Shown one piece after another: positions 1-64,000 of a stretch of 64,000 bases of DNA (positions are counted from its first letter, which is position 1; each line of letters starts with the position of its first letter). The notes under the pieces were generated by a model. That model searched no databases, was not told where the DNA came from, and saw nothing but the letters and a program-made list of their open reading frames with translations. Both the position numbers and the translations under genes were made by a program. The DNA comes from Apoderus coryli (taxonomy: Eukaryota > Arthropoda > Insecta > Coleoptera > Attelabidae): the NCBI GenBank assembly GCA_911728435.2, contig OU452205.1, forward strand, positions 12,964,260 through 13,028,259. The letters run 5' to 3'.

Positions 1-430
1 TAAATTTCTTAATTTACACAATTTAAAGGTGTTTCGACAATGTTGAGAAGGACCACTCTGTAACTAAAAATTCATTCTCCCAACAAAGACATACCCACAT
101 CTGGTTATCCTTTGCAATATATGCATTTATATTTTCCAAAACCCATAAAACAAACATGATATTTTCGGCTAAACAGACCTTGTCTTAGGTACTAATTATT
201 CTTTTATCACATTGGAAAAGGCCCCAGAGATAATGAGTTTATTATTTACAGATGTGGTATAATATTTACAATAAGATTGCAATATTCGTAGAAAATGAAA
301 AACTTAAAACTTTTATTTTTGTCATTCGAAACTACCATAGAAAAACATAAAATCACCCCATTTATACAAAATAAAGAAACCATGTGTACGTTAATGCCAG
401 TGGCGTGGTGTTTTGTTACATAATAAAGAA
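1..430. other. no recognised feature
   Basis: AT-rich sequence. I see no exon-like reading frame and no repeat that recurs elsewhere in the window. Confidence 0.5.
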
Positions 431-534
431 CAGCATTCCGAGTCCACGTTGGCACTTTGAGCTAAATAATTTCAAACTTTGAAGTATGACGCCGCCATTT
501 TAGGATAAGAGTCAGGTCCTGACTAAAAATATAT

Positions 535-805
535 TTCCGGCCATCGTTTGTGAACTGTGTTTCACTGGACATATTGCCTGCTCACACTAGATGTCGCTAA
601 AACATTTTGTTGTCTTTCAACTCTCGTGATAAGCTCTTCGTAAATGTTGGACATTTGGGTCACACGTCACACTGCCTGCCGATCATCACTGATGAGTTGT
701 GTATCAACGAAACGGCCCGTCTGGTGAAATCATGGTAGTGTGAAACAAATGTCCAACAGAACTTAAAGTCTTGTTACATTATGTAACAAGCAATTCATTA
801 TATTT
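535..805 (+). mobile_element. retrozyme-like insertion (hammerhead-bearing repeat unit)
   Basis: About 270 bp that is present in this copy of the THAP-type element and absent at the homologous sites near 14720 and 63835. Its left part (CCGGCCATCGTTTGTGAAC, then a block ending in ACTAGATGTCGC) matches the tandem units at 56112-56707 and, inverted, 52791-52900. Its right half is the hammerhead ribozyme at 645-758. Short AT-rich similarity at the two edges (ATATATTT and TATATTTTT) may be a target duplication. No protein is encoded, as expected for a retrozyme mobilised in trans. Confidence 0.65.
645..758 (+). ncRNA. hammerhead ribozyme, type I, complete core
   Basis: The core is CTGATGA (689-695), stem II GTTG/CAAC (696-699 with 705-708) closing a 5-nt loop, GAAA (709-712), and a short stem III (712-714 with 718-720). 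C721 is the predicted cleavage nucleotide. Stem I inner helix is TCATCA (683-688) with TGGTGA (722-727). A 6/6 internal loop follows (677-682 and 728-733). The outer helix pairs 668-676 with 734-742, and a further 13-bp perfect helix pairs 645-657 with 746-758. Every invariant core base is present, so self-cleavage is expected from known hammerhead rules. It could only be inactive through unseen folding problems. Confidence 0.88.
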
Positions 806-1690
806 TTGAGTTTCTAACAACAGTACTGTATTTTTACTTTTGTAAAAATATTTAAGCATCTACATAATAATATCGCTGTCAATTTCAAAAATATTTGTGA
901 TGTGTCATAGTGATTGAAAACATCCTTGAGTGGTATGTTAAATGTTGAAATGATTGGGTGATTTTGATAATAATAATAAAGACTTTATTGCAAAAAAAAA
1001 ACTACGCGTGCAGCACAGTACACGTGATAGAAGTGAATACTTCTTTCACGAGAGAGGAATGGAATACGAATGACGGTACAAAAGGGACAACCGAAGGATA
1101 GGCAACGTTAAGCTGCTATATACATAATAGTGTATGGTATAGGATATAGTCTCTCTCTCTCTCCCCCCCCTCATATTTGTTATATGCTTCATCTCATTTG
1201 CGGGACGAAAATTTTATAAATCGTGTGTGAAAAATCACTCTCATGCGGCCAAAGAAGTATTCACTTCAAAAAAGACATTCTTACAAAAGGCGAAGTAGAA
1301 GCAGTGCTTCCTAACTTAATATGAATTTACCTTATATTTTAGCTTAAACCACTACTAATAGCCCACTTTCTTGCCCTATCAAAATAACTAAATAAAGATC
1401 ATGTAAAAAAATGATTTATAGTTAAGTAAATGCAAGTAGTGCAACTTTAAAAGCAAATTTTGGACTTCTTGAAATTTTATGATGATATTGTCAATAAAAT
1501 AACACCTCGCTGTTTGCGTTGTCATGCTATGACCTAGCCAGGCGACAACTTGTGTTTATGTTTCACTTGCATTTTGTTTAAAAAGACATTAGATACTGTC
1601 ATTTCGGAATATGAATTTTACAGTTATACAAATAGTTGTTATAAAAGTGTAAACGTATCTAGTATCCATCTTTATTATTTATTTATAAAA

Positions 1691-2515
1691 TACATATAAA
1701 TAATCTAATTTTACAACAATATAATAATTTTCTTGATATTTACCAAATATATGGTGAAGGCGCCAGCAAACTGCATAAACTTATGCACATCATTTCTATT
1801 ACCTACAGTATATTATGCAACGATCATGTATTGCTTGGCAAACGGATCTGTGATAACGAAAGGAATGCGGATAAAAAAATCCTATATTGTCAAATTTAAC
1901 TACAAAATATCACTAGTTCTCGAAAAGAAGTAGTATTAATTTGAAAATCGATTTTTTACAATTACAAATAATAATAATGAAAAAAGCTCAGCATTTTTAA
2001 GTGGTTGTTTGTTTATTTTTATTTAATAACTAAAATACTGAATATTAAAATAGAGAAAAGAAATTACGATCTTCTGTAAAATCGGCAATACCACGCGAAA
2101 TAGGTGGTTAGACACCGCCTGAATGATTCTAATTGGTGCGTAGACCCTCGCACGTTTTGTCGCCATGCGGGTGTTCAAGTCGCAATTGGTGGAAACTGAG
2201 TTCTTCCCCGCAAATTGTTGCCGCCCCTCGTAGTAATATTGAATCAGTCAGTGGCAGAGTGGTGTTATTATTTATTCTTTTGTTGTCGTGTATGAGTTGC
2301 AATATTATCAAATATTATATCAAATTATTATTGTATATTTCGTGTTCTGTTACTTTAGTGTTTTAGGTTCAAAACAATTTTTTTTTGTTCTTGTAGAAAT
2401 ATAAGCTGACACATTGTTTGTTGTTTATTAAGGCATCATCAATCTACTTAGAATTTTGGTATTTTAAAGATTAACAACATAATCGTGACAGAAGTTAAGA
2501 CTATACCAAAATTAC
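1691..2515. other. no recognised feature
   Basis: AT-rich, except for a GC-richer patch at about 2090-2260 that has short open frames on both strands. These match no family I recognise and have no good splice context. Confidence 0.4.
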
Positions 2516-2596
2516 AGAGTGTCCAAAAATCCTCGGAACAATAAATTTTTCAATACCGTTCTCGATTTTTGATATTTCTAAAACTAAAACTATTAA

Positions 2597-3106
2597 TTTT
2601 GATGAAGTAGTCTATCTCGCTGTGGATGACCAATTTCTTGGAATAAAACTCCGTCACATCCGCCAAATTGTTTTAATTAAAAGACATGTTTCGACCTTAG
2701 CTAAGGTCATCATCAGTATAACTAGAATACATAAAAGAATATAAGAATTTATCGTACTGCAATACAAGAACTTTTTACCTTAGTGGAAAAGAACACAACA
2801 AAATTATGAACATTATTGAAAATTATACGTTACATAGTAGCTGATGCCTTAGGCGTAGCGAAAATTTCTTTTTCTTTTTCTTATTATTCATCGATCAGAA
2901 ATTTCTATGTAACGTATAATTTTCAATAATGTTAATAATTTTGTTATGTGTTCTTTTCCACTAAGGTAAAAAGTTCTTGTATTGCAGTACGATAAATTCT
3001 TATATTTTTTATGTATTCTAGTTATACTGATGATGACCTTAGCTAAGGTCGAAACATGTCTTTTAATTAAAACAATTTGGTGGATATGACGGAGTTTTAT
3101 TCCAAT
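2597..3106. mobile_element. fold-back element with hammerhead-like motif in each arm
   Basis: Two arms of about 200 bp (roughly 2636-2842 and 2906-3106) are near-perfect inverted copies around a short centre. The insertion is flanked by an 11-bp direct repeat AAAACTATTAA (2586-2596 and 3107-3117). An 11-bp duplication fits target-primed retrotransposition better than a TA or TTA-cutting DNA transposon. Each arm carries CTGATGA, one extra base, a perfect GACC/GGTC stem and GAAAC (+ strand 3027-3055; - strand copy at about 2686-2716). This pattern is hammerhead-like. Penelope-like elements are known to carry hammerheads, so a derivative of one is possible. Confidence 0.6.
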
Positions 3107-3982
3107 AAAACTATTAAGTCTCGTATATCATTTAAAAGGAACAAAAATATACAATTTTAATGGCTAAAAAAATCAGGGTAGTTCGATTTAAAAAAATATC
3201 TCTTAGAACGCCTTCGTATATGTGCGAGTTAAATCCAATAGAGTTAACTTACGCAAAACTTAAATTAAATATATAAGAACCCGCAATACAACCGGAAATT
3301 TCAACCTAACTACATTAAAAGATGTTTTTAATATCCACTAATGATTGGAATAGTTTTTGCCGATATGTTAAGGAGTTGGAAGAAAAATTTTGGAGGAAAT
3401 TGAGCACATTATAATAACTTTAGGACAAGATGACGACCGCGAAACTGATGATAATGATGATTCTCAAGTTGACGAAATCTAACAGATTGCTACCTTCTAT
3501 ACAGTAATACTAATTATGATCGTTATATTTAATAGAAATATTTAAAACAGTTAATTATAATTTCTAAACGTGACTTAGAGCAACAAAAAGATCCATTCAT
3601 ATTAATTATTTTCGATAAGTTGTTTTAGATTTTTTTTGTTTAAATCAAACAAGATTACCAAAGAATTTAATTTATTTCGTTAAGTTGTTTTAAAATGTTT
3701 TTGTTTTTTATAAGAACGGTTTATTTTCATTTTTGATATGCAAACTTTAGTACATATTTTTTCTACACCCGATAAATAATGAAGACTATAAATATGATAT
3801 ATGTATATTTGTAATGAACAACGTCAAATACAAAGGTTACAGTGGGCACGAGAACATATTCATTGAGGTAATGAATGGAGGTCCGCCCTTTTCACATAGT
3901 CGGAAAGAGGATGGAGCTTACCTATAACACCCAGGAATTGACGCTACGTTGAACAAGTCTACCTTTCGGAGGAGGGTCAAGA

Positions 3983-4686
3983 ATGGTTTGGGGTGGATTG
4001 ACCTTTACATTTGCGAGAGAAACCGGAATGCACAAGGCAACACACAATATTATATCAAATTTTCATGCTGCTATCGGCGCAGAGTTTCATTTTGTGGACG
4101 AAGCACATTTTCACCTTGATGGGTTTGTTAATCACCAAAACTGCCGCTTTTGGGGTTCTGAGAACCCACATGTGATTGTCGAAAAACAAATGCATCCACA
4201 ACGTGTCACTGTTTGGTGTGGATTTTGGGCAGGAGGCATAATTGGACCATACTTTTTTAAAACTAAGGCTGGTCAAGCAGTGCCTATTACTAGTACTAGA
4301 TATCGCGACATGATAACACAGTACTTGGATGATATTGATGTCGCCAATATGTGGTTTCAGCAAGACGGTGCCACATACCATACAGCCCTTGAAACACTTC
4401 AATTACTGCATGAGACATTTCCAGGTCGAGTACTCTCTCGTTTCGGTGATGAGAATTTGGCCCCCTAGATCGTGTGATTTAACACCATTACATTTCTAGT
4501 TATGGGGTTATTTAAAATCACAGGTCTATGTCAACATGCTCACAACCACGCGTGCATTAAAGGAGGAGACTCAACGCTGCATCAACGAAATTCAGCCACA
4601 TTTATGCAGAATGGTCATGTAAAATTTCGATAAACGAGTGCGTATGTGTATGCAAAGCCGTGGAGGCCATTTGTTCCATAAATAAC
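3983..4686 (+). pseudogene. mariner-like (DD41D-type) transposase relic
   Basis: An open stretch of 161 codons from 3983 shows the catalytic-core blocks of IS630/Tc1/mariner transposases. They are VDEAHFHLDGF (first catalytic Asp), VWCGFWAGGIIGPYFF and FQQDGATYHTA (second Asp). A frameshift follows at about 4465. In another frame comes SCDLTPL, where the third acidic residue would lie, then a stop and a typical C-terminal end at about 4686. Block order and wording match the intact element at 60283-61368, so both belong to one lineage. The N-terminal HTH domains are missing or unreadable, so this copy is inactive. Confidence 0.85.
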
Positions 4687-4984
4687 CCTATCCTATGTAC
4701 TTTATGGTTCAATAAAAAACTTACAATCAAAAGATTAAAAACTGTATTTCCTATTTAATTCAAATCATACGTTAATTTGGGACACCCTTTAGTTTGGTTT
4801 TCGATATATTGTATAACAAGGTAGTTCTAGTAGATACTGACATAATGGTAGGAGGATAAAAGGGTTGGTTATAATTTTCTGCAAAAAAAAATTCCTCAAT
4901 TGGTGAATTACCTACTAGGTTTTTGAAATTGATAATAGTTTACAATTATTATTGGTTGATTTATTTTTATTGTAGACATCAGCT

Positions 4985-6130
4985 ATTCTTTAGTTAAATT
5001 AATCCATATTTCGAATAATTAAGATCTTTTTTTTATTTTGACTCCTTTTCCACTATTAACAACGCCTATGTAAGCAAATTTTTTATACTACATTTCATAG
5101 GTTATATTTTATCAAAGCTATAAATAATTAGTCAATATTTCTGCTATGTTTAGGAAATTGTTTTATTTTTCTAAGTTTTTAACCCCTTTTTACAGTCGTT
5201 TCGAACGCCTATGTGATCTAATTTTTTATATAAAATGTTTTAGGTTATATTCTATTAAATCAATGAGAAATTATACAATATTTCGGATATGTTTAAGAAC
5301 TATACATTTTTTAACCCTTTTTAAGCCTCTTTGCCACTCAATATTTTCCAAAACTTAATTAGCACCTAGAAAGAAGAAGAAATAAGTATTTTTCAACCAA
5401 ACTTGTGAGAAATATGTTAAGTGCCTTTTGAGCAGATTTTTAGACTTTTCTCGGACATGCTAACAAATTTTTTTCGTTTAATTTTAACATCAATTCAACT
5501 ACCTACTTAAAAGGCCAAATATATAATTTTTACAATCCAATTTTATTGACCTTTTTTCTACTATTTATGAACGCCTATGTAAACAAGTTTTTTTATGCTG
5601 CATTTTGTATGTTATCTTATACCAAAACTATAGGTATATAATTATAGTTCTTCTGTGACATTTTTTAGGTTATATTCTATCATAATTATAAAAAAATTAC
5701 TCCATATTTCGAATAAGTTTATACAGCAAATATTTTGTTATTTTGACGCTTTTTCCGCTATTTACGAACTCCTATGTAGACAAGTTTTTTGTGAAACATT
5801 CCATAGGTTATATCCTAGGTATGTGTTTTTTTTTAATTTTTAACTCCTTTTAAACTTTTTGCGAAAGCCAATGTGATCTAATTTTGTTATAGTTAGTGTG
5901 TTAGGTTATACCTTCTCTATTAAACGAATGAAAAATTATTCAATATTTCAGATAAGTTTCAGATGTATGAATTTTTTAAATTTGTAAGCCTCTTGCCTAC
6001 GCTCATGTTCCCTAAAAGTTAATCAGCACCTAGATATATCCTGTAGTATATTTGTACCAAATTTAGTTAAAATATATTAAATGATTTTTGAGTTATCGTG
6101 GATACAGGCAGACAGACAAAGGCACACCGA
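4985..6130 (+). repeat. degenerate tandem repeat array
   Basis: Diverged units recur with a shared order: CGCCTATGT, an ATTTTTTATA-like run, TTAGGTTATATTCTAT, then CAATATTTCGGATA. Unit starts can be seen near 5066, 5208, 5570, 5765 and 5863, so spacing is irregular. The array ends in a 'CAGACAGACAAAGG' stretch typical of dispersed insect repeats. No frame across it looks coding. Confidence 0.5.
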
Positions 6131-6410
6131 CAGACATTTTTTTAAAACTACTTATTTAAGTATATATTGACCGAAAACACGTATTTCTGGTGAAATAAAA
6201 AACAATATTTTATGAAACTAATAGGAGCCACATTATTATTAGCTCCCCATATACAAATATACCTACTAGGTACATGATAATTAACTAATTACTACTAAAA
6301 TATGTAATATTTATACCTATATGATTAAAATGTAATGATATTAAGTATATTACTCATCGTATGGTATTTGTTAAGAGGTACATAACTCGTGTTTGATGCA
6401 TTACAATGTA

Positions 6411-8926
6411 TATACAGGGTGAGTCACGAGGAACTGTACATACTTCTACCATAAGTAGAGGCACGTTAGGGGATTATGAAATGACCATTAAAAAATGTCT
6501 CCTTGTTTTGATTATTAATATACAGGGTGAATTATGGATTTTCACCAAAACAATGTTTCGTCATATCTTTTCACTTAATAAGTCGATTTATCTCATTTTT
6601 TTATAAAAGTGTGTATTGGTGTCTGGCAACTAACTGACATATTCAGATTTAAAAAATCCAGATCAGTCTTCGAGAAAATTTGTGGGACGACTTCATATTC
6701 CACATTTCACCCTGTATATGATTTTTCAAAAATCTGATATAATTTTTTCAAAGAACATAAATAGACAGTTAGACTTGGGTATTTGAATTTTTTGTTACAC
6801 TCACCTCACATTTCCAATTAAAGATTCATTTTAGAGCCAAATTGAAAATTGGGAATAATCAAGTATCTTACTGTACAATAATGTTTAGTTATTAAAAAGA
6901 AATCCTCAAATTAGACAGAAACGACACACACTGTGCTCTAGTATGGTAAATACCATAATTTGAATTGATTTACAGGGCCGGATTTAAAAATCTGGCATTT
7001 CTGGTTCGTCCAAATAATTCACCCTGTATGTAACTTTTTCCACCCGTAATAGACAGAAAACCGATAAAAATTGTTTGTACTAACCTAGTTTTCTTACTTG
7101 TTTGAGGAAAGCTCATGTGTCTAATTATTTTAATCGGAATGAAATGAACAAGCCAGGGAAATGTTTGTTCATAAATTAAGAAATAAAATAAAAAACAATC
7201 ACCAAGCAATAAAACAGTTTTAACAATGTGGAACAAAGTAAAAAACAATTTAATAAACATTATGATTATAAAAGATGTTCAAAAAATGAAATCCATCTGC
7301 CTTAATACACTTTTCTTGACGAATGTTTAAATGTGTAATAGACTTTCTGATTGTCAGTGGGTCATATCTGGTAATATTGCAACAGTGAATAATTCTGTTA
7401 ATGAGCTGTTGTGTTTTATAATCGTAATGTTTATTAAATTGTTTTTTACTTTGTTTCACATTGTTAAAACTGTTTTATTGTTTGGTTATTGTTTTTTATT
7501 TTATTTCTTAATTTATGAATAAACATTTCCCTGGCTTATTCATTTCATTCCGATTATAGTATATTAAGTATTGAGAACAGTAAGTGTAGTTTACCGATCG
7601 ACGACAATGTTTGGCGACTGAGCGAAGCGAAGTCGCCAAAATTGGAGGAGATCGGTAAACTACTTACTGTTTGAGATGCTTATACTATTTTTTGTACGAT
7701 CGAAATAGCTGAAATTGCAATTTTATTATTTTTAATAATTAATATTTTCAATTAAATACAAATTCAGGTTAGCTGAATACCCTCTACAAAGTTGCAGTTG
7801 AACGTTGTCATGGAACTAATTGTTATTGTTATGATTGTTATCGTATTTTTTATGTCATGTATTTGTCAAAACTTATTTACATAAGTATTATTATTGAAAA
7901 TGAGTGACTTTGAATGGCAATCTCTTGATGAAGCATGGAATGTTGGAATAGCCGCTATAATTCCAGAGAACGGTATGAAAATGCTTATAAAAGTTCATAC
8001 CTAATGCCGTTTAATATACAATTTAAAAATCAAAATAATGACGTCAGAATAAATGCGCAATGATATACCGTCGTGAATTTACTTACCGTTCTCTGAACGG
8101 TAAGTGAATTACTTACCGTCGTGTTTGGGTTGTCAGCCAGTAAATGTCACTTACTGTCATAAAGACAGACACGGTAAACAATCAAAAAAGGTCGGTCGTA
8201 CAAAAAATTAATTAGACACATGAGTTTTCCTCAAACAAGTAAGAAAACTAGGTTATTACAAACATTTTTTATCGGTTTTCTGTCTACTATGGGTGGAAAA
8301 AGTTACATACAGGGTGAATTATTGGGACGAACCAGATATGCCAGATTTTTATATCCGGCCCTGTAAATCAATTCAAATTATGGTATTTACCATCCTGGAG
8401 CACAGTGAATGTCGTTTCTATTTATTTTGAAGATTTCTTTTTAATAACTAAACATTATTATACAGTGAGATATTTCATTATTGCCAATTTTCAATTTGGC
8501 TCTAAAATTAATCTTTAATTGGAAATGTGAGGTGAGTGTAACAAAAAATTCAAATACCCAGGTCTAACTGTCTATTTATGCTCTTTGAAAAAATTATATC
8601 AGATTTTTGAAAAATCATATACAGGGTGAAGTATTGAATATGAAGCAGTCCCACAAATTTTCTCGAAGACGGACCTGGATTTTTTCAAATATGAATATGT
8701 CAGTTAGTTGCCAGACACCAATACACACTTTTATAAAAAAATGAGATAAATCGGCTTAATCATTGAAAAGATATGACGAAACATTGTTTTGGTGAAAATC
8801 CATAATTCACCCTGTATATTAATAATCAAAACAAGGAGACATTTTTTAATGGTCATTTTATAATCCCCTAACGTGCCTCTACTTATGGTAGAAGTATGTA
8901 CAGTTCCTCGTGGCTCACCCTGTATA
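6411..8926. mobile_element. 2.5 kb palindromic element with TACAGGGTG ends
   Basis: Arms of about 720 bp (6411-7128 and 8213-8926) are inverted copies starting TATACAGGGTGAG. Each arm repeats the ACAGGGTGAA or TTCACCCTGT motif several times inside (6523, 6712, 7018 and the mirror sites 8308, 8623, 8811). The centre holds a second, nested inverted repeat (about 7133-7275 and 7417-7556). No transposase frame is left. Structure and end motif match the palindromes at 36470-38392 and 49424-51681, which do retain transposase fragments, so it is probably a non-autonomous relative. Confidence 0.65.
7565..7672. repeat. hairpin with GC-rich GAGCGAAGCGA centre
   Basis: ACAGTAAGTGTAGTTTACCGATC on the left is mirrored by GATCGGTAAACTACTTACTG on the right. 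The stem encloses an inner hairpin TTGGCGACT...AGTCGCCAA. Related ACTTACCGT repeats recur at about 8085-8170. The block lies in the centre of the surrounding palindrome and may be a separate short insertion. Confidence 0.5.
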
Positions 8927-9059
8927 CTAACATTGATAATAATTGTTACATTTAGCATGCCGGTATACTAGGGAACAGGGGTAGTTTAATTAGTTTCCTG
9001 TTTTAAATTGCTGGTTTTTATTACATTTTCTTAAAATAATAATATAATTCTCTAAGTAA

Positions 9060-9870
9060 AAGTTCTAAGCGTTTTACATAAAAAAAATTGATAAATATTA
9101 TAGGGACTGCACCGTGCTTTTGGATGATTTCAAAGTGGTTTACTGAATTTCGTTGTGGCCGCATCAGTACAAGTGGCATTGAACGTTCAGGTCGCCCGAA
9201 AGAAGTGGTTACGCCACCAATCCTCGATAAAAATCCGCGATGGGTGGCGCGATTGTTCACGATCGACCATAAACACAACCGTGTGACAACTTCAAAGGAG
9301 TGTTTGATAATGTTCAGCTGCAAACCAAAAGGGTTGCGTTACCGTGTACGTATCCATCACCCCACACCAAAAACCAAGCAACAATCGAAACAGTGAGTTT
9401 CTACGGGTTAATGTGCACTGAAAAAGGCTAACTTGGGTTGGTCTGCCAACAAAGTCATGGCTACAGCTTTCTGGGGTTCGCGAGGAGTCATTCATATCGA
9501 TTACCTTGAAAATGGTAAAACGATCACCAGCTAATATTATTTAAGTTGTTGGACAGATTTGACATTATTTTAAGGCAGAAACGTCCTCAATCAGCGAAGA
9601 AAAAGTCGTGTTTGATCAGGACAATACATGCGTGCTTTCCGTGTGTAATCACCATAGCAAAAATTGATGAATACGACTGCTATATCAGCCACCATATTCT
9701 CCAGATTTAGCCCTTTCCGACCATTTTCTGTTTCCAAATAGCTGAGTCGTAGCAGATTCGGGTCGAATGAAGCGTCATCGTTGAAATAAATTAGAAACAC
9801 GTTGGAATTAATGTATCGAGCTATGTAGAAAAAAAATGGTTTATTGCCAAAAGATTTCCTTTAAAAGTCA
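9060..9870 (+). pseudogene. mariner (DD34D) transposase relic
   Basis: Frame-shifted pieces in order: SKWFTEFRCGR and SGRPKEVVTP (the end of the N-terminal DNA-binding domain), a middle part with stops, then PPYSPDLALSDHFLFP near the end. The last block is the hallmark C-terminal catalytic motif of true mariners. Several frameshifts and stops rule out function. No intact terminal repeats were recognised, and the left edge may be covered by the neighbouring palindrome. Confidence 0.8.
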
Positions 9871-10754
9871 CGAACACCCTCGTATTAAGTCGTAGAATTT
9901 CCCATAGATTTTGAAAATACCATAATTTATTTGATATCTTGCAATCAATCAATGTGAATTTAATTCTTCTTTGATGTAAAGTGTATAGATGTGAACACTA
10001 TTTCTTTAATCTATCGTAGGTACCTACTACATCGACAATCAAGTACAATATTGTAAAATAACCTTGAAATATTTTGTTCAACATAATTAATTACAAATCT
10101 CAATATTTAAGTATTAAAATGCCATGATAACTACTTACGAATAGTTAATTGCAAATTATTATTAATTCATTTACCTAATTCATCACACTTAATTATGATT
10201 CAGTTTTATTACTTCTTGAATGTATATTTTAAAAATCGTATGATACTTTTCTAAATTGAAAAACATTTAGTCGAGGACAAAAAGTTCCAGCAATTTGCTA
10301 TTGAGCTAAAGCATGGGCTGAAAAAGTAGAGGCATTAAAAATGCTATTGGGTATCTAGTCATTTTCAAAATATTGCAAAAATGGAATAAAATAATATTTG
10401 TAAATTCAAAAAAGACCTTGACACCAGTGGGACCAAGGCCCAGTTCTTTACATCAGTAATTGTTAATGTTAATACATGTCTTAACATAATATTATAGTTG
10501 AATATTTCACGTGCGAGATGAGGGAAAATTGAATATGCCAATAATAGTTATTAATAAAGTAAAGATGCTAAAAATATCTTTAGACGAAACATCTGATCAA
10601 AATGTTGTTAAGTACTACTAGAAGTAAGTGAACTGCTAAAACTCCGATAAGATTACACTCTTTATATATTTTAAATAGTAGTCCATATTTACGTGGAGTA
10701 GAATGATATATAATTTGAAATAAAAGATAATCTCCACAAAACGAATTTAATAGA
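9871..10754. other. no recognised feature
   Basis: AT-rich intergenic DNA. Nothing in it recurs elsewhere in the window and no frame is recognisable. Confidence 0.4.
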
Positions 10755-11410
10755 TCTGTGTGTGACATGTTTCGGAGCACCAGTCTCCATCTTCAGTGGT
10801 TAGTCTTCTTCTTCTTGCGGTGCCTTGCCTGTCTCAGGCGTGGACTATCTTCGTGACAATCTGGTTGAAGCGCTCTCTATCTTTAGCTGCTTGGAATAAT
10901 TGTTCTACTCCCAGTCCGGTCCAATTCCTGATGTTTCGCAGCCATGATAGTTTTTTGCGGCCTATCCATCTTCTGCCCTCAACTTTTCCCTGGATGATCA
11001 GGCGAGGAATGTGGTACTTGGGTCCTCGTGTTATATGCCCAAAGTAGCTAACCTTTCTTGTTTTTATGGTGTCCAGGAGTTCTCGATCTTTATCCAGCTG
11101 TCTGAACTTCTTCATTGCTAGTATGCGTCGTCCAAGAGATTTTGAGGATTCTCCGATAGCACCACATCTCGAATGCCTCTATTTTTAGTGTGGTTAGTTA
11201 GTGGTTAGTAAGGTTACAAAAACTTATTATTCATTTTGTATAAAGTTATGTTAATAATGATTTTATTATACATCGTAAAGTACATCCTTCTTTCCAGAAA
11301 TTAATATATTTATCATATCATTAACATAACTTTACACACAATGAAAAATAGCTTTTTATAACTTTAATAACCACAGAAGATGGAGACTGGTGCTCCGAAA
11401 CATGTATGGT
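10755..11410. mobile_element. fold-back element with hammerhead-like motifs, split by a LINE fragment
   Basis: The ends ACATGTTTCGGAGCACCAGTC (10765) and its inverse at 11384-11404 face each other. The inner arms also pair (TTATGTTAATAATGA near 11247 with TCATTAACATAAC near 11320). A LINE fragment sits in the left arm next to a repeated AGTGGTTAGT. Read outward, each end gives CTGAAGA (right copy CAGAAGA), U, stem GGAG/CTCC and GAAAC. On the right, TAACCA (11368-11373) also pairs with TGGTTG (11407-11412) as a stem I. Confidence 0.55.
10806..11205 (-). pseudogene. LINE reverse transcriptase C-terminal fragment
   Basis: A 93-codon frame (11115 down to 10834) contains VSYFGHITRG, PRLIIQGKVEG and RRKLSWLRNIRNW-like wording. 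This is the well-known C-terminal tail of insect endonuclease/reverse-transcriptase LINE proteins. The fragment is 5'-truncated and flanked by AGTGGTTAGT-like duplications (about 10796 and 11205), consistent with LINE insertion. No catalytic domain is present. Confidence 0.8.
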
Positions 11411-12839
11411 TGAGGAAAAGTTTGTAGATATATTAAACTGTGCCTATACGATATTTACGATAAAATTTAATTCTAATGCAAACTTTCATTTTGTAGTGTC
11501 GCCCTATAGGTGTTATATTGGATAACACCAAACGATTATTTTAAAAAATTATTTGCTTTCGGAATATAGGTTTGAAATAAATCCTACAGAATGCTAAAGC
11601 TTAATAATCTGTTATAAAGAAACATCCTTGTTCATTTAGGTACTAATTTCCTGAAAAATTTCTTATCTTCGTATGCGGCCTTTTATTTTATATTTTTTAT
11701 GACACACTAAAATAAACATTTGATCTCTTTTATGAGGGTAAGATTTAAGACCATTATAAACAACATGACCATTAAACCAGAACAAAAAAAAATAAAATCA
11801 GGCATTAAACATTGAACCACACAAGTCGTTGTTCTTGGCATTGTTTCTTAATACCATTAATTATAAATTACATATGAAATGGTAAGTGCTGTACATACAG
11901 TATAATCTCCAATAGTGTAGAAATATTATAATCATTTAGTTAAGTTGGGTATAACCGTAAGTATATGCAACTAATAGGTACCTACTTAAGCGCCCGCGCG
12001 ACTGGTTATAATGCATTTCCTCTTTAAGCGCAACTTATTTATTTAAACATTATCTATTAAACAACCGCGTGGATAAGAGTAAAGAGTTTGAAAAAACGAT
12101 CAAAAGAATACATTTGTATTAACTGATCAAATTAAATTTAACAAATTAAATTCTAAAAGTGAAAATAAAAGTGTCTTCATTGTTTGTTAAATACATAAAT
12201 TAATTTTAAATTTGAATTAATTATTGTGAAAACCAAATACATTCAAAAATTAAAAGAAGGTGAGTTGCTAAAAATAATACAGTATGAATTATATATTTGA
12301 AAATTTTATGGATCTACTTGATAACATCCGTAATTTTAATTAATTTTAATAATTGTTTTGGTTTGAATAAAAAAAATCCCGCGCATTTCTGCTTAGCACA
12401 AATTTAAATTTAACCAATAATTTGACAAAGAACTGCTATTTTGCATATTTATTAATTCATTGTTTCAATCAGCGGATTTCCTAAATATAAAAATCTAAAA
12501 TTACTTTGTTTGCTATTTAAATATACAGTTATTGCAGTCTATAATTAGGAGGCAGCGGTAGTTAAATTATATATTAATTAATGTCCCAAATTAGACGATA
12601 TACCTGTGGTTACTGAATTGACTAAATACATAGAAACGAGTGACTTTTGACAATATAGACCTACAATGTCCAAATTTTTGTTTTATTTTTTAAATTTTTA
12701 TTTGCAATTATTTATTTTACTAATATCTTGTAAATTTATTCTGGCTATTAGTAGCTGGCTACTAGAAGCTGTTACTACTGTAAAACTGTTTCTTTTTTTA
12801 TGTTCTTGAACCATTTTTATTTTAATTTTTTTGTTCTTG
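11411..12839. other. no recognised feature
   Basis: AT-rich stretch without exon-like frames. A small GC-richer spot at about 11990-12010 is not a recognisable element. Confidence 0.4.
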
Positions 12840-13385
12840 TTTTCCTTTGGGTTTCAGGTTCTTGAAAACAACTTTTTTTTTTAATTTTTAGCGAAAAATT
12901 ACATTTCGCTTGTCGAACTTTATTAACTAACTACGTTTCGGCGATGGTTTGTCGGCTTCTTCAGGTCATTCTAGAACATTCCAAACATTATGTATATACA
13001 TTCACAAATATCGTATAAACCTGATTTTATAAAATATTTTTCTTTTTTTTACAATAATAATATAATATGTATTTTTATTGTGAAAAAAAGAAAAATACTC
13101 GTATTTTATAAAATGTGATTTTTAGAATGTTTAATTTATATTCTGAATTTTGATGACAAACTGTAAAAAAAAATAATAATAGGTAAATCAGGTTTATATG
13201 ATATTTGTGAATATATATAGGTACATAATGATTCGAATGGTCTAAAATGACCTGAAGGGGGCGACAAACCATCGCCGAAATGTAGTTAGTTAATAAAGTT
13301 AGACAAGCGAAATGTAATTATTCGCTAAAAATTAAAAAAAAAAAGTTGTTTTCAAGAACCTCACACCCAAAGTAAAACAAGAAGA
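12840..13385. mobile_element. fold-back element with hammerhead-like motif
   Basis: Arms of about 190 bp (12840-13030 and 13187-13378) are inverted copies, starting TTTGGGTTTCAGGTTCTTG. The right arm reads CTGAAGG (13252-13258), one base, stem GGCGA/TCGCC (13260-13264 and 13272-13276), then GAAA. The left arm has the same layout with a damaged stem. The layout matches the other fold-backs in this window although the rest of the sequence is unrelated. Confidence 0.55.
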
Positions 13386-13465
13386 AAAAACTTTTCAATA
13401 ATAATTTACAATTAAAACAAAAAAATATAGTTACTCGTCAAATTATAATAAATTTCAACTAAAAG

Positions 13466-13672
13466 AAAACAAACAAAAACTTTCAAAGTCGACTCCGCAA
13501 AATCTTTCATTTAGTTATGAAAAGGGAAACTGGTTTCGGCTCAACAAGCCATCATCAGTCCAATCTTACAAAAACATCTGTGTAGGCACAGAAAAAATAT
13601 CAAACATAAATAACATTACACGAAAAACAAACAAACACCTGTGGAGTTGACTTTGAAAGTTTTTGTTTGTTT
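13466..13672. repeat. fold-back repeat with hammerhead-like motif
   Basis: Terminal inverted arms of about 33 bp (13466-13498 and 13638-13670, AACAAACAAAAACTTTCAAAG and its inverse) enclose a motif on the - strand. It reads CTGATGA (13558-13552), U, stem GGCT/AGCC, GAAA (13537-13534) and a short AC/GT stem III. Three stem I pairs are possible (13559-13561 with 13527-13525). A diverged relative, with CTGATGA on the - strand near 13950, lies at about 13865-13970. Confidence 0.5.
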
Positions 13673-14631
13673 TCTTTTATTTGAAACTGACACTCCACTT
13701 TGATGATGGATAATTTATTTCGTTTGAGATAATAAATTTATTATTTATTCTTGTGATACGGTTGATTAGGACGCGCTATTGTAGGTATAAGGTTAATACA
13801 AAAATTTGCACTGGTTATATTCAATGCTATCAACGATTTCTTTAAATAAATAAAACGAATCAAATTCAATGTCAACTCCACAAATGTTTTTCAGGCAAAT
13901 CAACTTTAACAGCCAGTAAATACAATTTCTGGCCTAACCCGTCATCAGTCATGTATAAACTTGTAAGAAATCAAAATATCTGAAATTCGCAGAAGTTAAA
14001 AAAAGAATAATATAATATGTAAGTAAAAAATAATAAATCACACAATTAACCACTTTATGTTATGGACAAAAATTGCAAGACAAACGAATAAGTACCTATG
14101 AATAGTTTTGTTAATATTATGTGTTTATTTTCGTGAAAATAGAATATACCATACAAGAAATAGACAACTAAAGTTATACAATTATTTTAGATTTATTTTC
14201 AATTAATGGTGTCACAAAAATTAGTGCATTCAATTTGAAGTAATATTCTAATTTGTTTACAATAAAACGCGGTAAATTTTTATTGTTGAAAACTCTTTAA
14301 AAAATTTTGGAGGAGCCGCAAAGCCTATATTACTAGAGTAAAACCAGTAACGCAAATGAAGATAATCTAATACTTAATTTAATTATTTTCATGTATCTAC
14401 GAGTATTCAAAGATCGAGAGAACACCGTTTCTATAGAATTAGGAATGAAATACTTCGCTATATATTTTTTAACATTCATTATGACATTTAAAACTCAACT
14501 GAAGATTTTGACGTTTTCGGACTTTCTGAAAACATTCATTTTTTTAATAAAAACTGCTATGAACTTCTAACTTTTTTCGCCCTACCTAGCGGGCATGACG
14601 ATCATACTAATGACACAGCATTAATAAGTAC

Positions 14632-15790
14632 AGCATTCCGTCTCCACGTTCGCACTTTGAAAAAAAGTGTGACGTAAGATGCCGCCATTTTGGGTTACAA
14701 AACAGGTCCTGACTAAGAATAATTATAGTTTTTGGTTTCTAACCACAGTACTGTATTTTTATTTTTGTAAAAATATTTAAGTACATAATAATATCGCTGT
14801 CAATTTCAGAAATATTTGTGGTGTGTCATAGTGATTGAAAACAACCTTGAGTGGTGTTATCAGTTAAATGTTGACATGATTGGGTGATTTTTAATAACAA
14901 TAATAATAAACACAACAATAATAAAGATTTTATTAGTAAAAAAGACATTTTTACAAAAGTTGTTATTGTCAAAAAAGAATTAAGATTGTCAGATTTTTGA
15001 TTAGTTTTCAATTTCTATATTATATTGGTCAGTTAAAATCGTTTCAGTTTTGTATTTAGTTTGTTATTTTTCTTTATTAATAAATCGCGTTTATTTCAAT
15101 TTTCGTGGTTTATTATGAATATCGTTGTAGTTTAATTCACAAATTACAACAACAGCAGCTAGGGGTAGTTTAATTCACAAATTACAACAACAGCAACTTT
15201 AAAGGCAAATTTTGGCAAAGACTTCTTGAAACTTTATAATGATATTGTCAATAAAATAACAACTAGCCACGCGACAACTTGTGTTTATGTTTCACTTGTA
15301 TTTAGTTTAATAACATATTAGATACTGTCATTTCGTAATATAAATTTTACGGTTTTACAAATAGTTGTTATAAACGTAAAATTATCTAGTATTTATCTTA
15401 ATTTTTACTTATTACTCACCTAACAGGATCTTTGGGGAAGCGAAAAAAATGTTTAGAGCAAGTGTACCGCTTATTGGGACAACATTTTGCAACACACACA
15501 TGTCTTCCGTGATTATTCATTGTATGAATCCCAAGACACGTTAATAAAAATAAAATCCTTTTAATTCTCACGAACACTATACCAAAAACACAAAACACAG
15601 ATTTAGATTTTAAACACAATATTTATTTATCTCGTACACGCCGACAATGAACTATATATTGAACACAGTAGTGAACTGTATCTATCTACGTCAATGCGAT
15701 TATTTTGACGTTGTAACCCATAATGGCGGCATGCGCGACGATATGCGCAGGACGGCTTGCAAACGTGAAAGACAGAATACTGTATTATTT
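14632..15790 (-). mobile_element. THAP-type DNA transposon, copy 2
   Basis: The left end TACAGCATTCCGTCTCCACG is mirrored, imperfectly, by the right end around 15755-15783 (inverse TACAGTATTCTGTCTTTCACG). Inside, on the - strand, is a THAP zinc-finger exon (15520-15420). The - strand lead sequence at 15740-15620 matches the tails of the tandem retrozyme-like units at about 56331-56740, so the two families share sequence. Left-hand blocks match copy 1 (431-1690) and copy 3 (63728-64000). A THAP finger plus inverted ends suggests a P-element-related family. Confidence 0.6.
15420..15520 (-). pseudogene. THAP zinc-finger exon of a P-like transposase
   Basis: Starting at the ATG at 15520, the first residues include HVCVAKCCPNKRY and CSKHFFRFPKDPVR. 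This is the N-terminal half of a THAP domain: the paired Cys, then the Phe-Pro dipeptide before a basic run. The frame stops at a clean donor (AG|GTGAGT, with GT at 15419-15418), as expected for an exon. THAP domains bind the ends of P elements and are also found in host regulators. No downstream transposase exon is visible, so this looks like an orphan exon of a deleted element. Confidence 0.65.
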
Positions 15791-16489
15791 ATTATACTGT
15801 GCTAATGACATAATTCCGAACTCCTCCTTTCTTACATAATAAAACACATCTAAATTTAAAATTAAAACACAAACATCCTAGCAAAACTCAACTTTTTTAA
15901 ATGAAATGACACCAAATAATATAATAGGCATAGGGATGCATTTTTATAAATCTAAATAAGTAACAATAATATCACAGTTCCTTCAATACTAGGCTGCATT
16001 ATTCATATATTTGACATAAACTGAAGTAAACCAAAATTTGACTAAAAGTCATTGTTGTTGAATTTTATATCTTCATCATATTGCTCATCCGTTTACTGGT
16101 TTTAACTGAATTGTTGTGATTATCTCCGTATTATCCTCAGAAAAATAAATAAAAATAGAAGTGGCATAACAAGAAACTAATCACAAAAATGTCTGTAGCC
16201 TACATAACCTTTATATTTTTACTAAAAAAATCTAACACTGTTGCCAATTGTTCGTTTTATTCATAGAATCAGAACCCTTATTTCACAAATTGTGTAAATT
16301 TTTATTAGGGTTGGTCACAGTGTTCTTACATTGCAGAACTATACAATATTTATAATATTTCTTTTTGTATTCGGCTGCCATTACATGTTCATAAAATATT
16401 TAACGTCAAGAAATCAATCAAATATAATATGATTCACAAAAATACAGTTCTACGGATATAAATGTGTGGCTACCCCGCGGAGGGATTTG
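15791..16489. other. no recognised feature
   Basis: AT-rich DNA with no recognisable frame or repeat. Confidence 0.4.
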
Positions 16490-16622
16490 TTTATATTTAC
16501 ACGTCACGTTGACGTCTGGAGTGCGAGTAGTGCTTCGTACAGTTACGCGAATTAAGTGAATTTGACGAGACTCTTCCACTTTACTGCATTCGTAGTGTGT
16601 AAAACTGGGTTTCCTTTAAATA
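16490..16622 (+). promoter_or_regulatory. possible promoter / 5' leader
   Basis: A locally GC- and CpG-richer stretch with a TGACGTCT box (CRE-like half site) at about 16509. It directly precedes the ATG of the candidate gene at 16623. Inferred from composition and position only; no TATA box or initiator was identified with confidence. Confidence 0.3.
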
Positions 16623-17522
16623 ATGGGGAGAAAAAAGTGCTTAGTTTGCATGTCGAGTGATTTTCCGAGTAAGGTTACGTGTCACAAGTAAGTACAATGG
16701 CGTAGATTTTGGGATTTTGCAGAGATAGTTGTTAACATGAGTTGTTTAAATATACTATACACCTAGTTGCAAAATAGACAGTAATATAATAAACAAAAAT
16801 AATTTTAAATTCATAAAATGCTTTATATTTCATAATTTCTTAATAAATAGTAGCATACATGTATAATGATATTACATAAATACCTTACGATAAAGAGAAG
16901 ATATGGGATGTAGTGCAAGTTCGAGACATGGTCAGTGAGGAATGTGTTGCTATTAAAAGTACAATACTCTAGAAAACTCAGGTTTGTATGTTTGTTAAAA
17001 GACCAGCAAATGTGGCATTTTCAAAACCAGATTTCTAAAGGATTCTACCTTTGATTGCTTACCAGTTTACACGAGCAGATGCAAGAGCCATAATTTAAAT
17101 ATCTAAATATTATAATGATTGATATACTTACAATTTTTCAGTTTTAATAAGCCTAGTAGTAAGATAAGAAAGAAGACACCTGAAGCATTGACAATTGAAA
17201 AAGAAAAGTATGCTCATAATCCTGAAATTACTTATAATTAATTCCTGTGAAATTGTTTATATCATTTTTAGTACTTCCACATGCAGATCAGATTTAGATG
17301 GAGCAGATTTGACAACTAGTTCCAGAAATCCCTCGACAAAACGGTATATTTCATAATTTCGGAAATATATATGATATCGGTGTATCGCATAATATACTAT
17401 TAATTTATGTAATTAAAAATTCATAATTATATACCTTTGCATTTAATAATAAATATTTTCATAATATAGAAAGTGTTTCCTTTTAATCCCAGACATATAT
17501 TATTTAATATATTATATTTGAA
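16623..17522 (+). CDS. candidate small spliced gene with a THAP-like first exon
   Basis: Four exons join in phase: 16623-16687, 17142-17207, 17272-17343 and 17469-17522. All sites are GT-AG and together they give about 85 codons. Exon 1 begins MGRKKCLVC, which resembles the Cys-x2-Cys opening of THAP proteins, and ends near VTCH. Later exons are polar and basic (PSSKIRKKTPEALTIEKEK), with no Phe-Pro motif, so a complete THAP fold is not encoded. The last exon is hydrophobic, lacks recognisable homology, and may be wrong. This could be a decayed host gene, a domesticated THAP element or a chance chain of exons. Exon 1 and the CpG-richer leader are the strongest parts. Confidence 0.3.
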
Positions 17523-18336
17523 AAAAATGCGACAGTTCCTGCGTAGGTATGTATTTATTATTGGAAACTACACCACGATTTCAAAAGAATTATACTACGC
17601 CACTGGCTTTTGTTTACATGCACTCCTTCTGTCATTAAAAAGGTAAATATTGACCTTTATGTTATGAAGACAAACATTGAAATTAGATGACATTTCTATT
17701 TTTATTTATTTTTCTGAGGTATTATCTATTTAAAAATTACACTTGAAAAGAATACTTTACTTTACATACTTTACTGTATGTATGTTTCCTGTATAAAACA
17801 TTGAAAATTTGATAAAGTGAATCGTATTAATTATTCAAGCAACAACTTTTAACAAGAATGACTTTTGCAGTATCTTTCACTTTTTCATTATATTAGGTAT
17901 ACTAATAATTATTATTTGGCAATATTGGTAATAATTCATGACTTTGTCGTATTTGTGACGTTTACACCCTTTTCGTGATGTAATAGTTTTGGACTTTCTT
18001 GCCTCCTGAACTTCACCAGCTCCGTTAGTCTCGGTTGCGATTTGAATTTTATTTTGGACTGAGTCGTCCACATAGTCTTCCGCTACTCTGGTCTACTTCC
18101 AACCACCAATGACCCTTTAGAGTAATAAGATCATCCCCACCACTTGCCAATAGGGTGGCGGACGACCATCTGAAACAGTACGTACTAGAATTCGGCAAAT
18201 GTAAAAATCCTGCTACCTGCTATCTGACTTGGAATGTTTCCTATTGAATCTATTCCTACAACTTGTGAAACACACTTTTTTATAATTTAAAAGAAGCCTT
18301 CTGTTAATATCTGTGGTGGTCTTGATTTAAGATACT
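17523..18336. other. no clear feature
   Basis: A - strand frame at 18071-17877 contains QNKIQIATET and basic runs but matches no family I can name. The rest is AT-rich. Confidence 0.35.
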
Positions 18337-19087
18337 AACGGGTGGGCAGATTTGAGGTTAGGAAGTAAATTGGCTGTCAAATCCTTTGACATTTATTTAG
18401 TAAAAAGTTGGACATTGTAACCATGGAACGCTACACTCTTGATCAGAGAATTTTAATTGTGAAAATTTACTATCAAAATGGTGAAAATTTTAATGTGTCA
18501 CTTCGAGCAGCTTTTCCTCGTAATCAGGCTCCTTCTGAGACCGCTGTGCGTAATTTAACTGCTAAATTCGAGGGTGAGGGTACTGTTGCTGACAATAGAC
18601 CAAAACAATATACGCTCGAAGTGATGCAAACATAGCCGCTGTACAAGAAAGTGTTGAGAATGGTCCTGGAACATCTCTCGTCGACGTTCGCAACAATTGG
18701 GCGTCACCAAAGGCACTTTGCGCAACATTTTGCATAAAGATCTTCATCTTCACGCTTATAAAGTTCAACTCGTTCAGGAATTAAATTTAACGCCACTGGA
18801 TTATTTTTTCTAGGGCCATTTGAAAGACCGGGTTTACGTGAACACACCACAAACAACTGACGCTCTGAAAGATGAAATTCGGCGTTGCATTGATGAGGTA
18901 ATGGAAACTTCGTTGCAAAATGTGGTTCAAAATTTTGTGAGAAGAGTGGACATTTGCCCGACATCATATTCCATTATTAATTCCCATATTTCTACTTTAT
19001 ATTGGTGTCAATAAAACTGAAGTTGCAAAAAAAAAGTGTGTTTTTTAGCCAATTTACTTCCTAACTTCAAATTTGCGTACCCGTTGT
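18337..19087 (+). mobile_element. internally deleted mariner-like element with terminal inverted repeats
   Basis: Inverted ends of about 38 bp (ACGGGTGGGCAGATTTGAGG at 18338 and its inverse ending at about 19085) enclose a transposase remnant. The N-terminal HTH part begins near 18423 (MERYTLDQRILIVKIYY). After a frameshift comes a second HTH (LRNILHKDLHLHAYK-like). VQELN is then joined directly to LTPLDYFF, removing the whole catalytic core between them. The C-terminal piece (VYVNTPQTTDALKDEIRR) ends near 19000. A deletion derivative like this can only move with transposase supplied in trans. Confidence 0.75.
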
Positions 19088-19518
19088 AAGTGTTTTGGAG
19101 TCAATAGTTATTAGAACGACGTCATTCTGTTCATTAATGTCATGTATTGTTATGTTCGTTAGTAACTCTCTCCGGCAAGCTAGCATATCATGCAACAACA
19201 TAATATAAAACACATAAGGTGAATACAAAATTTCATTTGGACACGTTTTTAAAATAATCACTGTCATTTTTGGGTTAATAAACAAATATAAAGAATAACT
19301 ACAAAATCAATAAAAAAATATTCCTACCTTTAGCATTAAGAAGTGAATATTAATAAATTTGCCTGTCTTCTCGCTTAAGAACACTGGACTTCTTAGCCCA
19401 ATATCAAACAGATTTCTTCTTAATGAACCTTGGGAATTGGTTACTGCAAATGTTGTTTTTAATGGTCAAGGTTGCCTTAAGCATTGAATGCTAACACCAA
19501 AGCAAGGAGGCTTTTCTG

Positions 19519-19713
19519 TTCTTAAGTTTGTCTTTCAAATAGGCGATTAAGAACCTCTTCACCTATGCCGTGTACTTTCTTCGTTAAGCACAATTGTAAA
19601 AATTCCTCATATTTTTTCTCGTACCGGTCTTTAGAATTATTTGGTAGTAGGCTTTCAGTTGCCTGGCTCGCTATCTTCGAAACTTCACTATACGATCCAT
19701 CATTTGAATCCAT
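19519..19713 (-). pseudogene. Crypton-like tyrosine recombinase N-terminal fragment
   Basis: A 63-codon frame includes ESLLPNNSKDRYEKKYEEF and LFERQT. This resembles the N-terminal, SAM-like DNA-binding segment of Crypton/DUF3504 recombinases (a 'KxRYExxYxxFxxWC' pattern). No catalytic domain follows on this strand. It is a fragment on the opposite strand to the longer Crypton relic at 20872-21898. Confidence 0.5.
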
Positions 19714-20871
19714 ACTTTTTATTGTACTTTTTATGACAATTACGACCTGTTTGTGTTGTCATTAACAACGATAATGCAATTGTTACATTTCATTGATTTC
19801 AACAATACCTACAATTACCTGACACGTAAATGTAAGTGCATCTATTTTTAAAGATGACATCAGGAAAATATTTGTATTCGAAAAAATTCAAAATGCATTG
19901 CAGTAAACCAAATCCATAACTCTTTAATTTTTGTAAATATTTCCACTCAAGAAAAAAATAGAATATTACACACGAGTCCGACGGTGATGACGGAAAAAGC
20001 TTTCCCTGTTTACCGTCTAATATGATAAATAACTTATATGTTCTTACTGGGGTAAACAATTATAGTTATACTTTTATTATTAAATGTTAATAAGACATAA
20101 TTTGGATGCATCCTTTTAGTTAGACTAACCATATATAATAGTATTAATTGAGCAATTCGTTCCAGTGCAATATTGCAACACATTCCAGATAAGAATAAAT
20201 AAATTGTAACCTTTGTATATTATTTTACCAACGAACGAAGTGTAAAAATTTTAAAATATTGCGTTTTACTTAATATATAGTTAATTTTTTTTTTTTGCTA
20301 AATCTACTATAATATAAAATTAATAATATTAAAGTAATTTAATTTTTTTCGATATCATATGCAATTATAATGATATTTTAGTTAAATGTAGTTATTAAAC
20401 ATTTTTCGTACAACTCAAACTAAATATATAGTAATAAATCAAAGTTTATGGTTTTTTATTACTTGCATGATATTTTCTGAGCGATAAGATATTGTTAGGA
20501 TTCGGAATCGGCCGATCAAAAAACAAACGATCTTCAAAATATGGATACAGGTATCAACCCTATTTATTCATAATCCTTACTATTATTAACATAGTCGCCA
20601 ACAAGACTAGTCGGTCAATTTTCAAAGCCATGACTTCGGTCTTTTCTCTACAACTAAATACAAATAGTGTTGCTACACTTGGCTGTTTGATAATTTTTTA
20701 CTAAACATAGTAACCAATCAAATTACTTAATTTTAAGTCATGTGTCAAATTTCATCCAATCACCTCTGGATTACAGCGAATACCCTACATGTGGTGTTTT
20801 CAGTTTGGTGTTTTTTTTATTAAAAATTAATTAAACGTTTAACTGAAAACTGGTTTAAAAATATCGCGAAG
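19714..20871. other. no recognised feature
   Basis: AT-rich, with long A/T runs at about 20280-20350. No frame or repeat is recognised. Confidence 0.4.
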
Positions 20872-21898
20872 ATGTGGTATTGCATCTAACGATGCAATTA
20901 ATGATATTATATCTAATAATATACCAAAAAATACAATCAAATCAAAAAAATATGTATGGAAAATATTTCTCGAGTTTTGTGCGACCAGAGAATACGAACT
21001 GAATGCTGAAACGAGTTTGCATAATTTGGCTAATATATTGAAAGATTATGCGGTAAATATGAGAAAAGCTGACGGAACTGAATATAAAGAAGCAACTGTA
21101 AAAACATATTGGAACACTACGAGTAGGCTACTCCAGGAAAAATACTTCAATGACTTCAAAATTGTATTCGACCCGTTTACCAGTGTGATACTCAAAAATG
21201 CGCGAGATGCAAGCAATGCAAATCGTAAAAGATTACAGCAGGATCCAAACAAACGAAAATGAACCAGCTCATTGCCTTATAGATTATTTCACGATTGAGA
21301 AAAATAATGATGGAACGCCAACCAACAGAATTGAATACAATCCAATATTCAGTAAAACATGCCAAGGAGGTTCGAAAAGTCGTACAAATAGTAAGTGCCT
21401 TGTTCCAAATATGGCAAACGAAAGTGCATGCCCTGTTCGGTTATTCCATAAATTATTGTCCAAAAGGGGGAGAATATTACTTCCAGTCGCCTATTCTTGA
21501 GACCAAATCGTTTCTGGAAATCTGAAAGTGACACATGGTTTGACAATATACCGGTAGGCAAGAACACAATTAATATGTGGACCAAATCATCGGCGCAAGC
21601 TATTGGTTTGGACACTAAGTGTAAGAAGATATCCAATCATTCGAACAGATCAACTGCAGTTAGCCATTTAGCAAATAAAGGAATTCCTGAACAGCAATTA
21701 ATAAAAATACCAGGACATAGCAGCTCTAATTCAATTAAACCGTACTTGAATATTAACCAAGAACGCCATGGTGAAATAATCAACACCATGCGAGGAATTT
21801 CTTCAACAGTGGAAATTAACAATCCGTCAACTTCAGCAAACTCTTCTTCCAATTTAACATTTACCAATTGTACTTTTCACAACTGTAGTTTTAAATAA
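20872..21898 (+). pseudogene. Crypton-like tyrosine recombinase relic
   Basis: Three consecutive frames are separated by two frameshifts. Frame 1 (about 20872-21262) has a core-binding segment with IPKNTIKSKKYVWKIFLEF. Frame 2 (about 21295-21500) contains CPVRLFHKLLSKR, a wording typical of Crypton-derived DUF3504 proteins. Frame 3 (about 21497-21898) contains NHSNRSTAVSHLANKGIP and GHSSSNSIKPYLNI, matching the Arg...His...Tyr end of the tyrosine recombinase fold. The C-terminal tail is Ser/Asn-rich. The family integrates by recombination and needs no terminal repeats. Frameshifts make this copy inactive. Confidence 0.7.
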
Positions 21899-21973
21899 AA
21901 ATGAATATTTGTTTGATTAAAACTAATACATTTTGTATTTTGATATCTACAAAGTAAAAAATTATCTTATCGA

Positions 21974-22136
21974 ATACTCCTCGGGCCTTGATAAATACTC
22001 AAAATTTTGTCATAGAGAAGCGTGTTGCTCAAGGATAATAGCCCTCGGCCTGCGGCCTTGGTTTATATTATCAAGCAACACGCTTTCGGCATTCTCTATG
22101 ACAAAATTATCTCGGTATTATCAAGACCCTAGGGGT
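21974..22136. repeat. long imperfect hairpin
   Basis: AATTTTGTCATAGAGAA...GCGTGTTGCT is mirrored by AGCAACACGC...TTCTCTATGACAAAATT, around a GC-rich centre (CCTCGGCCTGCGGCC). The left edge is TCCTCGGGCCTTGATAA and the right edge TTATCAAGACCCTAGGG. It lies about 75 bp after the Crypton relic and may be a separate MITE. Confidence 0.65.
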
Positions 22137-22952
22137 ATTACTACTGATAATACTATATAATATTACCTAATTTAAAATGTAGGCATTCCCTGCTATTGTG
22201 TCCTTTTAGAATGAGGGTTACGACTATTTTTTTTTTTTCTTGTAGGACATTTTTGAATGCCCCAATGTATATCCAGTAGTTAGTTTCCGCATAATAAAGA
22301 ATACAATAAACTATAAATATATATAATACAAGAACATATTAGATACTTTCTTTTCTAAAATATTGTCATCAATTGATCTTAAGTACCATATCATACGTGT
22401 GCGAATGAATATTTTAAAACTAATAAAATTCCATACCGGAACAACTTAAACCATAGTTTCACGTAACAATATTTAAACTTCTTCCTTATTATACATAACA
22501 TACACCTCCATAATAGAATAATAAAAATGTTTATCTACAAGTGTACCGTGTGACAACAGTTGATCTACCTTTAAAATGCCAATGTAATATAATTACTATG
22601 GTAATTGTTAAATAATTGATACATTAGGTATTTAATGGCAAAAAGTAGGTTCGCCATCAGATATATTAGTTTTGATAGAAATAGGGATGTTTGTTATAAT
22701 AATACCTACCATATATTTATTATGTTACATTATTTAAATGTATAAACTAAGTTGTCGATCTGTATATAGTATATCCACAGACGACTGTCGATCTTTATTT
22801 ACTTTCTTTTTCGTGTTTAATTATAGATATGTTTCAAGAATGGTACAGGCTCTGCGACTACGTAATAGCAAACTCTTAATCGAGTACTTATCTGAGATAA
22901 ATTTTATATTATGAAACAAAAAAAAACTATTTGTTACTTAAAGGCTAGACAC
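22137..22952. other. no recognised feature
   Basis: AT-rich intergenic DNA. No frame or repeat is recognised. Confidence 0.4.
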
Positions 22953-25258
22953 TATACAGTATGTCCACGGATGCGGTTAACAAGAAGACAAATGGACCGA
23001 AAATTTATAAGATACGAAAAAAGTTATTCTTGATAAAAATATTTTGCTTGTCGAAAAAATAAGAACTACTATGAAAAAAATTATTTTTGTTAAACAGGGC
23101 GTCTCAAAAAGCCATAAATATAAAATTAAACAAGAGCAAATAGTCATTTTTTGGTCTCTTAGGGTAAAATGAAAAATAAAAAAATGCTCCAAATTTAATC
23201 CTAACCCTGATTCCAGAGTTACAGAAAAATATTTGAATTTATGAAAATATAATTTTATTCCATGCGTGTCCGCATTTTAATACTTTTACTTAATTATTAT
23301 CTTTACATTAGGTACCTTATTGTTTTTATAGTAGTTGTCAATGTCAAAAAAAAGTTGTCTTGTCAGTGTTAAAAGTATTCCCCAAAATGCTGACCGTAGA
23401 ACAAAGAGCAAAAGAAATTTGCTGTGGAATTCGTCCATTACATAGCCATAAGACCATAGCATTGCACTGTTCTATGGTCAGCATTTTGGAGAATACTTTT
23501 AACACTGACAAGACAACTTTTTTTTGACATTGACAACTACTATAAAAACAATAAGGTACCTAATAATAATAATAATAATAATAACTTTATTAGCCTTGAG
23601 TTAGTACAAAAATGTAATAGTACATAGGCATGTCAAGTAAATAAACAATACAATACAAAATCTAAACACAAATTCAATGGTATAAACATATAGCTAAAAT
23701 TTATACACAAAAATACCTGTATATGTACATTAAACCATAAACATACAACGTCAGAATAAGACAGTCAAACAAAAACAACAGTTCGTCACCACACAAGAGG
23801 TCAAAACACAATAGAGTAGGATCATTAAGAGCAGTGCTCAACATACTCGCTCAGACTGTAAAAAGAGTGTAGTATAAGGAATTCCTTTAAATTTGTACTA
23901 AATTGATGAATATTTCTCGAATTTCTAATAGATTCAGGCAACATATTAAAATAAAGTAGTCCAGAGTAATCTGGTGACTTTTTAAAAAACTCATGTCGAG
24001 GCCTAGATAAAAGCATCCTCTCTCTGCCCCTAGTCGCATAGTCGTGCAAGGAGCCATTACGCCGAAACCTGCAGATGTTTTTAAAAATATACGTCAGGAT
24101 TTTAAGTAAGTATATACAAGCAACCGTGAGTAAACGCCATCGTCTAAATGTCTCCCTACATGAGAAATTGTAGGCAGGCGAAACATAGTGCGTAAAATTC
24201 TTTTTTGGATGATGAACACCCTGGATATGTCACTCGATCGTCCCCAGACGATAATGTTGTAGGCAATAGTAGCATACACGAAAGAGTAATAAATATTAAG
24301 TAGAGCGCCAGTATTCATGTGACTTCTGAGAGTGTAAATCACGTAAGCCTGGCTGTTCAGTTTACGACTGACGGACTCCAAATGATCAGCCCACTGCAGC
24401 CGCCGATCGAAGGTCACTCCCAAAATCCTCGAAGACGTAGCCCACTCCAGCCGATGGCCCTCAAACACCAATTCGTAATTCAGCACTGTACGATACCTAC
24501 TAAACTGCAGAACGACAGTCTTATCATGATTGATCATCAGTTTGTTTTGAGTGCACCAGGAATTAAATATGTGCATAACGGATAGAATTTTTATCCGCAG
24601 TACTTCTGGATCCTTGTCGTGGACTACCAGAGATGTATCATCGGCATACATAAAAGCCCTTGCAGATGGAATGTGCAGGGGCAGATCGTTTACGTAAAGT
24701 AAAAATAGAAGCGGACCCAAAACGCTCCCTTGTGGTGCCCCCACATTAATACTTTTAGATTCCGAGACCGACGAATCAACCCTGACACTAATCTTCCGAT
24801 CAGACAAGTATGACGCAATCCAGCTATTGACCGCACCACGAATTCCCATATCGGACAATTTGCTCCTCAGAAAATCTCCATCGACAGTATCAAAGGCCCT
24901 AGACAGGTCAAAACACAACGAAACAACGTTGTAACAATGTAAAGGTATCTAATAATTAAGTAAAAGTAGTAAAATGCGGAGATACACACATGGAAAAAAA
25001 TATATTTTTATCAATTAAATATTTTTCTGTAATTCTGGAATCAGGGTTAATATTAAATTTCGAGCATTTTTTTTATTTATCATTTTACGCTTAATTTTAT
25101 ATTTATGCCTTTTTGAGACGCCCTGTTTAATAAAAAATATTTTTTTCATAGTAGTTCTTATTTTTTCGACAAGCAAAATTTTGTATCAAGAATAACTTTT
25201 TTTCGTATCTTTCAATTTTTGGTCCATTTGTTAACCACATCCGTGGACATACTGTATA
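22953..25258. mobile_element. palindromic element (TATACAGTATGTCCACGG ends) split by a LINE
   Basis: The left arm (22953-23305) and right arm (24945-25258) are inverted copies ending TATACAGTATGTCCACGGAT. Between them, a smaller inverted repeat (about 23325-23395 and 23470-23560) surrounds a short piece with LTVEQRAKEICC-like wording, which resembles the start of a mariner-type HTH. A LINE has inserted in the right half, flanked by a GGTAYCTAATAAT repeat (about 23555 and 24944). Without the LINE the element is about 1 kb. Confidence 0.65.
23565..24930 (-). pseudogene. 5'-truncated jockey/I-type LINE, reverse transcriptase region
   Basis: From 24918 downward, a 274-codon frame carries consecutive RT motifs: CFDLSRAFDTVD (first catalytic Asp), GAPQGSVLGPLLFLLYVNDL, and MYADDTSLVV (YADD box). 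Thumb motifs follow (HDKTVVLQFS, LGVTFDRRLQWADHL). A frameshift near 24100 leads into the C-terminal end at 23825. The 3' end on the - strand terminates in a TTA/TTATTA repeat (23590-23560) instead of poly(A). The endonuclease and ORF1 are absent, so the copy is dead on arrival. It inserted into the surrounding palindrome. Confidence 0.9.
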
Positions 25259-25499
25259 AAAACATAACTATTTTATAATAACACTATTCTAGGCATTAGT
25301 ACTTTTTGCATGAACTCAAAACCTTTGTTCTAGCACTCATAATCTTGTGAAATTCTGCCATATCAAATAAATATCTCAAATTATTTCCTGACATTCTGAG
25401 ACCCTCTGAGTTAATTTTCACGTAGTGTAGTAGTACCGATTATGGATCACGGATCACATAGAAAAGTAAATCTTATAACTTTTGGTACCTATGTTAAAT

Positions 25500-25975
25500 A
25501 ATGCGTTTTACTTTCCCAACCCATAGGGAATTTATTGTGAACGCGCTAAAACAAAAATTGAGATAGAGACTGATATAAGCGTTTTGAAGTCCCCTCAGAC
25601 GATTAAGAACATTTCCAAATAGAAGTCTGTCTGTCTGTATGTATTCTTACACGATAGCGTCTAAACGCTTCAACCAATTGCGCTAAATTATGATATATGA
25701 GTTTGGGGGAGTCCTAGAATGAACCCATTAGTTTTTAGTTGAAATCGCTTTAGCCCTGTGATAGGGGTGGACACAACCCTTAAATTTTTATATATCAGTA
25801 GGGATCAAGTGATACATCATTTGCTAGCATTTTTTATTTACTTTACAAAGACATGTTACTTTTGATATTTGCCTCCACGATTCTCGAGGAAATTGCGTTC
25901 ACAAGTTACAAATATGTGTAAGTGTCGCAGTATTACACATAACTTTAATGCAATGTGGTTTTATTTCTTTTACCG
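25500..25975 (+). repeat. dispersed repeat, copy 1 ('TTTACTTTCCCA...GTGAACGCGC')
   Basis: Shares its full order of blocks with 27230-27600: GTGAACGCGC, GACGATTAAGA, TCTGTCTGT..TATGTATTC, CCTAGRATGAACCCATTAG, GGGGTGGACACAACC and GTGATACATCAT. It runs straight into the tRNA-like segment at 25976, so together they may form one composite SINE-like unit. There is no open frame. Confidence 0.6.
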
Positions 25976-26047
25976 TTGAGCGTAGCTTAGTGGTAGTCGG
26001 CGTGGCTTTGGGTGCGGAAGGTCCTGGGTTCGATACCTGCTCTGGCA
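25976..26047 (+). repeat. tRNA-like head of a SINE-type repeat
   Basis: TAGCTTAGTGGT fits an A box and GGTTCGATACC a B box at about normal spacing, so this is a tRNA-derived Pol III promoter. The following sequence (AGTACCTAGTTGGG) is non-tRNA. A diverged relative is at 28863-28933. I did not find a full cloverleaf, so I call it SINE-like and not a tRNA gene. Confidence 0.6.
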
Positions 26048-26189
26048 TTTTTAGTACCTAGTTGGGATAGTTTATCATGTTATAATTATTATTGTTATAT
26101 AACATACTTGGTCATTAGGTCGTAGGTGAGTATGAAAAGAACAAAATTTTGACAAAATTCGATTTTATTATTCAACATCGTTGCTTTAG

Positions 26190-26870
26190 AGGGCAATACA
26201 ATGGGTATAGCGATTTTTCAACTTTTCGATACCACTTTTATAGTACGATTTCTCTTTCTCGTCAAAATATGCCATATCATTGGACTTATATTTCTTTGCG
26301 ATTTCAATCGATCCAAAAGTTCACAGGGCCTAATAATCGCTGTTGATGGTGGTTCCTTTTTGGAGGTAGTCGAGGAATATTATTCCATTCGCAATCCAAA
26401 ATACAGCCGCCATCACCTTACCGGTCGACTGTTGCGTCTTTGTTCGCTTGATTGGTTTCGCCGATTGTTGTCCACTCAGCTGACTGTCTGTTGGATTCTG
26501 GTGTGTAATAGTGAAGCCAGGTTTCATCCATTGTCACATATCGACGATAGAATTCCATTTTATTGCGGTTTAACAGCGCAAAACACTCCTGTGAAGCATC
26601 AATTCGTTGTTGTTTTTAGTCGACTGTGAGCTCACGCGGCACCCACTTAACACAGAGCTTTCAAATACCCAAATGTGCGGGCAAAATAGTAAAAACACTA
26701 CCATCTGATATCTTTACAATGTCAGCTAACTCGTGCACTTTTAATTTGCGATCATTCATAACCAATTTGTGAATTTTTTTGACGTTTTTGGAATAACAGC
26801 CTCATTTGGGCGACCACAGCCCTAGGGCAGTGGTCGCCCAAATGAATCACCCGATTTGACCCCTAGGGGT
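26190..26870 (-). pseudogene. mariner (DD34D) transposase relic
   Basis: On the - strand, KPGFTITHQNP, SAKPIKRTKT, GKVMAAVFWIANGIIFLDYL and KGTTINSDY follow in the order seen in the central catalytic domain of mariners. Upstream pieces (VHELADIV, the second HTH) are in other frames with stops. The right edge is a perfect GATTTGACCCC/GGGGTCAAATC inverted repeat near 26855-26880. Inactive. Confidence 0.8.
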
Positions 26871-27229
26871 CAAATCGGGCGATCTCGCTATGTGGCTGAA
26901 CCATACCAGTGTATAGTCCGATTCAAGGTCGAATGAGCCAGACGCGCTCTTGTTTAGTGCAATAACAGCAATTATAGCGAGTAACGTAGGTCAAAATTGA
27001 CCTCGATAGGAAAACCTGCACAACACAAATCAAAACTGACGTGTCTCGGCTTTTCTTTTAAAAAGGTATAATTTTGAAAATAATAGCCCGATCCGTTACT
27101 TTACAGACACCCTGTATATATTGTGCCTAATTTTTGATTGCGTTTTTGAGTTAAATAAATTAAGACTACTAGTATTTCAAAAAATGTTCAAAATCGGTCA
27201 AGTTTATAAATCTCTCTACCTATAAGGTA

Positions 27230-27605
27230 TATATAATTTTACTTTCCCACACAGGGTAAGTATTGTGAACGCGCAAAAAAAAATTTTGAGATGAAGACGG
27301 ATATAACCATTTTGAAATTCCCTGAGACGATTAAGACCATTTCCAGATGGAAATCTGTCTGTATGTGTGTATGTATGTATGTATTCTACCAAACGCCCAA
27401 ACGCTGTAACCAATTCAGCTAAATTTTGGTTTGGGGCAGTCCTAGGATGAACCCATTAGTTTTTGGTTAGGGGTGGACACAACCACTAAATTTTCCTAGA
27501 TCAGTAGGGGTCGAGTGATACATCATTTTAAAGCATTTTTGCGCGATAGGTGTTGATATTTGCCCTCAAAATAGCGTTTAAAATTTCACCAGTTACGTAG
27601 TTGGA
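27230..27605 (+). repeat. dispersed repeat, copy 2
   Basis: Same block order as 25500-25975. Its end (AGCGTTTAAAATTTCACCARTTA, 27570-27595) recurs at about 36325-36350, again just before a TATACAGGG palindrome. The recurring junction suggests repeated joint movement or nested insertion. Confidence 0.6.
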
Positions 27606-27610
27606 ATGTA

Positions 27611-28830
27611 TATACAGGGTGTCCCGAAATTAACTTAAAACAATTTAAGGGGACATTCTACAAGCGAAAATAAGATTTTTTTTTCATATGAACATAAATA
27701 TATCGAAAAATGCTTAGTTTTTCATATACAGGGTGTTATTTGTAAGTTCCTGTCGATGTGTTTTTAGTAATATTTCCGAAACGCGTCTCGATCTCAAAAT
27801 GAAATTTGACACACTTACGTATCTTTGTAGGATTATTAAAAAATATGATATCTCATGGTTAGGAAAATGGTTAAGCTGGGGGGAGTCAGAATAAATTTTG
27901 TCCCAACTTTTTTTTTGTGCGCTTTTTCTACTTTTGCTAAAAATAATAATAAATTTGAGACTTTTGTACATAAAAAATGTTCACTTGTTTCATAACGCTA
28001 GGAGAAGCCGTTTCGGAAATATTACTAAATACACATCGTCAGGAATTTACAAATAACACCCTGTACGTTTAGGTTTAACGTGAACTACGAGGGCATTGAA
28101 AATAAGGACCTTATCTAAAAGATTGAAACACCGAATACCAAGTTTAAATAGACGAAGTTTATTAACAGTTAAAGGAACTTAAATTAGAGACTATAGAGTT
28201 ATAATGAAGAATACAAATAATTTTACTTACATTAAAAATATAAGACCACATACGGTCAAGTTGCACGATGGTTCACATTTTTACTGCCTTCAGGTTTTCT
28301 TACCATTAGTTTAAAATTAGGACACAACTAACTTATTTCTCTGGAGAAGAGAATTTATAATAAAAGGGTTAGCGCTCTCTTAAACAATCTTGTGCCTAAA
28401 TCCTCCATGTCTTGACCAATGATAATGAGGGAGGCTGGATTTAATCATTTCTCTATGGTAATTGGTTATTAACATAATAATAATATTGCACCACCACCCC
28501 TACATCGCGTTTATTTAGTTGTGGTGGTCAGAATAGCTGATGTTGCATTTTCTAGTATGACTACCCTTGAAAGCGGAGGGTAAGGGCTCCTGATTATCGA
28601 GAAATGGTGACTCATCTAGATAAACTAGAATAAACAGGAAATTAATATTTTTGTATTTTTCCATCGAACATCTGGGGTTTGTTATTTATTTATAATTTAT
28701 ATTTATTTATTAATAATTTATGAAAAACTAAGCATTTTTCGATATATGTTCATATGAAAAAAAAATCTTATTTTCGCTTGTAGAATGTCCTCTTAAATTC
28801 TTTTAAGTTAATTTCGGAACACCCTGTATA
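27611..28830. mobile_element. palindromic element with TATACAGGGTGTCC ends
   Basis: The outer arms (27611-27725 and 28719-28830) are inverted copies beginning TATACAGGGTGTCCCGAAAT. A second inverted pair (27725-27785 and 28005-28067) shares the motif CAGGGTGTTATTTGTAA. The stretch at about 28080-28700 is not part of the arms and looks like an extra insertion. No transposase was recognised. Confidence 0.6.
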
Positions 28831-28862
28831 TTACAATTAAAATACAATATTCTGAAAGTTGT

Positions 28863-28933
28863 TAGTGTGGCGTCATTGATAGAGCCTTCGCCTCGGTTGC
28901 GGATGGTTATGGGTCGAATCGCAGCTCTGGCAA
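28863..28933 (+). repeat. tRNA-like SINE head
   Basis: GTGTGGCGTCATTGATAGAG and GGGTCGAATCGCAGCTCTGG resemble a decayed A box region and a B box, and the 3' end GCTCTGGCA matches the copy at 25976-26047. Its tail (TTAGTTTGTTACGTTAGTTTA, 28970-29080) recurs at 36107-36240. Confidence 0.5.
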
Positions 28934-29430
28934 TACTTTTTGTTTCTTCTAATTTTTGAATAAAGTAGTTAGTTTGTTACGTTAGTTTATTGGAAATAAT
29001 GAGAATAATACAATTAAAATTCTGTTTCGTTAGGCGTTGATCAGATTATAACTTGTCGGAAAAGTTTTCGGATGACACATCCGATTTTTTTAATTAGGTA
29101 TATACCTACCTTAAAAAGTAAATTATGTTACTGTTATGTTTACTGGATTAAACTTACATTCAATTATTAAATTATAATTACTTATAAACAACAAAATAAA
29201 TGCAATATTCGTGTAAAATATGAACAACAATGTAGTTTTCTCTATTTAGAATATAAATATTAAGGCGTAAAACCTTAAGTACTTAATTAACTTTATAAAC
29301 TAAACTACTTGTTGCAATTTATATTTTGTTTTAAATAAATTTAAAATATATTTTAGAGAACATACCATGCCTATTTCCTGAAAATTATTGTTGCAACTAA
29401 GCTTTCATTCTTTTTGTAGTTTAAAACAAG

Positions 29431-29590
29431 ATGAGTAGTTCAATAGAACATGAAGAAAAACCTTTAATACCGTATATTGATATGAACGAAGCCGAAGATG
29501 AAGATTTATTAGAATGGGCAAACCAAAATATTGGTGAAAATCCTGAGAAAAAGTTGCAGTACATTGAGGAACTTAGAGATATGATATACG
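29431..29590 (+). CDS. CRAL-TRIO gene, coding exon 1
   Basis: ATG at 29431, 12 bp after an acceptor. Encodes the acidic N-terminus (MSSSIEHEEKPLIPYIDMNE...). Ends TACG|GTGAGT in phase 1. Confidence 0.88.
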
Positions 29591-32500
29591 GTGAGTATTG
29601 TCCCAGTCTAAGTAATATTTAAAGACATCTAATAAAGTATGAATATGATTTTTTTAAAATTATTTCTACGATCATGTTCCAACGATTTCGAGCATTTGAT
29701 AAGGCGACAAAAATACAAGTATTTTAGTAGGCGTATTCGTATCTACCTTATGTTTGCTTCCCACGGCTCGTGATATTACAGGCCTGCACAAGACGCGCCA
29801 GCTCGCGCCACGGGCGAGCTCGAATCGTCTATTTCAAGATTTTTAATGAAACAACCGTCACTTTGAAAATGTGGCCAGAAGAGGAAAGTACTCTTGCTGC
29901 AGCCGCTTTTGTAGTAATTAGTTAGAATTTGTTGTATTTCTTGCATTATAAACATCGTCCAGAAAAAGTGCCATTATGTTATAAAAAGGCCAATCAGGCT
30001 TGAAAACATTGTCTGCGCTTGTTCCCGTTCCCTTGGATTCTTTGAGCCTCTGACGCAATTTTCTATAAGTTGACATTAAACTGTCCCCTTTCTTTTTTAA
30101 TTCTTTTATCGACACCTGCTCCACGGAGTTATCTTTTAATTGTGTACAAATCCCATTCCACGCATCCCATTGTTCGTTCCTGTTTTTGTGACTTGCACTT
30201 TGTGTGTCTCAAAGTGCAGTTTCATTTTCATACAAATTTAGGAACTTTCAAATTACTTCGTTTGTCCACTCCATTTACACGTGGTTATAGTAACGGCTTT
30301 AAAAACTGTACTAAAAACTATTTGCTGAAATAAAAATCATGTTTTGCCATCTCAATACACGGCCACTTCGGACTACCACAAGTGCGCTCGAGTCGCGCCA
30401 CCACGAGCGTTCGAAGTTTACCGACTAGAGACGGATACCACAGGCCAGCTCAGTTTTGCACGAGCCAAATCGAGCGACACCCTTCCCACGGCCTGTTGGC
30501 TGGCGCGGGGCGGCCCGTGATATTACGCGCCGTGGGAAGCGAGCATTACTCGAACGTAGCATGCCTGTCTCCACGTGTCTGTGGAAATCTGAACAATTTT
30601 GGTGAGATCGGTACGGTTATTATAGTATCAGTGGCGGCCAGTGAGATGTTTAACAGGGTGGCCTGCAATAAAAATATTCATGCAAAAATGAGTTATTGGT
30701 AGGTCACATATTATCCTGGCTCTGGACACACTATACTTTTTCTAAGACTGTTTTAATGCTTTTGAATAAATTAAACATATATAATTTTTAGGAAAATATT
30801 CGTTTTTCAAAACTTACCCCTGTTGGCGTAAGTCTAAATACGTAAAGTTATAGAAGTATTAAATTGACTAGGTGGTGTTAAACTATATTCACTATCACTG
30901 TTTTTGTGTTTTGAAATTAGCGAAATACTTAATTATAATTATTATTAATTATAAATCCCTAACCTGTCAGTTTGGCCGACGCTACTTTTGTCATTACCAG
31001 GAAATTTATCCGTGCGTAATAAATATTTGCCACTAGCGTCGGTCATGAAAAATCACCATAGCAACGCCGACAATACAAAGTGGTAGTTGCTAGGCAACTA
31101 GTGGGAAATATTTATTACAATCATGATTGAACATATAATAAAGGCATTTAAAGACAGTCGTAGAAAAATATATTTTCCTAATTGACGGCTGATATTTTTA
31201 CAATAGTTTACTAAAGGACAAATTATGTTGACAAATCGCCGGAAGTGCTCTTGATGAAGTAAAATACAAAATACCACCTTTATTCTTTCTCTTTCGTTTT
31301 TGAACTATCTCGTTTCGAAGTGCAGAATAAGTAAACAATTTGCCAGAAGTGCACATAAGTAATTTAATGATTGCCAAATCCGTTACAACATTGGCTGCAC
31401 ATTCTATACGTTTTATACTTTCAGTCAGGACAAAAATTTTTTATTATCCTGATGTTGCAATATTTAATTAAAAATCATTTTTTGAAAAATAATTAAAAAT
31501 AGTCTGTTCAGGATTTTTTTAGCGAACCCATTTTTAATATGTTTTCTAATATACTAAATTCATGATAAAATATGTTTCGTTCTATTATCAGCTCGGTGAA
31601 GGTCGATTTAGGTTCGGATCTTAGACTATAAGAATTGCTTGTATGAATCATGGATTTTGTGGAAACTGCGTGTGTCTGTGCGCTATTACCTGAAAGAACA
31701 AGAAAACGAAAACTATTTTGGGTTCATCCAATACTAAGCAAGGACTTTTTATGGGACAATTTTATAAATTGTCTGACAGTTTGAGAGAGCACCCGTTCAA
31801 ATTTTCGAATGAGTATTGAGAGTTTTGACACCTTACTGTGGGAGGTTTTTTTTAAATTTTATTATTCCATGTATTTTTATTATTAATGAGCAAAATGCCG
31901 CGGCGAATGGCTGATGTGACGGCAACTAATAGGTAACAAATAATTCGCCAGTGCGTGGCGACAAGTTAAATCATGAGCCGTATAATTTTGTCGGCAACTA
32001 CGGGCAACAGTTCGTTGCGTTCAAAATAGAACGAGTCGTAATTTTTGTAGTTGCTGCAACTAAATAATCGTCAATGCATTCAAAACAGCGATCATTACCT
32101 ACCATGGATCACCATAAAATTGTAGAATGCCATTATTCTACGGCAATATAGAGCAAATACGACTATAAATTTCCCTGATTAATTTTGAACAATGTAGAAA
32201 GGAAGTAAAAGTTTGAAGAGGAAAATTTATGACAATATACATACATATTCTAAATAACAAACTTCATACATACTAGTGCCAATCTTTTCCATTCATGTTT
32301 ATTGTGTATTTCTCGTTTATTTTAATTACTGTTTGGCTTTTTCAGAACGTGGTGAAGTCCAACCACACCGAACTGATGATGCATTTTTATTGAGATTTTT
32401 ACGAGCCAGACGTTTTATTGTTAGAATAGCTCATAGATTGGTAAGTTTTAAATTACCTGGTTGTTTAACTATCTATAACTCAAAATAAATTGGATAAAGT

Positions 32501-35500
32501 TAATTTTCTGTTGTATTTGCAGACATTTAACATTTAATTATTTAAGGTTACTTTGATTGTAATGTAATTTTCGTTTTTGCGGTTCTATTATAATTATTAC
32601 CATATTTTCGATCAAGATTTTCCATGTCCATATATCTAACAATAAAATACAGGCCAAGAAAATCTACTCAAATTGCTAGTTAGAGCTATGCACTTGTTAT
32701 CCAAAATACGTAAAACCTGCTATCATTTCTCAAATACTAATCGAATATTCGACATTATTTTCTAGAAATTCAAAAATACGTATATCTTAAACTGCTTAAA
32801 TATGAACAGCAAAAAATATATTTTCGTTTCATAATAAGACAATCAATAACTCCATATGACCTTACTTTTATAATTTTCATTTCAGTTAGTTAATTATTAC
32901 CATTTTAAAGAATCATCCCCAGAATTCTTTAATGTAGATCTAAAAAGGTTGATTGAACTGGCATATGATCAGGTCATAAGTGTTCCACCATATCTGGATC
33001 AAAATGGACGAAGGATTCTCATTTTTAGGATGGGTAAGTTTACTACTTCCAAGCATTTACGGTTTGCTCCACAAATAAATGTTGGTGATATTGATATTAT
33101 AGTGAATCCATGTTCGATAGAAAATCTCATAGGGTAGAGGACTTCAAAAAACAGAAACTTCAAATGAAGTGATTTGAAGTTTCTGTATTTTGAAGTCCTC
33201 TACCCTATGAGATTTTCTATCGAATTATATTGAATGATTTTGTCTAAAATATATTTTTGAAAACATTTTCTTTAAATAAATAAATAAATAAGCGTTTATT
33301 GCCCAACAGAATAAATCCCTTTACAGAGCAACATATAAAACAACATTATAAATAATAAACAATAATAAAGATAATAAATCACATTACAGCAAATTAAGTA
33401 CATCCAAATCAAACAAACTAAAATCAATCATAATCAAGAAACTAAACGGTATAATATTGAATAAAATAACAAATTAAATTCAGATGTAGACATTTACTTT
33501 CATTACATTATATTACTATTACATTAACATTAGATCACACCCTAACAAAACTACGAGCAGTGTGCATTAAGTCGTGCAGCGAAGAATTAAATATGTCGCA
33601 ATCGTTACAGATCATATTAAAATTATTGCACATCACAAAAACTGGCGATTTCGTGTATAGATTAGTAACAGGACGTTTGCAGTAAAACAATCCGTTACGA
33701 CTCCTCGCCGTTAAATTATTTTTTAGTTTTTTACAGGAGAGAAAAATCTCCGAATCAGTAATGTCAGTTACATTGACAGCAGAAAAGGGAACTCTATCAC
33801 CGTTTACAACGGATATGGAATCATTCGGTTTCAGAAATACACTTTCAAAGAACTCAGCAAATCTGTCAACAATAGCCTGAGGCTCAACATGTTCAACACC
33901 ATGAAAAGACATAATGTCCGGTATTCTAGTACTATTATTTTTGGCGTGAAAATATGACCAGAAGTGTTTTGGATCCTGCAATAAACTATTTTGCACCCCA
34001 TCTATGTAATTAGAATATGCAACTCTGATATCCAGGTTCAACTGTCTACGTAGTCTCTTGAAATGTTGCAAAAAGTCCGCATTACCTGTTCTCCTAACTT
34101 TCTAAGCTGCCTTTCTTTTCTTTTTATATTGCGAAGAATCTCAGACGTAAACCAGACTGGAAATCTACGCTTAAAATTTCTATCTTTCCTGTGAACCTTA
34201 TAATTTGATGAAAATAATTCTTCATCCTTGACATTGGAGTGCAACCAGGTCTCAGTCAGAGGAATGATCTGATGCTCAGCATCGCTAATCGCTGTAGTGG
34301 ATATGTCAATTTTTGTGTTGAGTCCTCGTACATTCTGATATATACAAGATATGTCGCCCATAATTTCAGTACTATTACTTGAGTTTAAGACGTCTGAACA
34401 GACTGTTGGGCTGTCCGAAGGTTTTTTGATCTATAATTTACGATCCTGGGTTCGCCATCAATGTAATTTATTTTAAGATCTGACGCAGGATAGTTGTCAC
34501 TATCTCAGGAGAGTTCAGAAGGACTTTTATCGGACGTTGTTTTCCCGGAGATGTTTTGCCAAAGTTTAACGCTACTAATATTTGTCATAGAGTCGCTTGA
34601 AATCGCTTTAAGCAGACCAAGGACTCCCTCCTGATCAGAACCATCGCGCTCAGATACTCCAAACACGATTATATTTTTGTTCCTCCTCTCGCGGTCAAGT
34701 AATTCGTTAAGGACTTCCCGTGATTCGGCTGAAGCTTCCCCCGCCGATGACTGTGCGCCTTCCGTCCTCTGTGCCAATTTTAGTTTTATATCTGCCAACT
34801 CGCCACTCAAACTTTTGTTAACTTCAAGCTGTTCGTTATATTTTTCATGCATATCATCATACATCCTCTCGAATACCATCAACTTCATAACATCATTGAT
34901 TGTATAGTCTTTATTAATCCTAACTGTGTGGGAGGATGTAGCTGAAGCAGCAGCGCCCCCCTCCGTAGCACTCTCAGACGAGTCCTCCCGCAAGCGACCA
35001 GGAATCCCCACACTACGATGATCGCGCGAACTCCGCTGTTTTTCTAGGCACTTTTCACATGCCCACTTAACGTTATTTTGTGGACAAAAACAAAATACTT
35101 CTTAAGAGGGGCGTTTGAATAACATCGCTTGCAGACCTATTTTTGCGCATGGTAGACTCCACTAATACGTATCTGGTAGCAAAAATTTTGATAGGGAGTT
35201 AAAGAGTAAAGATGGGATTAGGTATTGAAGTATTTTGAAGTTGAAATATTGGATAGTTAGTTCAAAAACAGAGTTAGAAAATCATCATATTTCGCTTTGC
35301 AGGCATAATTTTGCGCATGGTAGTCGCCACTAAGACGTATCTGCTAGCAAAAATTTTCATAGGGTTTTAAAGACAAAAGATGGAATTAGGTAATGAAGTA
35401 TTTTCAAGCGGAAAGATTAAATAGTTAACTCATAAATTGAGTTCAAACATGGGTAATTTTTTCATATTTACAGATATATTTTTGTGGATGGAAATCTCCA

Positions 35501-38500
35501 CTAATACGTATCTGGTAGCAAAAATTTTAATAGGGTTTTAAAGACTAAGGTTTGGATTAGGTAATAAGGTATTTTGAGGCTACAACAATAAATAATTACT
35601 TAATAAATTGAGTTCAAAGTCAGCAACGTTTTCCTCATTTTGTGCTATGATTCTAATATTTAATAATGATAATATTACTTTATTACGTTATTTACATATT
35701 TAACAATCACTTGTAATTAAAATTGTACGTGAAAACTTTCTGTATTAGACAATATCCATATTTAAAAAAATCCCTCATATTTCCCTTCAAATATCCGCCA
35801 TTTTCTTATAATTTTTTTATAAATGTAGGCAACAAACATATAATGCGTAGTTGGGACAGTATTGAAGAGATGGCGCTGTTTATACACAGTGAGACAAAAA
35901 TCTAATGGTTTTGTCGTACTTATATTATTAATATTTAGTTGTATGTGGTATAGTATATTATGTATATGCGTATGTACTAGGAGTAGGGATTATTAACTTT
36001 AGCCATGTACAGTAATATCAGAGAATAAATAAACATCTATGGTAATATTAGGTATGTAGGTATACCTACTGTTAGAGGATAAATATAATAAGGAATAAAG
36101 TAGTTACGAGTAGTTTGTTACGTTAGTTTATTGGAAATAATACAATTATAATAATTATTAAAATTCTGTTTCGTTACGCAGGTCATATATTTTTGATTTT
36201 ATTATAACTAGTCGGGAAAGTTTTGGGGTGACACAACTGATTTTTTATGATCTATAAAGAGATTACAAGAACTCCCGACTGGTAGTTATTATAAAATTAT
36301 AAGATACCCTTGGTGGGGGTTTAAATAGCGTTTAAAATTTCACCAATTAGGTAGTTGGAACGTATATACAGGGTTATTCACGCCTTACTACACGGAATAC
36401 TGTGGCTAAACTATTTAATTTATTCATGGGTTCGATAAAAATGATTTAGGGCTACATTTTAAAAATATTGTGAGTCTATACAGGGTGTCCCAAATATAAG
36501 AACTTAACCATAGTTGTGTTTTTTAAATGGAATGCCCTGTATATGAATACATTTTTAGATTCCCCGTTCAAAATAAACCTAACTTTCATTAAAGCACATC
36601 TTACCTAAACCTGACAGTTTTTTAAATATTTAAATTTTAATAAAAATATAGACATAATTTGACTGAAAAAATTCACACCTATTTGTTTATTCTTTTTAAG
36701 CCAGTCTAGGCATCATCACTTGTTACGCCAAATATAAAAAAATCCCCAATACTAAATACAGGATGTCCAATAATATAACTTATATGAATGTAAAGTTTAA
36801 TTCTAAATAACTTGTTTATTTCAAATGGAACACCTGGTATATGAGGTAAAAATTAGATGCACAGAGTAATTCTCTGTCAAATATTATAATACTTTCCTAT
36901 GTTACTCTTGACGTTTTCGTGGAAAATGCACATATTCATAATATTATGCGAATTTTTAATTGAACCTGTTAATTTCATGTAGACCATCCTGTATTTGATG
37001 ATGATGAAATGAATTATCTATTGATCACTATAAGGTTTTCCTATAGATATGTCTATTTTTTTAATGTATGGAAAAAGCACATATTTGTAGTAATAGGAAG
37101 AATTTTTTAAAATTATATTTGTCATGTCGGCCATGAGAATTTGACAAACCATAATTTAAACAATAACATAATAAATAAATACATTTTTCACTTAAGTTAA
37201 ATAACAACATATACCTACATAAAAACTGATAAATTTTATAATAAATGTTCAAAATGATTGGACTCTAGGCACATATGAATCCTTTTCTTAAATCCTTCAA
37301 CAACTTTAACCTGGTGTAACGCTTCTAAACGCTTTATTTATTTGGTTCTTCATCTCCTCTATTAAAAAAGTTTTCATTTGCGATGATTTTGTTCCTCGCC
37401 CATGTACAAAATTCAACACGATTTAAAATCAATATTGAAAAGTTCTTGATGCAGTTGCATTGTGTTTCGGTGGTATCTTTCGTTAAACTGCCTTAACAGT
37501 CTCTCGAAGACCGCTTTTTTGGGGTGATTTTGCGCGAGGAGCCTTTGAGCGTAAACTCGCGATGCCAGTAAAGCGTTTTTGGACCATTCTCCCAGAATAA
37601 AAATCATGTCTATTCTTTCTCCTTTGGAATAGGTTCTCATTTTTGAATTGAATTAAATCAAATGTCACAGATAAAAAACTGTTTTCTGAAAAATTCTCAA
37701 CTCTTAAGTAAGAATTTTCAACAGACTATTTGACAGTAAATATCAAATTAAAAAAATTTATTCTATCTTCTCAAATTCTCATGGCTGACTTGATAAATAT
37801 TATATTTTTGAAAATTCTTCCTCTTATTGCCAATATGTGTGCCTCTTCCATGCAAAATTAAAGATGAGTATACATATCTATAAGAAAACTTTAATTTAAC
37901 TTTAATTTTTGCATCATCAAATACATGGTGGTCTACATTCTATTCTACTTCCAAGTATTATAATATTTGACAGATAATTACTTTATGCATCTAATTTTGA
38001 CCTCATATACTGGGTGTTCCATTTGAAATAAACAAGTTATTTAGAATTAAGCTTTACGTTCATTTAAATTATATTATTGGACACCCTGTAGTATTGCGGG
38101 TTTTTTATATTTGGCGTAACAAGTGATGAGTGGGTATATTTATCAGCCCAGACTGGCTTAAAAAGAACAAACAAATAGGTGTGAATTTGTTCATTCATAT
38201 TATGTCTATATTTTTATAAAAATTTAAATATTTAAAAAACTGTCAGGTTTAGGTGAGATGTACTTTAATGAAAGTTAGGTTTATTTTGAACGGGGAATCT
38301 CAAAAATATATTCATATACAGGGCATTCCATTTAAAAAAAACACAACTATGGTTCATTTCTTATATTTGGGACAACCTGTATAGACTCACAATACCTAAT
38401 ACCCTACTTAATTTTTAAAATTTTTACTGTTAAAATAATCACTGTACCAATCGTAAATCAAATAGATAGGTACTATGTTAAACCGCATATTAAACTAAAA

Positions 38501-41500
38501 CTTAATTTTTCTCGAAAATGCAGCATTCTATCATATTGAGATAAGAATACCTCATATTTCCTAAGAATGATGTCAGAATTCTCCAAAAGTTAGTGAAAAA
38601 GAAGTTTTTATTAAAAATGTCCGTTGATACCCGTTTAGACGCCTAAGTTCGCAATTTAATTCAGCAGTGTATGGCTAACGAATGCTTCTATTTAGGGAAA
38701 TATCTTTGTCACCTTTCACTCCAATGGCTAAAGGCGCTTTCGCGATACCTTTAAAAAACCTATGCTAAGCCGCCATCTTTTAAAAACTATAACTTCTTTC
38801 GGAAGCAATTTCGCATTAGAAGTTTGGCGTTGAATTGCCATGAAATCTGCTCTAGAATTTGTGGCTTTCGCTTGGTCCATTAGTTTCTGGACACATTGTA
38901 TACTATTAGGAAAGACACTCTTTGATGCATTAAATAAGCGTCTCATGGTTTTGAAACTGATAAACTAAAACAACAGGGCTAACCTAATACATTTTGAAAA
39001 ACACTGCAAGCATACAGGGCGGTCCAAAGAATAGATAAGTATGTATTATGATAGTTCTGGTTTTTTAAATAGAACACCCTGTATTGGAGTATTTTAATAG
39101 TCCCTCAAAAATAACTGGGATTCGTTTTAAGGTGTCATTTACCTATGTTTTACGGTTTTCACAAAGATCATCAATTTGTGAAAATATTTAAAAATCTTGA
39201 CGATTTATCGCAAATAAAACCAGTTTTTTTACATTCATCCTTTTTATGTATAATGGTATATAACTATAACTAGTCTAAGCGAAGATAAGCATCAAACGTA
39301 TAAGAATAGTAGCACAAAAAAGAATGTGAAAATAATTTACGCAAAATAGAAATATACGATTTTGTTGCCACTATGTATTAGTTTTTGGCGACACCTATTG
39401 AGGAGAAGAATGTATTAAAATATTCTAGAAAATTACTCTAAGTTAAGAAATGAATAACTTGGAATGACATGAGATTCACTAGCGCCACCATCGGACATTT
39501 TTGTAAGTAACCATTTCGGATTCCCCTCTTAACTGTTAATTTTTTGTCGTTATGGAAAATTTCTGAACGTTCAAGTTTCATTGATTAAAATAAGTACGCT
39601 ATTGTGATTGCTCATGCAAATTTTTCATGCATAAATCAAAAAACACCTGATAGAGACTAAAATAATCTTTTGTAGTACCTAATATTGTCAAACATAAAGG
39701 TAAAATAACATAAGATAAAACAAAATTATGTATGTAGTTTTTAGCAAAGCTGATATATTAGTCTATAAGGAAAATATTTAGTAGATATTAGTATATTTTT
39801 AAACATTTGTTTAACTTTGTTGGTTAAGAAATAAAAAGAAGTCATTCGGTGCCAAGTCAGGACTATACGGCGGATGATTCATTAAATCGATGTTTTGGGT
39901 GCTCAAAAATGCAGTTGTTTGAGCCGATGTGTGAGAGCTCGGATTGTCGTTGTGAAGAGTGATCCGTCTTCGCCGGTTGGTTTTCCTGATTTCTTGGAAG
40001 ACAACTAGCAATCAAATGGTTGTGTACCACTCAGAATTGACTGTTCTGCGTTGTTCTAGTGGTACTGTTGCGACATGTCCAGTTTTTCTGAAAAAACAGG
40101 CGACCATTTGCTTGGAAGTGCTTCGTGGTTTTGTTAGATTCGGCTCATCTTGAAACAGCCATACAGTCGACTGCTGTTCACTTTCGGGCTCATACGCGTA
40201 AATCCACGATTCATCACCTGTCACGATGTCATAGACGTGTTTCGAAGCACCGCGATCGTATTTTTTGAGCATTTATTCACTGGTTCAGGCATAATAGACA
40301 GATAATAGCAATTCACGGACATAAATACACTTACGGCTCTTTATTGTGCATATGTACGATCGAAACTGGAATATGGGTCCATAATTTGGAGTCCATTTTA
40401 CTCGGTTCATAAACAGGCAGTGGAAAGGGTCCAAAGGAGACTCCTAAAGTATCTGGTTTGGAAACAGGATGGTGTTTACCCCGTTCGGGGATATGATCAT
40501 AGTCTGCTTTTATCGCGTTTTTCGATGCAGAGTCTGGAGCATCGTCGTGTGTCGTCCTTGGCTTTCTTATATAACCTTCTCCATGGCAAGATAGATAGTC
40601 CTTATTTGATTTCGACATTAAATTTCAATTTTCCTCGTCTTTGTGGTAGACAGAATTATTTATTTAAATGTGTGCGTGCTAGGACCAACGCTCTCTTATG
40701 GTCACCTATTTATATGATGACCACCAACTTTAATAAAATATGTCACTGTTGCGACATGTTTTTTGATAATTTTGTTAGAATAAAGTTGGTTTTTGATGAA
40801 TTTTTTCGAACAATAATTTTAAGATATACTCGTATTTATTTTTCTTTTTTGTATTGTATATGTATATTTTCAATGTATTTGTCCTTTAAAGGGATTGTTG
40901 ATCTGTTGGGCAATAAAGCATTTATTTATAATAGCCCGAAAGTGAGTGTTGTCAGTTACAATAAAGGTTTATATTATTAATTACTTTGATTCCATAATGT
41001 AAAATATGCTTTGATATTTGCAGAAATAATATGCGCGAACACAATAAAGCATGGTATTAGGTACTGCGAAACATTTTCATTTACAATCGATTATAATGAA
41101 ATAAATAGTAAAATGGGTAATCTTTTACTTAAACAATATGTTAACCAATTCAAGCAATTCCATTGGATTGGATTTTAATGTGCCTAACTGCTGCTGAATA
41201 ATAAAGAAATATTTGTCGATATTAGATTTTTCTTAAATTTAATAGCAAAAAATCTAAATAATTTTCTCTAAAATATATATTATTACTAAGTAGTTAACAT
41301 TCTGACAGGGAATGCAATTATTTATAAACATTCTTATTAAAATAAGTGTTATAAAATTAATGGCTATATGTATATTAATCAGTGTTTAAAAGTGTAAAAT
41401 GACACATAGGTATACTATAATTCGCTTTTCTACCTGTTTTAATGTAGCGAAAAATGATTATAGTGCTGAAAATTAAGTATTGTTTATTATATTTATAAAT

Positions 41501-44500
41501 CCATAGCAATTTAGAAATGAAACACATACTTACACACGTGTGTCATGTAAGTGAACGGCAAATTGGAATAGCATGTACCAATATTTAGACATTTTTGGGT
41601 TATTCGTAATACACTGTGTCTAAGATAAGAACATCTACAAGTATCAGAATATTAGAATCTGTAGTAGATGAAGAAAAGTTTCAATTAATGAAACATGTAT
41701 TGAAACATAACTTAGACCTTAGTAATGTTTATTTTTTAGTTATACACAATTCAAAAATCTTATTCCATTAACAATCACTTTTTCCGTTATGAAATGATGA
41801 GTAAGAAACATTGTCGTTGTATATGTTCCATATTATAATAGTACAAAGTTGATTTTTATGTTTAAATGTTCTGTTGTAATTGCTTTTCCTAAATAAACCC
41901 CCCATACAGGGTGTTTCAAAAAAACGCAGCAATATTTAAGACGGTAATTTCTCAGGTCATTTTATGAAAAAAAAAACATCCTATAAATTCTGAGGAAATA
42001 GTCCATATTACTGTGGACGTCCAATTTTTAGGAAATAAAATGCTGTTGCATCCGTTAAATTATGTATAATTGTAGTGGATGCGACCGCATTTTTTTTATT
42101 TCCTAAAAATTCCCATAAATGTTAAAGTTTTTTTTGATAAATAACGGTTTTATTAATTAAGTCCAATCCTCCATTGTTGCTAAAAATAATTTGATCAAAA
42201 TTATTAAGTCCAGTGGCGTTAGGGGGGCAACTCAATACAAATTATTGACAAAAAATGTACGTCACTGACTGTAATTTAATTTCGATATTGTCTTGAGATA
42301 AAGCAACCAAAACTACATCTTTTGTATCTCTTGAATTTTTTTCATATGTTCCTTCGTTTACGAGATAAAAATTGAAAAATTTTCCCACATACCAAGAATA
42401 TTTGCGAATAATTCAACTTAAAGTAACATAAACATTTCGAAATAAGATAAAGGGGTGGGAGATGCCCACATATGCAAGCGCGCATCGACGTGATTATGGT
42501 ATTAAAGTACCTGGTCGCGTCGATGGTGGTTGGATGGGTGGACGGTGCTCCCGGCCGAGTCGGTAGATTGGCCTATGCCATGTAGTTATTGACTATATAG
42601 TCGTGGGTGCTGGCATCTGTCGGTCGAGGACCGTGGTTCGGATTCCATGCTAAATTCTAGGTCCAAGAATTACAAAGATGGCTGTATTACCTAGTGTAGA
42701 GGCCAAAAACTAAAAAAAAAAATAAGATAAAAATAAATAAATGAATAAAATTAACACTTATACCTAATACAACAAATTACAACAAAAACTGTTGAAAGTG
42801 ACCACCTCTAGCTCGGATGCATGAATCCAATCTTCTCCTCATTGACTGGCGAACTCTCTCAAAAATATCAGAGTCGTTTCTAATCGAATTACACCCAGCA
42901 ATAATGCGATCCCTTACGTCCTTCCACATTTTCAGGTGGCCCACATATGGGTTTAAATCCGGAGATAGTGCAGGCCATAAGTGAGGTCCATCTCGGCCAA
43001 TCCAGCGATTTTCGTATGTTGCTGTTAAAACTCACGAGCATCCCGACTAACATGCGCTGGTACACCATCGTGCATAAACCACATTGCATTTCTTATTGCA
43101 ATGGCAAGTTTTCCAGATATCCAGGAAGCGTGTGTTTCATAAAGTCGCATATACATCTTCGGTAACTCATCCTGGTAGAGGTACGGGTCCAATTAAGCAG
43201 TCACCCACAATTCCAATACAAACGTTCAACGAGAACTGATGTTGAAAATGATCTTCAAATATCGCATGCGGATTATCATCACCCTATAGTTATGATGAAA
43301 ATTCCTTATTGCATTTCTGAAAAACTCGCTTCATCAGTAAAAAAATCAGTAGTTGAGGAATTTCAATAATGTTGTGCAAAAGCTATTGACAGAATGCCAT
43401 ACGTTGGGGAAAATCAGAAGGGCTTGAATGCGCCAAACAGTACTATCACTTACATTCAAAACCTCAGCAACTATTCGAGTAGAAATACCTGTATTTTCTT
43501 CAACCATGTTCAGCACATCCTCTTCCAGGTCTTGCTGTCTTTGGCCTTTTTTTTAATTTTCTAAATTTAGCCCAAAACAAAAAAATCAATACAAAAATCC
43601 TAATCAATAACAAATGCGCAATTGACTCTGCAAGTCTGTGTGTGCACATTAACTATTTAACTATTAATTAAAAACAAAAACATTAAATTCAATGAAGAAG
43701 AAGTTACATAATTAAGTATTACATTACAAAAGAAAACAAAAAAAAAACACATCCAGATGAGATCAAATTAAACAAAAGAGATTCAAGTTTAAATTAGGTT
43801 ACAATTGTAATTTGCAAGTTCCAACAATAACTTTGGCTAGTAACTTAAGAAATTTGTCCTGTAAAGGGTTTGTATAAGCTGTTGGCCGAATAAATGCTAT
43901 TATTATTATTACATTTTTTAACCATCAAACAGATTTCACTGTCCCGAAACATATGAAATAAATCCACTGTATTTAAAAATAAAAAGAAATTGAAACTTGA
44001 AATTTCAGACTATTATACAGGGTTATTCACGCCATACGACACAGAATGGTGTGGCTAAACTGTTTATTTCCTAAAAGTTTTATTCATGGGTTCGATAAAA
44101 ATGATTTATTTATTTACATTTTAAAAATATTGTGAATCTATACAGGGTGTCCTAAATATAACAAATGAACCATAGTTGTGTTTTTTTCAATGCCCTGTAT
44201 ATGAATATATTTTTAGATTCCCCGTTCAAAATAAACCTAACATTTTCCCTAAACCTGACAGTTTTTAAATATTTTAATTTTTATAAAAATATAGACATAA
44301 TTTGAATGAAAAAATTCACACCGATTCGTTTGTCCTTTTTAAGCCAGTCTGGGCTGATGAATATACCCACTCACCAGTTGTTACACCAAATATAAAATAC
44401 CCCCAATACTAAATACAGGGTGTCCAATAATATAAATAATAGTTTAGCCACACCATTCCATGTCGAATATACCTGTATATTAAGATATCTTATCTATTCA

Positions 44501-47500
44501 TTCATTATTCATTATAATGAAGTGCATGTCGGTCATCTTGGCATTTGTATAGTGATTCAGGTTAAGGGACTTCAACAAATTTGACAGATTCAAAATGATT
44601 GGCGCAGTTAAATAATATCAACGTTACTGATTTGCAGTCGAATTATTCGCAAATATTCTTGGTATATTAAATATTGCCGCCTCTCTTTCAAACACCCTGT
44701 ATACTATAAAAATATAATATTTCAGTCAATAATCAAAATATAAAAATATGAATTTAACGCGAATTATTATTATCGCCAATCTAACAATAAAATTTATATA
44801 AATCATAAGGCTATAATAATAATGCAACGCCCAATTGTTTCATATTAATCCCGTGCCTATAGTTGATTTCACTCCGATATAATATTTAATAACATACTCG
44901 TGTTATAACTGTGATCAAAATCGCCATGAATCTTTGGGTCCGTATTTTCCCAATTTTTCTGGTACAAATCTGACATACAATACAATATGAAACTGGTAAT
45001 AATATGTTATAAACTAGGTAATGGATACCTAGAGATATTGTAGAATTTAATTTTTCGTTATTTATGGAATCAGTTTCGCAAAATAGAATGGAACATTTAT
45101 TTTCTTTTCAAGTAATGGAGGCGTGTCAAAAATAATAATACGAGGATTGATTTATAAAAATACTTTAAATGCTGTATGTCTTGATTCAACAAATTCAAGA
45201 TAAATCTTAATTAAAATTATTACCTAGATCAGTACCAATATGATTAATAGCATTCTGATATGGATTCCTACCTTAGACTATTTAAAGATTCCTACACTCT
45301 AAAATATTAGTTTAAATTATGCTATATGAATTTTGTTATTCAATAAATTTAAAAAAAGAGTCCCACTTTTTTTTCATCGATTATTGGCACCCAGAACTAT
45401 GTAATGTAATACATTATCAAGAACTATCTAATACAATAAACATTAAACCAAAACAATAAGAGAAAATTACACTAATAATAATGAAACGCTAACTTGACAT
45501 TTCGTATTTAACAGAATGTTGACAGTAGCCTACTAGCGTCGCCGCGAGATGTTTTATTTTTTTGCACAAATGCCCCCTACAATGAAAAAGCAAGAGAAAT
45601 TTTTTATCACAAATTGAACGAGGAATTCCAAAATGATTTCTAATTTGAAAAATTCCAGTGGCGTACCATTTTTTTCTTTAAAAAAAATGAAATTATTAGG
45701 TGCCCGTATACGCGCCACTGATGAACATAATTCTTAATTGCATGCGCAATAACTACCTCTTAAAACCCACTAAATTTCATGCATATCTCCACCAGTTTCA
45801 GAGCAATGAATAAAATCTTCAGTTTTTAAGAAAAACTTTAACACCGTATCTCAGAAAACGAAGCATTTGGGGACATGTGTTTATATAGCAACTGTCATTA
45901 TTTTTTCATACAGAATTACCTCCTGAAGTTTCTCGCACTTATTTCCTAACACCCTGTATATTATATATACCGGGTGTCCTACCTGAAAGGGATTCGATCG
46001 ATTATGAAGAAACTACACTGTGGAACAATCTGAAAATCAGGCGTAGTCCGTAGGTCGACGGGACCAATTCGGCTAAAATGTTTTTAAGAATCTAGTACTT
46101 CCGGTTATACCGGAAATGGGTGTTAACTTCCTTATTTCAAATACGACCCTATATTAATTATATATTTTTTTTTGGATTCTCCTTGTAATTCTAAACATAT
46201 TTTATGCATAATATGTTATACCTATCGCCAGCCGTTTTCGAAATATTTGAAATTTTGTGTCAAAAATTACGTTTTCAGAATAAAGAATAATAACAACTTT
46301 TTATTATATGGAAGCTTTAATAATTGAATTTGTTAGAATATCCTAGGAGATATAGACCTACTTTAGGAGCCTACGTATATTTTTTTTAGTAAATATTAAT
46401 ACAGGGTGTTTGAAAAAAAGGGTAAAAAATCAAATTGAAAAAAGTGTCAAAATTCAACATTTTTAAATAACAATATATTTTTTATTTTTTTGCACCAAAA
46501 ATAAGGGCAAGTTTATGAAAGGATGTCTATCCCAAAAACTGATAGTTTTCAAAATATTGACAATTTTACATTTCTCTATTACAATAGTGATATGAATTTA
46601 CAATTTAATTGATTTTAGTTGGCCATACTATCTAAATTTGTTTATTATTTATGGAGAATGTGACAGAGTGATAACAAGAACGTGTGATAACATTTGCCAC
46701 CAAATACCCAAAAATATTCATACAATACACAAAATTCTGATACGTACACCCAACCTCCCGCATCTAGTACCCCTATCTTAAAAAATATTTTGTAGCAAAA
46801 AAAAATAAAGTGAGCACACACACACAATAATGACCTCATTTAAAAAATCCACAGAGGCTCTATACACACGGATGTTTTTAGAAATTATTTTAAGTCCACC
46901 TTCATTTATTAATGGATTTTATTACTTTGTATATTTATATTTTAATATCATGTACTAATTTTAATTAGGTCAATGGGATACATCAAAATTCTCCACAGAC
47001 GAATTGTTCCAAACCGTTATTCTACTTATGGAGGTAGCACTTTTGGAACCAAAATTTCAAATAATGGGTGGTCAATGCATCTTTGATTTGAGTGATTTAT
47101 CAGTAAGTCAGGCGTGGTATATGAGTCCGACAATAGCCAGGCAAATGCTTCAAGTTGGTTTTGTAAGTATTTACATATTGGTTTAATAAATGCAAATACA
47201 ATATTAGTTGTTGGCTCGCTGCGATGCAAAATGAGACAATTGAATCAAAAAAAAAAAATAGACAATCAATGAATAACTTTACTTTATCAAAAGGTTTTGT
47301 TTTGTATTATAAGAAGAAAGCTTTTTCCAGTTTCCCAATTATCTTTTATTAAGGCATGCCAAAATTTTTCCAATTCAAATCATCAACGTAAATTTGAAAT
47401 CATCTTTTTGTGTTTAAAGCATTTTTTTTAATCTTCAGACGATTTCTTCTGAGATTCTCATTCTATTCGACAGGTTCAGCACATCTATTTGTACCTTGGT

Positions 47501-48084
47501 TCAAATTTATATTCTAACTACATTCTCGACCAAATCCTTTAATCTCATCAATTGTCTTCACTTCGAAATTGTCTGTTACATGAATATTGATCTACTGTAT
47601 ACAAATCTTCTTCAACGTTTCTTTAAAATTTATCTAATTAGACAAATCTACCTACTTTAAATTTATCAACCAATTGTGACGCCAAGGCAATATGCAGACA
47701 ATAAAATAAAAAAATAACAAAATTAACACAACAAATAAAATTACATTCTTAATTTTACAGACCTCAATGCCAATTCGCGTTCATTCTATTCACATAATCA
47801 ACCATTCCTGGGTATTTGACATCGCCTACAACGTTTTAAAACCATTACTTGGTGATTTTATGACCGAAAGAATCCATTTTCATAATGATTATGAGAGTTT
47901 ACATGAACATATTGATCCTAAACATCTACCGAAGCGGTATAATGGAGTCCATCGTGATTATAGTTTCAATACATGGATAGAAAGTATTCGAGATAACGAA
48001 GCAGTACTTCAAGAGATTGAATCAATGGGATATGAGAATTGCAGAGAAGTTGTGAAAAATTTTAAAATGCGAGAGGCAATTTAA
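29431..48084 (+). CDS. CRAL-TRIO (Sec14-like) lipid-binding protein, alpha-TTP/clavesin-like
   Basis: Join 29431-29590, 32346-32440, 32886-33033, 46969-47162 and 47761-48084, giving 306 aa. Every junction is GT-AG and in phase. The family binds hydrophobic ligands (retinoids, tocopherol, phosphoinositides) in a closed pocket and shuttles them in the cytosol; the ligand here cannot be read. An acidic N-terminus precedes the CRAL-TRIO N domain (AFLLRFLRARRF, about residues 65-80), and the lipid-binding domain starts near residue 105 (PYLDQNGRRILIFRMG). The C-terminal part has the diagnostic MPIRVHSIHIINHSW and KHLPKRYNGVH (near 205-265). The length is normal for the family. An acceptor at 29419 (TTTTTGTAG) shows an upstream non-coding exon that I could not place. 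Intron 3 is 13.9 kb of transposon debris. Confidence 0.92.
29751..30545 (-). mobile_element. PIF/Harbinger-like element with TTA target duplications
   Basis: The terminal inverted repeats TGTTTGCTTCCCACGGCTCG (29751) and the inverse of GCGCCGTGGGAAGCGAGCA (ending 30545) are flanked on both sides by TTA (29748-29750 and 30546-30548). A TTA duplication is the signature of this superfamily. Length is 795 bp. The element is GC-rich at both ends, unlike its surroundings, and carries a Myb/SANT-like frame on the - strand. It has no DDE transposase, so it is non-autonomous. It lies in intron 1 of the CRAL-TRIO gene. Confidence 0.8.
29918..30213 (-). pseudogene. Harbinger-type Myb/SANT-like (MADF-like) DNA-binding protein, partial
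   Basis: A frame ending at 29918 reads VSIKELKKKGDSLMSTYRKL and VFKPDWPFYNIMALFLDD. This is the typical second half of the Myb/SANT-like accessory protein of Harbinger transposons: a basic helix, then an aromatic F/Y-rich helix. Upstream codons (about 30213-30125, with WDAWNGICTQLKD) continue the domain without a clear start. In Harbingers the Myb-like protein recruits transposase to the ends. The gene is 5'-incomplete. Confidence 0.65.
30549..32345. other. CRAL-TRIO intron 1 remainder
   Basis: Mostly unrecognised AT-rich sequence. A short inverted pair GTAATAAATATTTGCCACTAG (31016-31036) and its inverse (31099-31119) marks a likely ~100-bp MITE. Around 31880-32060 a CG-richer patch repeats the word GGCAACTA but shows no frame. 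Confidence 0.45.
32346..32440 (+). CDS. CRAL-TRIO gene, coding exon 2
   Basis: The acceptor TTTTTCAG precedes it. It encodes the hallmark DDAFLLRFLRARRF of the CRAL-TRIO N-terminal domain. Donor TTG|GTAAG, phase 0. Confidence 0.92.
32886..33033 (+). CDS. CRAL-TRIO gene, coding exon 3
   Basis: The acceptor TTTCATTTCAG precedes it. It encodes the start of the lipid-binding domain, ending RRILIFRM. Donor ATGG|GTAAGT, phase 1. Confidence 0.92.
33114..33223. repeat. near-perfect 110-nt hairpin
   Basis: Arms 33114-33165 and 33172-33223 (52 nt each) pair at 51 of 52 positions, with a 6-nt loop GAAGTG. It starts TCGATAGAAAATCTCATAGG and lies about 80 bp after exon 3 of the CRAL-TRIO gene, so any unspliced transcript would carry it. 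It could be a hairpin-RNA locus, a young MITE or a recent inverted duplication. Confidence 0.85.
33290..35090 (-). pseudogene. jockey-type LINE, deleted internally (ORF1, endonuclease scraps, RT tail)
   Basis: Reading the - strand from 35090, ORF1 starts with a Cys-rich PHD-like piece (FCFCPQNN, WACEKCLEKQ). A Ser/Ala-rich linker and a helical region (FERMYDDMHEKYNEQLE) follow, down to 34505. Next is the start of the endonuclease (CIYQNVRGLNTKI, TETWLHSNVKDEELF; 34361-34200). A deletion then leads into a linker frame (34071-33700) and directly into an RT C-terminal tail (SPVFVMCNNFNMICNDCDIF, 33650-33600). All of the RT catalytic domain is lost. The 3' end has CTGTTGGGCAATAAACG and a TTTA-repeat tail (33283-33300). 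Confidence 0.85.
35120..35640. repeat. tandem repeat, about 170 bp, three units
   Basis: The block ACTAATACGTATCTGGTAGC recurs at 35161, 35329 (one change) and 35500, giving spacings of 168 and 171 bp. Each unit also has CAAAAATTTT..ATAGGG and TTGAGTTCAAA-like blocks. Satellite-like; no frame. Confidence 0.75.
36107..36350 (+). repeat. copies of dispersed repeat blocks
   Basis: 36107-36240 repeats the tail of the SINE-like unit at 28963-29080 (AGTTTGTTACGTTAGTTTATTGG). 36310-36350 repeats the end of the repeat at 27565-27600, and is again followed by a TATACAGGG palindrome. Confidence 0.6.
36366..38392. mobile_element. palindromic element with TACAGGGTGTCC ends and a transposase fragment
   Basis: Arms of about 500 bp (36470-37006 and 37911-38392) are inverted copies beginning GTGAGTCTATACAGGGTGTC. 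Internal relatives of the end motif recur in each arm. The centre holds a transposase N-terminal fragment (37640-37413). Shorter copies of the same arms lie at 44019-44475. Confidence 0.75.
37413..37668 (-). pseudogene. DUF4817-type transposase HTH fragment
   Basis: TYSKGERIDMIFILGEWSKN and KKAVFERLLRQFNERYH form the helix-turn-helix segment found at the N-terminus of many insect IS630/mariner-like proteins (DUF4817: Y-x-E-x2-D-M-x2-I-x-G-E). The catalytic domain is absent. Being central in a palindrome with TACAGGGTG ends, it links this fold-back family to mariner-like transposases. Confidence 0.7.
38393..39804. other. intronic DNA, small repeat scraps
   Basis: A short inverted pair of end motifs (ACATACAGGGCGGTCC near 39012 and ACACCCTGTATT near 39072) is another remnant of the palindrome family. 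A - strand frame at 38946-38728 is unrecognised. Confidence 0.4.
39805..40275 (-). pseudogene. mariner (DD34D) transposase fragment
   Basis: From 40272 down: TGDESWIYAYEPESEQQST (first Asp), WLFQDEP, QMVACFFRKTGHVATVPL. In the next frame come RRITLHNDNPSSHT (second Asp) and PPYSPDLAPNDFFLF (third Asp). There are 34 residues between the second and third Asp, as in true mariners. One frameshift near 40011 separates the halves, and both termini are missing. It is inactive, but the catalytic motif set is readable. Confidence 0.85.
40325..40980 (+). pseudogene. 5'-truncated LINE, RT C-terminal end and 3' tail
   Basis: The frame reads CAYVRSKLEYGS, then VERVQRRLLKYLVWK, SLEHRRVSSLAFLYNLLHG and MMTTNFNKICHCCDMFFDN. 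This is the conserved thumb-to-end region of jockey-type RT. The 3' tail GATCTGTTGGGCAATAAAGC is the same as that of the LINE at 33290-35090 (opposite strand), so both belong to one family. The catalytic domain is missing. Confidence 0.85.
40981..41899. other. no recognised feature
   Basis: AT-rich intronic DNA of the CRAL-TRIO gene. No frame or repeat is recognised. Confidence 0.4.
41900..42130. repeat. TACAGGGTGTTTC end motif and nearby hairpin
   Basis: ACAGGGTGTTTCAAAAAAACG at 41905 is the start of a transposon end. At 42029-42112, TTTTTAGGAAATAAAATGC...GCATCC is mirrored by GGATGCGACCGCATTTTTTTTATTTCCTAAAAATT. Probably the left end of the element whose transposase lies at 42790-43552. 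Confidence 0.5.
42515..42770 (+). repeat. tRNA-derived SINE
   Basis: A GC-rich head (CTCCCGGCCGAGTCGGTAGA, then GACCGTGGTTCGGATTCC as a B box) precedes an AT-rich body. It ends in an A-rich tail (AAAAACTAAAAAAAAAAATAAG, then AATAAATAAATGAATAAA). Head, body and A-rich tail are the standard SINE layout. The A box is not perfect. Confidence 0.55.
42790..43552 (-). pseudogene. Tc1/mariner-like transposase relic
   Basis: From 43552 down, an HTH region (QDLEEDVLNMVEENTGIST, VAEVLNVSDSTVW) is followed by broken catalytic pieces (NPHAIFEDHFQHQFSLNV, GLIGPVPLPG-like). The final catalytic segment (ENRWIGRDGPHLWPALSPDL) leads into a typical end (CIRARGGHFQQ). Many stops and frameshifts. The wording resembles the 'NRWIGRGGP' subgroup that is common in beetles and ants. 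Confidence 0.8.
43690..43915 (+). repeat. LINE 3' end remnant
   Basis: ATAAGCTGTTGGCCGAATAAATG followed by a TATTATTATTA tail matches the 3' end of the LINE family seen at 33290 and 40325. No coding sequence is left. Confidence 0.55.
44019..44475. mobile_element. short copy of the 36366-38392 palindrome family
   Basis: TATACAGGGTTATTCACGCC, then GTGAATCTATACAGGGTGTCC, the CCCCGTTCAAAATAAACCTAAC block and AAATACAGGGTGTCCAATAA appear in the same order as at 36366-36780. The inverse of the first block closes the copy near 44460. Confidence 0.65.
44476..45949. other. no recognised feature
   Basis: AT-rich intronic DNA with single CACCCTGTATA motifs (44692, 45950). Confidence 0.4.
45955..46800 (+). 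mobile_element. one-armed relative of the 49424-51681 palindrome with an HTH relic
   Basis: It begins ATATACCGGGTGTCCTACC and shares the GGTTATACCGGAA block and a further ACAGGGTG site (46402) with the palindrome in Rod. At about 46650-46780 one frame reads GECDRVITRTCDN, matching GECNKVINRTCRV of the transposase at 50918-50463. This copy has lost its second arm. Confidence 0.6.
46969..47162 (+). CDS. CRAL-TRIO gene, coding exon 4
   Basis: The acceptor TTTTAATTAG precedes it. It completes the Gly codon and reads QWDTSKFSTDELFQ through LSVSQAWYMSPTIARQMLQ. Donor TTT|GTAAGT, phase 0. Separated from exon 3 by 13.9 kb. Confidence 0.92.
47761..48084 (+). CDS. CRAL-TRIO gene, terminal coding exon
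   Basis: The acceptor AATTTTACAG precedes it. It encodes the conserved lipid-binding half and stops at TAA 48082-48084. Confidence 0.93.
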   Translation, partial: TSMPIRVHSIHIINHSWVFDIAYNVLKPLLGDFMTERIHFHNDYESLHEHIDPKHLPKRYNGVHRDYSFNTWIESIRDNEAVLQEIESMGYENCREVVKNFKMREAI

Positions 48085-49000
48085 GTTAAAAATATGCGAG
48101 CAGGAATTATCACGGAACAACAATATTCCGCGACATAATACACCATGACACAATGTTATTTTAATATAAGCAGTACTTGCATTTTCTGATTATCGACCAC
48201 TAATGTGATATTATAATTACGTAATGTATAATTTTCAAAACCGCATGAGACCATGAAATGTAAAGGTTGTCTGTTCTCAACTTAAGTATCTTCTGTGATA
48301 TATTATGATTGATAATTTGTGCCTTTAAAATTTTACGAAAATATTATATTATTTATAAAGTTTCTGATATACATGATGCTTGAAAATGAAATTGAAATGT
48401 TTTGTGTATCATATAAACGTTAAGTCAAGACTACTAGGGAAATATCACCCTAAAGAATGGCGGCTAAATAAGACTTGAACAATATAACACAAAACGAGGA
48501 AATGCTAATTCGTTATAAGTATTACTGTTATTACAACACCTTTAGCATATTTTGTCACACACAAAATTAATTGGAAATCGGTGCATTAAAGCAGCCATAC
48601 CAATTTTGATAAGAGACCTTTAACAAACTTGCACAGCGGTTCAGAAAAAAAACCAGTTCAGATAAACCGATTAATTTAGAAACTTTTTCATAAAATAAAC
48701 ACTAATTTGAAAAACAAATATGTTGGTCACTGTTCGTTATGCAATAATATTTCATCCAACCACAATTTTTGACGAAACGATTGTAAAACAAGCCATCTTC
48801 TATTTTCACAAAGGAATATCTGTACATAGTGTGTGTGTTTAGCCTTTGTTCTAAGACATCTTGTATAATTATGATATAATATAGATAATATAAAATGTAT
48901 AATATACAATATTTTTAGAAACGATGACAAAGCCTTCGTTGTGGCTTTAGCGTAGTAAATATAATGTTTTTGATATAATTTAAATAATTTCTAATAAATT
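48085..49000 (+). other. probable 3' UTR of the CRAL-TRIO gene
   Basis: Candidate AATAAA signals at 48694-48699 and 48993-48998. Which one is used cannot be told. No other frame in the stretch looks coding. Confidence 0.45.
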
Positions 49001-49228
49001 TTACATATTTTAAACAGTTTTGTTTTATTCAGTAAATTTTATTTATTTATTTTAACCTAGTTTTTGAAGTACTACATTTAATCATCATTTAATTATTACA
49101 TTTAAATTAATATTTATCAAATACCTTCAAAAAAATTGGGAAGGATATTTAAATAAGTCAAAGCTAATTTTAGAAAAAAATATTTTTTTAATTTACACAT
49201 TATTTGGGTAACAAAATATATTATACGT

Positions 49229-49234
49229 TTTATT
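49229..49234 (-). terminator. predicted poly(A) signal of the Rod gene
   Basis: AATAAA on the - strand, 64 bp after the proposed stop codon at 49300-49298. The converging CRAL-TRIO signal is at 48993. Confidence 0.45.
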
Positions 49235-49297
49235 GAAATAAAACCAAACTTATACAACTAATTACTAAAATAATTAAATATAAACCACCATTTCCAA

Positions 49298-49342
49298 CTA
49301 GTTTCTAATTGAACTCTGATACGTTGCCAAATATGATTTCAT
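49298..49342 (-). CDS. rod: Rod probable terminal exon
   Basis: After the acceptor TTTATTTTCAG it reads MKSYLATYQSSIRN and TAG. It follows a 4.65 kb intron filled by a palindromic transposon and retrozyme-like repeats. Phase fits, and AATAAA follows after 64 bp. It is the weakest exon of the model. Confidence 0.45.
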   Translation of the reverse strand: MKSYLATYQSSIRN

Positions 49343-52300
49343 CTGAAAATAAAAATAGCTTACTTATGGAAGTACCCTTCACCATTAAAGAATGGCCCTT
49401 AAGACAAAGAGCTTAATAAAGTATATACAGGGTGTCCTACGGTGGCAACCCATTAGATTATTTCAGAAACTACTTCGAATTGAATTTTGAAACTTTCAGT
49501 GTCTATATTGTCAAATATGCTCTACTCAAATACTATAATAGCAACGGCATAGCACTTCCGGTTATACCGGAAGTTGATGGCAACCTCGTTATTTTAAATG
49601 GAACACCCTATATATTATTACATTTTTGGATTCTAAATAAGATTTCAGACATATTTCATGTATAATGTCCTATACCTAACCTCAGTCGTTTTTGACTTAT
49701 ATCAAGATTTATGTCAAAATTGACAGTTTAGGGCTCCATAAGAATTCCGTTTTTTCCTTGTAAGTCAGTATTTAATAATTATTTTGCAGGTATTTTCTTG
49801 TCAGGTGGGATCTTCTTTTTCGAATTGACAAGACATTTTCAGATTCGTTTATACAGGGTGGTCAAAAAATTATATTGAAAACGGTTCAAGAAAAACAGTT
49901 GAAAGTCAATTTTTTCAAATGGAATGGGTATATTATTATTATTTTATCTTCCTTAGCATTAAAAAATAATGCAATTTTGTAATAGGTCATCATTTTCTAA
50001 AATGCATAGTTTTCGAAATATCGTCATTTTAAATTTTTCTGCAGCGCCTACCGTTGTCTCTCTGGAAGCTTCCAGATAGCTATCTAATTAATTTAGTTAA
50101 CCATGAAAATAATGACATTTCTCTGAATTAGCATAAACGTCACACTAACTGGTACCAACAACTTCTTAATTCATTTCATGGTAGATCATCCAAAAAATGC
50201 GCCACAACATTTTGCAAAATATAAAGATAACCTTGCGTATTTAAATTATGCTCGTAAATAAAATATTCAACATGTGTGTCTTTCATCATACAAAAAACGT
50301 TCACACTAAATTTATTTTGAAAATTTCGTTCTCGAATAGCGTGCGGATTCTCAGAAGCCCAAAAATAACTATTTTGTCTATTAACGATTCCATCTCTCGA
50401 AAATTTCGACTCATCTGTCCAAATCACTTTTTGCAGAAACCCAGGATCTTCTTGCGTTCGTGTTAAAATGGTTTCGCAGAACCGTACTCGTCGTTCGGCA
50501 TCACCTGCTTCCAGACCACAAGATATTTGAATTTAAATGGATGTAAACCACTACTTTTTAATATTTTTTGGGCAGAGGATTTTGAAATTCCTAGATCTTG
50601 TTCAGCAGCACGCACTGATGATTCAGGATATGTATTAAAATATGCCAAAACATTTACCACATTATCCTCATTTGTAGTTACAGGTATTTGTAGTACTCGA
50701 TTTGCATGACACTGCCCCCACCGTATTTGATTTCTCAAAATTCCTCTTAATTTTTCTCTAGTCATTGTTGGCAAATGCGGGTTTCTCTCGTTAAATACTC
50801 TACAGGTTCTATTAATCACTTTGTTACATTCTCCATGGATTACTATTACATTTACAATATCAGCATATGAATAAATATTTTCCATTTTGTAATAGTTATT
50901 GTAAAATATAATGGTCACAAATATTGATAAATAACGACTGGTTGGATAGCAACAACTAATTTCATATTTAGTTTGACGTTTATGCTAATTCAGAGAAATG
51001 TCATTATTTTCATGGCTAACTAAATTAATTAGCTAGCTTCCAGAGAGACAACGGTAGGCGCTGCAGAAAAATTTAAAATGACGATATTTCGACAACTATG
51101 CATTTTAGAAAATGATAACCTATTACAAAATTGCATTATTTTTTAATGCTAAGGACGATAAAATAATAATAATATACCCATTCCATTTGAAAAAATTGAC
51201 TTTCAACTGTTTTTCTTGAACTGTTTTCAATAGAATTTTTTGACCACCCTGTATAAACTAATCAGAAAATGTCTTGTCAATTCGAAAAAGAAGATCCCAC
51301 CTGATAAGAAAATACCTGCAAAATAATTATTAAATACTGATTTACAAGGAAAAAACGGAATTCTTATGGAGCCCTAAACTGTCAATTTTGACATAAATCT
51401 TGATATAAGTCAAAAACGACTGACGTTAGGTATAGGACATGATACATGAAATATGTGTGAAATCTTATTTAGAATCCAAAAATGTAATAATATATAGGGT
51501 ATTCCATTGAAAATAACAAAGTTGCCATTAACTTCCGGTATAACCGGAAGTGCTATGCCGTTGATATTATATTATTTGAGTAGAGCATATTTGACAATAT
51601 AGACACTGAAATTTTCAAAATTCAATTCGAAGTAGTTTCTGAAATAATCTAATGGGTTGCCACCGTAGGACACCCTGTATACGTCTATAGCTTATTTAAT
51701 TTTAACATTATTTGTATAATAATTTAGTACAAATTTAAATAAATATATTTTAATAGGTATGTTGTGAATACCTCTTTATATTTAAACCACGAAACCTTTC
51801 TTTATTATTTAATGTAAAGAGATGTTTGAGTAGTTTCAATTTACTTTAAACAAGATATAAACTTATCATGCTTCTGTAAAAATGAACTATTTAATATTAT
51901 GTTTTAGTCACATGAGACATTTTTGCTGCTTGTGTCATTTTATATTACCATATAAAATGTACAGGGTGGCCCAAACTATAAGCTTTTTTTAATCGAACTT
52001 GTTTCTGGCAGAAACACCAATAAACTAACCTGCATCCTCCAAGCTCAAATTTGAAGCAAAGCTCATTGTTACCAACAGAATTCCGTTACGTTTAACCGTT
52101 TTTGCCGCTAGGGGGGTTCTCTCGAATTTATTCGACTTCGTTTTTCGTGGATAACTTTGTTTTTTTTTAGATAATTAATGTCTATTAACTAATTAAATGC
52201 AGTTTTTTTATGTAGAAGAAGCTGATATGTAAGAGGGACTGGACAAATTTGTTTGTTTACAGGCTCATTCGTAAATTTGCTAGAACAATGTTTTTACTAA

Positions 52301-55300
52301 TGGAACACCCAGTATACGTTAACATTCTCTTGTAAGGCGTGGTATTCTCTTTCCGAATTTACATACCATTTACATAAAATTTTATATCCAGTTTTATGAC
52401 TTCAAGTAGGCAAGTGAACCATTTTAACAGTTGCGGGAATGAAATGTGTTTTGAAATATAACAAAAGTTTCATACAAAAATAATCCTTTAAATGTATATT
52501 TTTTCTTTGCTCTGCTGTGTGCTTTTTTATAATAAAATTATGTGATCACTCTATATAAAATTTTCATATAAAAAACCTAAGTATTAAATCTCATAGTGTG
52601 ATATGATATATGTTATGTATGATATAATTATAAATAGATTCCAGATGTTTTTCTATTTATTATAATTTTCGCTGACTAAATAGAGCACTGTATGATTTTG
52701 ATTATGTAACTTCGCACTATAAGTTTGTAAAATAAAATAAAGTTGGTAAGTTTTTAGAAAAAATTTTCAACTACAAATAAACCTAATTATAAGACAACAA
52801 GATGTTTTTTGCGAGATCTAGTGTGAGCAGGCAATATGCCCGGTGAAACAAAGTTCAAAAACAATGGCTGGACGAGAAGCAACAACTCCATCATATGTAC
52901 AAGGATGTGTTTGGTGACATCTAGTTTTCGTTGGTAATACAACAATTCACTATACGACTGCTTGGGAGCTCACTGACCCCATAAAGCACAACTACCAACA
53001 CATAGATGCGTCGATACTCCCTTTAGCGGGACGCCTATATTAGAAATGGGCTTGTTTAACAAAACAAGACTTAATTCCAAGAGTTTGTCAACCACTATAC
53101 TTTCACCAGACAGCCGTTTCGTCGACTCATCAGTGGTGATCGGTCAGTAGTTGACAGCCAAACTCTTGTAAATACTGTGGTATATACCCCAGACGGTACA
53201 GAGATGTAAAAGGATGTGTTTTGGCGACATCTAGTTTTCGTTGGTAATACGCCGAGCGAACAACAATTCACTATATCGACTGCTTGGGAATACAGCCGTT
53301 AAGTTTGGTGGTAAATGATTATACATTCTGCGACTGTCATTAAGGAGTGATTTCTTTAATAGGGCAGATCTCGGTACAGGCAAGTGCACCCGCTGAAATA
53401 GTCTCGTGGGATAAGGGTGACTAGGTGGAGCTGAGCTGTTAATGTTTCTTACATTTCTATGAATAAGACATACAGTGTCTAAAATGAAAAGTGATGTAAG
53501 AGTCAATAATCGATGTTTTTTGAATAATTCTCTACAGCTTACAGTAAAATCTGCTTTAACATATAACGAACAGCTCGCTTCTGCAGTGTAAATATACTCT
53601 TAAGCAAAGTTTGGGCAGAAGTTCCATATCGAAGAAAAATACACATTTCTTGCAACTTTCAGCCCAAGAGCCCCTGATACAACTCTCAAAGCATAACAGC
53701 CAGATGAAACTTTCTTGCATAACAGTTTAACATGCTCATCAAACTTAAACTTTAAATCAATTTGGAGTCCCAAAAAAATTAACACAATTAGGACTATTAA
53801 TAGGGTTATTTTCAAATAGCAAATCATAAAATTTAAAATATTATGTGTTTTTGATAAATTAATCGCACCATTCCTTTATCTTTACCAAATCATTTCTTTA
53901 ACAACATGCACTTTATTGTAGAAATTATGGCATGTTTGCTGATCAAATCGGAATATAAATAAAATCATTTAGATGTTTTATAGAACGTACGCACCTTTTT
54001 AACACCGTAGACACCGCGTTTGAATAAATCTGTCAGATCGTTCGAAAGGGTCCTTGATGCCAATATTTGCTGAAACAAATGCACATTACATTGGAGATGA
54101 ATTTAAGAATATCTAATTTACCTCAACATAAAATTGTTTCTTCTCATCTGGTACAAATTGTAGAAAAACAGCTGCAAAATCATTCCTTTTTTGTTCCAAG
54201 CATTTCATTACAATTGGCTCAAAGTCTAAAAGATTTACTACTGGACAAGTCTGGAAGATAATCAAAGTGATTAAAAAATTACTATTAAAAACACTTTACT
54301 GTTACATACCTGAATTATCAGACAATTATTGATATAATGCTCATACAAATCACTTGGATGGTCTTTGAACACACTGTTAATTATCACTTGCCAAGCATTT
54401 ACATAGAATTCTTTCAGACATTTGTTTTTCAACAGATCCACATAGAGTCTTAACTCAGTTATCTGCAATAAAACTTATATTAGTGAATTTTAAGTGAAGA
54501 AAGCTATAATATTGTGGTCTATTATAAAAAAATTGAAACACAACACTTTAAAAAGAAAAGAAAGGTACTACACATTTACGTATTTAATTTTTGTGATGTA
54601 TAAAGAAAAAAAAATGAAATGCCATGTTTTATAGTGTATTCTTGTTTTTGTAGCTTGAAAAAGAGGAAATTAAACCTCGAAACGTTGCTGACTTTAACAT
54701 AAAGTGTTGAAACTTTATTTCGTCCTTTTACCCACGAGCTCCACAGTAAAAAATATATATCTACAGGACACGAAACATTAAAAAGTAATATACCTATTTT
54801 TGAATTGAAAATGACTTTAAATTTAACAATAAAAAATCCAGGACCGTATTTAAAAAACGAAGTTAATGATGGTTTTTCTAAAACGAAACGTCGCAGTGAA
54901 AATTTGTAAACGCTATCTTATCATCAAAAAGTAACAATGAGAAAGTGCTTGTAATTTTCATATATATGTAAAAATAATGTCAGAAATAAATAAAAACTAA
55001 AATCGCAAAAAATTGTTTTTCCAAAAATTCTCGAAAACGGCTGAAGTTAGTTTAATTTTCAAAATACCATTTAAAAGGTGTTTAAATTGTACGACTTTTC
55101 TCTAATTTAACCTACATTGTAACTGCTACCGTTTCCAAGATTCCAATGCTATCCTATTCTTATCTTGGACACGTATATCAGTCATTTATTGACGGATTTC
55201 AAAAAAAAATTTCACCAATCTATTAGATTTTGTCTATATATTGTATAAATATAAAAACAAATATTATCATCACTATCAAACTTCTCCATTAGACAATACT

Positions 55301-58300
55301 GTCGACTTTGCTATATTACTGTTATGTAAAGAATAAAGAAGTTGCTTAAATAATGTTTTTGATAGCTTTAAAAACAACTTTATAACAAAGTAAAAACAAA
55401 TACCTCACTATCCTTCTAACTTACCATATCGAATTTGATAGCATTATTGATGATAAACTCCCAATAACGCAAATCATCAATATCATATTCCATACAAAGA
55501 GATGCCATAATTTTAATACTAATCGGATTCACAACCTTACACAATCGCTTTAAAAGTTCTTTCTTATTACAAGATTCCAATTCATTTACAGTTAGAACAA
55601 TACCCAATCGTTCCAAGTCACTTAAAATTGTGAGTTTATCTATAAAATTCCTACGAAATCAAACAGAAATAAATATATTTATACATGTTATAGAAATCAG
55701 TAATATACTTACAATAACTCGGTGACAGAACCCTCAGTTTTCTCTTCAATCAATGCAGTATCAGAAATAGCGTAAAATACTTTTAGACAGTTGGCTTTAA
55801 ACAAATAGCTCTGCTCTTCCAAATTTAAAATAGTCGTATTTGTAGTATCAATATTAATGGAATTACCGGTTTCTAATAAATAATGTTGCCAAAATTCCAA
55901 ATTCTCACCGTTGGCACAAAAGTAAGCAGCTCTAAATCAAAAAGATACATCATTTGTAAAACATATTAAGCAAGCGTCATGGCTTGGGTTGAGATTCGAC
56001 AGTATGATATACAAAAAGTTTTTGACAACAAGATGTTTGTGGCGAAATCGAGTGTGAGCAAGCAGTATTGCCGACTAAAGCCTCCCGTATCTAGTCTTGG
56101 CAATAGGATTTAATGGAGTTGTTACTTCTTGTCTGGCCATCGTTTGTGAACTTTGTTTCACCGGGCATATTGCCTGCTCACACTAGATGTCGCCACAAAC
56201 ATCTTGTTGTCATTCGGTATCTTGTGCTAGTATAAGCTCATCGTAAATGTTGGAAATTTGAATCACATTGCCTGCTGATCACCACTGGAGTTGTGGATCA
56301 CCGGAACGGCCCGTATGGTGAAAGCATCTCGTCTCGCATGCCGCCATTATAGGATAAAACGTGACAATAACAGCATAGACGTAGGTAGATACCGTTGACT
56401 CGTGTGTTTAATGGAGTTGTTACTTCTTGTCCGGCCATCGTTTGTGAACTTTGTTTTACCGGGCATATTGCCTGCTCACACTAGATGTCGCCACAAACAT
56501 CTTGTTGTCATTCGGTATCTTGTGCTAGTATAAGCTCATCGTAAATGTTGGAAATTTGAATCACATTGCCTGCTGATCACCACTGATGAGTTGTGGATCA
56601 CCGGAACGGCCCGTATGATGAAAGCATCTCGTCGCGCATGCCGCCATTATAGGATAAAACGTGACAATAATAGCATAGACGTAGGTAGATACCGTTCACT
56701 CGTGTGTTCAGTATAGAGTTCATGGCCGGCGCGGCGTATACGAGATAAGTTTAATACTGTCGCATTTTAATTATGGCGATGTTATATATGGTCCTTGTTT
56801 GACCAAAATTGATGAGAACAGAATTCAGTTGATGCAGAATTCATGCACACGGTTTGTATGTGGAATTCGTAGGGGTGAAAGTAGCATTAGAGCTAAGATT
56901 AAGGAAATCGGCTGGTTAAGAATTAAACAACGAGGGATCTTTCATTATCTAAGTTTGTTTAATAAGTTTGTTTAATAAATATCGTTTGAATCATCATCTA
57001 TCGAGGTTAGGCCTTTTGGAAAATTCCAAATGCCGATTGTGTCTGGAGGAAGATGAGACGGCGGAACATGTACATATTCGTTTCAAGTCAAAAATGAACC
57101 GTCACATTTGTAAAATAGACATACCTTTTTAAATTATCGTTGTTACCAAGGTAGCTAGTTTTCTGAAATGCCGAAAAATTTCCTCCAAATCTTGATGTAT
57201 CTAAATCCATTCTTGTGTTCAAGTCGTTTAACCAACCTCTAAGTGTTTCAAAACGAATTTTTTGAATATCTAGTACGAACAATGCTGCTAGATCTTCAAC
57301 AGCTTTATTAATATCTAAAAATCAATAATTAGAGTTCCTACCTTGGTAGGTCGTTATCTAGACTAATACTGCAAAATTTTCTAAATCTGTTGAATCATTA
57401 CCTGGACAAGAAAAGTCTATTCCATGAGCACTCTTCAATATCCTTTCATCTAAATACAAAGCATTTATAAGTTCATGAGGAGCAGCTACTAATTTCGTAT
57501 ATCTTTCATCAGCTAATTGATGAACGTGGAGCACATGAGTTGCTGCTAAGTTGTAATACTGTTGCTTAACCTGAAACCAATTAAAATTCGAGCAACTCTG
57601 ACGACATTATTTATTAATTTACTTGCCTAACAGGTTTTCACCCAATTACAAGACAATTCAATAAATAAATTTTAATCAAAACACTTTTTTCCAAATTACA
57701 GTAGTTTCAAAAACTTTCACAAAATGTGTTTAATTTATGAAGAAATAAGACACCAGTTCACTTTTGATTGTTGTTTGATGTAAAGTAAAAAAGCTGTTTC
57801 TCGGTGCAAAAATGTCGTTAACTGATACTGAAAGAATTTACAATTCTTATGATGAGAGGATACGGCGACAGGGTCAGGTCGTACGAGAGATTAAAAATGA
57901 CGGCTTCCGAAACCGAAATGCGATTGCAAAAGTTGGAAATTGTAGAGTTAGACCACGATCAGGACGACCAAAAATAAATGAAGATAAAGATTTGGGCATT
58001 TTGCAAAATTTTGTTGAAAGCTCGTGTTCCTCATCAAGAACAATATCTCAAGTTACTGAGGTCTGCTTCAAAACCGTGCATAATGTTTTGATAATAGATG
58101 GCAATGCAAGTTGTCCGATTTTAAAATAATTACTACGTTGAGGTGACAAATAGACAACAACCACACATATCCAGTTATCATACTCAACGCTTTCTTATTT
58201 TATCCTGTGATGAGTTGCACGTTACATATTGTGTCCATTGCGTTTTTGTTACTACCTTGCAAAATGGATGAAATAAACTCCGACGACAGTATTAGTGACC

Positions 58301-58888
58301 GTGATTACACTGAAATAGGTATTAGTGAATCCAGTGATTATGCTTTTCGTGACAGTAATCCCAAAAAATTGGTTAAACAATAAAATCTAATGTAATTTAA
58401 AAACTACCTTGGTATATGTCTCCTTAACATCTGGCGAATTTGGCCGACTCTCAATATACTGTAACGCATATCTGTAACTCAATTCCGCTACATTAACCTT
58501 ATCTGCACCAGGCGGTATGAACTTCATGATATGATAAATAACAGCTGTTGCAGTCTCTAAATTTTCAATATTCTTTGCACACTCATCAATATCTGTTGAA
58601 AGATTCTCATTTTCCGGATATAAACGCCATTCTTCAACACTCGTATTTGGACTACCGGTCACGAATTCATTGTTGGGCACTAACGCTTTTATGGCGTAAA
58701 TACAAATATCATCACGATTTAGGTGTTCTCGAACAATATCGGTAACTTTAAACCATTCCTTATATGTTTGCAAATTTATTTCGGGGCGGATTATGCTCCA
58801 AATGTCTTTGGTGAATAATGTATCGGTGAAGGGGAGACGGAATTCTGATACAGGATCTAGTTGTGGTGCATATGAAAAAGCTCCATAC
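49298..58888 (-). CDS. rod: Rough deal / KNTC1 (RZZ complex subunit Rod), C-terminal part
   Basis: Join (5' to 3') 58888-58408, 57570-57402, 57314-57125, 55931-55713, 55650-55425, 54462-54310, 54250-54122, 54069-53995 and 49342-49298. All are GT-AG and in phase throughout, giving about 561 codons. The gene starts beyond the window. Rod works with Zw10 and Zwilch at unattached kinetochores, recruiting dynein and Mad1-Mad2 for the spindle checkpoint. Block order matches the KNTC1 C-terminal region: LPFTDTLF, an HKL-like HQLADERYTKLVAAPHELI, FYAISDTALIEE, LGIVLTVNEL, CMEYDIDDLRYWEFI, VNAWQVIINSV, then CPVVNLLDF. It is a helical-repeat domain without catalytic residues. The last exon is inferred from its splice site, phase and nearby AATAAA. 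Confidence 0.88.
49424..51681 (-). mobile_element. palindromic mariner-like element with 700-bp inverted repeats
   Basis: Arms 49424-50143 and 50974-51681 are inverted copies starting TATACAGGGTGTCCTACGG. Each arm has further internal CAGGGTGGTCAAAAA sites (49855 and 51249). The 830-bp spacer encodes two pieces of a transposase on the - strand. Arms this long and similar suggest recent insertion or gene conversion. It lies in the last intron of Rod, between the penultimate and the proposed terminal exon. Confidence 0.85.
50176..50918 (-). pseudogene. DUF4817/mariner-like transposase, C-terminally truncated
   Basis: From 50888 (MENIYSYADIVNVIVIHGEC) an N-terminal HTH is followed by a second one (VRAAEQDLGISKSSAQKILK). 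A stop at 50463 is followed, in another frame, by the start of the catalytic domain (VIWTDESKFSRDGIVNRQN with the first Asp, then WASENPHA). The frame ends near 50176 before the second and third catalytic residues. The part that would hold them is missing, and the palindrome arm starts instead. It cannot be an active transposase. Confidence 0.8.
51682..52789. other. Rod last intron, no recognised gene
   Basis: Contains a GTACAGGGTGGCCCAAACT end motif at 51959 and AACACCCAGTATACG at 52303, so another decayed ~350-bp member of the same end-motif family. The rest is AT-rich. Confidence 0.45.
52791..53288 (-). repeat. retrozyme-like repeat array with a complete hammerhead
   Basis: 52791-52900 is an inverted copy of the unit start seen at 535 and 56131 (CTCACACTAGAT, GCATATTGCC on the - strand). 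AAGGATGTG and TGGYGACATCTAGTTTTCG recur at 52901 and 53210, giving a 309-bp period. The hammerhead at 53168-53078 lies within that period. The second unit is cut short by a LINE fragment at about 53289. Confidence 0.7.
53078..53168 (-). ncRNA. hammerhead ribozyme, type I, complete core
   Basis: On the - strand: CTGATGA (53133-53127), minimal stem II GTCGAC (53126-53121), GAAA (53120-53117), a two- to three-pair stem III (53117-53110), and predicted cleavage after C53109. The stem I inner helix TCACCA/TGGTGA (53139-53134 with 53108-53103) is perfect. A 6/6 internal loop (GACCGA and AAGTAT) is followed by a 10-bp helix GTCAACTACT/AGTGGTTGAC and a perfect 10-bp CAAGAGTTTG/CAAACTCTTG. The inner-loop bases match those of the copy at 645-758, while the outer helices differ in sequence but still pair. 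Confidence 0.88.
53289..53830 (-). pseudogene. LINE RT C-terminal fragment
   Basis: FLGLQIDLKFKFDEHVKLLC and GCYALRVVSGALG (53780-53660) are the RT thumb region. RKSLLNDSRRMYNHLPPNL (near 53300) is the usual C-terminal end. A gap with stops lies between them. Inserted in the retrozyme-like array, inside the Rod intron. Confidence 0.8.
53995..54069 (-). CDS. rod: Rod exon
   Basis: Reads QILASRTLSNDLTDLFKRGV then YGVKK. Acceptor TTTGTTTCAG, donor AAG|GTGCGT, phase 0. Confidence 0.8.
54122..54250 (-). CDS. rod: Rod exon
   Basis: Reads TCPVVNLLDFEPIVMKCLEQ to PDEKKQFYVE. Acceptor TTATCTTCCAG, donor GAG|GTAAAT. Confidence 0.88.
54310..54462 (-). CDS. rod: Rod exon
   Basis: Reads ITELRLYVDLLKNKCLKEFY to YINNCLIIQ. 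Acceptor TTTATTGCAG, donor CAG|GTATGT. Confidence 0.9.
55425..55650 (-). CDS. rod: Rod exon
   Basis: Reads NFIDKLTILSDLERLGIVLT to NNAIKFDM. Acceptor ATTTCGTAG, donor ATG|GTAAGT. Confidence 0.9.
55713..55931 (-). CDS. rod: Rod exon
   Basis: Reads AAYFCANGENLEFWQHYLLE to KTEGSVTEL. Acceptor TTTGATTTAG, donor ATT|GTAAGT. Confidence 0.9.
56248..56338 (+). ncRNA. decayed hammerhead ribozyme
   Basis: Aligns with 655-735. The core is broken: CTGATGA has lost four bases (CACTGGAG) and GAAA reads GGAA. The stem I pairing TCACCA/TGGTGA and the GGCCCGTA stem III with its cleavage site remain. Predicted inactive. Confidence 0.7.
56545..56636 (+). ncRNA. decayed hammerhead ribozyme
   Basis: CTGATGA is intact (56583-56589), but GAAA reads GGAA (an essential A changed) and stem II has a mismatch. 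Otherwise as the copy one unit upstream. Predicted inactive or very weak. Confidence 0.7.
56770..57090 (+). pseudogene. LINE RT C-terminal fragment
   Basis: YGDVIYGPCLTKIDENRIQL, then NSCTRFVCGIRRGESSI and IGWLRIKQRGIFHYLSLFN. This is the thumb and post-RT region of jockey-type LINEs, followed by stops. A piece with RLCLEEDETAEHV-like wording near 57040-57075 may be the Cys/His end of the protein. Confidence 0.75.
57125..57314 (-). CDS. rod: Rod exon
   Basis: Reads DINKAVEDLAALFVLDIQKI to NNDNLKR. Acceptor TGATTTTTAG, donor AAG|GTATGT. Confidence 0.9.
57402..57570 (-). CDS. rod: Rod exon
   Basis: Reads VKQQYYNLAATHVLHVHQLA to GIDFSCP. Acceptor TGGTTTCAG, donor CAG|GTAATG. Confidence 0.9.
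57812..58129 (+). pseudogene. Tc1/mariner-like transposase HTH fragment
   Basis: A 105-codon frame starts MSLTDTERIYNSYDERIRRQ, continues RPRSGRPKINEDKDLGIL and ends SQVTEVCFKTVHNVLI, i.e. the second HTH. The catalytic domain is missing. It sits in a Rod intron on the opposite strand. A separate 39-codon acidic frame at 58264-58383 (SDDSISDRDYTEIG) resembles the N-terminus of piggyBac-type transposases but is too short to assign. Confidence 0.6.
58408..58888 (-). CDS. rod: Rod exon (first in window)
   Basis: The acceptor TTTGTTGTAG precedes it. Reads YGAFSYAPQLDPVSEFRLPF to DVKETYTK. Donor AAG|GTAGTT. An upstream exon ending with two bases of a codon is required and was not found. Confidence 0.88.
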
Positions 58889-59473
58889 CTACAACAAATA
58901 TGAGCACAGAGTAATTATATGAATTCGCAAGTCTTTGTGAATTTGCTTTACACGTGTTCATAATAGTCCTAAAAATGGGGCACTATAAGGTGATCAATTA
59001 TTGTTTGTGTTTGTCAGATGCTTCCAGAATTTTGTTGTTTTAGGTATAATACAAATGGCAAATTCTCGTCAGAATAATGCAGTTTTAATTGAGTATTTGT
59101 AGGCCAATGCTTACAAGCGAAATTAATCTGACAGTGGCAGAAAAGTCTTGTTGACGTGATTTTTGATAGTTGTATGGTTAAGCTGCCTTTTTTGCGAGAA
59201 AGATTTCGACATTTGGTTATTTGGGTATTGAAAGATTTGAAGGTGTGAATGTGTGTGAATTTTGAAGTGCTAGTATTTTTAACTGCGTACGCGAAATCAA
59301 TAAAATAAATAATTTGGTGCCAGAACATAGACAAAAGCTTTTAATAGCCCGTTATTATTATACTAAAATGTGAATATTCACATATTATAACTACTATCAA
59401 TTTATTACTTTTGAATTTACAACATTCGATCGGTTTCGTAACAATTTTAACAATTTTAACAATATATATATAT
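58889..59473. other. Rod intron, no recognised exon
   Basis: A 106-codon - strand frame (59334-59014) has no family match and poor codon character. An (AT)n stretch closes the region at 59461-59475. Confidence 0.4.
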
Positions 59474-60171
59474 ATAAACAAACAAAGCTATTCAACTAAG
59501 TTGACAGAGTATAGTATATCACCGATATACAAAGAAAAATGAAATAAACTAACTTGTACGAATCAAAAAAATCCCGTGACACAAGCTGGATTTGAACCAA
59601 CATCTCCCAATTGCCGGTCAGGTGTTTTAACCAATTAAACTATCGTGGCACATGAATGAAACTTCTTTAATTCGTACATGCCTTGCTTCCTATGTGCTGT
59701 GCTACGCCTCGACCTTTTAATTCAAAGGCAACATAGACTACACACTGCCATAATGCAATGTTATTTCTCTTTTGCTCATCGCAAATAAATATAAATAAAC
59801 AAACAAAGATATTCAACTAAGTTGACAGAGTATAGTATATCACCGATATACAAAGAAAAATGAAATAAACTAACTTGTACGAATCAAAAAAATCCCGTGA
59901 CACAAGCTGGATTTGAACCAACATCTCCCAATTGCCGGTCAGGTGTTTTAACCAATTAAACTATCGTGGCACATGAATGAAACTTCTTTAATTCGTACAT
60001 GCCTTGCTTCCTATGTGCTGTGCTACGCCTCGACCTTTTAATTCAAAGGCAACATAGACTACACACTGCCATAATGCAATGTTATTTCTCTTTTACTCAT
60101 CGCAAATAAATATAAATAAACAAACAAAGATATTCAACTAAGTTGACAGAGTATAGTATATCACCGATATA
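59474..60171 (-). repeat. tandem 321-bp repeat with tRNA-like gene, left array
   Basis: TTCAACTAAG recurs at 59491, 59812 and 60133, an exact 321-bp period. Copies are almost identical. Each unit has a tRNA-like gene on the - strand (59576-59651 and 59897-59972 including flanking pairs). The third unit is interrupted by a mariner at 60172 and resumes at 61477. Confidence 0.9.
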
Positions 60172-61474
60172 ATGGGTGTTTTTTTAAGCTAGATAGAACT
60201 TTAAATTGTAAAAAGTAACACAAAAAATTAAATTTTGATGAAACATTTTTTTTTTTGTTTTAGTATACTCTGACAAATCATCATGAATAGACTCACGCTT
60301 GAACAACGCTACGAAATTATCCAAATTTACTTTGAAAATCAGTCGTCGATTCGCGCAACTTATAGACGACTTCGTCATTATTATGGCGTACATAATCGTC
60401 CATCTGAACAAGCCATTCGTCGAACTGTGGATAGATTTCGTACCACATACTCTCTAGAGGATGCAATAACACCAACACGTCAAAGGAATGTGCGTACTGA
60501 AGAGAATATTGCCGCTGTAAACGAAAGTGTGGAAGAAGATCCAAATTTATCGATTCGTCGTCGGTCGCAGGAATTGGGGCTCTGTCCGTCCACTACGTGG
60601 ACAATTTTGCGCAAAGATCTCGGCCTACACCCGTATAAGATCCAGCTGGTGCAGGAATTGAAGCCACGAGACCATAATATGCGTCGTTCTTTCGCCGATT
60701 GGGCTCTAGAGCAGTTGGCAACTGACCCGTTGTTTTATCGCAAAATTGTGTTCAGCGATGAGGCGCATTTTTGGCTTAACGGGTTTGTTAATAAGCAAAA
60801 TTGCCGCATATGGAGTGAGACCAATCCACAAGAGACCCTACAGACTCCATTACATCCAGAAAAATGCACCGTTTGGTGCGGTTTTCACGCTGGTGGCATC
60901 ATCGGACCTTATTTCTTCAAAAATGAGGCCGGAGCTCGCGTTACGGTCAATGGAGATCGTTACCGCACCATGATCAATGATTTTTTGTTTGAAAATATGG
61001 ATGACATTGATCCGGAGGAGATGTGGTTTCAACAGGATGGCGCTACGTGCCATACGGCGAACGCAACCATCGACTTATTGAAATCAAAATTTGGCGATAA
61101 GTTGATTTCGAGAAATGGACCTGTCAATTGGCCTCCAAGGTCGTGCGATTTGACACCTCTCGATTATTTCCTGTGGGGCTACTTGAAGTCACTGGTTTAT
61201 GCTGATAAACCAGCAACAATTGACGCCTTGGAGGCCAGCATTGTTCGTGTTATTCGTGACATAAGGCCAGCAGTGCTCGAAAAGGTGGCCCAAAATTGGA
61301 CGTCCAGAATGCGCTTCGTCAAGAACAGCCGCGGTGCCCATATGCCCGAAATCATTTTCAAATGTTAATGTCACGTATTGATCTTTCGAATAAAAAAAAA
61401 TGTTTCATCAAAATTTAATTTTTTGTGTTACTTTTTACAATTTAAAGTTCTATCTAGCTTAAAAAAACACCCTT
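60172..61474 (+). mobile_element. intact DD41D (rosa-like) mariner element
   Basis: Terminal inverted repeats of about 83 bp (GGGTGTTTTTTTAAGCTAGA at 60174 and its inverse ending at about 61472) are flanked by TA on both sides (60170-60171 and 61475-61476). Joining the flanks at the TA restores the 321-bp unit exactly, so the insertion is recent and its ends are certain. It carries one uninterrupted transposase gene. Confidence 0.92.
60283..61368 (+). CDS. DD41D mariner transposase, apparently intact
   Basis: 361 aa, the usual length for Tc1/mariner transposases. It cuts and pastes its own element at TA sites in the nucleus. The paired HTH region spans residues about 5-50 (LTLEQRYEIIQIYF) and 87-120 (SIRRRSQELGLCPSTTW). 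The catalytic Asp residues are D159 (VFSDEAHFWLNGF), D252 (FQQDGATCHTA) and D294 (SCDLTPLDYFLWG). There are 41 residues between the last two, as in the rosa/DD41D group and unlike DD34D mariners. WCGFHAGGIIGPYFF lies between D159 and D252. The start at 60283 is the first ATG after the left repeat, and the stop lies 18 bp before the right repeat. There are no internal stops or frameshifts. The older relic at 3983-4686 has the same motif set. Confidence 0.95.
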   Translation: MNRLTLEQRYEIIQIYFENQSSIRATYRRLRHYYGVHNRPSEQAIRRTVDRFRTTYSLEDAITPTRQRNVRTEENIAAVNESVEEDPNLSIRRRSQELGLCPSTTWTILRKDLGLHPYKIQLVQELKPRDHNMRRSFADWALEQLATDPLFYRKIVFSDEAHFWLNGFVNKQNCRIWSETNPQETLQTPLHPEKCTVWCGFHAGGIIGPYFFKNEAGARVTVNGDRYRTMINDFLFENMDDIDPEEMWFQQDGATCHTANATIDLLKSKFGDKLISRNGPVNWPPRSCDLTPLDYFLWGYLKSLVYADKPATIDALEASIVRVIRDIRPAVLEKVAQNWTSRMRFVKNSRGAHMPEIIFKC

Positions 61475-61476
61475 TA

Positions 61477-61693
61477 CAAAGAAAAATGAAATAAACTAAC
61501 TTGTACGAATCAAAAAAATCCCGTGACACAAGCTGGATTTGAACCAACATCTCCCAATTGCCGGTCAGGTGTTTTAACCAATTAAACTATCGTGGCACAT
61601 GAATGAAACTTCTTTAATTCGTACATGCCTTGCTTCCTATGTGCTGTGCTACGCCTCGACCTTTTAATTCAAAGGCAACATAGACTACACACT
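61477..61693 (-). repeat. third unit of the left array, after the mariner
   Basis: Continues the unit broken at 60171. It includes a tRNA-like gene on the - strand (61523-61598 with flanking pairs). It stops at CACACT (61693), about 58 bp short of a full unit, where the array flips orientation. Confidence 0.9.
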
Positions 61694-62931
61694 TTGTTTG
61701 TTTATTTATATTTATTTGCGATGAGCAAAAGAGAAATAACATTGCATTATGGCAGTGTGTAGTCTATGTTGCCTTTGAATTAAAAGGTCGAGGCGTAGCA
61801 CAGCACATAGGAAGCAAGGCATGTACGAATTAAAGAAGTTTCATTCATGTGCCACGATAGTTTAATTGGTTAAAACACCTGACCGGCAATTGGGAGATGT
61901 TGGTTCAAATCCAGCTTGTGTCACGGGATTTTTTTGATTCGTACAAGTTAGTTTATTTCATTTTTCTTTGTATATCGGTGATATACTATACTCTGTCAAC
62001 TTAGTTGAATATCTTTGTTTGTTTATTTATATTTATTTGCGATGAGCAAAAGAGAAATAACATTGCATTATGGCAGTGTGTAGTCTATGTTGCCTTTGAA
62101 TTAAAAGGTCGAGGCGTAGCACAGCACATAGGAAGCAAGGCATGTACGAATTAAAGAAGTTTCATTCATGTGCCACGATAGTTTAATTGGTTAAAACACC
62201 TGACCGGCAATTGGGAGATGTTGGTTCAAATCCAGCTTGTGTCACGGGATTTTTTTGATTCGTACAAGTTAGTTTATTTCATTTTTCTTTGTATATCGGT
62301 GATATACTATACTCTGTCAACTTAGTTGAATATCTTTGTTTGTTTATTTATATTTATTTGCGATGAGCAAAAGAGAAATAACATTGCATTATGGCAGTGT
62401 GTAGTCTATGTTGCCTTTGAATTAAAAGGTCGAGGCGTAGCACAGCACATAGGAAGCAAGGCATGTACGAATTAAAGAAGTTTCATTCATGTGCCACGAT
62501 AGTTTAATTGGTTAAAACACCTGACCGGCAATTGGGAGATGTTGGTTCAAATCCAACTTGTGTCACGGGATTTTTTTGATTCGTACAAGTTAGTTTATTT
62601 CATTTTTCTTTGTATATCGGTGATATACTATACTCTGTCAACTTAGTTGAATATCTTTGTTTGTTTATTTATATTTATTTGCGATGAGCAAAAGAGAAAT
62701 AACATTGCATTATGGCAGTGTGTAGTCTATGTTGCCTTTGAATTAAAAGGTCGAGGCGTAGCACAGCACATAGGAAGCAAGGCATGTACGAATTAAAGAA
62801 GTTTCATTCATGTGCCACGATAGTTTAATTGGTTAAAACACCTGACCGGCAATTGGGAGATGTTGGTTCAAATCCAGCTTGTGTCACGGGATTTTTTTGA
62901 TTCGTACAAGTTAGTTTATTTCATTTTTCTT

Positions 62932-62933
<2 letters not shown>
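61694..62933 (+). repeat. tandem 321-bp repeat with tRNA-like gene, right (inverted) array
   Basis: Four units in the orientation opposite to the left array. tRNA-like starts at 61851, 62172, 62493 and 62814 are exactly 321 bp apart. The units are nearly identical to each other and to the left array, differing by single bases such as AACTTG for AGCTTG near 62557. The array ends in (TA)n. Confidence 0.92.
61851..61923 (+). tRNA. tRNA-like gene (anticodon GGC), one of seven copies
   Basis: Folds as a 73-nt cloverleaf: acceptor GCCACGA/TTGTGTC (one C-T mismatch, one G-U), D stem GTTT/AAAC, anticodon stem CCTGA/TTGGG with loop CCGGCAA, T stem GTTGG/CCAGC. The A box TAGTTTAATTGG and B box GGTTCAAATCC are intact, and TTTTTTT (61929-61935) follows five bases later as a Pol III terminator. 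Position 33 is C and not the universal U, and the Ala-specific G3-U70 pair is absent. A translating tRNA-Ala is therefore unlikely. Other copies: + at 62172, 62493 and 62814; - within 59576-59651, 59897-59972 and 61523-61598. Confidence 0.5.

Positions 62934-62989
<56 letters not shown>
62934..62989. repeat. (TA)n microsatellite
   Basis: About 27 uninterrupted TA units directly abut the last 321-bp unit. A shorter (AT)n run marks the left end of the left array (59461-59475). Confidence 0.95.
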
Positions 62990-62993
<4 letters not shown>

Positions 62994-63655
62994 GACCTTT
63001 GTTGTTGTTTCGCTAGTGTTCTAAGCAAATCACTTTAATCATTGTACATTTTTCCGTATATTATAAGTCAGTTGTGTACCTTGTTATAATACCAATTCCA
63101 AGCAAATTACTATTTATTACTGTATATAAGTATTACCTAATTGATAAGTTTTTATTAGTAAAAAAATATATTTCTCTTTCTTATGTTATAATTTTGCTAA
63201 ATTTTTAGTATTCATGGCTAAATCGTATCGAAAATAAAATATCAAATTTAGTCTGCAATGTGTAGGTACAGAGTGGGCACTATACTACGGGGCAGTATCT
63301 CTTCTCAGAAACTACTGACTTTAGAAAAAAAAACTTAATACAAAAGTTTATTGGTTTTAAAGAAATTTTAAAATTATTATTAATAATACCGAAAAGTGCT
63401 GCACAGACTCCAGAATTTGAAATAAGACACCCTATATATTTTTACATTCCTTGGAATAATTAAAGGTAAGTTTCATAACTCGAATTTTGTGTAATTTACA
63501 CAGAAATTATGATTATGAATTTTTTTTCAACAAATTTAATTATGATCTCAACAAAAAATGCATTGTGCGGCCGCTAGTAAAGATTATATTATAAAATTTC
63601 ACCAATAACTTAAAAAATATACCTTCTCACCATCTGTGGCAGCTAGATGTTGTAA
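62990..63655. other. no recognised gene
   Basis: AT-rich. On the - strand, a possible donor GAGAAG|GTATAT near 63625 follows YLQHLAATDGEK-like codons. No matching acceptor was found. Confidence 0.35.
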
Positions 63656-63658
63656 ATA

Positions 63659-63703
63659 CATACAGGGTGTCGCAAGTTTTTCAAAATGAAACACCCTGTA
63701 TTT
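63659..63703. repeat. short inverted pair of TACAGGGTG motifs
   Basis: ACATACAGGGTGTCGCAAG and the opposing AACACCCTGTATTTG enclose 16 bp. This is the smallest member of the end-motif family in the window. Confidence 0.7.
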
Positions 63704-63727
63704 GTTACTTCTGATATATCCCTGTCA

Positions 63728-64000
63728 CAGCATTAATAAGTACAGCATTCCGTCTCCACGTTCGCACTTTGAAAAAAAGTGTGACGTAAGATGCCGCCAT
63801 TTTGGGTTACAAAACAGGTCCTGACTAAGAATAATTATAGTTTTTGGTTTCTAACCACAGTACTGTATTTTTATTTTTGTAAAAATATTTAAGTACATAA
63901 TAATATCGCTGTCCATTTCAGAAATATTTGTGGTGTGTCATAGTGATTGAAAACAACCTTGAGTGGTGTTATCAGTTAAATGTTGATGATTGGGTGATTT
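63728..64000. mobile_element. THAP-type DNA transposon, copy 3 (cut by window end)
   Basis: From GCATTAATAAGTACAGCATTCC onward it is almost identical to 14620-14900, including the uninterrupted site where copy 1 carries the retrozyme-like insert. It continues past 64000. Confidence 0.8.

Follow-up and report, generated by a model that had tools for sequence, protein, structure and literature searches.

The available text of PMC7229834 (Cervera and de la Pena 2020) describes metazoan non-LTR retrozymes as self-paired, low-GC tandem units of 150–450 bp. They carry a type I hammerhead with a short stem III, and target duplications exceed 4 bp. The family reported here has all of these features. 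Insects are named once, in passing, in that text, and a word search of it finds inverted, head-to-head and priming all absent. The present family differs from the retrozymes described there in its resolved insertion ends, two fixed 3′ ends and head-to-head arms. As portrayed in the same text, type I hammerhead satellites of newts and salamanders form tandem units of about 330–350 bp with a weak stem III and a palindromic loop, a likeness by description to the present family. Plant LTR retrozymes are characterised there by hammerhead units thought to move as circles, as is proposed here; they differ from the present family in their type III hammerheads and 4-bp duplications and are described with LTRs and PBS/PPT. 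A 2020 review, in its accessible part, finds retrozyme repeats without a conserved motif pointing to an autonomous partner (PMC7761336). It considers Penelope elements the likely partner candidates; both carry type I hammerheads and co-occur.

Penelope inserts are depicted in the consulted part of PMC3846280 as partial tandems that include an inverted head-to-head portion, may bear a tail at one of two ends and have duplications of 8–10 bp. For the inverted part in rotifers, its authors favour self-priming on an antisense template. According to the available sections of PMC11167929, the Anolis Penelope enzyme cuts and extends both strands, prefers AT-rich targets and initiates at two neighbouring positions within the RNA. 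In that assay, insertion is independent of hammerhead cutting and the strands are alike in start site. Against these partial accounts, the present family shares hammerheads, insert anatomy (partial tandems, inverted arm) and AT-rich targets with Penelope. Its units, however, encode no protein, its ends lie about 157 nt apart and flank the hammerhead, and its duplications are longer (10–16 versus 8–10 bp). Penelope hammerheads are minimal, whereas the present ones have full stems I–III. Two fixed ends and a paired-end signature bear on the question of which enzyme moves animal retrozymes. Thousands of copies with resolvable borders in one genome make this signature testable.

The window is the whole stretch of 64,000 nucleotides of Apoderus coryli contig OU452205.1 that was analysed. 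The hammerhead of interest, copy B, comprises a core with inner stem I at 53103–53139 and, with an extended stem I of 6+10+9 pairs, all formed, and a 4-nt bulge, covers 53078–53168, all on the minus strand. A sequence-only reading had claimed a hammerhead at 53078–53168, with no strand given, and a cut site at C53109. The motif is indeed there, and the cut is predicted after C53109. RF00163 matches copy B with 30.7 bits (E 2.4e-5 in the 1.2-kb stretch searched), below the Rfam gathering score of 34; a scan of the whole window at the gathering score listed neither copy B nor its relative, copy A. Our own model R1, built from the four window copies including copy B, scores it at 64.5 bits; in the window it recovers those four, with no further match up to E 10. 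The exact core CTGATGAG..CGAAAC occurs at two places in the window, in copies A and B, with 0 expected. Copy B has the CUGAUGA...GAAA core with H17 and three stems and is open at stem I. Its assignment to the type I hammerheads holds, with Rfam bits under the gathering score and a predicted cut.

Copy A lies on the plus strand at 675–735 and, with an extended stem I of 6+10+13 pairs, at 645–758. RF00163 matches it at 683–727 with 26.2 bits in a 126-base stretch, below the Rfam cut-off, and missed it in an E-value scan of an 801-base stretch. The cut is predicted after C721. The claim that both copies have the inner loop xxCCGA/AAxxAT in common was confirmed. So was the claim that their stems I differ and still pair fully. 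With G-U allowed, the inner 6/6 and middle 10/10 pairs are formed in both copies. Five of the ten middle pairs differ on both sides, two on one side, three are equal and none is broken. Pairing drops to 12/20 when the arms of the two copies are crossed. The outer helices have 13/13 pairs in copy A and 9/9 in copy B. Fold energies are low compared with dinucleotide shuffles (z −5.85 for copy B, −4.49 for copy A). The minimum-energy folds of both copies differ from the hammerhead fold in the core: −47.2 versus −39.4 kcal/mol in copy A and −38.9 versus −23.5 kcal/mol in copy B, the latter with stems II and III as short as copy B allows.

By its sequence, copy B is one of thousands of copies of a metazoan non-LTR retrozyme family, an element of known kind. 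The genome of the window (428 Mb, 129 contigs) contains 2,880 exact matches (1,432 + 1,448) to the pattern CACTGATGAG-N(2–20)-CGAAACGGC; a reversed control pattern gave 0 matches in the same genome. The transposons of this genome are weak evidence of an arthropod host. The array sample consisted of the first 40 clusters in order, none skipped, among 100 places listed, all on a single contig (contig C1, distinct from the unit C1 below). These 40 stretches contain 42 arrays. The arrays, both tandem and head-to-head, are built of two unit types, A (336 bp in L064) and B (331 bp in L004), which have the core, inner loop pattern and layout in common. Their GC content is 44.3% and 45.6%, respectively, for one unit of each type. 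Tandem units within 150–450 bp with a type I hammerhead, GC below 50% and duplications of more than 4 bp are the marks of metazoan non-LTR retrozymes. Unit coordinates start at the R end described below; the core begins near 229 and the cut falls near 260. The palindromic loop of stem III, ACGGCCGU, is present in 52 of 65 hammerheads. In a search of viral contigs and of bacterial and archaeal genomes the family was absent, with nine pattern-matching stretches and none confirmed.

The sequence-only reading had called stem II of copy B, GTCGAC, a minimal form. This is misleading. The core with this short stem (53116–53133, minus strand) has a rare 7-nt deletion between TCG repeats relative to GTCGTGGATCGAC, the stem II of 44 of the 65 hammerheads. 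GTCGAC is the remainder after loss of one of the two TCG repeats and the bases between them. It was found in four of the 65, three of B type plus L001, and in three of the 2,880 pattern matches (window, L003 and L004); the L001 core falls outside the pattern. Short and long forms stand side by side within one array in L003 and in L004. A tree, read by topology alone, placed the three B-type cases apart. Copy B is probably a deletion derivative and, given the deletion in stem II, probably poorly active. A natural 'minizyme' or dimer reading of GTCGAC was dropped, since the form is rare and stands beside the long form in L003 and L004. The L001 hammerhead (L001:1433–1576) has an intact core with GTCGAC and unrelated arms, unpaired by eye, and looks like a distant or dead relative.

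Covariation was assessed with 65 hammerheads from the 40 stretches, L001, L003, L004 and the window. The middle helix typed 54 of them; several of the 11 untyped ones are cut off at an arm junction. The formal count used 32 distinct rows of type A or B with at least 6 of 10 middle pairs and identical rows removed, a selection biased towards rows with a paired middle helix, with no bearing on the identity of the paired letters. In these rows, 95.2% of 727 pair cells are paired, compared with 22–50% for slid partners. Double changes occupy 64 cells versus 25.6 in shuffles, with 0 of 500 shuffles reaching 64, and the covariation score is 0.273 versus 0.150 in shuffles. Counted by pairs, double changes affect 6 of 23, which is not above shuffles in the 32 rows (398 of 500 reach that count). 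Five of the six are the difference between types A and B and thus represent few events. The sixth is stem II pair 3, with 22 CG, 6 UA and 1 other in the 32 rows, and CG 21, TA 8 and CA 1 among 30 A-type rows. Between the unit types, 7 of 16 examined stem I pairs differ, five on both sides, and none is broken. When limited to the four window copies, a count gave no covariation excess.

These data support selection on the RNA fold, for which covariation between the two copies had been taken as a sign: double changes exceed shuffles and none of the examined stem I pairs is broken between types. The sequence-only reading had also named an observation that would speak against it, differences that break pairs as often as they preserve them. 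That pattern is absent between types and present within types, where pairs are broken in 11 of 22 (A) and 4 of 4 (B) of the cells that deviate from the type consensus, a count restricted to rows in which both arms are nearly paired (24 A, 20 B). Within-type breaks are expected if copies decay once inserted; the target of selection would then be the replicating elements, not each inserted copy.

Insertion borders are marked by exact flanking repeats of at least 10 bp in 19 of the 42 arrays and at least 9 bp in 21; a control with exchanged flanks reached 10 bp in 0.5%. Duplications of at least 9 bp (n = 21) are 83% AT versus 66.5% in the flanks. The 59 outward 3′ ends in the 42 arrays comprise 32 at R, 19 at L (coordinates 145–170) and 8 others, with R and L windows that cover 14.7% of the unit and were set after the ends were seen. 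All 17 two-ended arrays are head-to-head: 15 are L/R, one is R/R (L041) and one L/other (L067). Fourteen of the 17 have AT-rich target duplications of 10–16 bp. With L067 excluded, R/L pairing is found in 15 of 16, corresponding to P 1e-4 under independent ends. The odd end of L067 reads ...AAGCAATTCT by eye; it is possibly an R end that follows a jump. L040, one of the 15 L/R arrays, and L041 are joined head to head at an identical inner junction (unit 214 to 113) and are therefore not independent. In their case a head-to-head copy may itself have been copied again. The 25 one-ended arrays end at R (15), at L (3) or elsewhere (7), and seven have a duplication of at least 9 bp.

Where duplications fix the borders, the ends are sharp within several bases, at ...AAACAAGCCCATTTC and ...CGCCAAACACATCCTTTTA in B and at ...TAACAAGCAATTCT and ...AAACATCTCTCTCT in A. 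There are few exceptions, for example the L end of L052, which lies some bases further on. L003 and L004, fetched separately, have L and R ends and duplications of 14 and 13 bp. Arms are longer than one unit in 19 of 59 cases. The 5′ arm ends show no enrichment at the hammerhead cut (1 of 62 within 3 nt versus 1.3 expected). Both this null result and the arm lengths are weakened by the sampling, which needed an intact core, left inserts from cut linear monomers invisible and favoured long arms. The R and L sites resemble each other weakly: equally good scores arise in 8 of 286 B windows and 63 of 291 A windows. The idea that they are copies of one signal was given up on account of this weak similarity. 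The L site is mostly unpaired in the circle fold of A, not in that of B.

Fixed ends, R/L pairing and duplications are thus established within the sampled copies. New here are the paired fixed 3′ ends of a retrozyme; searches of open-licence papers yielded no earlier report of such ends. Head-to-head arms with two alternative 3′ ends, one per side, are the anatomy of Penelope-type insertion. By this analogy, the signature resembles the Penelope type and suggests priming of both target strands on a probably circular RNA.

In the window, the B-type array has about 1.2 units (52895–53289, minus strand). Its sense 3′ end, at 52895, corresponds to the L position (unit coordinate 158); the truncated 5′ end, at 53289, corresponds to unit coordinate 75 and lies within a LINE remnant. 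By eye, no target duplication was found around this array. Directly next to this array is an A-type fragment whose sense 3′ end lies at the L position (52793–52896, minus strand; BLAST 52800–52896, unit 150 to 55; left edge 52793 set by eye). Copy A belongs to a whole insertion at 537–798 (plus strand; BLAST 536–796, A-type unit 79–336), a single insert with its 3′ end at the R position. It lies between 7-bp target duplications TATATTT at 530–536 and 799–805 (plus strand) and inside another repeat, of which insert-free sites occur near 14721 and 63833. Diverged terminal inverted repeats (ATGCCGCCATTwTGGGTTACAA) characterise a repeat family that occupies about 14611–15790, 421–1672 and 63734–64000. 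One of its copies hosts insertion A, and pieces lie in locus C.

Locus C begins with an inverted A-type arm with its 3′ end at the L position (56022–56073, minus strand). The A-type units C1 (56086–56327) and C2 (56409–56627) follow on the plus strand, each then continued by a piece of another repeat. They contain the two broken hammerhead copies of the window, at 56271–56329 and 56569–56629. The core is broken in C1 (CTG--GAG, CGGAAC) and changed in C2 (CGGAAC); C1 additionally lacks two core bases, and both lack the 3′ half of the long stem. A change of the core base seen in CGGAAC harms hammerhead activity. The folds of C1 and C2 are no better than shuffles. Within 56132–56627, C1 and C2 have the CGGAAC change in common and reflect a duplication, at 298-bp spacing, that included a piece of another repeat.

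Units of one locus resemble each other. Their identity within loci averages 97.4% (18 loci, range 94.5–100%; L046 and L049 each pool two arrays), and between loci 92.7% for A (249 pairs) and 93.7% for B (120 pairs). Medians between loci are 94.4–94.6%, and the least alike loci are no better within (94.5–95.1%). Units are 100% identical in L037, L051 and L064, in L037 and L064 also across opposite arms. Circle folds of both units are below mononucleotide shuffles (z −5.3 and −6.0). Likeness within loci, long arms and the lack of a pile-up at the cut are consistent with a circular template. A homogeneous tandem-array transcript could be an alternative source of identical units.

The account that we consider likely is that retrozyme units are pasted from RNA circles via two fixed starts. 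As in published retrozymes, units of about 331–336 nt would be transcribed, multimers would be cut to monomers by the hammerhead, and a host ligase would close the monomers into circles. The reverse transcriptase of another element, putatively of Penelope type, would nick both strands of AT-rich DNA and prime cDNA from both. On one strand, cDNA synthesis would start at R, just after the tail hairpin and downstream of the hammerhead. On the other, it would start at L, about 157 nt after R on the circle and upstream of the hammerhead. More than one round of the circle would give tandem arms head to head between duplications of 10–16 bp. Copy B would be an L-ended arm of about 1.2 units with a stem II deletion. 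A more specific model is offered tentatively, as possible but short of probable: a Penelope-like enzyme works as a dimer bound to a single RNA circle, and each nicked target strand is primed at a fixed start of its own, the two starts flanking the hammerhead. A full insertion would then be a head-to-head pair of rolling cDNA arms. If true, the dimer model names the missing partner of animal retrozymes.

Target-primed reverse transcription by a LINE with twin priming could produce the same insert topology and duplications of 10–16 bp. Synthesis would start at the RNA 3′ end (R), the second strand would anneal internally (L), and the 5′ part would become inverted. LINE remnants adjoin copy B, and the A-type L ends trail off into a short CT repeat, a possible LINE-like tail or annealing site. 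However, two unit types that have diverged share one location of the internal end (19 of 59 ends), the arms exceeding one unit are not expected from linear unit-length RNA read once, and the R ends inspected have no poly-A or simple repeat. Twin priming therefore appears unlikely compared with pasting from circles. A family of dead satellite repeats, once mobile and now subject only to DNA recombination and decay, would agree with the many damaged copies and with the broken cores of C1 and C2 in a 298-bp tandem. It is very improbable in view of dispersed inserts with exact target duplications and fixed ends and of arrays with completely identical units, such as L064.

Viewed from the window alone, the hammerhead was first favoured as part of a LINE 3′ UTR, also because of a tail common to A and B. 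The LINE frame before copy B is open up to 97 nt ahead of the core, and a 122-aa frame (53234–53599, minus strand), which matches the C-terminal portion of LINE proteins, extends into the unit. A protein search with this frame gave no match at E 0.001. Between TAG and the core lie 97 nt in B and 98 nt in A, C1 and C2, and six of eight variable sites of the stub in A, C1, C2 and B3 are third codon positions in a manual count. The available text of PMC7229834 and of PMC11167929 holds no description of a LINE carrying a hammerhead. The proposal was dropped and is now the least credible of all, because the stub in L003 and L004 units is non-coding, with a 1-nt shift (plus an insertion in L003) and no open frame, because by comparison with these loci only its last 59 nt belong to the unit, and because both loci, the two examined, contain arrays without a LINE frame.

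Other repeats of the window include a 168-bp tandem repeat at 35132–35618 (2.9 copies, 78% matches). At 59464–62993, a mariner-like transposase frame (60283–61368, DUF4817) lies between 321-bp tandem repeats in inverted orientation, and some of its relatives are named DD41D transposase. The flanking repeats are 99% identical over 708 bp. Six of seven tRNA-Ala(GGC)-like genes lie within the 321-bp repeats; the seventh, at 61523–61596, lies outside.
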